Under the pieces are notes generated by a model. That model was not told where the DNA came from. It ran no database searches and saw only the letters and a list, made by a program, of their open reading frames with translations. From positions 1 through 64,000 of the forward strand of contig NZ_JAKEIO010000006.1 in NCBI RefSeq assembly GCF_021474405.1: a stretch of DNA of 64,000 nt, read 5' to 3'. Numbering within the stretch: the first letter of the stretch is position 1; each line of letters opens with the position of its first letter. The position numbers and the translations under genes are program-made. The DNA comes from [Streptosporangium] indianense (GTDB taxonomy: Bacteria > Actinomycetota > Actinomycetes > Streptomycetales > Streptomycetaceae). Below are positions 1-64,000 of the stretch, in pieces.

Positions 1-755
1 CGTTCTTCTCCTTCATGACGTTCCTCATCGCCGTCCCGACCGGTGTGAAGTTCTTCAACTGGATCGGCACGATGTGGAAGGGCTCGCTGTCCTTCGAGAC
101 GCCGATGCTCTGGGCGACCGGCTTCCTGATCACCTTCACCTTCGGTGGTCTGACCGGTGTCATCCTGGCCTCGCCGCCGATGGACTTCCACGTCTCCGAC
201 TCGTACTTCGTGGTGGCCCACTTCCACTACGTCGTCTTCGGCACCGTGGTGTTCGCGATGTTCTCCGGCTTCCACTTCTGGTGGCCGAAGTGGACCGGCA
301 AGATGCTGGACGAGCGTCTCGGCAAGATCACCTTCTGGACGCTGTTCATCGGCTTCCACGGCACGTTCCTGGTGCAGCACTGGCTGGGCGCCGAGGGCAT
401 GCCGCGTCGTTACGCCGACTACCTGGCGGCCGACGGCTTCACCGCGCTGAACACGATCTCGACGATCAGCTCGTTCCTGCTCGGCATGTCGATCCTGCCG
501 TTCTTCTACAACGTGTGGAAGACGGCCAAGTACGGCAAGCCGGTCGGCGTCGACGACCCGTGGGGCTACGGCCGCTCCCTGGAGTGGGCGACCTCCTGCC
601 CGCCGCCGCGGCACAACTTCATCACCATGCCGCGGATCCGCAGTGAATCCCCGGCGTTCGACCTGCACCACCCGGAGATCGCCGCTCTCGACCAGCTCGA
701 GAACGTCGGTCACGGCGAGAAGGCCATCGCTGGTGGCAAGGAGGCCGGCAAGTGA
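1..755 (+). CDS. ctaD: Cytochrome c oxidase subunit I, C-terminal part (cut by window start)
   Basis: Catalytic subunit of the aa3 terminal oxidase in the cytoplasmic membrane; it reduces O2 to water while pumping protons. Only about the last 250 residues are present, and the frame is open to the left edge. Visible features are several hydrophobic helices, the [10 protein letters not shown] segment carrying the paired histidines that ligate heme a and heme a3 in this family, and a charged cytoplasmic C-terminus ([14 protein letters not shown]). The TGA stop overlaps the GTG start of the next gene (GTGA), so it is translationally coupled to ctaF. The 5' part and ctaC should lie upstream of the window. 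Confidence 0.97.
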
Positions 756-1150
756 AGATCCAGGGCAAGATGTTCATGTGGCTGAGCGTCTTCGTCCTCG
801 CCATGGCTGTGGTCTATGGCGTGTGGTCGAAGGAGCCGGCCGGTACCACGGCCCTCTTCCTGGCCTTCGGCCTGTGCATCATGATCGGCTTCTACCTCGG
901 CTTCACGGCCAAGCGGGTCGACGTCGGTGCGCAGGACGACAAGGAGGCGGACGTCGCGGACGACGCCGGCGAGGTCGGGTTCTTCAGCCCGCACAGCTGG
1001 CAGCCGTTCTCCCTGGCCATCGGCGGCGCCCTGGCCTTCCTGTCGGTCGCCATCGGCTGGTGGCTGATGTACTTCTCGCTGCCGATCATCCTGATCGGCA
1101 TCTGGGGCTGGGTGTTCGAGTACTACCGCGGTGAGAACCGCACCCAGTAA
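752..1150 (+). CDS. ctaF: Cytochrome c oxidase subunit IV (actinobacterial type)
   Basis: Small structural subunit specific to actinobacterial aa3 oxidases, 132 aa, probably four membrane helices: two at the N-terminus (about residues 6-26 and 32-52) and two near the C-terminus (about 85-105 and 108-125), separated by an acidic soluble stretch. It starts with GTG overlapping the ctaD stop by 4 nt, which indicates coupled synthesis. The family is short and recognised mainly by its position directly behind ctaD and its membrane topology; both are present here. A strong terminator follows immediately, so ctaD-ctaF ends the transcription unit. Confidence 0.93.
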
Positions 1151-1166
1151 CCAGCGCCGAGCGCCG

Positions 1167-1206
1167 AAGGGGCCCGGACACTCCGAGAGGAGCGTCCGGG
1201 CCCCTT
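1167..1206 (+). terminator. Rho-independent-type terminator after ctaF
   Basis: A 13-bp perfect stem (1167-1179 with 1194-1206) continues after one mismatch into CTCC/GGAG closed by a GAGA tetraloop. As is usual in Streptomyces it lacks a long U-tract. It lies 16 bp behind the ctaF stop and separates the cox unit from the downstream lipoprotein gene. Confidence 0.85.
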
Positions 1207-1282
1207 CCTCATGCCGTAATGCGTGTCACTCGTACGAGTCATTCGGCGTGCCGCCGTTGACGCCGGTTCCTAGCGTGAGCTC

Positions 1283-2536
1283 ATGAGCCACACAGTGATC
1301 TCCCGCCCCCGCACCGTCGTCAGCTGCACGCTGCTGTTGATAGCCCTCAGCGCGGGCGTCACCGCCTGCGGCTCCGACGGCAACCCACTGGCCGCCCGCC
1401 CCTACGACGCGGCGGACCAGATCTCCTTCAACGCCCCCGACGGGGGCCACCAGAAGGCCGACCCGGACAAGCCCCTGGAAGTCGTCGAGGACTCCGACGG
1501 GCGCATCACGGACGTCACGGCCCACGACGCCTCAGGACGCTACGTGGCGGGCGAACTCGCCGCCGACGGCAGCCGCTGGCACAGCACCTCCCCGCTCGCC
1601 GCCAACGCCAGCTACACGGTCCGCGTGAGCACCGAGGACGAGGACGGGGCGCCCGGCCGCAAGGTCGTCACCTTCGACACCGGCAAGCCCACCACCCAAA
1701 AGCGCCTGGACGTGACCTTCGGCCCCAAGACGGGCACCTACGGCGTCGGCCAGCCCGTCACCGCCGAGCTGAGCCAGCCCGTCAAGGACAAGGCCCAGCG
1801 GGCCGTCGTGGAGCGTGCCCTCAAGGTCTCCTCCACACCCGCCACCGACGGCGCCTGGCACTGGGTGGACGACAAGAAGCTGCACTACCGCCCGAAGGAC
1901 TACTGGCCCGCCCAGGCCACCGTCCAGGTCCGCAGCAATCTGCAGGGCATCAAGATCGGCGACCGGATGTGGGGCGGCAAGGCCAAGCCGCTGACCTTCA
2001 CCACCGCGGACAAGCTCATAGCCGTCACGGACGCCGCCGCCCACCAGATGACCGTCTACAAGAACGACGAGGTCATCCGGCAGATACCCGTCACCACGGG
2101 CAAGCCCGGCTACGACACCCGCAACGGCGTCAAGGTCGTCCTCGCCAAGGAGGGCACCGTCCGCATGACCAGCGCCAGCATCGGCTCCTCGGACTTCTAC
2201 GACCTGGTCGTGCACCACTCGGTCCGGGTCACCAACAGCGGCGAGTACGTCCACGCCGCCCCCTGGTCGGTCGGCTCCCAGGGCTACGCCAACGTCAGCC
2301 ACGGCTGCACCGGCATGAGCACCGAGAACGCCGCCTGGTTCTACGACACCGTCCGCGAGGGCGACATCGTCAAGGTCGTCAACTCCGGCGGAGACATGAT
2401 GGCCCCGTTCGGCAACGGCTACGGCGACTGGAACCTCGACTGGGCGAAGTGGCGCACCGGCAGCGCCCTCCTGGGCGGCACCCCGGACGGCCCGACCGAG
2501 GCCGACAGGGCCCGCCTGAGGCCCCAGAGCGTCTAG
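1283..2536 (+). CDS. L,D-transpeptidase lipoprotein (YkuD domain)
   Basis: Probable peptidoglycan 3-3 cross-linking enzyme anchored outside the membrane, 417 aa. The N-terminus is a lipoprotein signal: hydrophobic segment at residues 12-27 and lipobox VTAC with the lipidated Cys at 29. The middle part (about 45-245) resembles the immunoglobulin-like domains of actinobacterial Ldt proteins. The YkuD catalytic domain follows (about 255-370) with the hallmark SHGCTGM, catalytic Cys342, and an upstream HHSVRV/HAAPW pattern supplying histidines. A C-terminal extension (DWNLDWAKW) follows, as in mycobacterial LdtMt2-like enzymes. It lies between ctaF and ctaE but has its own terminator upstream, so it is not part of the respiratory operon. 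Confidence 0.92.
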   Translation: MSHTVISRPRTVVSCTLLLIALSAGVTACGSDGNPLAARPYDAADQISFNAPDGGHQKADPDKPLEVVEDSDGRITDVTAHDASGRYVAGELAADGSRWHSTSPLAANASYTVRVSTEDEDGAPGRKVVTFDTGKPTTQKRLDVTFGPKTGTYGVGQPVTAELSQPVKDKAQRAVVERALKVSSTPATDGAWHWVDDKKLHYRPKDYWPAQATVQVRSNLQGIKIGDRMWGGKAKPLTFTTADKLIAVTDAAAHQMTVYKNDEVIRQIPVTTGKPGYDTRNGVKVVLAKEGTVRMTSASIGSSDFYDLVVHHSVRVTNSGEYVHAAPWSVGSQGYANVSHGCTGMSTENAAWFYDTVREGDIVKVVNSGGDMMAPFGNGYGDWNLDWAKWRTGSALLGGTPDGPTEADRARLRPQSV

Positions 2537-2537
2537 A

Positions 2538-2646
2538 CGCCTCGGGGGCGCGGGGCCGTACCGGATATGCGGCTCCGCCGCGTGGGCGCGAACACACCCC
2601 CACGCGCCCGCAGTCGCCGAAAGACAAGGCGCGAAGCCCCTCAGGC
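2538..2646. repeat. Streptomyces intergenic palindromic repeat (type with ATGCGGCTCCGCCGCGTG core)
   Basis: The whole space between the convergent transpeptidase and receiver-domain genes is one imperfect palindromic element. The ends (CGCCTCGGGGGC at 2538-2549 and GCCCCTCAGGCG near 2635-2646) are near-perfect inverted copies, and 2567-2591 carries a 25-bp core that recurs with one change at 26811-26835 on the other strand. It probably acts as a bidirectional terminator; it also supplies the last bases and stop codon of the minus-strand gene. Confidence 0.7.
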
Positions 2647-3042
2647 GTTCAAAGCCGCCTTGTCCCGCAACAGAGAAGCCAGCGCGGAGGCGAACTCCAC
2701 CGGCTCCACCGGCAGCGTCACCGCCGCCTCCGCCCGGCTCCACGTCGCCAGCCACGCGTCCTGAGGCCGGCCGATCAGCAGCAGCACCGGCGGGCACTCG
2801 AACACCTCGTCCTTGATCTGCCGGCAGACGCCCATGCCCCCCATCGGCACGGCCTCGCCGTCCAGCACGCAGACGTCGACCCCACCCCGGTCCAGCTCCG
2901 TCAGTACCGCGGCGGGGGTCGCGCACTCCACGAACTCCACCAGGGGGACGTCCGGGGCCGGCCTCCGGCCCGTGGCGAGCCGCACCTGCTCTCGGGTGTT
3001 GGAGTCGTCGCTGTAGACCAGCACCGTGGCGGTCGGCTGCAT
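2641..3042 (-). CDS. Receiver-domain (CheY-like) protein without output domain, degenerate
   Basis: A 133-aa single-domain protein with response-regulator receiver fold features. There is an acidic pair (Asp12-Asp13) after beta1, a putative phospho-acceptor Asp61 in VCVLDGEAVP, and a C-terminal PVEPVEFASAL helix region. The invariant Lys before the last helix (normally a KP motif) is missing: the sequence reads TLPVEP there. No DNA-binding output domain and no adjacent kinase are present. It lies on the opposite strand between ctaF and ctaE. By the family's rules the missing Lys would weaken phosphorylation-dependent switching, so it may be a constitutive or protein-binding receiver. Function unknown. 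Confidence 0.75.
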   Translation of the reverse strand: MQPTATVLVYSDDSNTREQVRLATGRRPAPDVPLVEFVECATPAAVLTELDRGGVDVCVLDGEAVPMGGMGVCRQIKDEVFECPPVLLLIGRPQDAWLATWSRAEAAVTLPVEPVEFASALASLLRDKAALNA

Positions 3043-3116
3043 TGTTCCTCCGTGACGTCAACGTCGTAAGGACAGGCCCGTTGGGCCGGATGCTACTCCC
3101 TTGAACACCACGTCAA

Positions 3117-3133
3117 CACCGGTACGACCGGTG
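3117..3133. promoter_or_regulatory. 7-bp inverted repeat upstream of ctaE
   Basis: CACCGGT-ACG-ACCGGTG is a perfect 7-bp inverted repeat with a 3-nt centre, in the divergent region between the receiver-like gene and ctaE. It could be an operator for either gene; no regulator can be named from sequence. Confidence 0.4.
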
Positions 3134-3176
3134 AAGACACTCCGAACGGCACCCCCCGGAGTGAGGGCGGGATAAG

Positions 3177-3197
3177 CGACCGACATAATGTCGGTCG
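3177..3197. promoter_or_regulatory. Perfect 10-bp inverted repeat overlapping the ctaE start
   Basis: CGACCGACAT-A-ATGTCGGTCG is symmetrical around base 3187, and the ctaE ATG (3188) lies in the right arm. The palindrome contains CATAAT (3184-3189), a good -10 candidate 7 nt before GTG 3197. It may therefore be an operator covering a leaderless promoter, or an RNA hairpin with the ATG in its loop. Confidence 0.5.
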
Positions 3198-3808
3198 TGG
3201 CGACAGCAACGACAGTAGAAACCGGGCACGCGCACCCGTCGGTCAATCGGCCGAACCTCACCAGCGTCGGAACGATCATCTGGCTGAGTTCCGAGCTGAT
3301 GTTCTTCGCGGCCCTCTTCGCGATGTACTTCACCCTGCGATCGGTGACGGGTCCCGATCACTGGAAGGAGATGGCTGCCCATCTCAACTTCCCGTTCTCG
3401 GCGACGAACACCACCATCCTGGTGCTCTCCTCGCTCACCTGCCAGCTCGGCGTCTTCGCCGCCGAGCGCGGTGACGTGAAGAAGCTGCGGATGTGGTTCA
3501 TCGTCACCTTCGTGATGGGTGCGATCTTCATCGGCGGTCAGGTCTTCGAGTACACGGAGCTGGTCAAGGACGCGGGCCTGTCCCTGTCCTCCGACCCGTA
3601 CGGCTCGGTGTTCTACCTGACCACCGGCTTCCACGGCCTGCACGTGACGGGCGGTCTCATCGCCTTCCTGCTGGTCCTGGGCCGGACCTACGCGGCCAGT
3701 AGGTTCACCCACGAGCAGGCGACGGCCGCGATCGTCGTGTCCTACTACTGGCACTTCGTCGATGTCGTCTGGATCGGACTCTTCGCCACGATCTACATGA
3801 TCAAGTAG
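3188..3808 (+). CDS. ctaE: Cytochrome c oxidase subunit III
   Basis: Structural subunit of the aa3 oxidase, 206 aa, with five membrane helices as in the short actinobacterial subunit III that lacks the first two helices of the long form. Diagnostic segments are the SSELMFF helix, [13 protein letters not shown] and [12 protein letters not shown] near the C-terminus. No good Shine-Dalgarno precedes ATG 3188. GTG 3197 in the same frame is an alternative leaderless start that would remove three residues. It opens the ctaE-qcrCAB run, linking the oxidase to the bc1-type complex with which it forms a supercomplex in actinobacteria. Confidence 0.95.
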
Positions 3809-3889
3809 CAGGGCCCGCATCCGCGCGTGCTCGACGAAGCGCGCATCCCAGAAGCATCGACGCAGAAGATCCTGACACCGGGGTAATCC

Positions 3890-4702
3890 GTGAAAAAGCT
3901 CTCCGCACGACGACGCCACCCGTTGGCGGCGCTCGTCGTCCTACTCCTCGCGCTGGCATGCACCGGGGGGCTGTACGCCGTGTTCGCACCCGCGGACAAG
4001 GCGCAGGCCGACGAAACCGCCCAGTCCCTCACCATCGAGGAGGGCAAGAAGCTCTACTCGGTCGGCTGCGCCAGTTGCCACGGCACCGGCGGTCAGGGCA
4101 CCTCCGACGGCCCCAGCCTGGTGGGCGTGGGCGCCGCGGCCGTCGACTTCCAGGTGGGCACCGGCCGGATGCCGGCCGCCACCTCCCAGGGCCCCCAGGT
4201 CCCGGCGAAGAAGAACATCTACTCGCAGGCCGAGATCGACCAGCTCGCGGCGTTCATCGCCTCGCTGGGTGCCGGTCCGTCCGTCCCGACGGAGGAGCAG
4301 TACGGCCCCGAGGGCGCCGACATCGCCAAGGGCGGTGAGCTGTTCCGCACCAACTGCGCGCAGTGCCACAACTTCACCGGCAAGGGCGGCGCGCTGACGC
4401 ACGGCAAGTACGCGCCGACCCTCGAGGGCGTCTCCCCGAAGCACATCTACGAGGCCATGCAGACCGGCCCGCAGAACATGCCGTCCTTCCCCGACACCAC
4501 GCTGTCGGAGAAGAACAAGAAGGACATCATCGCGTACCTCGACGCGGTCAACAGCGAAAAGACCGAGAGCCCCGGTGGCCTCGAACTGGGTGGCCTCGGG
4601 CCGGTCAGTGAGGGCCTGTTCGGCTGGATCTTCGGTCTCGGCGGTCTGATCGCCGTCGCCGTGTGGGTCGCCGCCCGGACCGCAAAGGCCAAGAAGTCAT
4701 GA
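3890..4702 (+). CDS. qcrC: Cytochrome bcc complex diheme cytochrome c subunit
   Basis: Membrane-anchored diheme cytochrome c that passes electrons from the Rieske centre directly to the aa3 oxidase; 270 aa from GTG. An uncleaved N-terminal hydrophobic segment (about 12-33) is followed by two c-type domains with heme motifs CASCH (60-64) and CAQCH (156-160), candidate axial methionines in RMPA (Met94) and QNMPSF, and a C-terminal membrane helix (about 240-262) ending in a basic tail. Two CxxCH motifs in one polypeptide are the signature of actinobacterial QcrC, which replaces soluble cytochrome c. The stop overlaps the qcrA start (ATGA). Confidence 0.97.
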   Translation: MKKLSARRRHPLAALVVLLLALACTGGLYAVFAPADKAQADETAQSLTIEEGKKLYSVGCASCHGTGGQGTSDGPSLVGVGAAAVDFQVGTGRMPAATSQGPQVPAKKNIYSQAEIDQLAAFIASLGAGPSVPTEEQYGPEGADIAKGGELFRTNCAQCHNFTGKGGALTHGKYAPTLEGVSPKHIYEAMQTGPQNMPSFPDTTLSEKNKKDIIAYLDAVNSEKTESPGGLELGGLGPVSEGLFGWIFGLGGLIAVAVWVAARTAKAKKS

Positions 4703-5772
4703 GTAGCCAAGACATTCCAGAAGAGAACCTGCCTGCCGCGCAGTCCGCAGGCCATGACGAGCACGGGCACGGCGTGGTGAGCGTCGCGGACGACAAGAAC
4801 CCGTTCGCCGACCCGGGCCTGCCGCCCCACGAGCACCGGGTCCAGGACATCGACGAGCGGGCCGCCAAGCGGTCCGAGCGTGCGGTCGCCCTGCTGTTCA
4901 CGGTGTCGATGCTGGCCACCGTCGCCTTCATCGCCTCCTTCGTGGCGATCCCGGTCGACAAGGCGGTCTTCATCTTCCCGCTGGGCCACATCAGCGCGCT
5001 GAACTTCGCGCTGGGCCTGTCGCTCGGCATCGCGCTGTTCTGCATCGGCGCGGGCGCCGTCCACTGGGCGCGCACCCTGATGTCCGACGTGGAGGTCGCC
5101 GACGAGCGGCACCCGATCGAGGCGCCGCCCGAGGTCCGCGAGAAGGTCTTCGCCGACTTCAAGCAGGGCGCCAAGGAGTCCGCGCTCGGCCGCCGCAAGC
5201 TGATCCGCAACACGATGCTCGGCGCGCTCACGCTGGTGCCGCTCTCCGGCGTCGTGCTGCTGCGTGACCTCGGTCCGCTGCCCGGCACCAAGCTCCGCCA
5301 CACGCTGTGGTCCAAGGGCAAGCTGCTCGTCAACATGAACACCAACGAGCCGCTGCGTCCGTCCGATGTCGCGGTCGGTTCGCTGACCTTCGCCAAGCCC
5401 GAGGGCCTGGAGGAGCACGACCACGACTTCCAGAACGAGATCGCCAAGGCCGCCCTGATGATCGTCCGGATCCAGCCGGAGGACATCAAGGACAAGCGCG
5501 AGCTCGAGTGGTCGCACCAGGGCATCGTCGCGTACTCGAAGATCTGCACCCACGTCGGTTGCCCGATCTCCCTGTACGAGCAGCAGACGCACCACGTGCT
5601 CTGCCCCTGCCACCAGTCCACCTTCGACCTCTCCGACGGTGCCCGAGTGATCTTCGGTCCCGCCGGTCACGCCCTGCCGCAGCTCCGCATCGGCGTGAAC
5701 GACGAGGGCTACCTCGAGGCGCTCGGCGACTTCGAAGAGCCCGTCGGCCCTGCTTTCTGGGAGCGCGGATGA
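4699..5772 (+). CDS. qcrA: Rieske iron-sulfur subunit of the bcc complex
   Basis: It oxidises menaquinol at the Qo site and passes one electron to QcrC. The protein is 357 aa from ATG 4699, chosen because it overlaps the qcrC stop by 4 nt; in-frame codons further upstream lie inside qcrC. Three N-terminal membrane helices (about residues 62-84, 98-120 and 170-190), typical of actinobacteria, precede the Rieske domain. That domain has the 2Fe-2S ligands in CTHVGC (Cys283, His285) and CPCH (Cys302, His305), plus the disulfide cysteines 288 and 304. The N-terminal tail is His/Asp/Glu-rich. It overlaps qcrB by ATGA. Confidence 0.97.
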   Translation: MSSQDIPEENLPAAQSAGHDEHGHGVVSVADDKNPFADPGLPPHEHRVQDIDERAAKRSERAVALLFTVSMLATVAFIASFVAIPVDKAVFIFPLGHISALNFALGLSLGIALFCIGAGAVHWARTLMSDVEVADERHPIEAPPEVREKVFADFKQGAKESALGRRKLIRNTMLGALTLVPLSGVVLLRDLGPLPGTKLRHTLWSKGKLLVNMNTNEPLRPSDVAVGSLTFAKPEGLEEHDHDFQNEIAKAALMIVRIQPEDIKDKRELEWSHQGIVAYSKICTHVGCPISLYEQQTHHVLCPCHQSTFDLSDGARVIFGPAGHALPQLRIGVNDEGYLEALGDFEEPVGPAFWERG

Positions 5773-7391
5773 GCACTGCACAGAATCGCCGCAAGGCGCC
5801 CGCGGGTGAGCGGGTCGCCGACTGGGCCGACGGCCGCCTCGGGATCTACTCCCTGGCCAAGGCCAACATGCGCAAGATCTTCCCGGACCACTGGTCCTTC
5901 ATGCTGGGTGAGATCTGCCTCTACAGCTTCATCATCATCATCCTCACGGGTGTGTACCTGACGCTGTTCTTCCACCCGTCGATGAACGAGGTGGAGTACC
6001 ACGGCAGTTACGTCCCGCTCCAGGGGCAGCTGATGTCGGAGGCGTTCGCCTCGACCCTGGACATCAGCTTCGACGTCCGCGGCGGTCTGCTCATCCGGCA
6101 GATCCACCACTGGGCGGCGATCATCTTCCTCGCCGGCATGTTCGTGCACATGATGCGCGTCTTCTTCACCGGCGCGTTCCGCAAGCCGCGCGAGATCAAC
6201 TGGCTGTTCGGCTTCCTGCTGTTCGTCCTGGGCATGTTCACCGGCTTCACCGGCTACTCGCTCCCGGACGACCTGCTCTCCGGCACCGGTGTCCGCTTCA
6301 CGCAGGGCGCGATCCTGTCCGTGCCGATCGTGGGCACGTACATCTCGATGTTCCTGTTCGGCGGGGAGTTCCCGGGGACCGACTTCGTCGCCCGGTTCTA
6401 CTCGATCCACATCCTGCTGCTGCCGGGCATCATGCTCGGGCTCGTGGTCGGCCACCTGATCCTGGTCTTCTACCACAAGCACACCCAGTTCGCGGGTCCC
6501 GGCCGGACCAACAAGAACGTGGTCGGCATGCCGCTGCTGCCCGTCTACATGGCCAAGGCCGGAGGCTTCTTCTTCCTGGTCTTCGGTGCCATCGCGGCCC
6601 TGGCCGGCATCGCGACGATCAACCCGATCTGGGTCCTCGGCCCGTACCGGCCCGACCAGGTGTCCACCGGTGCCCAGCCCGACTGGTACATGGGCTTCGC
6701 CGAGGGTCTGATCCGAGCCATGCCGGGCTGGGAGATCAACATCTGGGGTCACACGCTGGTCCTGGGCGTGTTCATCCCGCTGGTGCTCTTCGGTGTCTTC
6801 CTCGCGATCATCGCCCTGTACCCGTTCATCGAGTCCTGGGTCACCGGGGACAAGCGCGAGCACCACATCCTGGACCGGCCGCGCAACGCCCCGACCCGCA
6901 CGGGTGTCGGTGTCGCCTGGGTCACCGGCTACATCATCATGCTGATCGGCGGTGGCAACGACATCGTCGCCACGCACTTCCACCTGTCGATCAACTCGGT
7001 GACCTGGTTCGTCCGGATCGGGTTCTTCCTCGGCCCGGTCATCGCCTTCGTCATCACCAAGCGCATCTGCCTCGGCCTGCAGCGCCGGGACAAGGAGAAG
7101 GTGCTGCACGGCCGCGAGTCGGGCATCATCAAGCGCCTGCCGCACGGTGAGTTCATCGAGGTGCACGAGCCGCTCAGCCAGGAGCAGATGTACACGCTCA
7201 CGGCGCACGAGCAGTACAAGCCGGCCGAGATCGGCCCGACGGTCGACGAGAACGGTGTCGAGCGCAAGGTGAAGGGTTCCGAGAAGCTGCGCGCCAAGCT
7301 CAGCGACGCCTACTACGGCGAGGGTTCCCAGATCCCGAAGCCCACCGCCGAGGAGTACCGGGAGATCACGAGCGGCCACGGCCACCACTGA
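5769..7391 (+). CDS. qcrB: Cytochrome b subunit of the bcc complex
   Basis: Membrane subunit holding hemes bL and bH and the menaquinol oxidation site; 540 aa from the ATG overlapping the qcrA stop. It has eight to nine membrane helices. Heme-ligand histidines lie in RQIHHW and FVHMMR (helix B) and in [10 protein letters not shown] and [12 protein letters not shown] (helix D). The Qo-site motif is PDWY, the actinobacterial variant of PEWY. A long soluble C-terminal tail after the last helix, ending in GHGHH, is longer than in proteobacterial cytochrome b, as usual for Streptomyces. It is the last gene of ctaE-qcrCAB and is followed by a strong terminator. Confidence 0.97.
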
Positions 7392-7413
7392 TCACTGCTT
7401 CGCCACGCCACAG

Positions 7414-7446
7414 AAGGGCCCCGTCCGACGATCGGACGGGGCCCTT
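7414..7446 (+). terminator. Terminator after qcrB
   Basis: A perfect 15-bp stem (7414-7428 with 7432-7446) has a 3-nt CGA loop and is flanked by AA and TT. It lies 22 bp behind qcrB. Confidence 0.9.
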
Positions 7447-7527
7447 CGCCCTGCCCCGGGCTGGATAGGGTGGACCCCGTTGAGACTCTCGTCCCGTAGT
7501 GCGGGACGCCTGACCCTGGAGCGGCTT

Positions 7528-8592
7528 ATGAGCGCTGTGACCCCCGCTGGAGGCGACACCGCGGCGGGCCGCTCCTGGCCCCTGCTGCTGAACGGCCTGC
7601 TGGACGGCAGGCACCTGAGCGCGGACGACACCGCCTGGGCGATGGACCGGATCATGCGCGGCGAGGCGACCGAGGCGCAGATCGCCGGGTTCGTCGTGGC
7701 CCTGCGCGCCAAGGGCGAGACCGTCGAGGAGATCAACGGCCTGGTCCGCACGATGTACGCGCACGCCAACGTGATCGAGGTGCCCGGGGCGACGGTCGAC
7801 ATCGTCGGCACCGGCGGCGACGGCGCGAAGACGGTCAACATCTCCACGATGTCCTCGATCGTCGTCGCCGGCACCGGCGCGAAGGTCGTCAAGCACGGCA
7901 ACCGGGCCGCGTCCTCGGCGTCCGGGGCCTCCGACGTGCTGGAGAAGCTCGGCGTCAACCTGGAGCTGCCGCTGCACCGGGTCGCGGAGGTCGCCGAGGA
8001 GGCCGGGATCACCTTCTGCTTCGCGGTGAAGTTCCACCCGGCGCTGCGGCACGCGGGCGCCGCCCGCGGCCAGTTGGGCATCCGCACGGTGTTCAACGCC
8101 CTCGGCCCGCTCACCAATCCGGCCCGGGTCCGCGCCCAGGCCGTCGGGGTGGCGGACCCCCGCATGGCGCCGATCGTCGCGGGCGTCTTCGCCGAGCGCG
8201 GCAACTCGTCCCTGGTCTTCCGGGGCGACGACGGCCTCGACGAACTGACCACCACGGCCACCTCCCGGGTGTGGATCGTCCGGGACGGCACGGTCACCGA
8301 GGAGGCCTTCGACCCGCGCGACGTGGGCCTCGAACTGGTCCCCGTGGAGGCGCTGCGCGGCGCCGACGCCTCCTACAACGCCGAGGTCGCCCGGCGTCTG
8401 CTGGACGGCGAGCCAGGCCCGGTCCGCGAGGCGGTCCTGCTGAACTCGGCCGCGGCCCTGGCGGCCCTGGAGCCCACCGCCGCGCCCCTGGCCGAGCAGA
8501 TCGGCGCCGGGATGGCCAGGGCGGCCGAGTCGATCGACTCGGGGGCGGCCAAGCGCACGCTGGAGCGCTGGGTGGCCGCGAGCAACGCGTAG
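7528..8592 (+). CDS. trpD: Anthranilate phosphoribosyltransferase
   Basis: Second step of tryptophan synthesis: it transfers phosphoribose from PRPP to anthranilate. 354 aa from ATG 7528, which has a GGAG at 7518-7521. Family features are the N-terminal helical domain, the PRPP/Mg loop [15 protein letters not shown], the [15 protein letters not shown] anthranilate-site segment, and [16 protein letters not shown]. An upstream TTG (7480) lies 8 nt behind a TAGGGT box (7466-7471), so transcription probably starts around 7480. It stands alone, far from the trpE gene of this window, consistent with the scattered trp genes of Streptomyces. Confidence 0.95.
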
Positions 8593-8639
8593 CGGATCCC
8601 GTTCGTGAAGGGACCGGCGTCCCGCGATCCGGACTCGGG

Positions 8640-8669
8640 TTGCGGGGCGCCGATCTTTTCGCGTACGTT
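8640..8669 (+). promoter_or_regulatory. Putative promoter of the SAM-riboswitch transcript
   Basis: TTGCGG (8640-8645), an 18-bp spacer and TACGTT (8664-8669) place the transcription start at about 8676, exactly where the aptamer begins. Confidence 0.5.
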
Positions 8670-8675
8670 CCTGAG

Positions 8676-8800
8676 CAGGTCATGAGTGACAGTCATGAGG
8701 CCCCGGCCGACTGTCCGGCAACCCTCCGTCCGTGGCGGGGTGCCCCGGGTGAGGACCGGGTCGTAGGCAGCGAGGTCTACGGCAAGCGCGTGACGAGGAG
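8676..8800 (+). ncRNA. SAM-IV-type riboswitch
   Basis: S-adenosylmethionine-sensing leader in front of the PLP enzyme at 8929. Seen directly: closing stem GGTC (8678-8681) with GACC (8754-8757); a 7-bp P2 GACAGTC (8688-8694) with GACTGTC (8709-8715); the conserved CGGCAACCCTCC segment; GGGGTGCCCCGGGTGA; and a 3' hairpin CGTAG (8762-8766) with CTACG (8777-8781) followed by GCAAGCGC. This arrangement, with SAM-I-like core but a different downstream element, is that of the actinobacterial SAM-IV class as I remember it. A Shine-Dalgarno (AGGAG, 8796-8800) follows at once, pointing to translational control. A covariance-model search would settle the class. Confidence 0.82.
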
Positions 8801-8806
8801 TCTTCC

Positions 8807-8827
8807 GTGAACCAGCGAATGCGATAG
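8807..8827 (+). CDS. Six-codon leader ORF (MNQRMR) downstream of the SAM riboswitch
   Basis: GTG AAC CAG CGA ATG CGA TAG lies 6 nt behind AGGAG (8796-8800), which abuts the riboswitch. It ends about 100 nt before the start of the main gene. The Shine-Dalgarno is much better than chance, so the riboswitch may control translation of this mini-ORF and, through it, the downstream gene. No function of the peptide can be inferred from its sequence. Confidence 0.45.
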   Translation: MNQRMR

Positions 8828-8928
8828 GGCCGCAGAGCCCCGCCTCCGCATCCCCCTTCTCCTTTCACCCCCGCTTGAGCCGTACGCGCTCGCGGGCGGA
8901 TTCCACCTGCCTTCACGGGAGTTCCGTC

Positions 8929-10296
8929 ATGTCTGTCTCCACCCTTGCCGCCGACCAGTCCGTTTGTGCCCCGCTGCCCGTTCTGGGACGAGACGTCACC
9001 GTGCCGCTCGTGACCGGCGGTGAGGTCACCTACGCCGCGCTCGACTACGCCGCCAGTGCCCCGGCGCTCCAGCGGGTCTGGGACGACGTCGCCGCGTACG
9101 CGCCGTACTACGGCAGCGTGCACCGCGGTGCCGGGTACCTGTCCCAGCTGTCGACCGACCTGTTCGAGAACGCCCGCCGGACCGTCGCCGGGTTCCTCGG
9201 CTGCCGCGCGGACGACCAGGTCGTGTTCACCCGGTCGACCACCGACTCCCTCAACCTCCTCGCCGCCGCGCTCCCCGCCGACTGCCAGGTCTTCGTCTAC
9301 GAGACCGAGCACCACGCCTCCCTGCTGCCGTGGCGCAGCGCGCGGGTCACCTACCTCGACGCCCCGAGCAGCCCCCGGCAGGCCGTCGAGACCCTGGAGC
9401 GCGCCCTCGCCGACCGGGACCCCTGCGGGCCGGCCCTCGTCTGCGTCACCGGCGCCTCCAACGTCACCGGCGAGCTGTGGCCCGTGCGGGAGCTCGCCGC
9501 GGCTGCGCACGCCCACGGCGCGCGGATCGTGCTCGACGCCGCCCAGCTGGCCCCGCACCACCCCGTGTCCGTCGCGGACCTCGACGTCGACTGGGTCGCC
9601 TTCTCCGGGCACAAGCTGTACGCACCCTTCGGCTCCGGCGTCCTGGCCGGGCGGGCCGACTGGCTGCGCGCGGCCGAGCCGTACCTCGCGGGCGGCGGCG
9701 CCAGCCGCAAGGTCAGCCGGCGCGAGGACGGGGGAGTGGACGTGGAGTGGCACGACAACGCCGCGCGCCACGAGGCCGGCTCGCCCAACGTCATCGGCGC
9801 CTACGCCGTCGCCTCGGCCTGCAAGGCGCTGTCCGAGGCGGGCTTCGACACCCTCGTCGCCCGGGAGCAGCACCTGGTCCGCACCGTGCGCGAGGGTCTC
9901 GCCGACGTCCCCGAGGTGCGGTTCCTCTCCCTCTTCGGGGACGACGCGCCGCGCGTCGGTGTGCTCTCCTTCGTCGTCGAGGGGTGGAACAGCTCCCACT
10001 TCGCCGCCGCCCTGTCCGCCGAGTACGGCATCGGCGTACGGGACGGGCTGTTCTGCGCCCACCCGCTGCTGCGCACGCTGCTCGGCAGTGACCCGCAGGC
10101 GCAGGGCGAGTGCGGGGCGCCCGACGCCGCGCCCGGGGAGAAGTCGCTCAACGCCATCCGGGTCAGCTTCGGCGCGGGCACGCCCGACGAGCACGTGGAG
10201 CGGTTCGTGCGGGCGGTGAAGGAGCTCGTGGCGGACGGGGCGAAGTGGAACTACCGCACCGAGGACGGCCGCTGCGTGCCGGACACCTCCGCCTGA
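8929..10296 (+). CDS. Cysteine desulfurase-like class V aminotransferase
   Basis: PLP-dependent fold-type I enzyme of the NifS/SufS/CsdA-like group, 455 aa from ATG 8929 (GGGAG upstream). Visible features are TRSTTDSLNLLA (phosphate-binding region), TEHHASLLPW with the cofactor-stacking His, GASNVTGE, the cofactor Asp in IVLDAAQLAPH, and the Schiff-base Lys229 in FSGHKLYAPFG. Insertions near the C-terminus (FCAHPLLRTLLG, SDPQAQGECGAPDA) carry cysteines. The SAM-IV riboswitch upstream argues for a role in sulfur or methionine-related metabolism rather than general Fe-S assembly. No scaffold genes are adjacent. The exact substrate cannot be told. Confidence 0.85.
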   Translation: MSVSTLAADQSVCAPLPVLGRDVTVPLVTGGEVTYAALDYAASAPALQRVWDDVAAYAPYYGSVHRGAGYLSQLSTDLFENARRTVAGFLGCRADDQVVFTRSTTDSLNLLAAALPADCQVFVYETEHHASLLPWRSARVTYLDAPSSPRQAVETLERALADRDPCGPALVCVTGASNVTGELWPVRELAAAAHAHGARIVLDAAQLAPHHPVSVADLDVDWVAFSGHKLYAPFGSGVLAGRADWLRAAEPYLAGGGASRKVSRREDGGVDVEWHDNAARHEAGSPNVIGAYAVASACKALSEAGFDTLVAREQHLVRTVREGLADVPEVRFLSLFGDDAPRVGVLSFVVEGWNSSHFAAALSAEYGIGVRDGLFCAHPLLRTLLGSDPQAQGECGAPDAAPGEKSLNAIRVSFGAGTPDEHVERFVRAVKELVADGAKWNYRTEDGRCVPDTSA

Positions 10297-10321
10297 GGCG
10301 GTCCTCCCCGGGGGGCGGGGA

Positions 10322-10603
10322 CTAGTTGTCCAGGCCGATCGAGAACGCCGCCTCCAGGTCGTGCTGCGAGTACGTGCGGAACGCCACGTGTGTGTCGGTC
10401 CCCTCCACCCCGGGGATCTTGCTGATCCGGCCGGGGATGACCTCCGCCAGGTCCTCGTGTTCGCGCACCCGAACCATGGCGATCAGGTCGTAGGTGCCGG
10501 TGACCGAGAAGACCTCGCTGACGCTGTCCAGCGCCGCGATCGACTCGGCGATCTCGGGGATCCGGTCCACGCTGGTCTTGATCAGGACGATCGCGGTGAT
10601 CAC
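10322..10603 (-). CDS. Stand-alone Lrp/AsnC ligand-binding (RAM) domain protein
   Basis: 93 aa consisting only of the alpha/beta RAM domain that senses small molecules in Lrp/AsnC regulators. TAIVLIKT, the SVTGTYDLIAMVRV core strand and FRTYSQHDLE are present, but there is no helix-turn-helix. Such stand-alone proteins form ring-like oligomers and may bind amino acids. It starts with GTG, overlapping the rhomboid gene stop by 4 nt, so the two are cotranslated. The partner protein is unknown. Confidence 0.85.
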   Translation of the reverse strand: MITAIVLIKTSVDRIPEIAESIAALDSVSEVFSVTGTYDLIAMVRVREHEDLAEVIPGRISKIPGVEGTDTHVAFRTYSQHDLEAAFSIGLDN

Positions 10604-11352
10604 GGCTGGTTCTCTCCCTCGGGAGCCGGAGCAGGGGCGGCCTTCACTCTAGTGGGGCCGGTGGGGCGGCCGTAGCGGACCGACGCGTAGCCGAAGCCCA
10701 GACCGAAGCCGATCAGGTGGGCCAGGTAGGCCACCCCCGGCCCGTCCGAGGCCCGCCCCGCCGCCAGCCACTGCAACGCCGCCCAGAACGGCAGCACGAC
10801 CCACGCGGGGAAGCGCACCGGCAGGAAGAACAGGAACGGCAGGAGACTGGTCACCCGGGCACGGGGAAACAGGTACAGGAACGCACCGAGGACCGCCGAG
10901 ATCGCCCCTGAGGCACCGACCAGGGACTGCTCGGAGTCCGCGTTGGCGACGGCGTAGCCCAGCAGGGCCAGATAGCCACAGCCGACGTAGAACAGGGTGA
11001 ACTGCACCCGTCCCATCCGCTCCTCGGTCATCGCCCCGAAGACGTAGAGGAAGAGCATGTTGCCGAGCAGGTGCACCCAGCTGCCGTGGACGAAGAGGGC
11101 CGTCGCGGGGGTGAGGGCCGACCCGGCGGACCCGTCCAGCAGCTCTTCGGGGATCACGCCCCAGCGCCGGAAGTAGGCCCGCTGCACGGCGAGCAGCTCG
11201 TCGCCCGTGCCGTACGCCGGGTTCAGGCCCGAGGCGGGTCCGGCCAGGAAGGCCAGGCAGCACAGGGCGATCAGGGTGTACGTCACCGGTGCCGACGACC
11301 CCCTGACCGATCGGCCGGCCCGGACGAGCGACGCACTCCACTTGCTGATCAT
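10600..11352 (-). CDS. Rhomboid family intramembrane serine protease
   Basis: Polytopic membrane protease, 250 aa from ATG at 11352 (MISKWSAS). The catalytic Ser148 lies in the GASG motif and the catalytic His212 in AHLIGFGLG. HGSWVHLLGN (His94, Asn98) supplies the conserved second-helix residues. Six membrane helices can be drawn, with a long extracytoplasmic loop between helix 1 and helix 2 (about residues 42-82). The C-terminal tail is Pro/Ala-rich. The start was chosen because homologous sequence begins here and the region upstream looks non-coding. It is cotranscribed with the RAM-domain gene, and its substrate is unknown. Confidence 0.9.
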   Translation of the reverse strand: MISKWSASLVRAGRSVRGSSAPVTYTLIALCCLAFLAGPASGLNPAYGTGDELLAVQRAYFRRWGVIPEELLDGSAGSALTPATALFVHGSWVHLLGNMLFLYVFGAMTEERMGRVQFTLFYVGCGYLALLGYAVANADSEQSLVGASGAISAVLGAFLYLFPRARVTSLLPFLFFLPVRFPAWVVLPFWAALQWLAAGRASDGPGVAYLAHLIGFGLGFGYASVRYGRPTGPTRVKAAPAPAPEGENQP

Positions 11353-11511
11353 GAACACAGAGCATGACGTAACCGGACGCAACCGCACAGACCGCCTCGC
11401 CGCCGTGGACGCGCGGGCGGCGAGGAGCCGCCAGGCCGTAGGGTTACGAGCCACACGCACCGGGGATGCCGGTCGCGTCACGGACACTAGAAGGAAAGAG
11501 AACAGGTCACG

Positions 11512-11751
11512 ATGACGGTTCCCCTGCCGACCGCCGAGACGCGGTGGCGCTGCACCCTCTGCGGCAACCTCACGAGGTTCGACGTGACCCGCTCGTCGAA
11601 GGTCGTCGAGTACGTCCACCTCGACCTGGCCGGAGAGCCGAAGGTCGAGGAGCGCGAGGTGGTCAGTGAGACCATCGAGTCGGTGCGCTGCCGCTGGTGT
11701 AACGCGGTGGACCAGGTGGAACTCGTGGACAGGCCGGGTGCCGGCTCCTGA
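11512..11751 (+). CDS. Small zinc-ribbon protein of unknown function
   Basis: 79 aa with two CxxC pairs, CTLCG near residue 14 and CRWCN near residue 60, separated by a charged linker. This is a classical zinc-ribbon arrangement. It starts with ATG behind AAGGAA and lies 36 bp upstream of the NYN-domain gene, so the two are probably an operon. Similar small ribbons occur throughout Streptomyces; the role is unknown, and nucleic-acid binding is possible only by analogy. Confidence 0.8.
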   Translation: MTVPLPTAETRWRCTLCGNLTRFDVTRSSKVVEYVHLDLAGEPKVEEREVVSETIESVRCRWCNAVDQVELVDRPGAGS

Positions 11752-11787
11752 GGGGAGCGGGCCCGCACAGGCATTGGGGTGTGACGG

Positions 11788-13137
11788 ATGGTGGAGACCA
11801 CAGGCGGGGGGCCGGGCGACGGCGCCGCCGAGGTGCTCGACCGTCCGCTGCCCGACGGCGTGCGCCGCAGAGTGGTGCAGATCGTCTCCGACGGCTTCGG
11901 CGCGCTGACGGTCGGCGAGCTGCCCGCGCAGCTCAGGCAGTACGCCCGGTTCGCTCCGAACCGCCGGACCAAGTTCGCCGGCAACGCGATGGCGGCCGCG
12001 CTGGAGACCGATCCGCTGTTCCGCCAGCGCATCGGGGAGAAGCTCAGAGAGACCCAGCCGGAGCTGACCGGCGCTCTCGACTCAGGCTCCCCGCCCCCGG
12101 CCGCGGACCCGCTCGATGTGGCGGCCGCGGCCTACGTACTGCGGCCGGCCGGCTGGGTGAAGCTGGTCGCCGCCGCCGGCGAGGAGGCCCAGCGGGCCGA
12201 CGCCGAACGCGCCGACGAGGAGAGCCGCGCCGAACTGGAGCGGCTGCGTGCCGAGCTCGAACGGGCCCGTGACCACACCCGGGCCGAGACCGAGCGGCTG
12301 CGCGCCGAGCTGGAATCGGCCAAGAAGGAAACCGAGACGCTGCACCGCAAGCTGCGCGCCGCCCTCAGCGACGTCAAGCGCGGTGAGGCCGCCCTGCGCA
12401 AGGCGCACGGCGAGATCGACGCCGTCCGCGCCGAGGGGCACGCCCAGGTGTCCGCGGCCGAGAGCGAGACCCGGCGGCTCAAGTCCCGGCTGAGCGAGAC
12501 CGAGGCCGCACTGGAGGCCGCGCGCCGGGCCGCCCGCGAGGGCCGCAGTGTCGAGGACATGCGGGTGCGGCTGCTGCTCGACACCCTCCTGGACGCCACC
12601 CAGGGGCTCCGCCGCGAACTGGCCCTGCCGCCGGTCTCGGTGCGGCCCGCCGAGACCGTGGATGCCGTCGAGCCGGGCCGGATGACCCCCAAGGACATCG
12701 CCGCCCGCGCCCTGTCCGAGAACGACCCGCAGGTCCTCGACCAGTTGCTGGCGCTGCCCCAGGCCCATCTCGTCGTCGACGGTTACAACGTCACCAAGAC
12801 GGGTTATCCGCAGATGCCGCTGGAGAAGCAGCGCCTGAGGCTGCTCGGGCAGCTCTCCCAACTGGCCGCGCAGAGCGGCGCCGAGGTGACCTGCGTCTTC
12901 GACGGCGCCGAGCTCGCCGCGCCGGTCCTGCTGGCCCCGCCGCGCGGCGTGCGGGTGCTGTTCTCGAAGCCGGGTGTCACGGCCGACGAGCTCATCCGTC
13001 AACTGGTGCGCGCCGAACCGCCGGGGCGCCCCGTCATCGTGGCGTCCACCGACCGCGAGGTCGCCGACGGAGTGGCCCGGGCCGGTGCCCGCCCGGTGGC
13101 CTCCGCCATGCTGCTCAAGCGCCTTTCGCGGGCCTAG
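11788..13137 (+). CDS. Coiled-coil protein with C-terminal NYN (PIN-like RNase) domain
   Basis: 449 aa. The N-terminal part (about 1-130) is basic and helical. Residues about 135-265 form a long Glu/Arg/Ala coiled coil. The C-terminal third is a NYN/YacP-type domain with the acidic clusters expected of the metal site: HLVVDGYNVTKTGYP, VTCVFDGAE and VASTDREVADG. YacP-like NYN proteins are predicted ribonucleases acting in RNA processing; activity here is inferred from the acidic residues. The coiled coil suggests dimerisation or scaffold binding. It is downstream of a zinc-ribbon gene, which fits an RNA-related pair. Confidence 0.85.
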   Translation: MVETTGGGPGDGAAEVLDRPLPDGVRRRVVQIVSDGFGALTVGELPAQLRQYARFAPNRRTKFAGNAMAAALETDPLFRQRIGEKLRETQPELTGALDSGSPPPAADPLDVAAAAYVLRPAGWVKLVAAAGEEAQRADAERADEESRAELERLRAELERARDHTRAETERLRAELESAKKETETLHRKLRAALSDVKRGEAALRKAHGEIDAVRAEGHAQVSAAESETRRLKSRLSETEAALEAARRAAREGRSVEDMRVRLLLDTLLDATQGLRRELALPPVSVRPAETVDAVEPGRMTPKDIAARALSENDPQVLDQLLALPQAHLVVDGYNVTKTGYPQMPLEKQRLRLLGQLSQLAAQSGAEVTCVFDGAELAAPVLLAPPRGVRVLFSKPGVTADELIRQLVRAEPPGRPVIVASTDREVADGVARAGARPVASAMLLKRLSRA

Positions 13138-13280
13138 GGGACGTACGCCCGGTGAGTAACCTCCGGGTGTGATGCCCGGTTTGGTGGGACCTGTGAGCCA
13201 CGGTGAGTCAAGTGCGTCTCACCGCCTGTGAGTCCAGGGGAAAAGTTGGCCTACCGTGATGCAATTTTTCATCTGAGGAT

Positions 13281-13372
13281 TTGAACTGATCACAGGAAGG
13301 TCACTAGGGTCGGGCCGAACCTCCGCTCGGGTGATCACTCATCGGGAGAGACGGCGGAGGGGCCAGAAGGAG
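13281..13372 (+). promoter_or_regulatory. Promoter and hairpin leader of the first NlpC/P60 gene
   Basis: TTGAAC (13281-13286), an 18-bp spacer and TAGGGT (13305-13310) are followed by a leader. Its CCTCCGC (13320-13326) pairs with GCGGAGG (13354-13360), and the loop contains the palindrome GTGATCAC. A Shine-Dalgarno AAGGAG (13367-13372) is just outside the hairpin. The sequence could be a structured leader. It does not show the conserved motifs of the c-di-AMP (ydaO) riboswitch known upstream of some Streptomyces wall-hydrolase genes. Confidence 0.5.
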
Positions 13373-13382
13373 CTTTTCACCC

Positions 13383-14423
13383 GTGGCGTCCCACCGTCGT
13401 CCGAAGCAGCCGAGCCGCGCACGTGTGACCGTGCTGACCACCGCCGCCGCCGCTGCCGTCGCTTTCAGCTCGCAGGCCGCCAACGCGGCCCCCAGTGAGA
13501 AGCCGAGCAAGGACGAGGTCAAGACCAAGGTCGACAAGCTCTACGAGGAGGCCGAGAAGGCCACCGAGAAGTACAACGGCGCCAAGGAGAAGCAGGAGAA
13601 GCTCCAGAAGGAGATCTCCACCATCCAGGACAACGTCGCCCGCGGCCAGGAAGAGCTCAACGAGCTCCGCGACAGCCTGGGCCTCGCCGCCGCGTCGCAG
13701 TACCGCACCGGCTCCATCGACCCCTCGGTACAGCTGTTCCTCTCCGCGAACCCCGAGGACTACCTCGACAAGGCCTCCACGCTCGACCAGTTGAGCAGCC
13801 AGCAGGTCGAGGCGCTGAAGAAGGTCCAGGAGAAGCAGCGCGAACTCGCCCAGGAGCGCGCCGAGGCCTCCGAGAAGCTCAAGGACCTCGCCTCCACCCG
13901 GACCGAACTCGGCAAGAAGAAGAAGGAAGTCCAGGGCAAGCTCTCCTCCGCGCAGAAGCTGCTCAACAGCCTCACCGCCGCCGAGAAGGCCGAACTGGCC
14001 GCCGAGCAGAGCCGCGCCAGCCGGGCCAGCGAGCGTGACGCCCTCGACGTGAACGTCCCGCCCGGCTCGGGCCGCGCCGCGGCCGCCTTCGCCTTCGCCA
14101 AGAGCCAGCTCGGCAAGCCCTACGTCTACGGCGCCACCGGCATGAGCTCCTTCGACTGCTCCGGCCTCACTTCCCGGGCCTACGCCTCCGCCGGCATCCA
14201 GATCCCGCGCACGTCCGAGGCCCAGTCCACGATCGGCACCAAGATCTATTCGACCAGCCAGCTCAAGGTCGGGGACCTGGTCTTCTTCTTCAACGACCTG
14301 CACCACGTCGGGCTCTACGCCGGCAACGGGCAGATCATCCACGCCCCGCGCACCGGCACGGTCGTCCGCTACGAGTCGATGGACACCATCGGCGGCCCGT
14401 TCATGTTCGGCGTCCGGGTCTGA
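13383..14423 (+). CDS. Secreted NlpC/P60 peptidoglycan endopeptidase with coiled-coil domain
   Basis: 346 aa from GTG 13383 (AAGGAG upstream). A Sec signal peptide ends near ANAAPS (about residue 38). A long Lys/Glu coiled coil (about 45-210) resembles the autoinhibitory domain of RipA-like proteins. The C-terminal NlpC/P60 domain has catalytic Cys259 in FDCSGL, His308 in HHVGLY and a third polar residue in IIHAPR. The enzyme is expected to cut D-Glu-mDAP bonds in cross-wall peptidoglycan. It is followed by a paralogue of the same architecture. Confidence 0.95.
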   Translation: MASHRRPKQPSRARVTVLTTAAAAAVAFSSQAANAAPSEKPSKDEVKTKVDKLYEEAEKATEKYNGAKEKQEKLQKEISTIQDNVARGQEELNELRDSLGLAAASQYRTGSIDPSVQLFLSANPEDYLDKASTLDQLSSQQVEALKKVQEKQRELAQERAEASEKLKDLASTRTELGKKKKEVQGKLSSAQKLLNSLTAAEKAELAAEQSRASRASERDALDVNVPPGSGRAAAAFAFAKSQLGKPYVYGATGMSSFDCSGLTSRAYASAGIQIPRTSEAQSTIGTKIYSTSQLKVGDLVFFFNDLHHVGLYAGNGQIIHAPRTGTVVRYESMDTIGGPFMFGVRV

Positions 14424-14634
14424 CGACCCCCTCCCGGACCCTGCCGGGCCGGGACACCGTGTCCGCCGTTCGGGCGAATCACCACAGCTCCGAGTGAGCC
14501 CGCGCCCCGCCATTGACCTGCGTCAGAGGCGGGGCGCACCGCTGCACACCCACGGATGGTCGTTGGCGGCCCCCGGCCGCGGGGCTACTGTCTGCCGCGT
14601 TCCAAGTCCGCCAGCGGAAGGAGAGCGGCTTCCC

Positions 14635-15648
14635 GTGGGGTTCCATCGCCGCCTTGCACCGTCCGGGTTCGACCGGGGCGCCGGTGCCGCCGTCAGCATC
14701 CTGTCCGCCGCAGCCGCCGCCCTGGGCGCGGCATCGGCCGGCGCCGCACCGCACGACGACACCCGGGCCACGGTGGACCGGCTCTTCGAGCAGGCCGAGA
14801 AGGCGACCGAGGCGTACAACGCGGCCGACGAGCGCGCCGACGTGCTGCGCGACGCGGTCGGCACCGCCCGGGACCGCGTCGCCCGCCAGCAGCAGCGGGT
14901 CAACACCATGCGGGAGTCGCTCGGTTCGCTGGCCGGTGCCCAGTACCGCTCGGGCGGCATCGACCCGTCCCTGGCCCTGCTGCTCTCCGACGACCCGGCC
15001 GATTACCTCGACCACGCGTCCCGGCTCGACCGACTCACCGCCCGCCAGGCCGGTGAGCTCAGGAAACTCCAGGACGCCATGCGCGAACTCGCCCAGGACC
15101 GCGAGGACACCGCCGGCAAGCTCCGCGAACTGCAGAAGAGCCGCAAGGCCGTCGCCGCCCACAAGAAGACCGTCGAGCGGAAACTCGCCGCGGCCCGGCG
15201 CCTGCTCGACTCCCTGCCGGCCGCCGAACGCGACGCCTACGACCGTGCCTCCCGCTCCGGCCGTCCGGGCATGCCCGACCTCTTCGGCGCCACCGCGGCC
15301 TCGGGACGAGGGTCCGTCGCCGTCGCCGCCGCCCGCAGCGCCCTCGGCAAGCCCTACGTCTGGGGCGCCAACGGGCCCTCCGGCTTCGACTGTTCGGGTC
15401 TGATGCAGTGGTCGTACGCGCAGGCGGGGGTCTCCCTGCCGCGCACCTCGCAGGCCCAGCGGTACGCCGGCCGGCAGATCCCGCTGTCCGAGGCGCGCCC
15501 CGGCGACCTGGTCCTCTACCGGGGCGACGCCAGCCACGTCGGGATGTACATGGGCAACGGTCAGGTCATCCACGCCCCCTACCCCGGCGCACCCGTGCGC
15601 TACGACCCGGTCGGGATGATGCCGGTCTCCTCGGTCACCAGGGTCTGA
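14635..15648 (+). CDS. Second secreted NlpC/P60 peptidoglycan endopeptidase (tandem paralogue)
   Basis: 337 aa from GTG 14635, preferred over further-upstream starts because GGAAGGAG (14616-14623) precedes it and a proper signal peptide follows (MGFHRRL, hydrophobic AAVSILSAAAAALGAASAGA). A coiled-coil region (about 45-200) has the same ATVDRLFEQAEKATEAYN pattern as its neighbour. The NlpC/P60 domain has Cys253 in FDCSGLMQWSY, His in ASHVGMYMGNG and His in VIHAPYPG. The two genes look like a tandem duplication that has diverged. About 210 bp separate them, so this one may have its own promoter. Confidence 0.93.
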   Translation: MGFHRRLAPSGFDRGAGAAVSILSAAAAALGAASAGAAPHDDTRATVDRLFEQAEKATEAYNAADERADVLRDAVGTARDRVARQQQRVNTMRESLGSLAGAQYRSGGIDPSLALLLSDDPADYLDHASRLDRLTARQAGELRKLQDAMRELAQDREDTAGKLRELQKSRKAVAAHKKTVERKLAAARRLLDSLPAAERDAYDRASRSGRPGMPDLFGATAASGRGSVAVAAARSALGKPYVWGANGPSGFDCSGLMQWSYAQAGVSLPRTSQAQRYAGRQIPLSEARPGDLVLYRGDASHVGMYMGNGQVIHAPYPGAPVRYDPVGMMPVSSVTRV

Positions 15649-15681
15649 CCGGCACGGTCCGGCGCCCGTACGATCGAGAAC

Positions 15682-17031
15682 GTGGCAGGTCGAAGGTCCA
15701 GTGCCGGGGCAGGCGCCGTTCTCCCGTCAAGGAGCGGCGTCAGGTGCGTGCTCTCGGCGTGCCGGCCGGAAGGCCTCGTACTGGACGTACTTGGGCTTTC
15801 GGCCGGCGCGGCGAGAGGGTGTGCCGGGCGTCGCGACGGGGCGAACGGTGCCTGCCGCGGCACTGGGTCCGCGCTGGTGGCGCTCGTCGTGCTGCTCGTC
15901 GCCCTGACGGGGTGCGGCGGGCGGCCCGCGGCCGACAGCGCCAGGGCCGACGTCCAGCGCCTCCTCGACCGGCGGGCCGCCGCGGTCCTCGACCGTGACG
16001 GGCGGGCCTTCGAACGGACGGGCAGCGCAGCGGACTTCGCCAGGCTGCGCTCGGTACCTGTGGCCGCGTGGTCCTACCGGGTGACCGCGCTGCACCGCAC
16101 CGGAGACACGGCCACCGCCGACGCCGAACTGCGCTATCGCGTCGCCGGGTACGACCGGGCGCCGGTGACAACAGGACGCACCCTGCGGTTGCGCCGGGAC
16201 GCGGACGGGCGGTGGGCCGTGACCGCCGACCGGCCCGCGAAGAAGTCCGCCCAGCAGCTGTGGGACCAGGGGATGGTGCAACTCGTCCGCGGGCACCACA
16301 GTCTCGTGCTCGGCGCCGGGCAGTCCGGGCAGTCGCTGCGGGACTTCGCGGACCTGGCCGACCGGGCGGTGCCGGCCGTCTCGGACGCGTGGGGCACGGA
16401 CTGGAGCCGACGGGTCGTCGTGCTGGTGCCGAAGTCGGTGGAGGGGATGGCCGGGCTGCTCGGCTCGCCCGCCTCCTCCTACCGCGGGATCGCGGCGGTC
16501 ACCACCGGTGAGACGGGCCCACGGGATCGGGCGCCGGCGGACCGGATCATCGTCAACCCGGACGCGTTCGCGCTCCTCGGCGGTCTGGGCGAGCAGGTCG
16601 TCGTCACCCACGAGACCACCCATGTCGCCACCCGGGCCCGCACCACCGCCGCCACACCCCTGTGGTTGTCCGAGGGGTACGCCGACTGGGTCGGCTACCG
16701 CGCCGCGGGCCGCACCCCCGCCGAGGCCGCGCCCGAGCTCGCCCGGGCCGTGCGCGAGGGCCGGGTCCCCACCGCGCTGCCGGACGACGAGGACTTCGGC
16801 TTCACCGGCGACGCGAGCCGCCTGGCCCGCTCCTACGAGAGCGGCTGGACGGCCTGCCGGCTGATCGCCGATCGCTGGGGCGAGGCCCGGCTCGGCGCGT
16901 TCTACCGGGCCGTCGGGGAGCACCGCGAGCGGGCCGGGGCGGTGGAGGACGCGATGCGGAAGGAACTGGGGACGACGCCGGGGGCCTTCACACAGGAGTG
17001 GCAGACGTATCTGCGAGACCAACTGAGCTGA
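15682..17031 (+). CDS. Metallopeptidase-like lipoprotein (HETTH motif), start uncertain
   Basis: The secure part begins at a lipobox: hydrophobic ALVALVVLLVALTGC with the Cys at residue 78 counted from GTG 15682. The mature protein has an N-terminal NTF2/SnoaL-like region and then a gluzincin-type peptidase domain with VVVTHETTHVATRA (zinc histidines) and WLSEGYADWVGY, which supplies a glutamate in the family. GTG 15682 is 7 nt behind TACGAT, a leaderless pattern, but gives 60 residues before the signal helix, which is odd. In a neighbouring frame GTG 15848 would read VPAAALGPRWWR, a normal n-region, as if one base had been gained or lost. Real N-terminus unresolved. Confidence 0.75.
   Translation: MAGRRSSAGAGAVLPSRSGVRCVLSACRPEGLVLDVLGLSAGAARGCAGRRDGANGACRGTGSALVALVVLLVALTGCGGRPAADSARADVQRLLDRRAAAVLDRDGRAFERTGSAADFARLRSVPVAAWSYRVTALHRTGDTATADAELRYRVAGYDRAPVTTGRTLRLRRDADGRWAVTADRPAKKSAQQLWDQGMVQLVRGHHSLVLGAGQSGQSLRDFADLADRAVPAVSDAWGTDWSRRVVVLVPKSVEGMAGLLGSPASSYRGIAAVTTGETGPRDRAPADRIIVNPDAFALLGGLGEQVVVTHETTHVATRARTTAATPLWLSEGYADWVGYRAAGRTPAEAAPELARAVREGRVPTALPDDEDFGFTGDASRLARSYESGWTACRLIADRWGEARLGAFYRAVGEHRERAGAVEDAMRKELGTTPGAFTQEWQTYLRDQLS
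15761..15807. repeat. Large imperfect inverted repeat
   Basis: The 21-nt arms 15761-15781 and 15787-15807 match at 17 of 21 positions around a TGGAC centre. The outer half (GCCGGCCG) is perfect. It sits inside the doubtful 5' extension of the metallopeptidase gene, which suggests the region is really non-coding and regulatory. No known element is recognised with certainty. Confidence 0.6.
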
Positions 17032-17118
17032 CCTGCTGTTCGTGTTCGGCTTGCCGGCCGGATCGGCCCGGGGAGTGCTACCGGTCGGGCAGCCCGCGCC
17101 CTCACACCGCTCGCGCCC

Positions 17119-17649
17119 TCACCCCGCTCCCTCCAGCAGCTCGACGGCCTCCCGCAGCCAGGTCCGTTCCGCCTCGCCCGTCGCCCGGGCCACGCGCAGC
17201 ATGCCCTGGCGGAACAGGTCGTCCGTCTGCTCGGCGCGGACCGGCTCGCCGGAGTCGTAGAAGAAGCTCGTCGGTGTCTCGAGGAAGTCCAAGCGGCGGC
17301 GCAGCACCGCGGCCTGCTCGGACCGGTCGGGCAGGTGGCGCAGGAACGCCAGGACCGTGTTGAAGCGGACGTGGTCGGTGATCTCCGTCTGCTTGGGGTC
17401 GCGCAGCCGGGCCAGCAGTTCCTCCCTGCCCTTGGTGGTGAGGGCGAGGATCCGGCGCGGGGCAGCGCTCGCGCCGGGCTCGGTGTGCTGGTCGAGCAGT
17501 CCCGCCGTGGTCAGCCGGGTGATCGCCGGGTAGAGCGCGCCGTCGCTCACCGGCCGGACGTGCCCGGTCAGCGCCTTGATGCGCTCCTTCAACTCGTACC
17601 CGTGCAGCGGCTCCTCGGCCAGGAAGCCCAGGATCGACAGCTCCAGCAT
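17119..17649 (-). CDS. PadR family transcriptional regulator
   Basis: 176 aa from ATG at 17649, preceded by an excellent GGAGG. The N-terminal winged helix carries the PadR signature: LSILGFLAEEPLHGYEL, GALYPAITRLTTAGLL and RRILALTTKGREEL. The C-terminal part (about 90-176) is the helical PadR-type dimerisation region ending LREAVELLEGAG. It is divergent from a MATE efflux gene, with a 114-bp shared control region containing repeated TACCTC boxes. A typical local regulator that represses the exporter and itself until a ligand binds. Confidence 0.92.
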   Translation of the reverse strand: MLELSILGFLAEEPLHGYELKERIKALTGHVRPVSDGALYPAITRLTTAGLLDQHTEPGASAAPRRILALTTKGREELLARLRDPKQTEITDHVRFNTVLAFLRHLPDRSEQAAVLRRRLDFLETPTSFFYDSGEPVRAEQTDDLFRQGMLRVARATGEAERTWLREAVELLEGAG

Positions 17650-17681
17650 GGTCCTCCTTGCGGGCGGGCGACACCGCATGT

Positions 17682-17717
17682 TACCTCTTAACGAGCTACC
17701 TCGAATCGAGATACCTC
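17682..17717. promoter_or_regulatory. Three 15-bp-spaced TACCTC iterons: likely PadR operator
   Basis: TACCTC occurs at 17682, 17697 and 17712, exactly 15 bp apart, with CGAG following in the first two units. The second and third boxes also form an imperfect palindrome TACCTCGA-A-TCGAGATA (17697-17713). The location between divergent padR and MATE genes makes it the obvious operator. Confidence 0.7.
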
Positions 17718-17763
17718 GGGTGGCGCGAACCGAGGTTCGTCAGGCCGCAGGGGGACCGCCACC

Positions 17764-19086
17764 GTGAACGTCCATCGCAGACAGCTCGTTCTGCTCGCCC
17801 GCCCCGTCTACTTCTCGCTCCTCGCCTCGGTCGCCGCCGGGATCATCAACACCGTGTGGGTCGCCCGGCTGGGCGGTCCGGCCGTGGCCGCCGTGGCCGT
17901 CGCGACCACCACGGAGAACGTGCTGCTCGGCATCGCCCTGGTCTTCGGCTCCGGCACCACCGTGCTCGTCGCCCACGCCCGGGGCGCCCACGACCCCGCA
18001 GGCGTGCGGGCCGCCGTCCGGGGCGGATGGGTGCTGTGGGCGCTGGTGACACCCCTGGTGGTGGCGGGCGGCTTGCTCGCCCGTGAACCGCTGGCGCGGC
18101 TGGTGCTGGGTGGCACGGACAGCGCCGCGCTCCCGCTCACCGTCGCCTACTTCACGCTCTCCCTGCCGGGCATGGCCGTCTTCTTCGCCCAGCAGCTCGT
18201 CGACGGCCTCCTCAAGGGCGCCGGCGACACCCGCACCCCGATGCGGCTCGCGCTGCTGTCCAACGGCCTGGTCCTGGCCCTGGACCCGCTCCTCATCCAC
18301 CTCCACGGCGTCCGGGGCGCCGCGGCCGCCACGGTGCTGGCCCGGTGCGTGGCACTCGGCGCGGGACTCCTTGTGCTGCGGCGCGACCCCCTGCTGCGCG
18401 CGGCGCGCCGGGCCGCACCCGGGGAGGCACTGGCCGTCTCGCTGCGCCGGACGCTGACGACCGGACTGCCGATGTCCGCCGATTTCACCGTGCGGCAGAC
18501 GGGCGCCCTGGTCCTGGTCGCGATCGTGGCGCGGCTCGGCGTGACGGCGGTGGCCGCGTACGCGATCGCCTACAAGGCCCTGTACGTGGCGACCATGGCC
18601 TTCTACGCCGTTCGTCAGGCCGCCGCCATCCACACCGCCCACCTGCGCGGGGCGGGGCGGGACGCGCGGCGGGGGATCGGGCGGCAGGCCGTGCTCCTCT
18701 CCGCGGCGCTCGGCCTCACCGCGGCCGTGCTGCTGGCCGCCTGCGCCCCCTGGATCATGGCCGCCTTCGGCGCCGGCACCGCGGTCGCGCACGAGGGCGT
18801 GCTGTTCTTGCGCTGCGTCGGGCCCTACCTCGTACTCATGGCGGGCCTCATCGCGCTCGGCGGGGTCTTCGAGGGCAGCGGAGGCGCCTCGGTGCTCCTG
18901 CGCGTCACCGCCCTCGGAACGGCGGTCCAGCTGGCACTCGCGTACGCACTGACAGGGCTCGGGCTGCCCGGGGTGTGCCTGGCGCTGGCGCTCGCGACGG
19001 CGATGCAGTGCGTCCTGGCGGGGATGCTGTTCCGGCGGGCCCCGGCTCAGGAGGAGACGGGGGTCTCGTCGGCGCGGGTCGGCTGA
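17764..19086 (+). CDS. MATE family multidrug/metabolite efflux transporter
   Basis: 440 aa from GTG 17764, twelve membrane helices in two similar halves, as in NorM/DinF-type Na+ or H+ antiporters. Characteristic segments are INTVWVARLGGPAVAAVAVATT (helix 1-2), GAGDTRTPMR after the third helix pair, and GLPMSADFTVRQTGALVLVA beginning the second half. Substrate unknown. It is controlled by the divergent PadR regulator. Its 3' end overlaps the convergent glycosyltransferase gene by 40 nt. Confidence 0.92.
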   Translation: MNVHRRQLVLLARPVYFSLLASVAAGIINTVWVARLGGPAVAAVAVATTTENVLLGIALVFGSGTTVLVAHARGAHDPAGVRAAVRGGWVLWALVTPLVVAGGLLAREPLARLVLGGTDSAALPLTVAYFTLSLPGMAVFFAQQLVDGLLKGAGDTRTPMRLALLSNGLVLALDPLLIHLHGVRGAAAATVLARCVALGAGLLVLRRDPLLRAARRAAPGEALAVSLRRTLTTGLPMSADFTVRQTGALVLVAIVARLGVTAVAAYAIAYKALYVATMAFYAVRQAAAIHTAHLRGAGRDARRGIGRQAVLLSAALGLTAAVLLAACAPWIMAAFGAGTAVAHEGVLFLRCVGPYLVLMAGLIALGGVFEGSGGASVLLRVTALGTAVQLALAYALTGLGLPGVCLALALATAMQCVLAGMLFRRAPAQEETGVSSARVG

Positions 19087-20285
19087 GGGGGCACCGGGGC
19101 CGGCGGTGCGACGGACGGTACGGTCGCCCGCCACAGGGCCCGGGCCGCGATCAGGGCGGCGGTCACCAGCAGGCCGTTGCGCAGGAACAGCAGGGCGATG
19201 CCGAGGCCGTTGCTCGCCACCACCTCGGCGAAGTAGAACGGGAACTCCAGCACCGTCACGAAGCACGCGACCAGCACCAGCACGACCGGCAGCCGCATCC
19301 GGCTGCCGGGGTGGTACAGGCACACCGCCGCGAGCCCCACCAGCCACACCATGTACTGCGGGCTGATCACCCGGCTGGTGGTGGTGAACATCAGCACCGC
19401 CACGAAGGCCGCGTCGGCCGGCGTGTGCTCCTCGAAGCGCCGCGCCAGGAGCCGCCACAGCACCAGCCAGCCGAAGGCCGCGCCCGTCAGGAACAGCGCG
19501 CCGGTGCTCACCTCGCTCACATACGGCCCGAGGAACTCGATCGAGCCGTAGTTCAGCTTGACCTCGCCCTGCCAGCCGAAGTGCCGGGCGACATGGAAGA
19601 CCAGCGCGCCCAGCGACTCCACCTCGGTGCCCCGGTCGCGCTGGAAGGTCAGGAAGGCGAACGCGCCGGGCATGGCCAGGGCGAACGCGCCCGTCACGGC
19701 GATGCCGGTCACCAGGGCCGACACCCAGGCGCTGCGGCGGCGGGCGGCCAGCAGCAGCATCGCCGGCCAGACCTTCAGCAGCGCGGCGAAGGCGGCCAGG
19801 GCCCCCATGGTCCTCGGGCGCCGGGCGCCCGCGAGCAGCGCGGCCATGGCCACCGCCGTGACCATCACGTCGTAGCGGGCGTACACGGTCGGCCCGAGCA
19901 GCGGCACGCCGATCACCCACACCCAGGCACCGCGCAGCGACCGGCCCGGACGGCGTCCCGCGAAGGCCATGAGGGCCAGTACGGCCAGGTCGGTGACGCA
20001 GACCAGCACGAAGAACGCCGTCGCGTAGTCCAGGAAGGGCAGCAGGCCGGGGGAGAGGATCGCCAGGGCGGCGGCGGGCGGGTACTGCCAGGTGACGTCG
20101 GCCAGGGGGAAGGTCCCGGTGCTCAGGACGTGGTACCAGCCCTGGTAGATCACCTGGACGTCGCTCGTGACGTCCGGGCCCGGGAAGACGTACACCTTCA
20201 GGACGAACAGCAGCAGCAACAGCCTCGTGAGACACCAGACCACCGGCAGCCATGCCAGGGACCGCCTCGTGCCCGTCGTCTTCAC
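19047..20285 (-). CDS. Membrane glycosyltransferase, GT87/DUF2029 type
   Basis: 412 aa from GTG, about ten to eleven membrane helices. The features are those of actinobacterial polyprenyl-phosphate-mannose-dependent mannosyltransferases (GT87): an acidic first periplasmic loop (VFPGPDVTSDVQVIYQGW), TWQYPPAAALAIL, PTVYARYDVMVTAVAM with an acidic pair candidate, and SRVISPQYMVWLVG. It probably elongates lipomannan-like glycolipids. The divergent neighbour is a PimB-like GT4, which fits a shared pathway. Tail-to-tail 40-nt overlap with the MATE gene. Confidence 0.85.
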   Translation of the reverse strand: MKTTGTRRSLAWLPVVWCLTRLLLLLFVLKVYVFPGPDVTSDVQVIYQGWYHVLSTGTFPLADVTWQYPPAAALAILSPGLLPFLDYATAFFVLVCVTDLAVLALMAFAGRRPGRSLRGAWVWVIGVPLLGPTVYARYDVMVTAVAMAALLAGARRPRTMGALAAFAALLKVWPAMLLLAARRRSAWVSALVTGIAVTGAFALAMPGAFAFLTFQRDRGTEVESLGALVFHVARHFGWQGEVKLNYGSIEFLGPYVSEVSTGALFLTGAAFGWLVLWRLLARRFEEHTPADAAFVAVLMFTTTSRVISPQYMVWLVGLAAVCLYHPGSRMRLPVVLVLVACFVTVLEFPFYFAEVVASNGLGIALLFLRNGLLVTAALIAARALWRATVPSVAPPAPVPPQPTRADETPVSS

Positions 20286-20403
20286 GTGATTCCTGCCCGT
20301 TCGCGATGCCGTGTTGATGGGGCCATGATGGGCCCGTCAGCTGTGAGCGTGCCACACCTGCCGCCGGGGACGGCGGCGAGGGCGGTTGGATAGGGTCGGC
20401 GGC

Positions 20404-23306
<2,903 letters not shown>

Positions 23307-23319
23307 GGCGACCGGGAGG

Positions 23320-25116
23320 TCACTTCGCGTAGATCGCCTCGATCTCGTGCGCGTAGTCCTTCGCCACCACGTTCCGCTTCAGCTTCAGCGACGGCGTCAG
23401 GTGGCCCGACTCCTCCGTGAACTGGGAGGACAGAATGCGGAACTTCCGCACCGATTCCGCCTTCGACACCGCGGCGTTGCCGTCGTCGATCGCCGCCTGG
23501 ACCGCGGCCAGCAGGTCCGGGTCCTCGCTCAGCGACGCCGCGGTGGCACCCGCCGGCTTGCCGTGGTCGGCGCACCAACGGCCCAGGAACTCCTCGTCGA
23601 TGGTGACCAGCGCGCCCACGAACGGCCGCCCGTCGCCCACCACCATGCACTCCGCGACCAGCGCGTGCGCCCGGATGCGGTCCTCGATCACGGCCGGGGC
23701 GACGTTCTTGCCGCCCGCGGTGACGATGATCTCCTTCTTGCGCCCGGTGATCCGCAGGTAGCCGTCCTCGTCGAGGGTGCCGACGTCACCGGTGTGGAAC
23801 CAGCCGTCGGCCAGCGCCTCGGCGGTCGCGGCGGGGTTGTTCCAGTACTCCTTGAACAGGTGCTCGCCGTGCAGCAGCACTTCGCCGTCGTCGGCGATCC
23901 GCACCACCGAGCCGGGCAGCGGCTGGCCGACCGTGCCGATCTTCTGCCGGTCCCACGGGTTGAACGCCGTCGCCGCGCAGGACTCGGTCAGGCCGTAGCC
24001 CTCCAGGACCGTGAAGCCGATGCCGCGGAAGAAGTGGCCGAGGCGCTCGCCCAGCGGCGCGCCGCCGGAGATGGCGTACTCGCCCCGGCCGCCCAGGACG
24101 GCGCGGAGCTTGCTGAAGACGAGCTTGTCGAACGTCTTGTGCTTGATCCGCAGGCCGAACGACGGGCCCGCGGGCGTGTCCAGCGCCTTGCTGTATGCGA
24201 TGGCGGTGTCGGCGGCCTTGTCGAAGATCTTGCCCTTGCCGTCGGCCTGGGCCTTGGCGCGGGCCGAGTTGTAGACCTTCTCGAAGACCCGCGGCACACC
24301 GAGGATCAGCGTCGGACGGAACGCGGCCAGCTCGTCGGTGAGGTCCTTGATGTCCGGGACCGTGCCGAGCTTGATCGGCGCCATCATGGGCGCGATCTGC
24401 ACCAGCCGGCCGAAGACGTGCGCGAGCGGCAGGAAGAGCAGCACCGAACACTCGCCGGTGCGGAACAGCGGACGCAGCCGCTCCACGATGTTGCCGCACT
24501 CCGCGAAGAAGCTGCGGTGGGTGAGCACACAGCCCTTGGGGCGGCCGGTGGTGCCGGAGGTGTAGACGATGGTGGCGGGGTCGTCGGCCTTGGCGAACGA
24601 GCCGCGCTCCTCGACCGTCTCGTCGGTGACGTCCTGGCCGAGCCTGCCCAGTTCGTCGATGCCGCCGCCGTCGATCTGCCACACGTGCTTCAGCGCCGGC
24701 AGCCGGTCGCGCACCGACTCGACGGCGGCCGTGTGGGCGTCCGACTCCACGACACAGGCCGTCGCGCCCGAGTCGCCGAGGATCCACAGCACCTGCTCCG
24801 CCGAACTGGTCTCGTACACCGGCACGGTCACCGCGCCCGCGCTCCAGATGGCGAAGTCCATCAGCGTCCACTCGTACCGGGTGCGGGACATCAGACCCAC
24901 CCGGTCGCCCGGCTGCACCCCGGCGGCGATCAGGCCCTTCGCCGCCGTGTGGACCTCGGCGAGGAACGTGGTGGCGGTGACGTCCTGCCAGCTGCCGCCG
25001 ACCTTGCGGGCGATCACGGCGACGTCCGGGTGCTGCGCGGCGTTTCTGCGGACGATGTCGGTCAGATTTCCGTCGGCAGGGACCTCGTACAAAGCCGGAA
25101 GGCTGAACTCGCGCAA
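23320..25116 (-). CDS. Long-chain fatty acid-CoA ligase (FadD15-like)
   Basis: 598 aa from TTG at 25116 with GAGGAG 9 nt upstream. AMP-forming adenylation enzyme: P-loop-like TIVYTSGTTGRPKGCVLTH, the substrate-lid region FLPLAHVFGRL, GGAPLGERLGHFF, EGYGLTESCAA, TGDVGTLDEDGYLRITGRKKE and a C-terminal catalytic Lys in PSLKLKRNVV. It activates fatty acids to acyl-CoA for lipid synthesis or beta-oxidation, at the inner face of the membrane. Convergent with the cholesterol oxidase gene (13 bp apart), which does not by itself imply a common pathway. Confidence 0.95.
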   Translation of the reverse strand: MREFSLPALYEVPADGNLTDIVRRNAAQHPDVAVIARKVGGSWQDVTATTFLAEVHTAAKGLIAAGVQPGDRVGLMSRTRYEWTLMDFAIWSAGAVTVPVYETSSAEQVLWILGDSGATACVVESDAHTAAVESVRDRLPALKHVWQIDGGGIDELGRLGQDVTDETVEERGSFAKADDPATIVYTSGTTGRPKGCVLTHRSFFAECGNIVERLRPLFRTGECSVLLFLPLAHVFGRLVQIAPMMAPIKLGTVPDIKDLTDELAAFRPTLILGVPRVFEKVYNSARAKAQADGKGKIFDKAADTAIAYSKALDTPAGPSFGLRIKHKTFDKLVFSKLRAVLGGRGEYAISGGAPLGERLGHFFRGIGFTVLEGYGLTESCAATAFNPWDRQKIGTVGQPLPGSVVRIADDGEVLLHGEHLFKEYWNNPAATAEALADGWFHTGDVGTLDEDGYLRITGRKKEIIVTAGGKNVAPAVIEDRIRAHALVAECMVVGDGRPFVGALVTIDEEFLGRWCADHGKPAGATAASLSEDPDLLAAVQAAIDDGNAAVSKAESVRKFRILSSQFTEESGHLTPSLKLKRNVVAKDYAHEIEAIYAK

Positions 25117-25413
25117 GACTGCTGCTCCTCATAGGGCGCCGGCGCCACGACGGTGTGTGCTGCGACGGTGCGGTCCAAGGCTCGGGGAAGTGCTCGCGCA
25201 TTCACTTGTTGAAATGCGCAGCACGACTGGACTGGCCGGACGTTACCCGCCGGTATGGCTTCTACGACAGGGGGTCCCGTCGAGATGTTCGCTGCGTCAC
25301 ACAGTTGGGTGTTCCTTTGCGCACAGTAGTCCACCCGCTAACTGACTTGCCAGTAACCGCAGGTAGGGCCGCCACTGTTCACAAGGGCAGCGCTCGACCT
25401 ACGCTTGATCGTC
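25117..25413. other. 297-bp divergent intergenic region
   Basis: It holds the 5' regions of the acyl-CoA ligase (minus) and the phosphoesterase (plus). Only the putative TACGCT -10 box (25400-25405, 8 nt before ATG 25414) and a somewhat AT-richer stretch (25300-25360) stand out. No convincing small gene; a 90-codon frame on the minus strand overlaps the ligase start and lacks normal codon bias. Confidence 0.5.
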
Positions 25414-26211
25414 ATGGCACCCACACCAGCCGGAAACCACCGGACGCGCGTCCACGTGGTCAGCGACGTCCACGGCAACGCGCGTGACCTGGCCAGGGCC
25501 GGGGAGGGCGCCGACGCCCTGATCTGCCTGGGCGACCTCGTCCTCTTCCTCGACTACGCCGACCACTCGCGCGGCATCTTCCCCGACCTGTTCGGTGTCG
25601 AGAACGCCGACCGCATCGTCGCGCTGCGCACCGCCCGCCGCTTCGAGGAGGCCCGGGCGTTCGGGGCCGGGCTGTGGGCCGGCCTCCAGGGGGACCGCGC
25701 CACGGTGATCGAGAAAGCGGTGCGCAAACAGTACGCCGAGTTGTTCGCCGCGTTCCCCACCCCTACGTACGCCACCTACGGCAACGTCGACATGCCGGCC
25801 CTGTGGCGCGAGTACGCGGGCCCCGGCACAACCGTCCTCGACGGCGAGCGCGTCGAGATCGGCGGTTGGGTCTTCGGCTTCGTCGGCGGCGGCCTGCGCA
25901 CCCCGATGCGGACGCCGTACGAGATCAGCGACGAGGAGTACGCGGCGAAGATCGAGGCCGTGGGCGAGGTCGACGTGCTCTGCACGCACATCCCGCCCGA
26001 GGTCCCCGAACTGGTCTACGACACCGTCGCCCGCCGCTTCGAACGCGGCAGCCGGGCCCTGCTGGACGCCATCCGCCGCACCCGGCCCCGCTACTCCCTC
26101 TTCGGGCACGTCCACCAGCCGCTGGTGGCCAGGATGCGGATCGGGGCCACCGAGTGCGTGAACGTGGGGCACTTCGCGGGGACCGGGCGGCCCTGGGCGC
26201 TCCAGTGGTGA
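25414..26211 (+). CDS. Calcineurin-like metallophosphoesterase
   Basis: 265 aa from ATG 25414, probably leaderless behind TACGCT. Metal-site motifs are in order: VVSDVHGNA (D-x-H), LGDLVLF (GD), TYGNVDMP (GNxD), LCTHIPPE (H) and LFGHVHQPL (GHxH). This is a dimetal phosphoesterase fold; substrate unknown (nucleotide or phosphoprotein are possible). A short insertion (residues about 55-95) forms helices before GNVD. It stands alone, followed by the SRPBCC gene with its own leader. Confidence 0.9.
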   Translation: MAPTPAGNHRTRVHVVSDVHGNARDLARAGEGADALICLGDLVLFLDYADHSRGIFPDLFGVENADRIVALRTARRFEEARAFGAGLWAGLQGDRATVIEKAVRKQYAELFAAFPTPTYATYGNVDMPALWREYAGPGTTVLDGERVEIGGWVFGFVGGGLRTPMRTPYEISDEEYAAKIEAVGEVDVLCTHIPPEVPELVYDTVARRFERGSRALLDAIRRTRPRYSLFGHVHQPLVARMRIGATECVNVGHFAGTGRPWALQW

Positions 26212-26319
26212 GGACGTCCCAGGTCGGGTGAGATCCGTCAGGCCCGTGCGCGGTAGCCTTCACGCTGCACACTCGTGCGCACGACCTCATAACGGCCCGC
26301 ATCTGGAGGAGCCACGGCG

Positions 26320-26757
26320 ATGGCGGAACACACCAGCTCGAGCATCACCATCGAGGCGGCCCCGGCCGACGTCATGGCGGTCATCGCCGACTTCGCGCGC
26401 TACCCGGACTGGACGGGCGAGGTGAAGGAGGCCGAGGTCCTCAAGACCGACGCCCAGGGCCGCGCCGAGCAGGTCCGCCTCGTCATGGACGCGGGCGCGA
26501 TCAAGGACGACCAGATCCTCGGATACACCTGGACCGGCGAGAACGAGGTGTCCTGGACGCTGGTGAAGTCCCAGATGCTGCGGTCCCTCGACGGCTCGTA
26601 CATCCTCAAGCCCGCCGGGGCGGGGGGTACGGAGGTCACGTACGCGCTGACCGTGGACGTCAAGATCCCGATGCTCGGGATGATCAAGCGGAAGGCCGAG
26701 AAGGTCATCATCGACCGGGCGCTGGCGGGGCTGAAGAAGCGGGTGGAATCGGCCTGA
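26320..26757 (+). CDS. SRPBCC/START-like (polyketide cyclase-type) protein
   Basis: 145 aa with the helix-grip fold pattern SSITIEAAPADVMAVIAD..ARYPDWTG and a C-terminal amphipathic helix (RALAGLKKRVES). Such proteins bind hydrophobic ligands. It starts with ATG behind GGAGGA. It stands directly before the ArsA-like ATPase gene, and such neighbours recur in Streptomyces as I recall. A role in lipid or membrane handling is only an inference. Confidence 0.85.
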   Translation: MAEHTSSSITIEAAPADVMAVIADFARYPDWTGEVKEAEVLKTDAQGRAEQVRLVMDAGAIKDDQILGYTWTGENEVSWTLVKSQMLRSLDGSYILKPAGAGGTEVTYALTVDVKIPMLGMIKRKAEKVIIDRALAGLKKRVESA

Positions 26758-26800
26758 CGGTGGCCGTGGGGGTTCCTGCGCAGTAGCCGGTGCACGAGCG

Positions 26801-26874
26801 TTGTGGCTGGTCGCGCCCACACGGCGGAGCCGCATGGTCACCACAGCCCCGCGCCCCTGAGGGCGTCTCCGTTA
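26801..26874. repeat. Intergenic palindromic repeat, second copy (minus orientation)
   Basis: On the minus strand this reads CGCCCTCAGGGGCGCGGGG, then the GCGGCTCCGCCGTGTGGGCG core, then a ...GACCAGCCACAA end. The core at 26811-26835 matches 2567-2591 in 24 of 25 positions. It separates the SRPBCC and ArsA-like genes. Confidence 0.7.
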
Positions 26875-26886
26875 CCGTTCCTTCCC

Positions 26887-28056
26887 ATGCGCACCATCCT
26901 GATCACCGGCCCCGGCGGCAGCGGCCGTACCACCCTTGCGGCCGCGACCGCCCTGGCCGTGGCGGCCGAGGGCAGCCGCACCCTCGTCCTCGGCGCCGAC
27001 CGCACCGACACCCTCGGTGCCGCCCTGGGGGTGCCGACCGGGCCGAAGCCGGTCGAGGCAGCACCCCGTCTCACCGCCTGGCGCCCCGACCCCGCCGGTG
27101 ACTTCCGCAGGGACCTCGCCGCCCTCCAGGACCGTGCATCCTCCGCTCTGGACCTCCTCGGCGCCTCCCGTCTCGACCCCGAGGAGCTCACCCCGCTGCC
27201 CGGTGCCGGGGAACTCGCCCTGCTGCGCGCCCTGCGCGACGCCGCGCTGTCGGAGACGTACGACACCCTCGTCGTCGACCTCCCCCCGGCCCCCGAGGCC
27301 CTCGCCCTCCTCGCCCTGCCCGAGGAACTGGGCCGCTACCTGCGCCGCCTGCTCCCGCCGGAACGCCAGGCGGCCCGCGCCCTGCGCCCCGTCCTCGGCC
27401 GCCTCGCCGGCGTCCCCATGCCCGCCGAGTGGCTGTACGAGACGGCAGCCCGCTGGGACGTGGAACTGGGTGCCGTCCAGGCGGTCATCGCCGACCGCGG
27501 CACCGTGGTGCGCCTGGTCGCCGAGCCCGGCCCGGCCGGAGGCGACGCGCTGCGCACCGCCCGTCTCGGCCTCGCCCTGCGCGGGCTGCGCACCGACGTG
27601 GTGATCGCCAACCGCGTCCTGCCCGAGGCGTCCCCCGACACCTGGCTCGCCGGTCCGGTCGCCCAGCAGCGCAAGACCCTGGAGGAGTGGCGCGAGTCCC
27701 ACGACGTCCGCACCGTCGCCCACCTCGGACGCGACCCGCGCGGCACCGACGACCTCACCGCCCTCGCCGTGCCGGGCGCCGGGCAGCCCGCCCCCGCCGC
27801 CGACTGGACCGTGACCGACCGGCTCGACACGGACGGCGTGCTCGTCTGGGAGATCCCTTTGCCCGGCGCCATACGCGAGGAACTCGACCTCGTCCGGCGC
27901 GGGGACGAACTCGTCGTCACGGCGGGCGCCTTCCGCCGGGTCGTCCCGCTGCCCTCCGCGCTGCGCCGCTGCACGGTCGACGGGGCCGCCCTGCGCGAGG
28001 GCGCACTGCGGATCCGGTTCGCGCCCGACCCGAAGCTGTGGCCGCAGGACCGCTGA
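26887..28056 (+). CDS. ArsA/GET3-like ATPase homologue with altered Walker A
   Basis: 389 aa from ATG 26887. The N-terminus has the ArsA/MinD-type layout (RTILITGPGGSGRTTLAAATALAVA, then TLVLGADR and DTLVVDLPPAPEALALLALP), and ArsA-like C-terminal features such as DVVIANRVLPE and LVRRGDELVV. The deviant Walker A normally reads GKGGVGKTT; here it is GPGGSGRTT, so both the signature Lys and the phosphate-binding Lys are gone. ATP hydrolysis is therefore doubtful, and the protein may bind nucleotide or a partner only. It is downstream of the SRPBCC gene and upstream of the glucose kinase pair. Confidence 0.82.
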   Translation: MRTILITGPGGSGRTTLAAATALAVAAEGSRTLVLGADRTDTLGAALGVPTGPKPVEAAPRLTAWRPDPAGDFRRDLAALQDRASSALDLLGASRLDPEELTPLPGAGELALLRALRDAALSETYDTLVVDLPPAPEALALLALPEELGRYLRRLLPPERQAARALRPVLGRLAGVPMPAEWLYETAARWDVELGAVQAVIADRGTVVRLVAEPGPAGGDALRTARLGLALRGLRTDVVIANRVLPEASPDTWLAGPVAQQRKTLEEWRESHDVRTVAHLGRDPRGTDDLTALAVPGAGQPAPAADWTVTDRLDTDGVLVWEIPLPGAIREELDLVRRGDELVVTAGAFRRVVPLPSALRRCTVDGAALREGALRIRFAPDPKLWPQDR

Positions 28057-28159
28057 GCAGGGGGGCGGAAAAGAGGGGAACACGGCCGGTCCGGGCCCGT
28101 GAACCCGGTACGGCCGTTCGGGTAACGTCGTAGGGACGAACCGTAGTCAGGAGCCCGTC

Positions 28160-28657
28160 ATGAGCGAAGATCTCCCCCCGTCCGGCGCCGCCCGCGACGA
28201 GGCCGCGGACGACGTGCGGGTGACCGACGCCGACGCCTGGGCGACCGCCTGCGCCGAGGACCTCCAGGCGGAGAAGGAACGCCGCCGCGCCACGTACGGC
28301 ACGCCCCCCGGCTCCGCCGCGGAGGAGTTGAAGAAACTCGTGGACGCCGTCGCCGAGAAGCTGTCCGGTGGCCAGTCCCCGCTGCTCGGCGCGGTCGCGG
28401 GCCCCGCGGCTCAGCAGGTCGTGCGACAGGTCGTGCAGCAGGCCAAGGACGCCGTGGAACCGGTCATCGAGCGCAATCCGGACGTCTTCGACCATCTGGC
28501 CGCCGCCGGGAACGAGCTGCTCGCCGCCTACCGCTCCGCAGTCCAGGCCCAGGAACGGCGCTGGACCGGCCGCGACGACCGGAACGACCCCCGCGACGGT
28601 GAACGCCGGGACGGCGGCGACGACGCCGGCCCCGGGGAGCGCATCGACCTGGACTGA
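28160..28657 (+). CDS. DUF5304 protein upstream of glucokinase (SCO2127-like)
   Basis: 165 aa, acidic and Asp/Arg-rich at both ends, with a helical centre (SAAEELKKLVDAVAEKLSG, VVRQVVQQAKDAVEPVIERN). No catalytic motif. Its place directly upstream of glkA corresponds to SCO2127 of S. coelicolor, which was reported to stimulate glucose kinase and carbon catabolite repression; I recall this from the literature and cannot check it here. It starts with ATG behind CAGGAG. A separate promoter region (130 bp) lies between it and glkA. Confidence 0.8.
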   Translation: MSEDLPPSGAARDEAADDVRVTDADAWATACAEDLQAEKERRRATYGTPPGSAAEELKKLVDAVAEKLSGGQSPLLGAVAGPAAQQVVRQVVQQAKDAVEPVIERNPDVFDHLAAAGNELLAAYRSAVQAQERRWTGRDDRNDPRDGERRDGGDDAGPGERIDLD

Positions 28658-28787
28658 GCCCCGACCCGGCCGGGCGACGGCCCCGGAGCGGCCGCCCGGG
28701 GTGCCCACCGTGCGGACGACAGCGAACCCGGCGGCACGCCTCGGGTACCGTTGGCCGTAGCGGGGCTCGACCGAAACTGAGGGATTC

Positions 28788-29741
28788 ATGGGACTCACCA
28801 TCGGCGTCGACATCGGCGGCACGAAGATCGCGGCCGGCGTGGTCGATGAGGACGGCAACATCCTCTCGACCCACAAGGTGCCGACCCCGGGCACGGCTGA
28901 GGGCATCGTGGACGCCATCGCTTCGGCGGTGGACGGCGCACGCGTCGGACACGACATCGTCGGCGTGGGCATCGGTGCCGCCGGCTACGTGAACCGGCAG
29001 CGCTCCGAGGTCTACTTCGCGCCCAACATCCACTGGCGCAACGAGCCGCTCAAGGAGAAGGTCGAGGCCCGCGTGGGCCTCCCGGTGGTCGTGGAGAACG
29101 ACGCGAACGCCGCGGCGTGGGGCGAGTACAAGTTCGGTGCCGGCAAGGGCCACCGCAACGTCATCTGCATCACCCTCGGCACCGGCCTCGGCGGCGGCAT
29201 CATCATCGGCAACAAGCTGCGCCGAGGGCACTTCGGCGTCGCCGCCGAGTTCGGCCACATCCGCATGGTGCCGGACGGCCTGCTGTGCGGCTGCGGCTCG
29301 CAGGGCTGCTGGGAGCAGTACGCCTCCGGCCGCGCCCTCGTCCGGTACGCCAAGCAGCGCGCCAACGCCACCCCCGAGAACGCCGAGATCCTGCTCGGCC
29401 TCGGCAACGGCACGCCCGACGGCATCGAGGGCAAGCACATCTCCATGGCCGCCCGCCAGGGCGACCGGGTGGCCGTCGACTCCTACCGCGAACTGGCCCG
29501 GTGGGTCGGCGCGGGCCTCGCCGACCTCGCCTCCCTCTTCGACCCGTCCGCCTTCATCGTCGGCGGCGGCCTCTCCGACGAGGGCGAACTGGTCCTGGGC
29601 CCGATCCGCAAGTCCTACAAGCGCTGGCTGGTGGGCGGCAACTGGCGCCCGGTGGCCGAGGTCCGCGCGGCGGAACTCGGCAACAAGGCCGGCCTCGTGG
29701 GCGCGGCGGACCTGGCGAGGGAACCCGACCCGATCATGTAG
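28788..29741 (+). CDS. glkA: Glucokinase, ROK family
   Basis: 317 aa. It phosphorylates glucose with ATP in the cytoplasm and in Streptomyces is the central mediator of carbon catabolite repression. ROK features are the N-terminal phosphate loop GVDIGGTKIAAGVVD, the sugar-binding VVENDANAAAWGEY with catalytic Asp, LGTGLGGGIIIG, and EFGHIRMVPDGLLCGCGSQGCWEQY with the zinc-binding CxCGxxGCxE. No DNA-binding domain is present, which distinguishes it from ROK repressors. GAGGG lies a few bases before ATG 28788. Confidence 0.97.
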   Translation: MGLTIGVDIGGTKIAAGVVDEDGNILSTHKVPTPGTAEGIVDAIASAVDGARVGHDIVGVGIGAAGYVNRQRSEVYFAPNIHWRNEPLKEKVEARVGLPVVVENDANAAAWGEYKFGAGKGHRNVICITLGTGLGGGIIIGNKLRRGHFGVAAEFGHIRMVPDGLLCGCGSQGCWEQYASGRALVRYAKQRANATPENAEILLGLGNGTPDGIEGKHISMAARQGDRVAVDSYRELARWVGAGLADLASLFDPSAFIVGGGLSDEGELVLGPIRKSYKRWLVGGNWRPVAEVRAAELGNKAGLVGAADLAREPDPIM

Positions 29742-29761
29742 ACGACCTGTTCCTGCGGACG

Positions 29762-29854
29762 CCCTCAGGGGACGCGCTTCGGGGCACGGGGAACTGCGCG
29801 ACAAGCCACGAACAACCGGCACTCGCGCGATCCCCGCGCCCCGCCCCTTTGGGC
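29762..29854. repeat. Intergenic repeat (GGGGAACTGCGCGACAAGCC type), second copy
   Basis: GGGGCACGGGGAACTGCGCGACAAGCCACGAACAA-like sequence at 29780-29814 matches 21566-21596. CCTCAGGGGACGC on the left and GCGCCCCGCCCCTTTGGGC on the right form the ends. It fills the glkA-EEP gene spacer. Confidence 0.65.
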
Positions 29855-29867
29855 GTAAATTGATCAC

Positions 29868-30614
29868 ATGTCGCTGCTCCCCAACTCGCGTACAGAACCC
29901 GACGGTTCCGCAGTCATCAGGGTCCTCAGCTACAACATCCGCTCCCTGCGCGACGACACCGACGCCCTGGCCCGCGTCATCAAGGCGTGCGCGCCCGACC
30001 TCGTCCTCATCCAGGAAGCCCCCCGCTTCTTCCGCTGGCGCAAGAAACTCGCCCGCCTGGCCCTCGCGTCCGACCTGGTCGTCGTCACCGGCGGCGCGAC
30101 CACCACGGGACCGGCGATTCTCAGCTCCCTCAGGGTGGGCGTCGAACGCACGGAGGACGTCCTCCTGCCCCCCACTCCCGGCCTGCACCGCCGCGGCTTC
30201 GCCACCGCTGTCGTCCGCATCGCCGGCACCCGCCTCGGCGTCCTCAGCTGCCATCTCTCCCTGCAGAAGGAGGAGCGTCTCGAACAGTCCGGCATGCTGC
30301 TGGACCGGCTCGCCGGCATGGGTGTGGAGCACATGGTCGCCGGCGGTGACCTCAACGAACGCCCCGACGGTCCGGCCTTCCGCCGGCTTACGGCCGGCCT
30401 GACCGACTGCCGGGCCGCGGCCCCCTGGGGTGGCGAGAACACCTGGACCCCCGCCGACCCCTACCAGCGCATCGACGCGATCTTCGCGACCAAGGGCATC
30501 GAAGTGCTGGGCTGCGGTGTGCCGTCCGATCATCCGGGGGTGTCCGACGCAGACCTGAGGGCGGCCACGGACCACCTTCCGGTCCTGGCCGCCCTCAGAG
30601 TCCCGGCGTCCTAG
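29868..30614 (+). CDS. Endonuclease/exonuclease/phosphatase (EEP) family protein
   Basis: 248 aa from ATG 29868, probably leaderless (TAAATT at 29856-29861). DNase I-like fold motifs: LSYNIRSL, LVLIQEAP (catalytic Glu), SCHLSL, VAGGDLNERP (Asp-x-Asn) and the C-terminal ATDHLPVLAAL (Asp-His). It hydrolyses phosphodiesters or phosphomonoesters; substrate unknown. No signal peptide, so it is cytoplasmic. It ends 4 nt into the convergent membrane-protein gene. Confidence 0.9.
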   Translation: MSLLPNSRTEPDGSAVIRVLSYNIRSLRDDTDALARVIKACAPDLVLIQEAPRFFRWRKKLARLALASDLVVVTGGATTTGPAILSSLRVGVERTEDVLLPPTPGLHRRGFATAVVRIAGTRLGVLSCHLSLQKEERLEQSGMLLDRLAGMGVEHMVAGGDLNERPDGPAFRRLTAGLTDCRAAAPWGGENTWTPADPYQRIDAIFATKGIEVLGCGVPSDHPGVSDADLRAATDHLPVLAALRVPAS

Positions 30615-31246
30615 ACGACCGCGCCCCGCCCGGGGTCGTCGTTCTCCTCGTCGTCCGTCCGCATACGCATCACCAGCGTCGCGAACCCGCCGAGGAACCC
30701 GCCGATCCCCAGCGTGGCCAGCCACCAGGTCATGTCCCAGCCGAGCAGCACGGCCAGCAGGAGCAGCACCGGCCCGCCGAGCACACCGAGCCAGGCGAAC
30801 TTGGCGGTGGGGTCGGCGGTGGGCAGCGGGGGCGGCTCCGGGGGCACGAAGTGACCTTCGTCGTCCTCGTCGAAGTCGTCCTCGGCGGGCTCGGGCGTGG
30901 TGTAGTCACGCGGGCCGATGCCGGGGGCGAAGGAGACCGAACCGCCCAGGGGCTTCACCGGCTCGTCCCCCGACCCGGCCTCCTCGGCCTGCTCCGGCTC
31001 GGCCGGCTTCACCGCGTCCCCCGACTTCACGGCCGTGTCGCCCCGGTCGCCGTCCAGCACGGCCTCGTTGGGCCCGCTCGCCGGCAGGGCCAGGTCCTCG
31101 ATGGACTTGAACGGCTTGGCACCCGGCGGGTCCGGCGGCTCCTCGCCGTACCCGGCGACGATCGCCGCCCAGGCGGCCTCCTCGTCGAAGGGGACGCCCT
31201 TCTCGTCCGGCTCCCGGCCCTCGCGGTCGGAGTCGTGCTCAGCCAC
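30611..31246 (-). CDS. Acidic protein with C-terminal membrane anchor, unknown function
   Basis: 211 aa from GTG. Residues 1-140 are strongly acidic and Pro-rich (DDFDEDDEGHFVPPEPPPLP) and probably disordered. Two membrane helices follow (about 150-170 and 172-193), then a short charged tail. The N-terminal PFDEEAAWAAIVAGYG motif recurs in Streptomyces proteins of this type. It overlaps the upstream hydrolase gene by 8 nt, so the two are coexpressed. No function can be assigned. Confidence 0.8.
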   Translation of the reverse strand: MAEHDSDREGREPDEKGVPFDEEAAWAAIVAGYGEEPPDPPGAKPFKSIEDLALPASGPNEAVLDGDRGDTAVKSGDAVKPAEPEQAEEAGSGDEPVKPLGGSVSFAPGIGPRDYTTPEPAEDDFDEDDEGHFVPPEPPPLPTADPTAKFAWLGVLGGPVLLLLAVLLGWDMTWWLATLGIGGFLGGFATLVMRMRTDDEENDDPGRGAVV

Positions 31247-32036
31247 CTGCGGTCGTCCCTTCCTTGCCGAGCCCGGGCTCCTTGCCGAGGCCGGACGCGA
31301 TGCGGCGGATGAACGCGAGGCTCTCCTCGTGGATCAGGTCCGCGTCATGGTCCAACGTGGCGACGTGGTAGCTCTGTTCCAGGATGACCTCCTTCACGTC
31401 CGTCGACGAGATGCGGCTGAGGATCCGGGCGCTGTCGGCGGGCGGCACGACGTGGTCCTGCGGGCTGTGCAGCAGCACCACCGGCTGGGTGACCTGCGGC
31501 AGCTCACCGTCGACCATGCGGAAGAACTGCCGCAGCGAGTGCGCCGCGTGCAGCGGCACCCGGTCGTAGCCGAGCTCCTTGCCGTCCGGCTTGGCGATGT
31601 CACTGGCGATGCCCTTCGTCGCCGGGACGAGGTGGCGCACGACCGGCAGGGCGTGCGCGGCCAGGCCGTGCACCTTGTTCGCGGGGTTGACCACCACGAC
31701 ACCGCGCACGGCGTCGCCGTGCTTCGCGGCCAGCCGCAGGGCCAGCGCGCCGCCCATGGACAGACCGGCCACGAAGACCGTCTCGCGGCGCTCGCACAGC
31801 AGGCGCAGCTCGCGGTCCACCTCCGCGTACCAGTCCTGCCAGCCGGTGATCCGCAGGTCCTCCCAGCGCGTGCCGTGCCCGGGCAGTAGCGGCAGGGAGA
31901 CGGTCAGGCCGTGGTCGGCGAGGTGCTCCGCCCAGGGGCGCAGCGACTGCGGGGATCCGGTGAAGCCGTGGCAGAGGAGGACGGCGACCTCTCCGCCCTC
32001 GTGGTGAAACGGCTCGGCTCCGGCGAGGACCGGCAC
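31239..32036 (-). CDS. Alpha/beta hydrolase (carboxylesterase / monoacylglycerol lipase type)
   Basis: 265 aa from GTG at 32036, chosen for its CCAGGAGG Shine-Dalgarno; an in-frame start 75 nt upstream lacks one. LLCHGFTGSPQSLRPW is the oxyanion region, AGLSMGGALALRLA the nucleophile elbow (Ser in GLSMG), SPQDHVVPP the acidic residue and SYHVATLDHD the catalytic His. This pattern is that of Est30/YvaK-like carboxylesterases and monoglyceride lipases. It is divergent from the acyltransferase gene and followed by the acidic membrane protein gene. Confidence 0.92.
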   Translation of the reverse strand: MPVLAGAEPFHHEGGEVAVLLCHGFTGSPQSLRPWAEHLADHGLTVSLPLLPGHGTRWEDLRITGWQDWYAEVDRELRLLCERRETVFVAGLSMGGALALRLAAKHGDAVRGVVVVNPANKVHGLAAHALPVVRHLVPATKGIASDIAKPDGKELGYDRVPLHAAHSLRQFFRMVDGELPQVTQPVVLLHSPQDHVVPPADSARILSRISSTDVKEVILEQSYHVATLDHDADLIHEESLAFIRRIASGLGKEPGLGKEGTTAGG

Positions 32037-32224
32037 GTTCGGCCTCCTGGTCGGTGAGAAGGGACTGGCACGATCACGGAATGTCACGGAACGTCGTGGA
32101 AGGGGTCGCACGTCGTCCGCGGGACCTTCACCGTACGCGACCGCACTGACACCGACCAGGGCCGTCGGCGCCTTTGACGGCGCTCCGGGTTAAGGTCTGT
32201 TCGACACATACAGGAGGCACTCGG

Positions 32225-33166
32225 TTGTTGTACGGCGCGATGAAGGTCGCTGTTGGGGGACCGCTGAAGGTCGCCTTCAGGCCCTGGGTGGAAGGCCTGG
32301 AGAACGTTCCCGACCAGGGCCCCGCGATCCTGGCGAGCAACCACCTGTCCTTCTCGGACTCGTTCTTCCTGCCCGCGGTCCTGGACCGCAAGGTCACGTT
32401 CATCGCGAAGGCCGAGTACTTCACCACGCCCGGTGTGAAGGGACGGCTCACGGCCGCCTTCTTCAAGGGCGTCGGGCAGCTCCCCGTGGACCGCTCCGGT
32501 GCGCGCGGCGCGGGTGAGGCCGCCATCAGGAGCGGCGTAGAGGTGCTGGAGCGCGGTGAGCTGTTCGGGATCTACCCGGAGGGCACGCGCTCGCCCGACG
32601 GACGGCTCTACCGGGGCAAGCCCGGCGGCCTGGCGCGTGTCGCGCTCGCGACCGGTGCGCCCGTCATCCCCGTCGCCATGATCGACACGGAGAAGATCCA
32701 GCCGCCCGGGAAGGTCATGCCGAAGCTGATGCGGCCCGGCATCCGGATCGGCAAGCCGCTGGACTTCAGCCGCTACCAGGGCATGGAGCACGACCGGTTC
32801 GTGCTGCGCGCGGTGACCGACGAGGTCATGTACGAGATCATGAAGCTGTCCGGCCAGGAGTACGTCGACATGTACGCGACGGCCATGAAGCGGCAGCTGA
32901 CGGAAGCGGCCAAGGCGGAGAAGGAAGCCGAGAAGGCGGCGAAGGCCGCCCTCGCCCGCGCGGAGAAGGAACAGGCCGAGAAGGAAAAGGCCCTCCGGCA
33001 CGAGGTCGAGAAGAATCAGACGGAGAAGTCAGAGGCCGAGAAGCCCGAGGCCGAAAAGCCCGAGGCCGAGAACAAGCAGGCCGAGAACAAGCAGGCCGTG
33101 CAGCAGGACACCGAGCAGCAAGAGCAGGCGGAACAGCAGACGGAGCGGCGGCGGACCGAGCCCTAG
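32225..33166 (+). CDS. 1-acyl-sn-glycerol-3-phosphate acyltransferase (PlsC-like) with long charged tail
   Basis: 313 aa from TTG 32225, 7 nt behind AGGAGG; ATG 32240 is a weaker alternative. The acyltransferase core has NHLSFSD (His40, Asp45), PVDRSG and YPEGTRSPDG (Glu119-Arg122), the four-block signature of PlsC. After about residue 220 a roughly 95-residue tail consists of Ala/Glu/Lys and then Gln/Glu repeats (AEKPEAEKPEAENKQAENK), predicted to be helical or disordered. Usual PlsC proteins end near residue 225. The enzyme would convert lysophosphatidate to phosphatidate at the membrane. Confidence 0.9.
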   Translation: MLYGAMKVAVGGPLKVAFRPWVEGLENVPDQGPAILASNHLSFSDSFFLPAVLDRKVTFIAKAEYFTTPGVKGRLTAAFFKGVGQLPVDRSGARGAGEAAIRSGVEVLERGELFGIYPEGTRSPDGRLYRGKPGGLARVALATGAPVIPVAMIDTEKIQPPGKVMPKLMRPGIRIGKPLDFSRYQGMEHDRFVLRAVTDEVMYEIMKLSGQEYVDMYATAMKRQLTEAAKAEKEAEKAAKAALARAEKEQAEKEKALRHEVEKNQTEKSEAEKPEAEKPEAENKQAENKQAVQQDTEQQEQAEQQTERRRTEP

Positions 33167-33194
33167 CCGGGACTCGGGTCGGGGGGCGGGGGAG

Positions 33195-34424
33195 ATGGCC
33201 AAGCGCGAGCGGGTCATGAGAATGTCGGTCGAGCAGCCGCTGTGGCGTGCGCTCAGCGCCTACCGGGTGCTCACGATGCTGTACGCGGTCGGCCTGTTCG
33301 CCACCGCCTTCGAGGAGTTCGCCCGCCCCTGGATCGCCGTCGCCTACTTCGCCGTGCTGTGCGGCTGGACCCTGGCCACCCTGCCGCGGGTGGCGAACGC
33401 GGCCCGCTGCACCCGGCGTTTCCTCGCCGCCGACCTGACGATCGCCCTCACCGGCATCCTGCTCACCCCGGTCGCCGACGCCCACGAGCGGGTCCAGTCG
33501 GGCGGCCCGACCCTGCCGTCGATCTGGACCGCCGGCGCCGTCCTCGCCTTCGCCATCAAGGGCGGCTGGCGCTGGGCGGCCCTGGCCTCCGGACTCGTGG
33601 CCGTCGCCAACCTGGTCGAGCGCGGCAGCCCGGCCCGCGACACCGTCCACAACGTCATCCTGGTCTGCATCGCCTCCGTCGCCATCGGCTACGTCGTGGA
33701 GGTGGCCCGCGCCTCCGAGCGCACCCTCGCCCGTGCCCTGGAGATCGAGGCCGCCACCCGGGAGCGGGAGCGCCTCGCCCGCGACATCCACGACAGCGTG
33801 CTCCAGGTGCTGGCGATGGTGCAGCGTCGCGGGGCCGTGATCGGCGGAGAGGCGGCCGAGCTGGGCCGGATGGCCGGCGAGCAGGAGGTCGCGCTGCGCA
33901 CCCTGGTCTCCGGCGGCCTCGTCCCCGTCTCCCGGGTCTCGGAGGACGCCGCCGAGGGTGCGGTCGTCCGGGCCGTCGACGAGGAGGAACCGGAGCCGGG
34001 CGGCCCCGTCGACCTGCGCGCCCTGCTCGCGCCGTACGCCGGTGCCCTGGTCAGCCTCGCCGAGCCCGGCGCGCCCGTGCCGCTGCCGCCGGTCGCGGCC
34101 CGGGAGGTGGCCGCCGCCGTCGGGGCCGCCCTCGACAACGTCCGCCGGCACGCCGGTCAGGACGCGCGGGCGTGGATCCTGGTCGAGGACGAGCCCGACG
34201 AGGTGATCGTCACCGTACGGGACGACGGACCCGGCATCCCGGAGGGGCGGCTGGACCAGGCCGAGGGCGAGGGGCGGCTGGGCGTCGCCCTGTCGATCCG
34301 CGGCCGGCTGCGCGACCTCGGCGGCAGCGCGGAGCTGATCTCGGTGCCGGGCCAGGGCACAGAGGTCGAGCTGAAGGTACCGAAGGACGTGACGAGCACA
34401 CGGGGGAAGGCGGAGCAGCGATGA
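33195..34424 (+). CDS. macS: Membrane sensor histidine kinase (NarL-type partner; MacS-like)
   Basis: 409 aa. Four to five N-terminal membrane helices (about 20-165) form the sensor. A HisKA_3 dimerisation domain follows, with RERERLARDIHDSVLQVLAMV (phosphorylated His199). The HATPase domain is short: N box AALDNVRRHA and G1 box VRDDGPGIPEG, then GVALSIRGRLRDLGG. The gene is ATGA-coupled to the response regulator and precedes pfkA, the position of the S. coelicolor MacRS system (SCO2121/SCO2120, recalled from the literature), which controls morphogenic membrane proteins. The symbol is assigned on synteny only. Confidence 0.88.
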   Translation: MAKRERVMRMSVEQPLWRALSAYRVLTMLYAVGLFATAFEEFARPWIAVAYFAVLCGWTLATLPRVANAARCTRRFLAADLTIALTGILLTPVADAHERVQSGGPTLPSIWTAGAVLAFAIKGGWRWAALASGLVAVANLVERGSPARDTVHNVILVCIASVAIGYVVEVARASERTLARALEIEAATRERERLARDIHDSVLQVLAMVQRRGAVIGGEAAELGRMAGEQEVALRTLVSGGLVPVSRVSEDAAEGAVVRAVDEEEPEPGGPVDLRALLAPYAGALVSLAEPGAPVPLPPVAAREVAAAVGAALDNVRRHAGQDARAWILVEDEPDEVIVTVRDDGPGIPEGRLDQAEGEGRLGVALSIRGRLRDLGGSAELISVPGQGTEVELKVPKDVTSTRGKAEQR

Positions 34425-35110
34425 CGGAGACCAGCGCAGACCGGCAGGACCCGATCAAGGTCATGGTCGTCGACGACCACCCCATGTGGCGCGACGCGGT
34501 CGCCCGCGACCTGGCCGAGTCGGGTTTCGAGGTGGTCGCCACCGCGGGCGACGGCGACCAGGCCGTACGCCGCGCCAAGGCCGCCGCCCCCGACGTCCTC
34601 GTGCTCGACCTGAACCTGCCCGCCAAGCCCGGCGTGCAGGTCTGCAAGGAGGTCGTCGCCGCGAACCCCGCCCTGCGGGTGCTCGTGCTGTCCGCGAGCG
34701 GCGAGCACGCCGACGTCCTGGAAGCCGTGAAGTCCGGGGCGACCGGCTACCTGCTGAAGTCCGCCTCCACCGGCGAACTGCAGGACGCGGTCCGCCGCAC
34801 GGCCGTCGGCGACCCGGTCTTCACCCCCGGCCTCGCCGGACTGGTCCTCGGCGAGTACCGCCGTCTGGCCTCCGAACCCGGCCCGGCCCCCGACACCGAC
34901 GAACCCAAGGCGCCCCGGCTCACCGACCGCGAGACCGAGGTGCTCCGTCTGGTCGCCAAGGGCCTCAGCTACAAGCAGATCGCCGAACGCCTGGTCATCT
35001 CCCACCGCACGGTGCAGAACCACGTCCAGAACACCCTCGGCAAGCTCCAGCTGCACAACCGGGTGGAACTCGTCAGGTACGCCATAGAGCGTGGCCTCGA
35101 CGACGAGTGA
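34421..35110 (+). CDS. macR: NarL/FixJ family response regulator (MacR-like)
   Basis: 229 aa from the ATG overlapping the kinase stop. The receiver domain has acidic pair Asp18-Asp19, phospho-acceptor Asp63 in VLVLDLNLP and the Lys in GYLLKSAS. An acidic/Pro linker (about 145-165) leads to a LuxR-type helix-turn-helix: LTDRETEVLRLVAKGLSYKQ followed by RTVQNHVQNTLGKLQ. It is cognate to the kinase upstream by coupling. The downstream pfkA is 53 bp away and may be cotranscribed. Confidence 0.93.
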   Translation: MTETSADRQDPIKVMVVDDHPMWRDAVARDLAESGFEVVATAGDGDQAVRRAKAAAPDVLVLDLNLPAKPGVQVCKEVVAANPALRVLVLSASGEHADVLEAVKSGATGYLLKSASTGELQDAVRRTAVGDPVFTPGLAGLVLGEYRRLASEPGPAPDTDEPKAPRLTDRETEVLRLVAKGLSYKQIAERLVISHRTVQNHVQNTLGKLQLHNRVELVRYAIERGLDDE

Positions 35111-35163
35111 GGCGCACGTCACACTGACCCTTCGTCAGGTACCTGTGGCGAAGGGACTGTTCC

Positions 35164-36192
35164 ATGCGCGTCGGAGTGCTGACCGGTGGCGGCGACTGCC
35201 CCGGCCTCAACGCCGTCATCCGGGCCGTCGTCCGCAAGGGCGTGCAGGAGTACGGCTACGACTTCACCGGCTTCCGGGACGGCTGGAGGGGAGTCATGGA
35301 AGGCGACACCGTCCGGCTCGACATCCCCGCCGTACGCGGCATCCTGCCCCGCGGCGGCACGATCCTCGGCTCCTCTCGGACCAATCCGCTGAAGGCGGAG
35401 AACGGCATCCGCCGGATCAAGGAGACCCTGGCCGGGCTGGAGGTGGAGGCGCTCATCGCCATCGGCGGCGAGGACACCCTGGGCGTGGCCGCCCGCCTGT
35501 CCGACGAGCACGGCGTGCCCTGCGTGGGCGTGCCCAAGACCATCGACAACGACCTGTCCGCCACCGACTACACCTTCGGCTTCGACACCGCCGTCGGCAT
35601 CGCCACCGAGGCCATCGACCGGCTGCACACCACCGCCGAGTCCCACATGCGGGTCCTGGTCGTCGAGGTGATGGGCCGGCACGCCGGCTGGATCGCCCTC
35701 CACTCGGGCCTGGCCGGCGGCGCCAACGTCATCCTCATCCCCGAGCAGCGCTTCGACGTCGAGCAGGTGTGCGCCTGGGTGACCTCGCGTTTCCGGGCGT
35801 CGTACGCGCCGATCGTCGTGGTCGCCGAGGGGGCGATGCCCAAGGACGGCGACATGGTCCTCAAGGACCAGTCCCTGGACTCCTTCGGGCACGTCCGGCT
35901 GTCCGGGGTCGGGGAGTGGCTCGCCAAGGAGATCGAGAAGCGCACGGGCAACGAGGCCCGCACGACCGTCCTGGGGCACGTCCAGCGCGGCGGCACCCCC
36001 AGCGCCTTCGACCGCTGGCTCGCCACCCGCTTCGGTCTGCACGCCATCGACTGCGTCCACGACCGGGACTTCGGCCGCATGGTCGCCCTGCGCGGCACGG
36101 ACATCGTCCGGGTCCCCATCGCCGACGCCACCGCCCGCCTGAAGACGGTCGACCCCGCGCTGTACGAGGAGGTCGGGGTGTTCTTCGGCTGA
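35164..36192 (+). CDS. pfkA: 6-phosphofructokinase with PPi-type active-site residues
   Basis: 342 aa, group III PFK. The N-terminal loop is GVLTGGGDCPGLNAVIRA. Fructose-6-phosphate site motifs are PKTIDNDL (catalytic Asp), MGRHAGWIA, LGHVQRGGTPSAFDR and VVVAEGA. Where classical ATP enzymes have GGDGS and a Gly before TIDND, this one has GGEDT and Lys. These are the positions (104 and 124 in E. coli numbering) that mark PPi-dependent or mixed PFKs. However, S. coelicolor PFK with the same residues was reported to be ATP-dependent, so the donor cannot be read from sequence alone. Starts with ATG. Confidence 0.93.
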   Translation: MRVGVLTGGGDCPGLNAVIRAVVRKGVQEYGYDFTGFRDGWRGVMEGDTVRLDIPAVRGILPRGGTILGSSRTNPLKAENGIRRIKETLAGLEVEALIAIGGEDTLGVAARLSDEHGVPCVGVPKTIDNDLSATDYTFGFDTAVGIATEAIDRLHTTAESHMRVLVVEVMGRHAGWIALHSGLAGGANVILIPEQRFDVEQVCAWVTSRFRASYAPIVVVAEGAMPKDGDMVLKDQSLDSFGHVRLSGVGEWLAKEIEKRTGNEARTTVLGHVQRGGTPSAFDRWLATRFGLHAIDCVHDRDFGRMVALRGTDIVRVPIADATARLKTVDPALYEEVGVFFG

Positions 36193-36224
36193 GGTCTCCG
36201 GCCGACCGCCGGGCATCCGGTGCC

Positions 36225-36248
36225 GGCCGGGGCCTTGCGGCCCCGGCC
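36225..36248. terminator. Bidirectional terminator between pfkA and trpEG
   Basis: GGCCGGGGCC (36225-36234), loop TTGC and GGCCCCGGCC (36239-36248) form a perfect 10-bp stem in the 65-bp space between the convergent genes. Confidence 0.8.
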
Positions 36249-36257
36249 GTCCCGCGA

Positions 36258-38123
36258 CTACACCGACGGCGCGTTCGTCCCCCGCAGCTGCCCCACCAGC
36301 TCCCGCACGATCGCGGACCCGTTCAGCGTCAGCACCGACTCCGGGTGGAACTGGACCCCGGCGAAGCGCGGGCCGCGCAGCGCGTGCACCTCGCCGTTCG
36401 CGGCGCGCGCGACCTCGACCCCGTGCGCCGCCAGCTCGCCCGCCGCCTCGTCGTCGCAGCGCGCCGCGAAGCTGTTGTAGAACCCGACGGTCTCCCGCCG
36501 CCCGAACAGCTCGATCTCCGTCTGCGCCCCCTGGTACGGCACGTCCTTGCGGACGATGTCCAGGCCCAGCTCGGCCGCGATCAGCTCGTGCCCCAGACAG
36601 ACGCCCAGCACGCCCTGCCGTTCGCCCCTGATCACGTCGGCGGTGAGGGAACGCAGGAACCGCATCTTCGGATCCGCCAGGTCGGACGGGTCTCCCGGCC
36701 CGGGGCCCAGCACCACCGGACCCTCGTGCCCGCGCACCGCCTCCCGCAGCCCCGGCTCGTCGTACCGCCGTACGCTCACCGCCAGTCCGCCGGCCCGCAG
36801 CAGGTGCGCGAGCATCGCCGTGAAGGTGTCCTCGCCGTCGACGACCAGGGCGTGTCCCGCAGGTTGCGGAGTGCGCTCCTGCATCCGCAGCCAGAAGGGC
36901 GCGAGCGAGGCCCGGCGTCCGTCCAGGGCCGCCCGCACCCGCGGGTCGTCGGCGAGGCGCGGCGGGGTCCGCTCCGCACGCGGCCGGGACGGCCCCACCC
37001 CCAGCGCCGCCAGCACCCCCGCCGCCTTGGCGTGGGTCTCGGCCACCTCGCCCGCCGGGTCGGAGCCGCGCACCAGGGTCGCGCCGACCGGCACCCGAAG
37101 CCGCCCGTCCGCGTCGACGTCGGCGGTGCGGATCAGGATGGGGGAGTCCAGGGTCTGGAGCCCGCCCGCGTCCCGGCCGATCAGGGCCAGGGCCCCCGCG
37201 TAGTACCCGCGCCCCCCGCTCTCGTGCCGTTCGATCACCCGGCAGGCGTTCTGCACCGGTGAGCCGGTGACGGTCGCCGCGAACATGGTCTCCTTCAGCA
37301 CCTCCCGCACGTCCAGCGTGGACCTGCCGCGCAGCTCGTACTCGGTGTGCGCGAGGTGCGCCATCTCCTTCAGCCGGGGGCCGACGACCACTCCGCCCAT
37401 GTCGCCGACGGTGCACATCATCTTGAGTTCCTCGTCGACGACCATCGACAGCTCCTCGATCTCCTTGCCGTCGGCGAGGAACTCCAGCAGGTGCCCGGGC
37501 GTCGGTCCCCCGGCGGGGTAGCGGTAGGTGCCGCTGATCGGGTTCATGACGACCGTGCCGCCGGACATCCGCACGTGCACCTCGGGGCTGGCCCCGACCA
37601 GCGTGCGGTCCCCGGTGTGTACGACGAACGTCCAGTACGCCCCGCGCTCGCCCTCCAGCAGCCGCCGGAACAGCGCCAGCGCGTCGGCCCGGCCGAAGCC
37701 GGGGATCTCCCCCTGGTACGTCCGGCGGATCACGAAGTTGGCGCCCGCGCCCTGCCCGATCTCCTCCCGCAGCACACGCCCGACGATCCGCGCGTACTCC
37801 TCGTCGGCGACGTCGAAGCCGCCGCCCTCGACGCGCACGTCGTGCGCCGGGAGCTGCTCCAGGGCGTCAGCCAGCGGGACGCCGTACGACTCCTGGGGTG
37901 TGAGTGCCAGCAGGGGCGTGCCGTCGTCGCGGACGTCGAAGCCGCGCTCGCGGATCTGCCGGAAGGGCACCAGCGCCAGGCTGTGGTCGGGGAGGTCGGC
38001 CAGCCGGTCGTAGGAGGCGACCGGGCCGATCAGGACCTCGACCTGATCGTGGTCGTGACCCGGGGTGCGGCGGCGCAGCAGGGCGAACGGACGGGAGTCG
38101 TCCGGCAAGCCGAGCAGGTTCAT
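36258..38123 (-). CDS. trpE: Anthranilate synthase, fused TrpE-TrpG
   Basis: First committed step of tryptophan synthesis, chorismate plus glutamine to anthranilate; 621 aa from ATG at 38123. Residues 1 to about 410 are the chorismate-binding component (NPISGTYRYPAGG, EELKMMCTVGDMGG, KETMFAATVTGSPVQNACR). Residues about 430-621 are the glutamine amidotransferase: GPGPGDPSD, nucleophile Cys in GVCLGHEL, and QFHPESVL with the catalytic His. Fused two-domain enzymes of this kind are known from Streptomyces. Longer in-frame extension upstream overlaps the leader region and is not part of the protein. Controlled by the attenuator just upstream. Confidence 0.95.
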   Translation of the reverse strand: MNLLGLPDDSRPFALLRRRTPGHDHDQVEVLIGPVASYDRLADLPDHSLALVPFRQIRERGFDVRDDGTPLLALTPQESYGVPLADALEQLPAHDVRVEGGGFDVADEEYARIVGRVLREEIGQGAGANFVIRRTYQGEIPGFGRADALALFRRLLEGERGAYWTFVVHTGDRTLVGASPEVHVRMSGGTVVMNPISGTYRYPAGGPTPGHLLEFLADGKEIEELSMVVDEELKMMCTVGDMGGVVVGPRLKEMAHLAHTEYELRGRSTLDVREVLKETMFAATVTGSPVQNACRVIERHESGGRGYYAGALALIGRDAGGLQTLDSPILIRTADVDADGRLRVPVGATLVRGSDPAGEVAETHAKAAGVLAALGVGPSRPRAERTPPRLADDPRVRAALDGRRASLAPFWLRMQERTPQPAGHALVVDGEDTFTAMLAHLLRAGGLAVSVRRYDEPGLREAVRGHEGPVVLGPGPGDPSDLADPKMRFLRSLTADVIRGERQGVLGVCLGHELIAAELGLDIVRKDVPYQGAQTEIELFGRRETVGFYNSFAARCDDEAAGELAAHGVEVARAANGEVHALRGPRFAGVQFHPESVLTLNGSAIVRELVGQLRGTNAPSV

Positions 38124-38155
38124 GGTCCGTGCTCCATCTCGGTGAGTCTCGGTGA

Positions 38156-39736
<1,581 letters not shown>

Positions 39737-39765
39737 CGGGTCCGCCTGTTACCGGGGCGCGGACT

Positions 39766-39804
39766 GGGGCGCGGATCACACGATCCGCGCCCCACTCCAC
39801 TTTT
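39766..39804 (+). terminator. Terminator after DAHP synthase gene
   Basis: TGGGGCGCGGATC (39766-39778) and GATCCGCGCCCCA (39783-39795) form a perfect 13-bp stem with loop ACAC, followed by a TTTT run (39801-39804). Confidence 0.92.
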
Positions 39805-39828
39805 GTGCTCCGGACCCGACGGGTAAGG

Positions 39829-39847
39829 TTAGGTTAGCCTCACCGAT
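39829..39847 (+). promoter_or_regulatory. Iron box (DmdR1/IdeR operator) upstream of bfd
   Basis: TTAGGTTAGCCTCACCGAT matches the actinobacterial iron box TTAGGTTAGGCTNACCTAA at about 16 of 19 positions. It lies 46 bp before the bfd start. DmdR1 with Fe2+ would repress bfd when iron is plentiful. Confidence 0.85.
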
Positions 39848-39893
39848 CAACGGGGACGGCGCCAGCGAACGACCCCGTCGGGAGGTGAACCGC

Positions 39894-40118
39894 GTGTACG
39901 TGTGCAGTTGCTTCGGCATCACCGAGCAGCAGGTCAAGCAGCACGCGGACGGCGGCGCCTGCACGCCTCGCCAGATCGCCTCCGCCTGCAAGGCGGGTAC
40001 CGACTGCGGCTCCTGTGTGCGCCGCATCCAGGCGATCCTCGGCAGGGGCTCCTGCCCGCGCCGCGATCTGGCCGACCGCGGCGAGCCGGTCCTCGCCGAA
40101 CTGGACGACGCCGCCTGA
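39894..40118 (+). CDS. bfd: Bacterioferritin-associated ferredoxin
   Basis: 74 aa from GTG 39894 behind GGAGGT. The [2Fe-2S] cysteines are arranged as in Bfd: CSCFG at the N-terminus and CGSC after about 30 residues, within the (2Fe-2S)-binding BFD-like fold (ITEQQVKQHADGG, PRQIASACKAGTDCGSC). Bfd docks on bacterioferritin and donates electrons to release Fe2+. It is convergent with bfr, 13 bp apart, and preceded by an iron box, so it is made when iron is short and stores are mobilised. The C-terminal third beyond CGSC is an extra Arg/Glu/Asp tail. Confidence 0.94.
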   Translation: MYVCSCFGITEQQVKQHADGGACTPRQIASACKAGTDCGSCVRRIQAILGRGSCPRRDLADRGEPVLAELDDAA

Positions 40119-40131
40119 TGCGGGCCCGGTC

Positions 40132-40608
40132 CTAGCTCGGCTGCTCGATCTGCTGCGCGATGTACAGCGCCTCACCGAGCTTGTCGATCAGCTCCAGCTG
40201 CGTGTCCAGGTAGTCGATGTGGTGTTCCTCGTCCTCGAGGATGGACTCGAAGAGGTTCGCGGAGGTGACGTCGCCCTTGCTGCGCATCACCTCGATGCCG
40301 CGCCTGAGCCGGTCGATCGCCTCGACCTCGACCTGCCGGTCCGCCTGGAACATCTCGGTGACCGTCTGGCCCACCCGTACGTGGAACAGCCGCTGGTAGT
40401 TGGGCAGACCGTCCAGCATCAGGATGCGCTCGGTGATCTTGTCCGCGTGCTTCATCTCGTCGATGGACTCTTCACGCGTGTACTTGGCGAGTTTGGTCCA
40501 GCCGTTGTTGTCCTGGATCCGGTAGTGCAGCCAGTACTGGTTGATCGCCGTCAGCTCGCCGGTCAACTGCTCGTTGAGGAATTCGAGGACCTCGGGGTCG
40601 CCCTGCAT
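40132..40608 (-). CDS. bfr: Bacterioferritin
   Basis: 158 aa, iron-storage 24-mer. Diiron ferroxidase ligands are Glu18, Glu51 and His54, with the second Glu/His pair in LEDEEHHIDYL. The heme-ligating Met52 is present (ESIDEMKHADK), so it binds heme between subunit pairs. The length is exactly that of the family. ATG start with GGAGC-type Shine-Dalgarno. It is paired with bfd on the opposite strand. No iron box is seen in front of bfr, in contrast to bfd. Confidence 0.96.
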   Translation of the reverse strand: MQGDPEVLEFLNEQLTGELTAINQYWLHYRIQDNNGWTKLAKYTREESIDEMKHADKITERILMLDGLPNYQRLFHVRVGQTVTEMFQADRQVEVEAIDRLRRGIEVMRSKGDVTSANLFESILEDEEHHIDYLDTQLELIDKLGEALYIAQQIEQPS

Positions 40609-40683
40609 CGCAGAGGCTCCTTCCGCGCGGGGGGAACTGGCAGGTTGCGCCGCATGATTCCACTGGCGGAGAAGATCGTCCAG

Positions 40684-40697
40684 TAAGTGTTCACTTA
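40684..40697. promoter_or_regulatory. Palindrome upstream of bfr
   Basis: TAAGTG-TT-CACTTA is a perfect 6-bp inverted repeat in an AT-rich patch 75 bp before bfr. Further TTAG/TAAG half-sites follow up to 40717. It could be an operator for bfr. Confidence 0.45.
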
Positions 40698-40784
40698 GTA
40701 AGTAAGGGCATGCTTAGTCCAATTTGTCCCGCGCCGGGGCGGCCTCGGTCAGGGGCACCACCCGGGGTCTGTCAGGATGGAGTC

Positions 40785-41435
40785 ATGGGTCAGCCGCTGG
40801 AACACGAATCGGGAGAAGGGCGCGATCCAGCAGGAGCGACGCAGCCGGAGCTCCCCCCGGGACAGCGGTTGCAACGCGGCTGGCCGGTCACGCACTACGG
40901 GCCCGTGCCCAAGTTCCGGCCCGAGCGCTGGGAGTTCCGCGTCTTCGGCGCCACCGCCGACGGCGGCAAGCACTGCTGGAGCCACGAGGAGTTCACGGCC
41001 CTCCCGCACACCACCGTCGTGGCCGATCTGCACTGCGTCACGAAGTTCAGCATGCTGGGCGCCGAGTGGGGCGGCATCCCCGCGCGCACGCTCCTGGACC
41101 TCGCCCCGCCCGCGGACGATGTCACCCATGTGATGGTGTGGGCCGAGTACGGATTCAGCTCCAACCTCCGGCTGTCCGACTTCGCCGACGAGCGCGTCCT
41201 GTTCGCCACCCACAAGGACGGCGAACTGCTCACCGCCGAGCACGGCTTCCCGCTGCGCCTGATCGTGCCCCACCTCTACGCCTGGAAGGGCCCCAAGTGG
41301 GTCCGCGGCGTGGAGTACATGACCGCCGACCGGCGCGGCTTCTGGGAGGAGCGCGGCTACCACAACATCGGCGACCCCTGGCGGGAACAGCGCTACTCCT
41401 ACCAGGAGGAGCCCGGGGACGGCCCCGGGCTCTGA
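40785..41435 (+). CDS. Sulfite oxidase-like molybdopterin-dependent oxidoreductase
   Basis: 216 aa from ATG 40785, probably leaderless (CAGGAT at 40773-40778). It contains only the SUOX molybdopterin-binding domain: ERWEFRVFG, the Mo-ligand Cys in DLHCVTKFS, WGGIPARTLLDLA, FGFSSN-like EYGFSSNLRLSDF, and RLIVPHLYAWKGPKWVRGVEY near the end. There is no heme or dimerisation domain, and no signal peptide, unlike MsrP. Substrate unknown; cytoplasmic. It is convergent with the endonuclease IV gene, 4 bp away. Confidence 0.88.
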   Translation: MGQPLEHESGEGRDPAGATQPELPPGQRLQRGWPVTHYGPVPKFRPERWEFRVFGATADGGKHCWSHEEFTALPHTTVVADLHCVTKFSMLGAEWGGIPARTLLDLAPPADDVTHVMVWAEYGFSSNLRLSDFADERVLFATHKDGELLTAEHGFPLRLIVPHLYAWKGPKWVRGVEYMTADRRGFWEERGYHNIGDPWREQRYSYQEEPGDGPGL

Positions 41436-41439
41436 GGCG

Positions 41440-42318
41440 TCAGCCGTCCCGCAGCTTCTTCAGCCGCTCCACGTCGGCCGCGTGCCCCTGCTTGCCGCCC
41501 GGCGTCTCGATGATCAGCGGCACGCCCTCGGTCGCGGGGTGCGTCATCAGCGCCCGGAACGGATCCTCGCCGATGTGGCCGACACCGATGTTCTCGTGCC
41601 GGTCCTTGTGCGCGCCCACCACGTCCTTGGAGTCGTTGGCGTGGATCAGCTTCAGCCGGCCCTCACCGACGGTGTCCACCAGCAGATCCAGCGTCCGGTG
41701 CATGCCGCCCGGGCCGGTCAGGTCGTGCCCGGCGGCGTAGATGTGGCAGGTGTCCAGGCACACCCCGAGCATCGGATGGGCGTCCAGCGCCTCGAAGTAC
41801 GGGCCGAAGTCCCACGTCCGCGAGCACAGGGAGGCACCCTGGCCGGCCGTCGACTCCAGCAGCAGGAGCGGGTCGTCTTCATGGGTCAGCTCGTCCAGCA
41901 GCGGCAGCAGGTGCTCCCGTACCTGCTGGAGCGCCACCGACCGCTCCCGGCCGCCGGTCGCGCTGCCGGTGTGCACGACCACGCCCAGCGCCCCGATCTC
42001 CCGCCCGCGCCGCAGGGAGTGCCGCAGCGACTGAACCGACCGCTCCACGGTCGCCTCGGTGTGCGAACCGAAGTTGATCAGATAGGGGGCGTGCACGTAC
42101 GCCGAGATCGACCCGTCCGCGCACGCCGTGCGGAACGCCTCGTCCTGCTTCGGGTTACCGGTCGGTGTGGCCCAGCCGCGCGGGTTGGCGACGAAGACCT
42201 GGACGGCCTCCGCCTCCAGATCACGGGCGTACGACAGACCGACGGAGTGGAGCCCACCGGCCACGGGGACGTGGCCGCCCACCGGGTTGCGGGAGGGGCC
42301 GGACAGCTGACTGTTCAC
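41440..42318 (-). CDS. nfo: Deoxyribonuclease IV (AP endonuclease)
   Basis: 292 aa from GTG. Xylose-isomerase-like TIM barrel of Nfo: GGHVPVAGGL, YVHAPYLINFGS, VVHTGSATGG, LLLLESTAGQG (Glu), VCLDTCHIYAAGHDL, LIHANDSKDVVGAHKDRHENIG (the DRHxNIG hallmark) and LIIETPGG. These supply the three-zinc site. It cuts abasic sites in base-excision repair. The C-terminal helix (AADVERLKKLRDG) is typical. Standing alone between unrelated genes. Confidence 0.95.
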   Translation of the reverse strand: MNSQLSGPSRNPVGGHVPVAGGLHSVGLSYARDLEAEAVQVFVANPRGWATPTGNPKQDEAFRTACADGSISAYVHAPYLINFGSHTEATVERSVQSLRHSLRRGREIGALGVVVHTGSATGGRERSVALQQVREHLLPLLDELTHEDDPLLLLESTAGQGASLCSRTWDFGPYFEALDAHPMLGVCLDTCHIYAAGHDLTGPGGMHRTLDLLVDTVGEGRLKLIHANDSKDVVGAHKDRHENIGVGHIGEDPFRALMTHPATEGVPLIIETPGGKQGHAADVERLKKLRDG

Positions 42319-42376
42319 CCGTTCAGGGTGTCATGCGTCCCGCCCTGCCCCTGCCACGGGCCTCCGCCCGCCGGCC

Positions 42377-44299
42377 TCACCTGATCTCGATGGTGATCGT
42401 GGAGCCCTTGGGTGCGGTCTGACCGCCCTCGACGGACTGGCTCTTGACCTCGTCGCCGAAGATGCCGAGCAGGCCGCGGTCCTCGTCGACCTCGAACCCG
42501 GCGTCCTCCAGCGCCTGCCTGGCGTCGTCGACGTTGTCACCGACCACGTCCGGGACCTCGATCATCTCGGGACCCTTCGACAGCGTCAGCGTCACCGTGT
42601 CGCCCTCCGCCGCGGTGCCGGACGCGGGTGTCTGCCGGACCACCTGGCCCTTGTCGTACTCGGAGGAGTTGACCTGCTCGGTGGCGATCTTCACCTTGAG
42701 GCCCGCCTCCGTCAGCTCGGACCGCGCGTCCGCCTCGTCGGAGCCGGTGACGTCGGGGATGTCGATGGGGGCGCCCTTGCTGACGACCAGCTCGACGGCC
42801 GTGCCCGCGCGCACCTTCGTGCCGTCGGCCGGGCGGGCGGAGACCACCGAGCCGCGCGGCACGTCCTCGCTGAACTGCCGGGTCACCATGCCCGGCTCCA
42901 GCCCGTCGCCCTTCAGCAGGTCCCGCGCCTCGCCCAGCTTCCGGCCCGCCAGGGCGGGCACCCGCACGGTCTCGGGGCCGTCGGAGACGGTGATGCCCAC
43001 CGCGTCGTTGCCCCGGATGCGCGCACCGGCCTTCGGGTCGCTGCTGATGATCCGGCCGCGCTCGACGGTGTCGCTGTAGGCGTGCTCCACCTTGCCGAGT
43101 TCGAGGCCGGCGTCCCGCAGCCGATCCTCGGCCTGGTCCTGGGTCTTCGCCAGCAGCGGCGGGACCTCGGTGAACTGGCCGGAGTTGATGTACCAGACGC
43201 CGACGCCCAGGCCGAGCACGAGCAGCACGGCGACGACGATCGTCGCCGGACCGCGCCGGGACCCCGGGCGGCGCCGGGCCGGCGGGGAAGCGAAGCGGCT
43301 GGTGCGGTCGAGGGATTCCCCGGCCGCCGCGTCGTCCTCGACGGCCGGCAGCGGGCGCGGCGTGGTCAGGGCGCGGGGGATCACGGTCGTGCGGTCGTCG
43401 CCGTTGTCGTGGTCCACCGCGAGCGCCTGGGGCGGCACCGCGTCCAGCTGGTCGTCGTCCAGCCGGCCGCGTCCGTCCCGGACCTGCGCGAGCAGCGCCA
43501 CCGCGTCGTGCGGGCGCACCGTCGGGGTGCGGGCCGTCGCCGAGGCCACCATCGCGTCCAGCTCGTAGGCCATGCCGGGCACGGCCACCGACGGCGGGGG
43601 CACGTCCTCGTGCAGGTGCTTGTAGAGGATCACGGCGGGGGAGTCCCCGTCGTGCGGCTTGTCGCCGGTCAGCATCTCGTACAGCATCACGCCGCACGCG
43701 TACACGTCGACGCGGGGGTCGGCGGTGCCGTCCTCTATCTGCTCCGGGGCGAGGTACGAGACCGTGCCGAGCACGGTGCCGGTGGTGTTCGTCACCGTGT
43801 CGACGGCCCGGACCAGGCCGAAGTCGGCGACCTTGACCCGGCCGTCGTCCCCGATCAGCACGTTCTCGGGCTTCATGTCGCGGTGCACGAAACCGGCGCG
43901 GTGCGCGGCGCCCAGGGCGGCCAGCACCGGCTCCAGGATGTCCAGGGCGGCCCGCGGCTGCAGGGCACCGCGCTCGCGCAGCACGTCCCGCAGGGTGCAG
44001 CCCGCGACGTACTCCATCGCCAGGTACACGTACGAGCCGTCGGTGCCCTGGTCGAAGACCTGCACCACGTTCGGATGGGCCAGCCGGGCCACGGACTTCG
44101 CCTCGCGGATGAACCGCTCGACGAACGAGGCGTCGACCGCGAGCGAGGGGTGCATCACCTTCAGCGCGAGGACCCGGTCGAGCCGGGTGTCCACGGCCCG
44201 GTAGACCGTGGCCATCCCGCCGACCGCGATCCGCGCGTCGATGCGATACCGGCCGTCGAGCACCTGCCCGACCAAGGGGTCCTGAAGGGTCGTGTCCAC
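42377..44299 (-). CDS. Serine/threonine protein kinase with four PASTA domains
   Basis: 640 aa from GTG at 44299, which is 7 nt behind TAGACT, a leaderless pattern; the ATG 21 nt upstream would lie in the promoter. The kinase domain (about 15-275) is complete: IAVGGMATVYRA, Lys47, HRDMKPEN with Asp141, DFG Asp159, a Thr-rich activation loop (TVTNTTGTVLGT) and APEQ. A Pro/Asp/Arg linker leads to one membrane helix (about 370-390) and four extracytoplasmic PASTA repeats. PknB-like kinases of this layout sense muropeptides or lipid II and regulate wall synthesis. Not in the dcw locus. Confidence 0.94.
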   Translation of the reverse strand: MDTTLQDPLVGQVLDGRYRIDARIAVGGMATVYRAVDTRLDRVLALKVMHPSLAVDASFVERFIREAKSVARLAHPNVVQVFDQGTDGSYVYLAMEYVAGCTLRDVLRERGALQPRAALDILEPVLAALGAAHRAGFVHRDMKPENVLIGDDGRVKVADFGLVRAVDTVTNTTGTVLGTVSYLAPEQIEDGTADPRVDVYACGVMLYEMLTGDKPHDGDSPAVILYKHLHEDVPPPSVAVPGMAYELDAMVASATARTPTVRPHDAVALLAQVRDGRGRLDDDQLDAVPPQALAVDHDNGDDRTTVIPRALTTPRPLPAVEDDAAAGESLDRTSRFASPPARRRPGSRRGPATIVVAVLLVLGLGVGVWYINSGQFTEVPPLLAKTQDQAEDRLRDAGLELGKVEHAYSDTVERGRIISSDPKAGARIRGNDAVGITVSDGPETVRVPALAGRKLGEARDLLKGDGLEPGMVTRQFSEDVPRGSVVSARPADGTKVRAGTAVELVVSKGAPIDIPDVTGSDEADARSELTEAGLKVKIATEQVNSSEYDKGQVVRQTPASGTAAEGDTVTLTLSKGPEMIEVPDVVGDNVDDARQALEDAGFEVDEDRGLLGIFGDEVKSQSVEGGQTAPKGSTITIEIR

Positions 44300-44411
44300 G
44301 CAGGGGAGTCTACGAGCCATGGCCGACAGCCCCGTCCCCCCGGCGGATTCCGGGGCAGGACTGCAGCCGACCTGTGACGTGCCCCCGGCCGTGTGACGTG
44401 TCCCGCGGGCC

Positions 44412-46593
<2,182 letters not shown>

Positions 46594-46603
46594 GGGCGTC
46601 CAG

Positions 46604-46696
46604 CCCCTCCCTTCGCCGGCATGACCCGGATCAGGTTCGTACGGTCGGAGGCCGCCAGCCTCCCTCTCAGCCCGGTGCGTCCGGGCTCCCGCGAGT
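46604..46696 (-). ncRNA. TPP riboswitch (THI box)
   Basis: In transcript sense: CTCGCGGGAGCCCGG, the highly conserved GCTGAGAGGGAGG, a variable helix, then GAACCTGATCCGGGTCATGC and GGCGAAGGGAGGGG. These are the pyrimidine- and pyrophosphate-sensing arms of the TPP aptamer. TCGC and GCGA close P1. The GGGAGG Shine-Dalgarno of thiO is in the final segment, so ligand binding would hide it. ACCCTA at 46711-46716 is the complement of a TAGGGT -10 box about 15 nt before the aptamer. Confidence 0.96.
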
Positions 46697-46754
46697 GCTT
46701 TACGTTGGCCACCCTAGCCCGATGCCCTGTCCCGCAGTAAGGGAGCCTCGTCCC

Positions 46755-47105
46755 ATGGCCCGATCCCTCGACGGTCTCGTCCTCGCGCCGGTCGCCGACC
46801 AGGCCCCGGGCCAGGTGGGCACCCGCACCCGGTTCACGTACCACGAGCGGCGGGGCGAGATCTGGGCCGAGTACACCGGCGGCGACGTCGTACGCGGGCA
46901 CCTCGTGGGTACCCGGGAAGGTGACCGGCTGGACTTCCGGTACGTTCAGCTCAAGCAGGACGGCACCACGTCCTCCGGGCACTGCGTCTCCTCGGTCGTG
47001 GAGCTGCCCGACGGGCGGGTGCGGCTGGAGGAGACCTGGGAGTGGGAGTCCCGGCGGGGCAACGGCACGAGCGTTGTGGAGCAGGTCACGGCGCATGAGC
47101 ACTGA
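46755..47105 (+). CDS. Conserved hypothetical protein, small beta-rich
   Basis: 116 aa from ATG 46755. The sequence alternates short strands (TRFTYHERRGEIWAEYTGG, VRGHLVGTREGDRLDFRYVQ, VRLEETWEWESRRG) and looks like one all-beta barrel-like domain. Database annotations sometimes call this family N-acetylglutamate synthase, but it has no GNAT acetyltransferase motif, so that name is not supported. It is divergent from the thi operon and precedes the flavoprotein gene by 32 bp. Confidence 0.75.
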   Translation: MARSLDGLVLAPVADQAPGQVGTRTRFTYHERRGEIWAEYTGGDVVRGHLVGTREGDRLDFRYVQLKQDGTTSSGHCVSSVVELPDGRVRLEETWEWESRRGNGTSVVEQVTAHEH

Positions 47106-47120
47106 CTGACAAAACGTCAG
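47106..47120. promoter_or_regulatory. CTGAC-N5-GTCAG inverted repeat before flavoprotein gene
   Basis: The repeat is immediately downstream of the hypothetical gene's stop and just upstream of the TATGGT -10 box (47126-47131) of the flavoprotein gene. It overlaps the expected -35 region, so it may be an operator. Confidence 0.4.
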
Positions 47121-47137
47121 GTGTCTATGGTGATCAG

Positions 47138-48379
47138 GTGAGCGAGCAGACGCAGGAACCAGGTTCGTCCGCGCCGCGGCGCGTCGTCGTGGCGGGTGCG
47201 GGCATGGCCGGGGTGCAGACCGCCGTCGCGCTGCGCGAGCAGGGCTTCACCGGTGACGTGATCCTCATCGGCGCCGAGCCCCACCAGCCCTACGACCGGC
47301 CCCCGTTGTCCAAGGCCGTCCTGCTCGGCAAGTCCGAGGGCTCCGCCTTCGACGTCGACTTCGAAGCCCTCGGCATCGAACTGCGGCTCGGCTGCGAGGT
47401 GCTGGGCCTGCGCCCCGCCGACCACGAGCTGGACACCGAGGACGGGCCCGTGCCGTACGACGTCCTGGTCGTCGCGACCGGCGCGGAACCCGTCCGGCTG
47501 CCCGGCACCGAGGGCGTGCCGGGCGTGCATCTGCTGCGCACCCTGGACGACGCCGAGCGGCTGCGGCCCGTACTGGCCCGCCAGCACGACATCGTGGTCG
47601 TCGGCGCGGGCTGGATCGGCGCGGAGTTCGCCACGGCCGCCCGCGAGGCGGGCTGCGCGGTGACCGTCGTGGAGGCCGCGGAACGCCCGCTCGCCGGGGC
47701 GCTGCCGGCGGAGGTCGCCGCCCCGATGTCCGGCTGGTACGCCGACGCGGGGGCGGACCTGCGCACGCACGCGCGCGTGCAGCGCGTCGAACCCGGTGTC
47801 GTCGTCCTCGACGACGGCTCGCGGCTGCCCGCGGGCGCGGTCGTCGTCGGCATCGGCGCCCGCCCCGCCACGGCCTGGCTCACCGGCTCCGGTATCGGGC
47901 TGGGCACCCACGGCGAGATCGTCGCCGACGAGCACCTGCGCACGACCGTGCCGGACGTGTACGCGGTCGGCGACTGCGCCTCCTTCCCCTCCGGGCGCTA
48001 CGGCGAGCGCCTGCTGATCCACCACTGGGACAACGCGCTCCAGGGGCCGCGCACGGTCGCCGTGAACATCGTCGGCGGGGCCACCGGGGAGCCGCCGGCG
48101 GTGTACGACCCGGTGCCGTACTTCTGGTCCGAGCAGTTCGGGCGGTTCGTCCAGTACGCCGGGCATCACGCGGCCGCGGACACGACCCTGTGGCGGGGCG
48201 ACCCCTCCGGTCCGGCCTGGACGGTGTGCTGGCTGCGGGGTGAGCGGCTGGTCGCGCTGCTGGCGGTGGGCCGGCCCCGGGACCTCGCGCAGGGCCGCCG
48301 TCTGATCGAGTCGGGCACGGTGATGAATCCGGTGCTGCTGGCGGATCCGGCCCGGCCCATGAAGGCGGCGACGGCGTAG
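47138..48379 (+). CDS. FAD-dependent ferredoxin/rubredoxin reductase-like oxidoreductase
   Basis: 413 aa from GTG, probably leaderless. Two Rossmann folds: VVVAGAGMAGVQTAVALREQG for FAD and IVVVGAGWIGAEFATAAREAGC for NAD(P)H, with the family motifs QPYDRPPLSKAVL, VATGAEPVRLPG, DVYAVGDCASFPS and HHWDNALQGPRTVAVNI. It belongs to the putidaredoxin/rhodocoxin reductase-like group that reduces ferredoxins for P450s. A C-terminal reductase domain follows (about 320-400). No ferredoxin or P450 gene is adjacent, so the partner is unknown. Confidence 0.92.
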   Translation: MSEQTQEPGSSAPRRVVVAGAGMAGVQTAVALREQGFTGDVILIGAEPHQPYDRPPLSKAVLLGKSEGSAFDVDFEALGIELRLGCEVLGLRPADHELDTEDGPVPYDVLVVATGAEPVRLPGTEGVPGVHLLRTLDDAERLRPVLARQHDIVVVGAGWIGAEFATAAREAGCAVTVVEAAERPLAGALPAEVAAPMSGWYADAGADLRTHARVQRVEPGVVVLDDGSRLPAGAVVVGIGARPATAWLTGSGIGLGTHGEIVADEHLRTTVPDVYAVGDCASFPSGRYGERLLIHHWDNALQGPRTVAVNIVGGATGEPPAVYDPVPYFWSEQFGRFVQYAGHHAAADTTLWRGDPSGPAWTVCWLRGERLVALLAVGRPRDLAQGRRLIESGTVMNPVLLADPARPMKAATA

Positions 48380-48443
48380 CGGGCCGCGCCCGGGTGGACC
48401 GCCCGGCTTCCGACTGTCAGTGGCAAATGGCAGGCTGGTTTCC

Positions 48444-48809
48444 GTGACCGAGATTGACGCAAAGATCGATGCTCTCGTCCCCGCCTGGCTCACCCTCCCC
48501 GACATCGCCGAACAGTTCGGCGTCGAGGTGACGCGTGTGCGGCAGCTGGTCAAGGACGGCCAGCTCATCGCCGTACGCCGAGGTGAGAACCGCGCGCTGC
48601 ACGTCCCCGCCGCCTTCATCGACGGGGACAAGGTCGTCAAGGGCCTGTCCGGGACCCTGACACTGCTGCGGGACGACGGCTTCACGGACGAAGAGATGCT
48701 GGAGTGGCTCTTCACGCCGGACCCCAGCCTGCCCGGCACCCCCGCGCAGGCGCTCAGCGAGAATCGCGGCACGGAGGTGAAGCGCCGCGCCCAGGCGCTC
48801 GCGGTCTGA
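48444..48809 (+). CDS. Rv2175c-family DNA-binding protein
   Basis: 121 aa from GTG 48444, 7 nt behind CAGGCT (leaderless); an in-frame GTG 24 nt upstream would lie in the promoter. It has a winged helix-turn-helix-like N-terminus (WLTLPDIAEQFGVEVTRVRQLVKDGQL, described here by its ends) and the Rv2175c C-terminal domain (FTDEEMLEWLFTPDPSLPGTPAQAL). In M. tuberculosis Rv2175c is a substrate of kinase PknL and binds DNA weakly. A PASTA kinase gene lies 4 kb away in this window. The target is unknown. Confidence 0.88.
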   Translation: MTEIDAKIDALVPAWLTLPDIAEQFGVEVTRVRQLVKDGQLIAVRRGENRALHVPAAFIDGDKVVKGLSGTLTLLRDDGFTDEEMLEWLFTPDPSLPGTPAQALSENRGTEVKRRAQALAV

Positions 48810-48820
48810 CCCGGCCGCGA

Positions 48821-48836
48821 CCGGACAACCGTCCGG
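48821..48836 (+). terminator. Weak hairpin after the Rv2175c-like gene
   Basis: CCGGAC-AACC-GTCCGG, a 6-bp stem 12 bp behind the stop. The remaining space to thiE (48837-49139) holds no gene with normal codon bias; its main content is a GC-rich stretch and a pair of direct repeats. Confidence 0.45.
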
Positions 48837-49071
48837 CACCGCGCCCGCGGAGCCGGACCTGAACAACCGCCCGACCTGGGGCCGTGGCCCGGCGGTCACG
48901 GCCCGGGGGTGGCTCGTGCCCGCGCGGGCCGCGCATCGCCCGGCGGTGGCTTGCGGCCGGGCTGCGGACTCCCCGGTGGGGCCGTTGCGCACCGGTGCCG
49001 GGCCCGGGGCAGGCGTAAGGTGCCCGAGGCGTTCGCGCGGACCGGGGCACTCCCGCGCCGCACGCCGCCCA

Positions 49072-49123
49072 CGCGGACACCCGTACGCCACGACGTCCGG
49101 CGCGGACACCCGTACGCCACGAC
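49072..49123 (+). repeat. Two perfect 23-bp direct repeats upstream of thiE
   Basis: The 23-bp unit CGCGGACACCCGTACGCCAC(GAC) is at 49072-49094 and again at 49101-49123, period 29 bp, ending 17 bp before the thiE start. Each unit contains the palindromic CGTACG. It could be an operator or a recent local duplication. Confidence 0.75.
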
Positions 49124-49139
49124 ACCCAGGGGGACACGC

Positions 49140-49796
49140 ATGACCGGCACCGCCGCCACCGCACGGGCCCAGCTCGCCGACGCCCGGGTCTACCTCTGCA
49201 CCGACGCGCGCAAGCGGCAGGGCGACCTGCCTCAGTTCCTCGACGCCGTGCTGGCCGGCGGGGTCGACATCGTGCAGCTGCGGGACAAGGGCATGGAGGC
49301 CGGTGAGGAACTGGAGCACCTGGCCGTGCTCGCCGAGGCCTGTGCCCGGCACGGCAAGCTCCTCGCGGTCAACGACCGGGCGGATGTCGCCCACGCCGCC
49401 GGCTCCGACGTGCTGCACCTCGGCCAGGGCGACCTCCCCGTCCCCGCGGCCCGTGCCCTCCTCGGCGACGACATCCTGATCGGCCGCTCCACCCACGCCG
49501 AGTCCGAGGCCGCCGCGGCCGCCGTCCAGCAGGGCGTGGACTACTTCTGCACCGGCCCGTGCTGGCCGACGCCGACCAAGCCGGGCCGTCACGCGCCCGG
49601 CCTGGACCTCGTCCGGTACACGGCCGGCCTCGGCACCGACCGCCCCTGGTTCGCCATCGGCGGCATCGACCTGTCAAACCTCGACCAGGTCCTTCGGGCC
49701 GGCGCCCGGCGCGTCGTCGTCGTACGGGCGATCACCGAGGCCGACGACCCGGGGGCCGCGGCGGCCGAGTTCGCCAAGCGGCTGCGGGAGGCGTAG
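49140..49796 (+). CDS. thiE: Thiamine phosphate synthase
   Basis: 218 aa from ATG 49140. It couples HMP-pyrophosphate with thiazole phosphate. TIM-barrel motifs are [74 protein letters not shown] and [28 protein letters not shown]. It is separate from thiOSG and shows no TPP aptamer in front, unlike that operon. Shine-Dalgarno CAGGGGG precedes the ATG. Confidence 0.96.
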
Positions 49797-49807
49797 TTAC
49801 GGCGGTT

Positions 49808-49826
49808 TGTCCAAGGGATGGACAAC
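49808..49826. promoter_or_regulatory. TTGTCCA-N5-TGGACAA inverted repeat between thiE and metF
   Basis: A perfect 7-bp inverted repeat, with an additional half-site GGACAA at 49832-49837, lies 58 bp before the metF -10 box. It could be an operator for metF or a weak thiE terminator. TTGGGG (49861-49866), a 17-bp spacer and TAACCT (49884-49889) form the probable metF promoter. Confidence 0.5.
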
Positions 49827-49894
49827 AAGCGGACAATCCGGGCAAATGTCGGCCTGCGGTTGGGGGACCGACGGCCCCTGGCTAACCTGCCGGT

Positions 49895-50818
49895 ATGGCC
49901 CTCGGCACCGCATCCATCAGGTCGGACCACGCGCGCACCGTCCGCGACATGCTCGCAGCCGGCAAGACGACGTACTCGTTCGAGTTCTACGCCCCCAAGA
50001 CCCCGAAGGGCGAGCGGAACCTGTGGAACGCGCTGCGCCGGGTCGAGGCGGTGGCGCCCGACTTCGTCTCCGTGACCTACGGCGCGGGCGGTTCCACCCG
50101 CGCGGGCACGGTCAAGGCGACCGAGGCGATCGCCTCCGACACCACCCTCACCCCGATCGCCCACCTCACCGCGGTCGACCACTCGGTGGCCGACCTGCGC
50201 AACATCATCGGCCAGTACGCCGACGCCGGGATCCGCAACATGCTCGCCCTGCGCGGTGACCCGCCCGGCGACCCGATGGGCGAGTGGGTGCCGCATCCGC
50301 GGGGCCTCGCCTACGCCGCCGAGCTCGTCGAACTGATCAAGGCCTCCGGCGACTTCTGCGTGGGCGTCGCCGCCTTCCCGGCGATGCACCCGCGCTCCTG
50401 CGACTGGGACACCGACGTCCGCCACTTCGTCGACAAGTGCCGGGCGGGCGCGGACTACGCCATCACGCAGATGTTCTTCCAGCCCGAGGACTACCTCCGG
50501 CTGCGCGACCGGGTCTCGGCGGCCGGCTGCGAGACCCCGATCATTCCCGAGGTCATGCCGATCGCGAGCGTGAAGACCCTGGAACGGATCGGGTCCCTCA
50601 CCAACGCCGCGTTCCCGCCTGCCCTGAAAGAGCGGATCCTCACAGCAAAAGACGATCCGGCCGCTGTACGCTCCATTGGGATCGAATTCGCCACGGAGTT
50701 CTGTGCGCGGCTGCTCGACGAGGGCGTGCCCGGCTTGCACTTCATCACGCTGAACAACTCCACCGCGACACTGGAGATCTACGAGAACCTGGGCCTGCAC
50801 CACCAAGCGCAGGCCTAG
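49895..50818 (+). CDS. metF: 5,10-methylenetetrahydrofolate reductase
   Basis: 307 aa from ATG 49895, likely leaderless. A flavin TIM-barrel enzyme reducing methylene-THF to methyl-THF for methionine synthesis. Motifs: [14 protein letters not shown] (catalytic Glu), [74 protein letters not shown] and [14 protein letters not shown]. Length and order are those of the E. coli-type catalytic domain only. Confidence 0.96.
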
Positions 50819-50874
50819 ACCGTTCGCGCCGGTATACGACACACTGCGTAGCGGCCACTGGGAGAGGGGCGTAC

Positions 50875-51798
50875 ATGGGCTGGACGGTCCTCTACATCGC
50901 GTTCGGCATCGTCGCGCTGTGGCTGCTGGGTGAGGTGCTGCTGCAGTACAAGGCGCGGCTGCGCTGGCGCCTGCTGGCCTTCGCCGGGTTCCTCGGTGTC
51001 GTCGTCGGTGTCCTGATCCCGTCGGTCGTCGTGATCGGACTGGGTGCGGCCGCCTTCGCGGTCGGGCAGACGTACGTCACCCTGTCGTTCCGCAGCGGCT
51101 TCGCGGCCGGCTGGGCGATGAACGCGCCCGCTCTGGGTGGCAGCAAGCGCCGCCGCGGTGAGCGCGGCCGCCAGGAGCCGACCCTGGAGGTGTCCGGCCT
51201 CGAGGCCGAGGACGGCTACGACGACGGGGGGGCCGCCTACCGCCGCGACCCCGCCCCCCACGGCCCGGGCGACGACTACGACGGGGACGACGTCTTCACC
51301 CCCGCCCGCGCCGCCCAGCCCACGTCCGCCGAGACCACCGCCGTCTACGAGCCCCAGCCCATGCCCGAGGACAGCGGCTCCTACGGCGTCTACGACACCG
51401 GGTACCAGACCGCGGGACAGCAGCCCCACGACCAGTACGCCGCCCAGACCGCCGACCAGTACGCCTACGACTACTCCGGCTACGGCCAGCAACAGGGCTA
51501 CGACGGCCAGCAGCAGTACGCCGCCTACTCGGACCCGTACATCGGCTCCTCGAACTACGGTCAGGGCGCGTACGACGGCACCTACGGCGACCAGCAGTAC
51601 TACGGTCAGCAGACGTACGGCCAGGACCAGTACGTCGGCACCTACGGCGGCGAGTCCCCGCCCGGCGGGGTGTGGGTCCCGCAGCAGCGCAACACCGACG
51701 AGTACGGGCAGGAACTGCCGCCCGAGCAGCCCTACCCCTACCAGGGGGGCGGGCAGCAGCCGCAGGGGAACGGCTTCGACGAGCAGTACCGTTTCTGA
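50875..51798 (+). CDS. Membrane protein with Tyr/Gln/Gly-rich disordered tail
   Basis: 307 aa from ATG 50875. Residues 1-70 hold two membrane helices (VLYIAFGIVALWLLGEVLL and LLAFAGFLGVVVGVLIPSVV). A basic patch (GGSKRRRGERGRQ) follows. From about residue 120 to the end the sequence is acidic and then dominated by Tyr, Gln, Gly, Asp and Ser (YGQQQGYDGQQQYAAY, YGDQQYYGQQTYGQDQY). This composition resembles prion-like condensate-forming segments. Similar proteins exist in Streptomyces; no function can be assigned. Confidence 0.85.
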   Translation: MGWTVLYIAFGIVALWLLGEVLLQYKARLRWRLLAFAGFLGVVVGVLIPSVVVIGLGAAAFAVGQTYVTLSFRSGFAAGWAMNAPALGGSKRRRGERGRQEPTLEVSGLEAEDGYDDGGAAYRRDPAPHGPGDDYDGDDVFTPARAAQPTSAETTAVYEPQPMPEDSGSYGVYDTGYQTAGQQPHDQYAAQTADQYAYDYSGYGQQQGYDGQQQYAAYSDPYIGSSNYGQGAYDGTYGDQQYYGQQTYGQDQYVGTYGGESPPGGVWVPQQRNTDEYGQELPPEQPYPYQGGGQQPQGNGFDEQYRF

Positions 51799-51825
51799 AC
51801 ATCTCGCCCCGCCGCGGCGGGGTGC

Positions 51826-53316
51826 TCACTGTGAGCCGCGGAACTCCGGCCCCTCCACGATCAGCCCCGCCACCAGTGCGCCCGACATCCCCGCGTGCGG
51901 CAGTCCGCCGCCGGGGTGAGCCCAGCCGCCCACGGCGTACAGGCCCGGCACCCGTGTGCTGTTGGCCGGGTGCAGCAGCCGTCCGCCGCCCGCCGCCAGG
52001 GCCGGCACCGGGACCGCTCCATCCTCCGCGCCCGTCGCGTCCGCGATGTCGTCCGGCGTGCTCACCTCGCGCCAGAGGAGCCGGTCGCGCAGACCGGGTA
52101 CGGCACGTTCGGCGACGGTGATCATGTGGTCGGCGAGGTCGTCGTGGGACCGGCCCGGACGCGCGGGCACCACCGTCGTGAGGGTGACCGCCTCGTGGTC
52201 CGCCGGAGCGGTGCGCGGGTCGTCCGGCCGCAGGACCGTCACCGTGGGGCGGGAGGCCCCGGCCGCCGTGCCGAACAGGGCCTCCAACTCCGCCTCGCGG
52301 TCCGGGGCGTGCACCACCGTGCGGTGCGCCGTGCCCTCGGGGCGGGCGCCGCGCAGGGCCAGCAGGACCGTCAGCCGGGAGGCCGCGGCCGGCTGCGGCG
52401 GCACCTCGCCGTCCCCCCGTACGACGGTGCCCGCCGTCAGCCGGGCCAGTGCTCCGGGCGCGAGTCCGGCGACCACGAAGTCCGCCTCCGCCACTGACCC
52501 GTCGGCGCACTCCACCCCCGACGCCCGGCCGTCCTTCTCCAGCACACCGGTGACGTCGGCACCGAAGTGAAACTCGACCTTCCGGGCCAGACACCGCTCA
52601 TGGACGGCCCGCGCCAGCTCCCGCAGCCCGCCGCGCACGTACCAGGTGCCGAAGGCGTGCTCCATGTACGGCAGCACGGCCGCGCTCGCCGGGGTGACCC
52701 GGGGGTCCAGGCCGTAACCGAGGGCGTGACTCTCCAGAAGAGCCGTGAGCCGGGGATCGCGCAGTTCCCACGCGCCGATCTCGGCGAGGGTTCCGGCCCG
52801 GCGGGTGCGCAGCAGCCGCTTGTGGGGCACCGACGGGTAGGGCTCGCGCTCGGCCAGCACCTGCCAGTTCGGCCACAGCGGCTCCTCCAGCAGCGGCCGG
52901 CGGGTCCGGTCCCAGGCCTCGCGGGCCCGGACCAGGAAGTCGCCCCAGCGCTGCCCCGCGCCCGCGCCGAGCCCCTCGTCCAGGGCGGCGACGACACCCG
53001 CGCGGGAGGCGTTCGGCAGCGACACCTCGGTGCCGTCCGCGAACACGTGCCGGGCGGACGGGTCGACCTGGACCAGCTCGACGCAGGACTCCAGCGGCTC
53101 CTTGCCGGTCTTCACGAAGAGGTCGCGGTAGACGGCGGGCAGCGGCAGCAGGGCGGGGCCCGTGTCGAAGGAGAACCCGTCGCGCTCGAAGCGGCGCAGG
53201 GCTCCGCCGTAGGTGTCCGTCCGCTCGTACACCGCCACCCGGTGGCCCGCGACGGCCAGCCGGGCGGCAGCCGCCAGCGCGCCCATCCCGGCGCCGATCA
53301 CCGCAATCCGTGCCAT
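51826..53316 (-). CDS. Phytoene desaturase-like FAD-dependent oxidoreductase
   Basis: 496 aa from ATG at 53316, 7 nt behind TAAAGT (leaderless); longer starts lack signals. N-terminal dinucleotide fold IAVIGAGMGALAAAARLAVAGH followed by VYERTDTYGGALRRFERDGFSFDTGP, typical of the CrtI/amine-oxidase superfamily (split here by position). The C-terminal FAD motif is GLYAVGGWAHPGGGLPHAGMSGALVAGLI. The centre differs from true phytoene desaturases and no carotenoid genes are adjacent, so the substrate is unknown. Confidence 0.88.
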   Translation of the reverse strand: MARIAVIGAGMGALAAAARLAVAGHRVAVYERTDTYGGALRRFERDGFSFDTGPALLPLPAVYRDLFVKTGKEPLESCVELVQVDPSARHVFADGTEVSLPNASRAGVVAALDEGLGAGAGQRWGDFLVRAREAWDRTRRPLLEEPLWPNWQVLAEREPYPSVPHKRLLRTRRAGTLAEIGAWELRDPRLTALLESHALGYGLDPRVTPASAAVLPYMEHAFGTWYVRGGLRELARAVHERCLARKVEFHFGADVTGVLEKDGRASGVECADGSVAEADFVVAGLAPGALARLTAGTVVRGDGEVPPQPAAASRLTVLLALRGARPEGTAHRTVVHAPDREAELEALFGTAAGASRPTVTVLRPDDPRTAPADHEAVTLTTVVPARPGRSHDDLADHMITVAERAVPGLRDRLLWREVSTPDDIADATGAEDGAVPVPALAAGGGRLLHPANSTRVPGLYAVGGWAHPGGGLPHAGMSGALVAGLIVEGPEFRGSQ

Positions 53317-53820
53317 GCCGGCGACTTTATCGGCCCCCATCGACAGCCCCGGCCCCCGGTCTGCCGAGTACGGGCGCGGACGTCGTCGTGACCAGGCGGC
53401 GACGGGCGCCGTGGGCCTGCGTGCGCAGCCCTGAGTACGCGTACCTAGCCGGGGAGTTGAGTACGCGCGCGGATGGGGGCCGACCTGCACGGACGAGAGA
53501 GTGGAGGCACGGAGAGGGGCACGGCTCCGGCACCGGCGACACGGGGCGCCGGAACGGAGCCGGCCCGCGATCCGCTCCTTCCGCCGACGGTGTCGGCGGG
53601 AGCGAGACACGGGGGAGAACCGGGCAACCGGGAAAAACCGGGGGACGACCGCACGGGGGTCCTGCGGGGGGACGCACGGGGGAGCAGGAGAAGGAGAACG
53701 GGGGAGTGGGAAAGGCGCCGGTTCGGGGTGGCCCGCGGGGGACGCGGCCACACCGGACCGGCGCTTTCACCTGTGCGGAGCGGGGCCGCTCAGCGGCAGC
53801 CCCACCGGGGGCAGGGCCGC
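53317..53820. other. 504-bp gene-poor region rich in G runs
   Basis: No open frame here has Streptomyces codon bias. Contents: TGAGTACGCG at 53433-53442 and again at 53459-53468, six runs of five or more G between 53611 and 53704, and the first copy of a 19-bp repeat (53783-53801). Purines dominate the plus strand from 53480 to 53720. It is the 3' side of the TetR gene and the 5' side of the oxidoreductase gene. Confidence 0.6.
53611..53704 (+). other. Cluster of G runs with G-quadruplex potential
   Basis: G5 or longer runs occur at 53611-53615, 53640-53644, 53655-53659, 53666-53671, 53678-53682 and 53700-53704. The central four are separated by 6-10 nt. Loops are slightly long for the strictest G4 definition but within extended definitions. 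Confidence 0.5.
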
Positions 53821-53832
53821 TCAGCGGCAGCC
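53783..53832. repeat. 19-bp direct repeat spanning the TetR 3' end
   Basis: GGGCCGCTCAGCGGCAGCC at 53783-53801 and 53814-53832, 31 bp apart. The second copy encodes the last residues and stop of the TetR gene, so the first copy looks like a partial duplication of the gene end. Confidence 0.75.
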
Positions 53833-54450
53833 GCTGACCCGCCCCTGGAGGAGCCGGGACAGCGCCGCGTGGACGTCGTCCAGGGAGCGCTCCGCCTGGA
53901 AGGACTTCCAGTCCAGAGCGGCCACCAGCACCATGCCGACCAGCGCGGACGCCGTCAGCGAGATGTCGATCTCCTCGCTGAACTCCCCGGCCGCCACACC
54001 GTCGCGCAGGACGTCCTCCACGACCGCGACGGCCTGCTGCCGGACCACCATCAACGTGGACTGCCAGGTCCGGTTGGTGCGCCACAGCTCGGCCACGTAC
54101 AGCTGCGTGAAGGCCGGGTAGCGGTCGATGAAGACCAGCCCGGCGCGGATCATCGCGTCCAGGGCGTCCACCTTGTTGCCGCCCTCGGCCGCGGTCCGCT
54201 CGGCCGCCTCGCGCAGGGAGGCGGTCAGCAGACCCACTCCGTGCCGCAGCAGTTCCTCGAAGAGGACGGACTTGCTCGCGAAGTTGTAATAGACCGTGCC
54301 CTTCGCGACCCCGGCACGCTCGGCGATCTCGTCCACGGTCGTGGCGGAGAACCCCTGCTCGGCGATGAGCGTGACGGCCGCCTCGTAGAGCTTCTGCCGG
54401 GTGGCCTCGCGGCGCGTGCTGCCGCCCGACGCGGCACTGCTGCTTTCCAT
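53821..54450 (-). CDS. TetR family regulator
   Basis: 209 aa from ATG at 54450. N-terminal helix-turn-helix: RQKLYEAAVTLIAEQGFSATT then VDEIAERAGVAKGTVYYNF, the AcrR/TetR signature. The C-terminal ligand domain (about 70-205) is helical with conserved FIDRYPAFTQLYVAELWRTN and ALVGMVLVAALDWKSFQ. It lies 47 bp behind the YhgE-like gene in the same direction, so it probably belongs to the same operon and autoregulates it. A matching palindrome is found upstream of the first gene (57497-57510). Confidence 0.92.
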   Translation of the reverse strand: MESSSAASGGSTRREATRQKLYEAAVTLIAEQGFSATTVDEIAERAGVAKGTVYYNFASKSVLFEELLRHGVGLLTASLREAAERTAAEGGNKVDALDAMIRAGLVFIDRYPAFTQLYVAELWRTNRTWQSTLMVVRQQAVAVVEDVLRDGVAAGEFSEEIDISLTASALVGMVLVAALDWKSFQAERSLDDVHAALSRLLQGRVSGCR

Positions 54451-54497
54451 GGCCCCGATTGTCACAGGAACCCTTCCGGTGGAAGCGACGGTGGGGC

Positions 54498-56582
54498 TCA
54501 CAGGCTCAGCTCCGGGTGCAGCCGGTCCAGTGTCCACACCTGGCGCCGGCGGGCCGCCACGGCGGTCAGCGCGAGGGCGCCGGCGGTGAAGGCCGTCAGC
54601 ACCACGCACGCCTGCCCCACCGGTTCGAGTCCACCGCCGGTGATGAGCCGCCTCAGGGCCTCGACGACGTAACTCATCGGAAGGAACGGGTGGAGCGCGT
54701 TGAAGAACCCGGGACTGGTCTGGACGGGGTACGTACCGCCCGCCGAGGTCAGCTGGAGCATCAGCAGCGCGAGGACGAGGATCCGGCCTGCCGCCCCGAA
54801 GCGTGCGTTCAGCCACTGCACGATCGCCGCGAAGCACGCCGTCACCAGGAACAGGAAGCCCACCGTCCCGGCTGCCCGGGCCATCTGCAGGCCGACCGCC
54901 CAGTGCAGCACCGACATCAGCGCCACCGTCTGAAGCACCCCGATCGCCACCACCGGCAGCCAGCCCGCCAGCGCGATCCGCCACGCCGGCGCGCCCGCGG
55001 CGAGCGCCCGCCGGTTCATCGGCGCGATCAGCATGTAGGCCACCATCGCACCCACCCACAGGGAGAGCGGGATGAAGTACGGGGCGAAGCCGGTGCCGTA
55101 GTTGGGCGCCTTGTGCAGGTCCTGGGAGGCGAGCCGCACGGGGTCGGCCATGACCTCGGTGCGCCGGTCGCGGTCCTGCTCGTCGTAGTCGGGGATCTTC
55201 TCCGCCCCGTCGTGCAGTCCGCCGGCGAGTTTCCCGGAGCCGTCGACGAGCTTGTAGATCCCGCCGTTGAGGTCGTCCGCGCCCGTCTTCAGCTTGCCCA
55301 GGCCCTTGTCCAGGCCGACGGCACCGGTCTTGGCCGTGCCGATCCCCTTGTGCAGCTTCTTGGCGCCGGCGGCGACCTCGGCCGCACCGTCGTTCAGCGC
55401 GTTGATCTTCTTGACGGCGTCGTTGAGGTCCTCGGAGAGGTGCGGTGCGCGGTTCGCCAGCGCCTGGGACTGCTTCTGGAGGGTGGCGAGGTTCTTGTCG
55501 AGCTTGTCGAGGTCGCCGTCCTGGTCCGCGATCAGCGTGTTGAGGTCGTCCGCGATGGTGGTCACGTCGGCGGCCGCGTCCTTGGCCGTCTTCAGATCGG
55601 AGCAGGCCGTGTCCGGCAGGACCGGATCGTCGCAGCGCCGGGCGTAGACGTCGTTCAGCTTGCCGGAGGCCGCGCGGGCGTCCTTGGCGGCGGTCGGGGC
55701 CGTCTCCACCAGGGTGTCCAGGTGCTTGCGGATCACCCCGGACGAGTCGGCGACCAGCTGGGCGGTGTCGCCGATGGTCTTCTCGTTGCCCTTGAGGAAC
55801 GGGCCGACCTTGCCGGCGGTGCCGTTGACGCGGTCGGCGAGCTTCTGCGTGCCCTCGGCGACCCGCTTCGAACCGTCCTCCAGGTCGCCCGCGCCGGTGT
55901 GGAGCTTCTTCAGGCCGGTGGCGAGCTTGCCGCTGCCGCCCTTGGCGTTCTTCAGGCCGTCGGCGAGGCTCTTGGAGCCCTTCTCGGCCTTGTCGATGCC
56001 GCCGTTGAGCCGGTCGGCCCCCTTCGCCGCCTTCACGGTCTTGCCGTGGATGTCGGAGAACGACACGAAGATCTTGTCCAGGAAGGACCGGGACGTCTTC
56101 GTGGACGCCGCCCGCCGCACCTCGCTGAAGACCGTCCGGGAGATCTGTCCGACGATGTAGTTGTTCGCGTCGTTCGTGCGCACCTGGAGGGCGCCGGTCT
56201 CGGGGGTCTTCCCCGAGCTGGAGGCGATCCGCTCGCTGAAGTCCGCGGGCAGGGTGAGCGACAGGTAGTAGCTGCCGTCCTCGACGCCCCTGCGGGCGTC
56301 GGCGGCGCTCACCTCCCGCCAGTCGAAGGTCTTGCTGTCGCGCAGGCCCTTGGTGATGTCGTCGCCCGCCGTGATCTTCCTGCCGTCTGCGGTCGCCCCC
56401 TTGTCGTCGTTCACGAGCGCGACCGGGATCCGGTCCAGACGGCCGTAGGGGTCCCAGAACGACCACAGGTACAGCGCGCCGTACAGCAGCGGCAGCACCA
56501 GCAGCGCGACCAGCGCGGCGCGCGGCAGCTTCCCCCGCCCGAAGCGGCGCAGTTCAAGAGCGGCGAGTTTCGGCGACCGCAT
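54498..56582 (-). CDS. YhgE/Pip family ABC-2-type membrane protein
   Basis: 694 aa. One N-terminal helix (about 20-42), a large extracytoplasmic region (about 45-505) with the Pip start motif IPVALVNDDKGA, then five to six C-terminal helices (about 510-680) as in ABC-2 permeases. The extracytoplasmic part contains a long series of KGL/KKL/DGS heptad-like segments (KKLHTGAGDLEDGSKRVAEG) forming a coiled-coil stalk. Relatives include phage infection protein Pip and the ESX/type VII accessory EsaA. The upstream ABC-like gene overlaps it by 29 nt. Substrate unknown. Confidence 0.9.
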   Translation of the reverse strand: MRSPKLAALELRRFGRGKLPRAALVALLVLPLLYGALYLWSFWDPYGRLDRIPVALVNDDKGATADGRKITAGDDITKGLRDSKTFDWREVSAADARRGVEDGSYYLSLTLPADFSERIASSSGKTPETGALQVRTNDANNYIVGQISRTVFSEVRRAASTKTSRSFLDKIFVSFSDIHGKTVKAAKGADRLNGGIDKAEKGSKSLADGLKNAKGGSGKLATGLKKLHTGAGDLEDGSKRVAEGTQKLADRVNGTAGKVGPFLKGNEKTIGDTAQLVADSSGVIRKHLDTLVETAPTAAKDARAASGKLNDVYARRCDDPVLPDTACSDLKTAKDAAADVTTIADDLNTLIADQDGDLDKLDKNLATLQKQSQALANRAPHLSEDLNDAVKKINALNDGAAEVAAGAKKLHKGIGTAKTGAVGLDKGLGKLKTGADDLNGGIYKLVDGSGKLAGGLHDGAEKIPDYDEQDRDRRTEVMADPVRLASQDLHKAPNYGTGFAPYFIPLSLWVGAMVAYMLIAPMNRRALAAGAPAWRIALAGWLPVVAIGVLQTVALMSVLHWAVGLQMARAAGTVGFLFLVTACFAAIVQWLNARFGAAGRILVLALLMLQLTSAGGTYPVQTSPGFFNALHPFLPMSYVVEALRRLITGGGLEPVGQACVVLTAFTAGALALTAVAARRRQVWTLDRLHPELSL

Positions 56583-57477
56583 CGGCCTTCTCCTCTCCCT
56601 GACCGGCCTCGTCGGCCTCGTCCGCCAGGTCTGCCTGCTCGGGCTCGTCCGCCCGGTCTGCGTCTGTCCGGTCCGCCTGCTCGGGCTCGTCCGCCCGGCG
56701 GGCCTCTTCGGGTTCGGCTTCCTGGGGTGCCGTGTCCGCCCGGCCGGACCCGTCGACCTCGGCTTCCCGCTCTTCGGCGCTCTGTGCGGTGGAGATCCTC
56801 ACCGCGCCCTCGGGGGCCTCGGCGCACACCGCCACGACCGTCGTCCCGGCGTCGGCCAGGGACCTGAGCAGCGCGTGGACCTCCTCCCGTTCACCGTCCG
56901 ACAGCTTGAGGTCGGCGTCGTCGACGCCGAGCAGGCGCGGCTCGCCGACCAGGGCGAGGGCGATCGACAGCCGCAGCGCCTCCAGGCGCTCCAGGTCCCG
57001 TACCGCCGTGCGCGGCCCCTTCGGCAGGGCCTCCAGGTCGAGCCCGGCGGCTTCGAGCGCGGCGTCCACGCGCCGCCGGGCCTCGGCCGCCCGCTCGCCG
57101 CGGGGGCGCAGCAGCGCGCGCAGCGAGGCGCCGAACCGCCGCTGGAGCAGTGCCCGCTCGCGCAGGTGCTCGCCCACGGTCAGCGCCGGGTCGAGGTCGG
57201 TGACCCCCGGGACGTGCGCCAGCGCGCTGATGCCGCGCACGGCCGCCATGTGCTTGGGCAGCCTCGCGTCCCCCACGACGGCCGCGCCCTCCGAGACCTT
57301 CATCCGGCCCGTCAGCGCGAGCAGCAGGCACGTCCGGCCTGTCCCTGACGGGCCCACCACCGCGACGAGCGCCCCCGGCTCGGCGTCGACGGAGATCCCG
57401 CGGACCGCCCACCCCCGTGGCCCCTTGATCCCGAGGCCGTCGGCGGCGATCCGCACCCCTCCTGCCTGTTCCCCCAC
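56554..57477 (-). CDS. ABC transporter ATPase-like protein with degenerate motifs
   Basis: 307 aa from GTG at 57477 (AGGGGAAG upstream). An ABC ATPase fold is recognisable: RGISVDAEPGALVAVVGPSGTGRTCLLLALTG. However, the Walker A Lys is Arg, the LSGGQ signature is replaced by RDLERLEALRLSIALALVGEP-type sequence, and Walker B reads RLLGVDDAD. After about residue 235 there is an acidic tail with repeated ADEPEQAD units. It is coupled to the YhgE-like gene, so it is likely the cytoplasmic partner, but ATP hydrolysis is doubtful. Confidence 0.85.
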   Translation of the reverse strand: MGEQAGGVRIAADGLGIKGPRGWAVRGISVDAEPGALVAVVGPSGTGRTCLLLALTGRMKVSEGAAVVGDARLPKHMAAVRGISALAHVPGVTDLDPALTVGEHLRERALLQRRFGASLRALLRPRGERAAEARRRVDAALEAAGLDLEALPKGPRTAVRDLERLEALRLSIALALVGEPRLLGVDDADLKLSDGEREEVHALLRSLADAGTTVVAVCAEAPEGAVRISTAQSAEEREAEVDGSGRADTAPQEAEPEEARRADEPEQADRTDADRADEPEQADLADEADEAGQGEEKADAVAETRRS

Positions 57478-57496
57478 GCGCTTCCCCTGAATTTGA

Positions 57497-57510
57497 ACTG
57501 ACTGGTCAGT
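57497..57510. promoter_or_regulatory. Palindromic TetR-type operator ACTGAC-TG-GTCAGT
   Basis: The perfect 6-bp inverted repeat lies 19 bp before the ABC-like gene start. In the minus-strand direction TTGCAC (-35-like) immediately precedes it and AAATTC follows, so it would sit between promoter elements. Additional GTCAG half-sites are at 57552 and 57565. Confidence 0.7.
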
Positions 57511-57644
57511 GCAAAAACTACTCCGAACCCACGAGCGAAGCAAAACGGCAGGTCAGAACGGATTGTCAGTGCCATACCTCACGATGGGTCACATACGGCA
57601 CTCCGTGACGTGACGTGCCGTCAACTGACGACAGGAGGTTCGTC

Positions 57645-58208
57645 ATGGCCAGCTACCACGCAGCAGCCGCCCGCCGGCGCCGCGCCACCGGCCCTGCCCC
57701 CTCACTGACCGGCCCGGCGAGCGACGTGCACCCCGTGCTCCGCCGGGCCACCGCCCCGCCCGCCGCCCTCGACCTGCTCGCCCAGGCGCGCGCGAGCCTC
57801 GACGAGGCCACCACCCTGGACACTCCGAACGAGCGCTACGCGACGGCCCACCTCGCCGCCCTGCGCACCGCCGCCGCGGTGCTCGCCGCCCGGGGGCGCC
57901 CGGAGACCTCGCCACGGGCCCGGGCCAAGATCCGGAGCGCCTGGGAAGTGCTCCCCGAGATCGCCCCCGAACTGACCGAGTGGAGCGCGATGTTCGCAGC
58001 CGGTGCCCGGCGCCGTGCCCGGGCCGAGGCCGGCATCCAGGGCGCGGCCACCGGCCGGGACGCCGACGACCTCATACGCGACGTGGCGATGTTCCTGCGC
58101 CTCGTCGAGCGGATGCTGGTCCTGCAGCCGGTCCTCCCGCAGCCCCGCCCGGACCAGGACCAGCCGGAGGACCCCGGCGCGGGAAGCGGCATGCCGGACG
58201 CAGGCTGA
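57645..58208 (+). CDS. SAV_6107-like HEPN-domain protein
   Basis: 187 aa from ATG behind AGGAGG. The basic N-terminus is followed by a helical domain typical of the SAV_6107-like HEPN family: LLAQARASLDEATTLDTPNE, then RYATAHLAALRTAAAVLAARG and a second helical half (SAWEVLPEIAPELTEWSAMFAAGA). R64-x4-H69 matches the RX4-6H motif of HEPN ribonucleases. No nucleotidyltransferase-type antitoxin gene is adjacent; the neighbours are the divergent ABC-like module and a methyltransferase gene. Conserved in Streptomyces; role unknown. Confidence 0.82.
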   Translation: MASYHAAAARRRRATGPAPSLTGPASDVHPVLRRATAPPAALDLLAQARASLDEATTLDTPNERYATAHLAALRTAAAVLAARGRPETSPRARAKIRSAWEVLPEIAPELTEWSAMFAAGARRRARAEAGIQGAATGRDADDLIRDVAMFLRLVERMLVLQPVLPQPRPDQDQPEDPGAGSGMPDAG

Positions 58209-58387
58209 CCGCGGCCCGGGCCCGCCCGACCCGCGTGACGTCCCGGGACCGGGGCATCCGGACGCCGCCACCGAGGCAATAGGGTGGGGGACGCCTGAAG
58301 TCTTCCCTCCCCGTGGCCGGGGCCGGGGGAGACGCCCCGTTCGCGCCGCCGTGCAAGAGGCGGTGCCGCGCCGAGGAGTCAACTGAC

Positions 58388-59203
58388 GTGTCGGACCCGA
58401 TGCGCCCCCGCGCCTCACTCCGTACCGCCGTGGTCTGGGAGGTCCTCCAGGACGCCCTGGACCGCCGGGTCAAGGCCACGGGCCGGGAGTCGCTGGACGT
58501 CCTCGACACCGGAGGCGGCAGCGGCAACTTCGCCGTGCCCGTCGCCCGCCTCGGCCACCGGGTCACCGTCGTCGACCCCAGCCCCAACGCCCTGTTCGCC
58601 CTGGAGCGCCGCGCCGCCGAGGCCGGTGTCGCCGACCGCGTCAAGGGCGTCCAGGGCGACGCCCACGGCCTCTTCGACGTGGCCGAGCGCGGTGGCTACG
58701 ACGCGGTGCTCTGCCACGGCGTCCTGGAGTACGTGGACGACCCGGCCGAGGGTGTCCGCAACGTGGTCGCGGCCCTGCGCCCCGAGGGCGTCCTCAGCCT
58801 GCTCGCCGCCGGGCTGGGCGGTGCCGTCCTGGCCCGTGCCCTCGCAGGGCACTTCAAGGAGGCCCTCCAGGCGCTCGACGACCCGAACGGACGATGGGGC
58901 ACGGGTGACCCCGTACCGCGCCGTTTCACCGCCGAGCAGCTCACCGATCTGGTCGAGGGCGCGGGCCTGCACGTCGGTGCCGTGCACGGCGTGCGGGTCT
59001 TCGCCGACCTCGTGCCCGGCGTCCTCGTGGACACCGAGCCCGGAGCCCTGGAAGCGCTGCTGAAGCTGGAGGAGGCCGCGGCCGAGCTCCCCGCGTTCCA
59101 CTCCGTCGCCACCCAGCTGCACGTGCTGGGCGAGACCGGCGGGGCCCCTGGGACCAGTGAGACCGATGGGGCCGGCGAGGCCGATGAGGCCGCCGGGGCG
59201 TGA
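58388..59203 (+). CDS. Class I SAM-dependent methyltransferase
   Basis: 271 aa from GTG 58388 (GAGGAG upstream). Rossmann-type motif I LDVLDTGGGSGNFAVPVARLG, motif II VTVVDPSPNAL, then VQGDAHGLFDVAE, DAVLCHGVLEYVDDPAEGVR and ALRPEGVLSLLAAG. The layout resembles CmoA/SmtA-like or ubiquinone-type methyltransferases. The C-terminal 25 residues are a Gly/Ala/Glu/Thr low-complexity tail. Substrate unknown. It is about 180 bp downstream of the HEPN gene and possibly cotranscribed. Confidence 0.88.
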   Translation: MSDPMRPRASLRTAVVWEVLQDALDRRVKATGRESLDVLDTGGGSGNFAVPVARLGHRVTVVDPSPNALFALERRAAEAGVADRVKGVQGDAHGLFDVAERGGYDAVLCHGVLEYVDDPAEGVRNVVAALRPEGVLSLLAAGLGGAVLARALAGHFKEALQALDDPNGRWGTGDPVPRRFTAEQLTDLVEGAGLHVGAVHGVRVFADLVPGVLVDTEPGALEALLKLEEAAAELPAFHSVATQLHVLGETGGAPGTSETDGAGEADEAAGA

Positions 59204-59481
59204 GCCCGCCCGTGAGGCACCACCGCTGATCAGCGCCTTGGCTGCGCATGGAGTACGCCACAGGCCCCCCGAATGGGGGCGGCGCGCCGTATGATCGAGG
59301 GAGACCGTTCCGGCATGACGGATCGGCCGCCGGGGAATGAAGCCTCAGCGAGCCGGGACGCCCATGGCGGGTTCCGGTTGGTCAATTGGCGCAGAGGGGC
59401 GGGTTTCACGGGGGCGATTCCCTGCCTATCCTGAAGGGACCCCCCGGGTCGCCCCGGCGACTGCACGATGAGGAGGACTCC

Positions 59482-59880
59482 GTGCCGCTCTCGGAGCACG
59501 AGCAGCGCATGCTCGAGCAAATGGAGCGAGCGCTGTACGCCGAAGATCCCAAGTTCGCGACAGCGCTTGAGGGAAGCGGGCTGCGTACGTACACCCGGCG
59601 ACGGGTCTACCAGGCGGTCGCGGGCTTCCTCGTAGGTATCGCGCTCCTCATGGCCGGAATGGTCGCCAAGCAGGTCTGGCTCAGCGTCGTGGGCTTCCTC
59701 GTCATGCTGGGCTGTGCGGTGCTCGCCGTGACCGGCTGGCGCAAGGCCCCCAAGCCGGGTGAGCAGGCGGCCGGTGCCGCCGGCCCCCACGCCCGTCGAC
59801 AGAGCCGGCAGCGCCGCTCCGTCATGGACCGCATCGAGCAGCGCTGGCAGAAGCGCCGCGACGAGCAGGGCGGGCATTAG
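59482..59880 (+). CDS. DUF3040 membrane protein
   Basis: 132 aa from GTG 59482 (GAGGAGG upstream). The DUF3040 hallmark PLSEHEQRMLEQMERALYAEDPKFA opens the protein (given by its ends). Two membrane helices follow (about 42-62 and 68-88) and then a basic tail (RRQSRQRRSVMDRIEQRWQKR). Family function is unknown; in actinobacteria such genes stand next to the dcw cluster, which fits the nearby DUF58/MoxR genes. A TATCCT -10 candidate (about 59428) lies some 50 bp upstream. Confidence 0.9.
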   Translation: MPLSEHEQRMLEQMERALYAEDPKFATALEGSGLRTYTRRRVYQAVAGFLVGIALLMAGMVAKQVWLSVVGFLVMLGCAVLAVTGWRKAPKPGEQAAGAAGPHARRQSRQRRSVMDRIEQRWQKRRDEQGGH

Positions 59881-59940
59881 CCACCCCTCGCGCAGCCCCG
59901 CCATGCCGATTGAACACGCAGGTCCCCGATGAACACGCAG

Positions 59941-59979
59941 GTCAGGGGGTGACCACCGACGCGGTGGTCACCCCCTGAC
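59941..59979. terminator. Strong bidirectional terminator
   Basis: The 18-nt arms GTCAGGGGGTGACCACCG (59941-59958) and CGGTGGTCACCCCCTGAC (59962-59979) are perfectly complementary around a 3-nt loop. It separates the convergent DUF3040 and transglutaminase genes. Just before it a 14-bp direct repeat TGAACACGCAGGTC occurs at 59911-59924 and 59930-59943. Confidence 0.95.
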
Positions 59980-60047
59980 GTTTGCCCTTCCGTGGTTCGG
60001 CACCGCCCGGTCCCTGACCCTGCCCGGTCCCCGGCCCTGCCGCGGCC

Positions 60048-62441
60048 TCAGCCCTGCTGGCCCGACGTCTTCCCCCAGGTCGGATGCAGTGCCGCAGCGC
60101 GCTCCGGGACCCTCGCCCACCAGGCCGACAGCGCCCACACCACACGCGCGGTCGAGCGGGGAGCGAGGAGCGCGCGGAGCCTGGCCGGACGGCCGGCTGC
60201 CGCGCCGAGGCCCGCCGTGGCCCGACGGACGTCCTCCGTGAGGCCGGCCACCGGCCGGGGGTGCGGGGCGTACAGGACCTGCTCCACCGCGTTCGCCACC
60301 CGGTGCACCGAGGCCGTGGCCGTCGCGTCGAGATCGCCGAGGCGGACCATGCGGGCCGCCGCCTTGCGCGGTGTCTGCGAGTCGTCCGGCGCGATGCCGA
60401 AGTCCCACGCGGTGTCGGTCAGCTCCTGCCAGACGGCCAAGGTGTGCGGCGCCGTGTCCGCCTCGCCCCGGCCGTGTGCCCCGAGCCGGGCCGCGCGGGT
60501 CCGCAGCCGCCACAGCATCGGGGCCAGCGGAAGCGCCAGGACGGCGAGGCCGGCCAGGGCCCACACCAGGTACGCGTACCACCGGGGCCCGTCGTCGTCC
60601 GTGGGCAGCGCCGCCTGCGGCGACTCACTCGCGCAGCCGCCGTCCAGCTTCTTCTGCTCCGGCGTGCAGGTCTCGCTCGCCGAGGGCGCCGCGGACGGCG
60701 CGGTGGACGCCGACTGGGAGGGACGGGCGTCGTCCGGGAGCGAACTGCCCGGGTTGTCGGGGCGGGTGTACGCCGGTGTGGAGCCGCGGTTCGGAGTCGG
60801 CTCGAAGCGGGTCCACCCCACGCCCTCGAAGTACAGCTCGGGCCAGGCGTGCGCGTCCCGCAGTCCCACCGACACCGAGCCGTCCGCCTGCGGGGATCCG
60901 GGGGCGAAGCCCACCGCCACCCGGGCCGGTATGCCCAGTGAGCGGGCCATCGCGGCCATCGTGAAGGAGAAGTGCACGCAGAAGCCCTGCTTGTCCTTCA
61001 GGAAGCGGGCGATCGCCTGCGAGCCGCTGCCCACCTGGACCTGCGTGTCGTACTGGAAGCCGCCGGACACGGCGAACCAGTCCTGGAGCCTGACCGCCTG
61101 GTCGTACGGGTTGGCCGCGCCCGCGGTGACCTTGCGGGCGGTGCGGGAGACCACCGACGGCAGCGAGTCGGGGAGCTTGGTGAACTCGCGCTCGATGTCG
61201 GCCGGCGCCGGTGCAGCCGCGGCGAGCTGCTTCGCCGTCGGACGCACGTCCAGGCTCGTGACCTGGTACGTCAGGCCCCGCGTGTTCTGCCCGTGATCGC
61301 CGACCAGCGTCATGCCCTGCGGCTCGTAGCGCCAGTTGCCGCTGATGCGCACACCGCTCGGCGGGTACGGCATGGGCAGCCAGTCCTGGGCGTACCAGCC
61401 GGCCGCCGTGATCGCGGTGTCGAATTCCGTGCGCTTGACGTCCGGGCTGAGGCCGACCGGGTCCGGGAAGGTGCTGTCGGGGACGGCGGTGATGGACCGC
61501 CGGGACGGCTTCCACGTGGTGCCGTCGAAGTCGTCCAGGGACACGATCCGCAGATACAGGTCCGAGACGTCCGGCGCCTTGGTCCGCACGGACAGCACCT
61601 GCTGGTCCTCGTCCGCGTTGAGGCTGTCCCGCAGGGAGACCAGCGGGTTCACCGCGGAGATCGTGCCCCCGCCGCCGGATCCGCCGCCCGCGCCCGCCCC
61701 CACCGAGTCCAGCAGGCCGCCGTTCATCGTGGGCAGGGCGAGCGGCACCACCAGGGCGATGCCCAGCGCCACCACGCCGATGCGCCGGCCGGTGCGGACC
61801 GGGGCGACCACGCCGCTCGACTCCCCGCCCGCCGTGCGCTGGGCGCCGCTGAAGACCCGCCCCCACTGCGAGAGCCGGTCCCGCCCCTCGGCCAGCAGCA
61901 GCATCAGATAACCGGCCGCCGCCACCAGGAACCACAGCCAGTCCGAGCCCCCGTCCGACAGCCCCGCCGCCACCGAGTACAGGGCGAGCAGGGGCAGTCC
62001 GGCCGGAGCGGCGCTGCGGAAGGTCACCGCGAGGGTGTCCACCAGCAGCCCGATGACCAGGACCCCGGCCAGCAGCATCAGCCGGATGCCGTCGGACTCC
62101 AGGGGGGCCGGGATGGCGTACCGGGCGATGTCGTCGCCGCCCTGCCGGAGCAGCAGCGCGAACCGGTCGAAGGCCTGCGGCCCGGGAATCACCCCGGCCA
62201 GGGCCTGCTCACGGGCGAACACGAAGGTCAGCAGGGCCACGGTCACCACGGCCTGTGCCGCCACCGTCAGCGGCCGGGCCAGCGGCACCCGGCGGGCGGC
62301 GGCTCCCACGCCCGACTGCAGCGCCAGCAGGAAAGCCGCCTGCACGATCCAGGTGGCCGGTCTGACCAGGGGCAGCAGGGCGCACGCGGCCATCAGCGTG
62401 GCCGCCCAGGCGCCCAGGGTCAGTCGTCCCCGCCCGCTCAT
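60048..62441 (-). CDS. TgpA-like membrane transglutaminase-domain protein (DUF3488)
   Basis: 797 aa. Six N-terminal membrane helices (about 1-215) resemble DUF3488. An extracytoplasmic region follows, then the transglutaminase-like core: Cys in KQGFCVHFSFTMAAMARSLG, GFAPGS, His in LRDAHAWPELYFEGVGW and the Asp/Glu-rich region around it. A Ser/Pro-rich linker, a last membrane helix (about 630-650) and a cytoplasmic DUF4129-like tail complete the protein. The start at 62441 overlaps the DUF58 stop by one base. With DUF58 and MoxR this forms a widespread actinobacterial operon of unknown role, probably in envelope maturation. Confidence 0.9.
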   Translation of the reverse strand: MSGRGRLTLGAWAATLMAACALLPLVRPATWIVQAAFLLALQSGVGAAARRVPLARPLTVAAQAVVTVALLTFVFAREQALAGVIPGPQAFDRFALLLRQGGDDIARYAIPAPLESDGIRLMLLAGVLVIGLLVDTLAVTFRSAAPAGLPLLALYSVAAGLSDGGSDWLWFLVAAAGYLMLLLAEGRDRLSQWGRVFSGAQRTAGGESSGVVAPVRTGRRIGVVALGIALVVPLALPTMNGGLLDSVGAGAGGGSGGGGTISAVNPLVSLRDSLNADEDQQVLSVRTKAPDVSDLYLRIVSLDDFDGTTWKPSRRSITAVPDSTFPDPVGLSPDVKRTEFDTAITAAGWYAQDWLPMPYPPSGVRISGNWRYEPQGMTLVGDHGQNTRGLTYQVTSLDVRPTAKQLAAAAPAPADIEREFTKLPDSLPSVVSRTARKVTAGAANPYDQAVRLQDWFAVSGGFQYDTQVQVGSGSQAIARFLKDKQGFCVHFSFTMAAMARSLGIPARVAVGFAPGSPQADGSVSVGLRDAHAWPELYFEGVGWTRFEPTPNRGSTPAYTRPDNPGSSLPDDARPSQSASTAPSAAPSASETCTPEQKKLDGGCASESPQAALPTDDDGPRWYAYLVWALAGLAVLALPLAPMLWRLRTRAARLGAHGRGEADTAPHTLAVWQELTDTAWDFGIAPDDSQTPRKAAARMVRLGDLDATATASVHRVANAVEQVLYAPHPRPVAGLTEDVRRATAGLGAAAGRPARLRALLAPRSTARVVWALSAWWARVPERAAALHPTWGKTSGQQG

Positions 62442-63802
62442 CACGGTCCCTCCCCGCCGCTCGCGGCGGCCACACCCCTGCGCTCCTTGTCGGCCAGCCG
62501 CCACAGCTCGTCCATGGCGGCCCCCCGCGGCACGCGCAGGGCCGTCCAGCCCGCCTCGCGCAGCATCCGCAGCCGCTCTCCGCTCCTGTCCGACGGGCCG
62601 GCCACACCGCTCGGTTCCCGCATCCAGGTGTCGCTGTCCAGCACGAAGGCGACCGCCCCCGGGCTGCGCTGCCGCATCCGGCCCAGCACGGCGGCCTGGT
62701 CCTCGTCCAGGTCGCCGAGGAAGGCCACCAGCAGCCCCTCGTTCCCACCGCGCAGCACGTCGTAGGCGCGGGACAGGCCCGCGCCGTCGGAGTGGTCGAT
62801 CACCGCGAGGGTGTCCATCATCAGCCCGGCCGCGTCCGCCGACTCCTGGCTCGCGCCCGCGAAGCCGTCGGCGCCCTCGCCGGGCACCACGTCGCCGGTG
62901 TCGGTCAGCAGCCGCACCGAGTAGCCCCGTTCGATCATGTGCACCAGCACCGAGGCGGCGCCCGACACGGCCCACTCGAAGGGCGAGTCGGGCCCCGCGC
63001 CCTGGTAGGCGATGCCGCGGGTGTCCAGCAGCACCGTGCACCGGGCGCGCTGCGGCTGCTCCTCGCGGCGCACCATCAGCTCGCCGTAGCGGGCGGTGGA
63101 GCGCCAGTGCACCCGCCGCAGGTCGTCGCCGTGGCGGTAGCCGCGCGGGATGACGTCGTCGTCGCCGGCCAGCGCGAGCGATCGCTGCCGCCCGTCGCCG
63201 TATCCCTTCGCCTCGCCGCTGAGCCGCACCGGCGCCAGCGACTCCACGCGTGGGATGACCGTGAGGGTGTCGTACGTCGAGAAGGCCCGGGTCAGCTCGC
63301 ACATGCCGAACGGGTCGGTCAGGCGCAGCTGCAGCGGGCCAAGCGGGTAGCGTCCGCGCAGGTCGGAGCGCACCCGGTAGGACACCTCGCGCCGTCCGCC
63401 CGCCTCCACCCGGTCGAGCACGAAGCGGGGCCGGGGACCGAGCACGTAGGGCACCCGGTCCTGGAGCATCAGCAGGCCCGTGGGCAGCCGCGAGACGTTG
63501 TCCATGCGCAGATGGACCCGGGCCTCGCTGCCGGCGGGCACGCGCGCGGGGGAGAGCCGGCGGCTGCCCGCGACCCGGTAGCGCGTGCGGTACAGCACGG
63601 CGGCGCACACCAGCGGCAGCACCGCAAGCAGCAGACCCACGCGCAGCAGGTCGCTCTGGCCGAGCACGTAGGAGCAGATCGCGGCCGCGACGCCGGCGGC
63701 CAGGAAGGAGCGTCCGCGGGTGGTCAGACCGGCCAGGGCGGTGCGGATGCCGCCCTTGTCACCCCGGTCGGCCTCCGCCTGCCCCGCCCCCGCGGTGGTC
63801 AT
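62441..63802 (-). CDS. DUF58 (vWA-like) protein
   Basis: 453 aa from ATG at 63802 (GTG at 63805 is an alternative). Two membrane helices near the N-terminus (about 33-70) and a DUF58 core: TDPFGMCELTRAFS, PRGYRHGDDLRRVHWRSTARYGELMVR (ends given), VLLDTRG as the MIDAS-like strand, and FLGDLDEDQAA. DUF58 proteins pair with MoxR AAA+ ATPases as chaperone-like modules. Both neighbours overlap it, so the three genes are translationally coupled. Confidence 0.93.
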   Translation of the reverse strand: MTTAGAGQAEADRGDKGGIRTALAGLTTRGRSFLAAGVAAAICSYVLGQSDLLRVGLLLAVLPLVCAAVLYRTRYRVAGSRRLSPARVPAGSEARVHLRMDNVSRLPTGLLMLQDRVPYVLGPRPRFVLDRVEAGGRREVSYRVRSDLRGRYPLGPLQLRLTDPFGMCELTRAFSTYDTLTVIPRVESLAPVRLSGEAKGYGDGRQRSLALAGDDDVIPRGYRHGDDLRRVHWRSTARYGELMVRREEQPQRARCTVLLDTRGIAYQGAGPDSPFEWAVSGAASVLVHMIERGYSVRLLTDTGDVVPGEGADGFAGASQESADAAGLMMDTLAVIDHSDGAGLSRAYDVLRGGNEGLLVAFLGDLDEDQAAVLGRMRQRSPGAVAFVLDSDTWMREPSGVAGPSDRSGERLRMLREAGWTALRVPRGAAMDELWRLADKERRGVAAASGGEGP

Positions 63803-64000
63803 CACAGCCTCCGCGGCGGCTGCTGGGGATACGCCGGCGCCGTGCGGCCCAGGCCGCCGAAGCCGCTCTGCTGCTGCGGGCCGGACGGCACCGGGGTGCG
63901 CTGCAGGATCTCCTCGACGACCTGCTCGGCGGTGCGCCGGTTGAGCTGGGCCTGGGCGGTGGGCAGCAGACGGTGGGCCAGGACGGCGACGGCGAGGGCC
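63802..64000 (-). CDS. MoxR family AAA+ ATPase, C-terminal end (cut by window end)
   Basis: Only about the last 65 residues are present: ALAVAVLAHRLLPTAQAQLN, RRTAEQVVEEILQRTPVP and a Gln/Pro/Gly-rich tail ending QQPPRRL. The helix with AHRLLP and VVEEILQRTPVP matches the lid end of Streptomyces MoxR proteins. The stop overlaps the DUF58 start. The ATPase core lies outside the window. Confidence 0.85.
   Translation of the reverse strand, partial: ALAVAVLAHRLLPTAQAQLNRRTAEQVVEEILQRTPVPSGPQQQSGFGGLGRTAPAYPQQPPRRL

Follow-up and report, generated by a model that had tools for sequence, protein, structure and literature searches.

What does a riboswitch control when the Shine-Dalgarno (SD) sequence at its 3' end opens on six codons rather than on the gene downstream? 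The question is raised by a locus in the stretch of 64,000 nucleotides that we analysed (the window), in which a SAM-IV aptamer is followed by a mini-ORF encoding MNQRMR and then by the gene of a cysteine-desulfurase-like enzyme (Table 1). An earlier note on this DNA proposed that the riboswitch acts through translation of the tiny upstream ORF (uORF). Comparison with orthologous leaders strongly supports this proposal, in that SAM-IV matches and the start and stop of the uORF are kept in close relatives; neither a missing SAM-IV match nor a destroyed start or stop, which the note had named as refuting it, was observed. A hairpin on the stop codon, an invariant rare CGA codon before AUG and a C-rich spacer were absent from that note and are described here. 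Judged by this comparison, the mini-ORF with its stop-codon hairpin and fixed rare codon before AUG is real, conserved and riboswitch-linked.

Table 1. Features of the leader and main gene in the window
Feature	Position	Strand	Basis
SAM-IV riboswitch aptamer	8678..8794	+	RF00634, 108.6 bits, model 1-116
Shine-Dalgarno GAGGAG of the mini-ORF, abutting the aptamer	8795..8800	+	sequence; SD-like 4-mer in 164/164 uORF leaders
Six-codon ORF GTG AAC CAG CGA ATG CGA TAG (M-N-Q-R-M-R)	8807..8827	+	coding signature on tree; no broken copy in 24 leaders without ORF
Invariant CGA-AUG codon pair	8816..8821	+	codon 4 third base: 0 changes, 163 rows; CGA rare in main genes
Hairpin GGGC-CGCAGA-GCCC, first base = G of stop UAG	8827..8840	+	anchored stem of at least 4 pairs in 159/164
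C-rich, G-poor spacer, putatively Rho-site-like	8841..8916	+	C > G in 157/160 relatives' spacers
GGGAG, the main gene's own SD	8917..8921	+	sequence
Class-V aminotransferase / cysteine-desulfurase-like PLP enzyme, 455 aa	8929..10296	+	Aminotran_5 E 7.1e-75; SufS model 247 bits

Layout of the locus

The covariance model RF00634 bore out the SAM-IV assignment: the score lies well over the gathering threshold of 38 bits, the E value is 4.3e-19 and the match runs over the full model. The SD at the aptamer end serves the mini-ORF and not the main gene, as had been proposed: 6 nt separate GAGGAG from the GTG of the mini-ORF, and the main ATG lies 101 nt after the mini-ORF stop, where about 100 nt had been estimated. 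The exact mini-ORF pattern occurs once in the whole genome. Directly 5' of the SAM-IV element, at 8615-8652 and behind a gene that we take to be trpD, stands a strong terminator-like hairpin with a T-rich tail.

Among 148 leaders with the aptamer end located, 109 carry a hairpin between aptamer and SD (GGACCCC..GGGGUCC type), and in 84 of those 109 the SD stretch can pair instead with the 5' side of this hairpin, an alternative pairing that looks like the usual translational platform. Neither the window nor several of its close relatives have this hairpin, and their SD adjoins the aptamer model directly; in this clade the folded aptamer end itself likely hides the SD. With these counts, and with none in the window's clade, a general anti-SD hairpin as the OFF state was rejected. 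That the aptamer gates the SD we consider very probable. In one set of g7 leaders (L237-L240, L242-L253) the aptamer ends on a GCAAGCCGGAC-like stretch instead of GGCAAGCGCG, and the 3' pseudoknot partner seems to have changed.

The best-scoring NCBIfam model for the enzyme is SufS (TIGR01979), whose cut-off of 475.1 bits lies above the 246.7 bits obtained, and a separate true SufS in the same genome scores 619.9 bits. The window belongs to a Streptomyces genome; the first-listed named orthologues, in S. paradoxus, S. tibetensis and Streptomyces sp. NRRL B-1140, are 95-96% identical. SAM-IV also precedes orthologues of this enzyme in other actinobacterial families, with both element and enzyme found at 22 loci outside the Streptomycetaceae where the aptamer was located, loci which, being chosen through their SAM-IV element, are silent on how often orthologues carry one. 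The separate SufS and the SAM-IV elements in other families lend indirect support to the earlier suggestion of a sulfur/methionine role over generic Fe-S assembly, and fit a putative role of the enzyme in sulfur or methionine supply.

Conservation and coding signature of the mini-ORF

The six-codon ORF is present in 164 of the 188 orthologous leaders of Streptomycetaceae examined, window included, an occurrence above chance. It is found in 79 of the 80 named Streptomyces loci that came out best in a protein search with the enzyme; the loci beyond these 80 were located through their SAM-IV element and some are possibly of the same species as named ones (138 of the first 140 leaders are distinct). 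An SD-like 4-mer lies 5-15 nt upstream of the ORF start in all 164. Exact MNQRMR is a minority form, the common one being M-S-K-R-M-R, and by this comparison the conserved feature is not the peptide alone.

We mapped parsimony changes on a tree of the main gene (192 rows, FastTree, one gene), using 163 copies; L123, in which the stop follows Met, was left out of the 164. Changes per base were 12/0/0 in the start codon, where position 1 is G, A or T, 3/10/8 in codon 2, 9/3/1 in codon 3 and 2/4/38 in codon 6, i.e. 38 at the wobble base and 6 elsewhere. Each of codon 4 (CGA), codon 5 (ATG) and the stop (TAG) gave 0/0/0, zeros which at the demanded bases were pre-set and needed a check because the search pattern itself required xTG, CGx, ATG and a stop; what the pattern left free was position 1 of the start, the wobble base of codon 4, codon 6 as a whole and the choice among the stop codons. 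No degraded copy was found in the 24 leaders without a match, whose best stretches differ from the 21-base consensus at 8-12 positions, just as shuffled sequences do, compared with 0-5 in the 164 ORF bearers. Outside the ORF, bases 12-22 upstream of the start (counted back from it, ungapped) changed 36 to 55 times each. Interchange of start codons together with wobble freedom in codon 6 is, on this tree, the mark of coding selection, and the uORF is almost certainly translated.

Codon 6 is CGA in 102 of the 163 copies, CGC in 28, CGT in 27, CGG in 1 and not Arg in 5. Two stricter statements were found wrong, namely that codon 6 is never CGG (L265 is the one case) and that its Arg is invariant (the exceptions are Leu in two copies, Gln, Cys, Ser and the one stop after Met).

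The stop-codon hairpin

A stem of at least 4 pairs anchored exactly at the G of UAG was found in 133 of 138 distinct leaders, as compared to 22% after dinucleotide shuffling of the 40 bases concerned, and in 159/164 of the larger set. When the anchor was slid along the 138 leaders, such stems numbered 59 at +1, 29 at -1 and 61 at -7; all other offsets from -12 to +24 gave 17 or fewer, those from +2 to +24 at most 14. If this G has to pair, the use of TAG as the stop in every copy but one would be accounted for. In this exceptional copy (L123, ATG-TGA), a single case, the distance from AUG to the next hairpin is still five bases.

Pair 4 of the stem is CG in 152 and GC in 7 leaders, and pair 5 is CG in 40, GC in 29, UA in 8 and UG in 2. 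Covariation was modest. Stems of at least 5 pairs form in 77 of 147 distinct leaders with their own 3' parts, versus a mean of 63.3 with swapped 3' parts (sd 4.6, highest 78 in 300 trials), while stems of at least 4 pairs hardly changed (142 vs 139.4 of 147) because the core GGGC/GCCC is nearly fixed. A claim of strong covariation was rejected: it came from 26 five-pair stems preselected for pairing, in which the facts that all cells are paired, that 9 double changes occur and that 0/500 shuffles reach the covariation score prove little, and the swap test, made on leaders that were not so selected, gave a weaker signal.

With mostly 4-5 pairs the stem is short, and it lacks a U-tract. It lies in the minimum free energy (MFE) fold of 135/159 leaders folded with 24 nt downstream, 65/159 with 40 nt and 73/159 with 60 nt; in the window it is outside the MFE fold and a competing fold wins. 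A canonical terminator after the uORF was rejected, as a terminator scan behind the uORF in the window found none.

The CGA-AUG pair and the spacer

Arg at codon 4 is encoded by CGA in 164 of 164 copies. Over the opening 1020 nt of the main genes, which together contain 3917 Arg codons, CGA is the rarest of those seen (1.1%), as compared to CGC (48%) and CGG (40.6%). This codon is decoded by an inosine tRNA, slowly. In yeast, CGA-CGA is treated as an inhibitory pair (PMC6301793, available part). From the fixed rare CGA before AUG, ribosome pausing follows as a sharp prediction that can be tested, and we give even odds that CGA-AUG is a ribosome pause site. CGA-AUG in a riboswitch-licensed mini-ORF may be a ribosome-parking cassette, for which no name was found in the open-licence literature. 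An RNA pairing partner as the reason for CGAAUG was rejected, no conserved one being found: a 6-bp partner (G-U allowed) exists in 45/164 leaders between aptamer P1 and main start and in 5/164 aptamer 5' parts.

The spacer between hairpin and main gene is C-rich over the relatives (mean C 0.455, G 0.218, T 0.240), and C exceeds G in 157 of the 160 spacers of at least 30 nt. The sole control for this C-richness, the 40 nt after the main gene at 104 loci, has C 0.377 and G 0.390. A C-rich, G-poor stretch resembles a Rho loading site. The uORF stop and the position that corresponds to the main ATG of the window are 51-313 nt apart (median 102.5), and the three frames occur 57/55/52 times, which argues against readthrough or coupling. 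That the uORF continues in frame into the enzyme, by readthrough or as an extension, was rejected on these equal frames, and the window's own frame differs. An SD-like 4-mer precedes the position homologous to the main start in 114/164.

Natural variants of the leader

The six-codon uORF was not found in the 22 orthologues outside the Streptomycetaceae, and in those of the 22 that were read, the riboswitch SD precedes the enzyme start. Direct fusions occur within the Streptomycetaceae also, in g2 (3 loci), g14 (10), five g7 loci and S. flaveus (L032). All three elements, the ORF, the hairpin and the spacer, are absent from them, and the enzyme starts from the same SD. Streptomyces flaveus JCM 3035 (L032) has lost all three and its riboswitch SD serves the enzyme ATG directly, so to judge from its leader it is a natural deletion control. 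The comparison of leaders shows, at the level of sequence, a uORF under coding selection with its stop tied to the hairpin position and its CGA before AUG fixed, and it shows uORF, hairpin and spacer present or absent together.

Other mini-ORFs were seen in g15 (1 locus, MQMMR-TGA) and g5 (4 loci, GTG ATG GCG TGA). In the g5 loci (L145, L146, L263, L264) a two- or three-codon ORF follows the SAM-IV SD, with a possible hairpin downstream, and GTG ATG GCG TGA may perhaps be a still smaller relay.

On the gene tree g2 and g5 are the earliest branches, g14 is sister to the uORF-bearing g11/g4, the L132/136/234/235 group is sister to the uORF-bearing L148, and L245 and L032 are nested among uORF bearers (the branch placing L245 is weak, 29, within branches of 88 and 95). 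By this tree direct fusion arose several times within the Streptomycetaceae. Strict parsimony gives 5 changes between uORF and no uORF, which fit two gains and three losses; if L156 (MQMMR) is taken as a diverged form they fit one gain and four losses, and a single gain is our reading. The leader count left out L196 (aptamer unlocated by pattern), L003, L227 and L271 (duplicates), L226 (SufS), and L149 and L153, whose short stretches gave no main-gene match; by reading, L149 is a direct fusion, and in L153 a CGA-ATG ORF follows CTG.

Proposed mechanism and its alternatives

We propose that the aptamer opens or closes the SD at its 3' end and that in Streptomyces this SD belongs to a six-codon relay ORF, not to the enzyme. 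At high SAM the SD would be hidden, no ribosome would load, the stop-codon hairpin would form, and RNA polymerase would stop or be removed by Rho in the C-rich spacer. At low SAM a ribosome would enter the ORF and be slowed at the rare CGA before AUG, the more so if charged Met-tRNA is scarce; its body would cover UAG and the 5' arm of the hairpin, and transcription would continue into the enzyme gene. The uORF would in this way relay the state of the riboswitch to transcription without changing the sign that direct SD control has in the relatives. Transcription attenuation through this relay appears to be the best explanation, with a probability of about 0.47, slightly down from 0.5 because the covariation control came out modest. 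For the part of it that has the uORF act through premature transcription termination, the chances seem evenly balanced, reduced from slightly better than even because hairpin covariation is only modest.

Several points stand against this mechanism. With six codons to translate, the ribosome has little time to be in place before the hairpin has been transcribed, and the mechanism needs the assumption that polymerase pauses. Once at the stop, the ribosome would still expose most of the C-rich spacer to Rho. There is a single internal Met codon. The stem is short, without a U-tract, often outside the MFE fold and of modest covariation, and the window's clade lacks the alternative anti-SD hairpin that most relatives have.

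In favour of the relay stands a premature SAM-IV transcript reported in S. clavuligerus before an aminotransferase class-V-fold PLP enzyme, CRV15_21540, among the most extreme leader-to-gene drops in that organism (PMC8269248). The 3' ends found by Term-seq can, according to the same paper, be processing ends too, and the stop-codon hairpin and a parked ribosome might accordingly set mRNA stability rather than transcription termination. Nothing direct speaks against this, the C-rich spacer fits Rho better, and we hold it to be unlikely.

Rare CGA codons in a very short ORF might also make a decoy or brake, whose translation would lower enzyme expression as uMetE2 suppresses MetE in M. tuberculosis (PMC11260477), or at which a short peptide or drop-off at CGA-AUG-CGA-UAG would sequester ribosomes. 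However, in relatives a direct fusion puts the enzyme itself behind the riboswitch SD, and a brake would reverse the sign of control. SAM riboswitches usually repress with SAM; if the direct-fusion form is so repressed, the uORF must transmit with positive sign. These relatives are, from their sequences, our main argument for a relay over a brake. We consider it probable that the uORF acts positively, and the brake and the sequestering of ribosomes, taken jointly, are improbable.

Termination-reinitiation, in which ribosomes finish the uORF and go on to start the enzyme, has a known relay of the same logic behind it. In M. tuberculosis ppe2, downstream of a B12 riboswitch, the main gene depends on riboswitch-gated translation of uPPE2, mainly by termination-reinitiation at an AUGA overlap (PMC11260477). 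The relay proposed here is similar, but the starts here neither overlap the uORF nor lie close to it, the 51-313 nt show no frame preference, the hairpin stands directly behind the uORF stop, and many main starts have an SD-like 4-mer of their own; this alternative has a small chance. That the ORF is incidental, CGAAUGCGNUAGGGC being an RNA element and its codons accidental, would suit the near invariance of CGAAUG and UAGGGC as DNA, but with start position 1 only G, A or T, codon 6 varying at the wobble base, an SD before every copy and few pairing partners for CGAAUG it is very improbable.

Among the closest published likenesses of the attenuation relay is the pe20 Mbox of M. tuberculosis (PMC12810186), where the SD at the 3' end of an actinobacterial riboswitch also serves a small ORF and the gene lies further downstream. 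Premature termination in that leader is Rho-dependent, whereas here termination is proposed; its ligand is Mg2+ and not SAM. The uORF2 of pe20 is well expressed, conserved, controlled via a second SD and viewed as a peptide in its own right, and unlike here no stop-codon hairpin or CGA-AUG pair is described in the available part of the paper. Riboswitch-uORF relays are thus already known from Mycobacterium tuberculosis, and the form with stop-codon hairpin and CGA-AUG is new.

As in attenuators of the trpL/leuL type, a ribosome on a short leader ORF would decide on an adjacent hairpin. Unlike there, the aptamer would gate ribosome loading, the hairpin starts in the stop codon, and a run of codons for the regulated amino acid is not found, each of the 164 copies having one internal Met codon beside rare Arg codons. 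Streptomyces has several leader-peptide attenuators (PMC8079986). In S. lividans SAM-IV was placed before SLIV_26975, called a cysteine desulfurase, and the six-codon ORF is not among the eight leader peptides printed in the available part of that paper (PMC8079986). The open-licence literature, in which most subscription journals are absent, yielded no report of a uORF that follows SAM-IV, and the available part of a review (PMC9971707) does not treat one.

If the attenuation relay is true, a metabolite riboswitch and a ribosome-based attenuator would work in series through a conserved six-codon ORF, for which the natural deletion variants already provide controls. The relay would also account for changes of RNA level by a translational riboswitch in Streptomyces, and it would mean that ORFs under the usual annotation limits can be essential wiring.

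SAM-IV leaders in other families and neighbouring riboswitches

In other actinobacterial families SAM-IV also stands before genes that we take, from their protein starts, to be metY-like, and short ORFs, often rich in Cys, occur in several of the leaders concerned. CGA-ATG is present in 12 of 20 ORFs picked by eye behind SAM-IV in these families, from 63 and 27 loci (L161, L163, L176, L179, L208, L279, L282, L284, L287, L290, L294 and L296; absent from L174, L216, L274, L275, L285, L286, L291 and L295), or in 12/24 if four possible ORFs without it that were left out (L169, L188, L189, L193) are counted in. The assignment ahead of a metY-like gene excludes L161 and L296; L288, L299 and L301, which had been anchored wrongly, were not used in this survey. 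The apparent sharing of CGA-ATG across families is a lead. A wider reading, which we advance tentatively and at clearly less than even odds, is that of a two-input gate: the aptamer would read SAM and license ribosome loading, and CGA-AUG would read charged Met-tRNA and set the stay of the ribosome on the hairpin, which would otherwise end transcription. It would cover the actinobacterial SAM-IV leaders, those of metY reading Cys-tRNA also through adjacent Cys codons.

Actinobacterial Cys leader peptides (NF042934, NF042936 and NF042933) serve sulfur genes. They too are short leader ORFs, and other SAM-IV elements of this bacterial family precede such ORFs; unlike them, the six-codon ORF lacks Cys, and these models are too long for it. 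The same genome has a second SAM-IV (G000:C2:90296-90404, L002:1501-1609), followed by a Cys-type leader ORF of 49 codons, which scores 19.5 bits with NF042934, under the cut-off of 27, and then by a gene that is presumably ABC permease-like. Similar leaders of SAM-IV and Cys type were read at L142, L150, L158, L159 and L160.

Elsewhere in the window a TPP riboswitch (46591-46702, minus strand, 64.9 bits) lies ahead of what we take to be thiO, thiS and thiG. Pairs of SAM-IV elements facing apart, with about 100 to 220 bases between them, were seen at G236:C169:14065-14498, G352:C16:1956-2291, G226:C1:1096541-1096906 and G216:C2:180862-181262, placed as if serving divergent genes.
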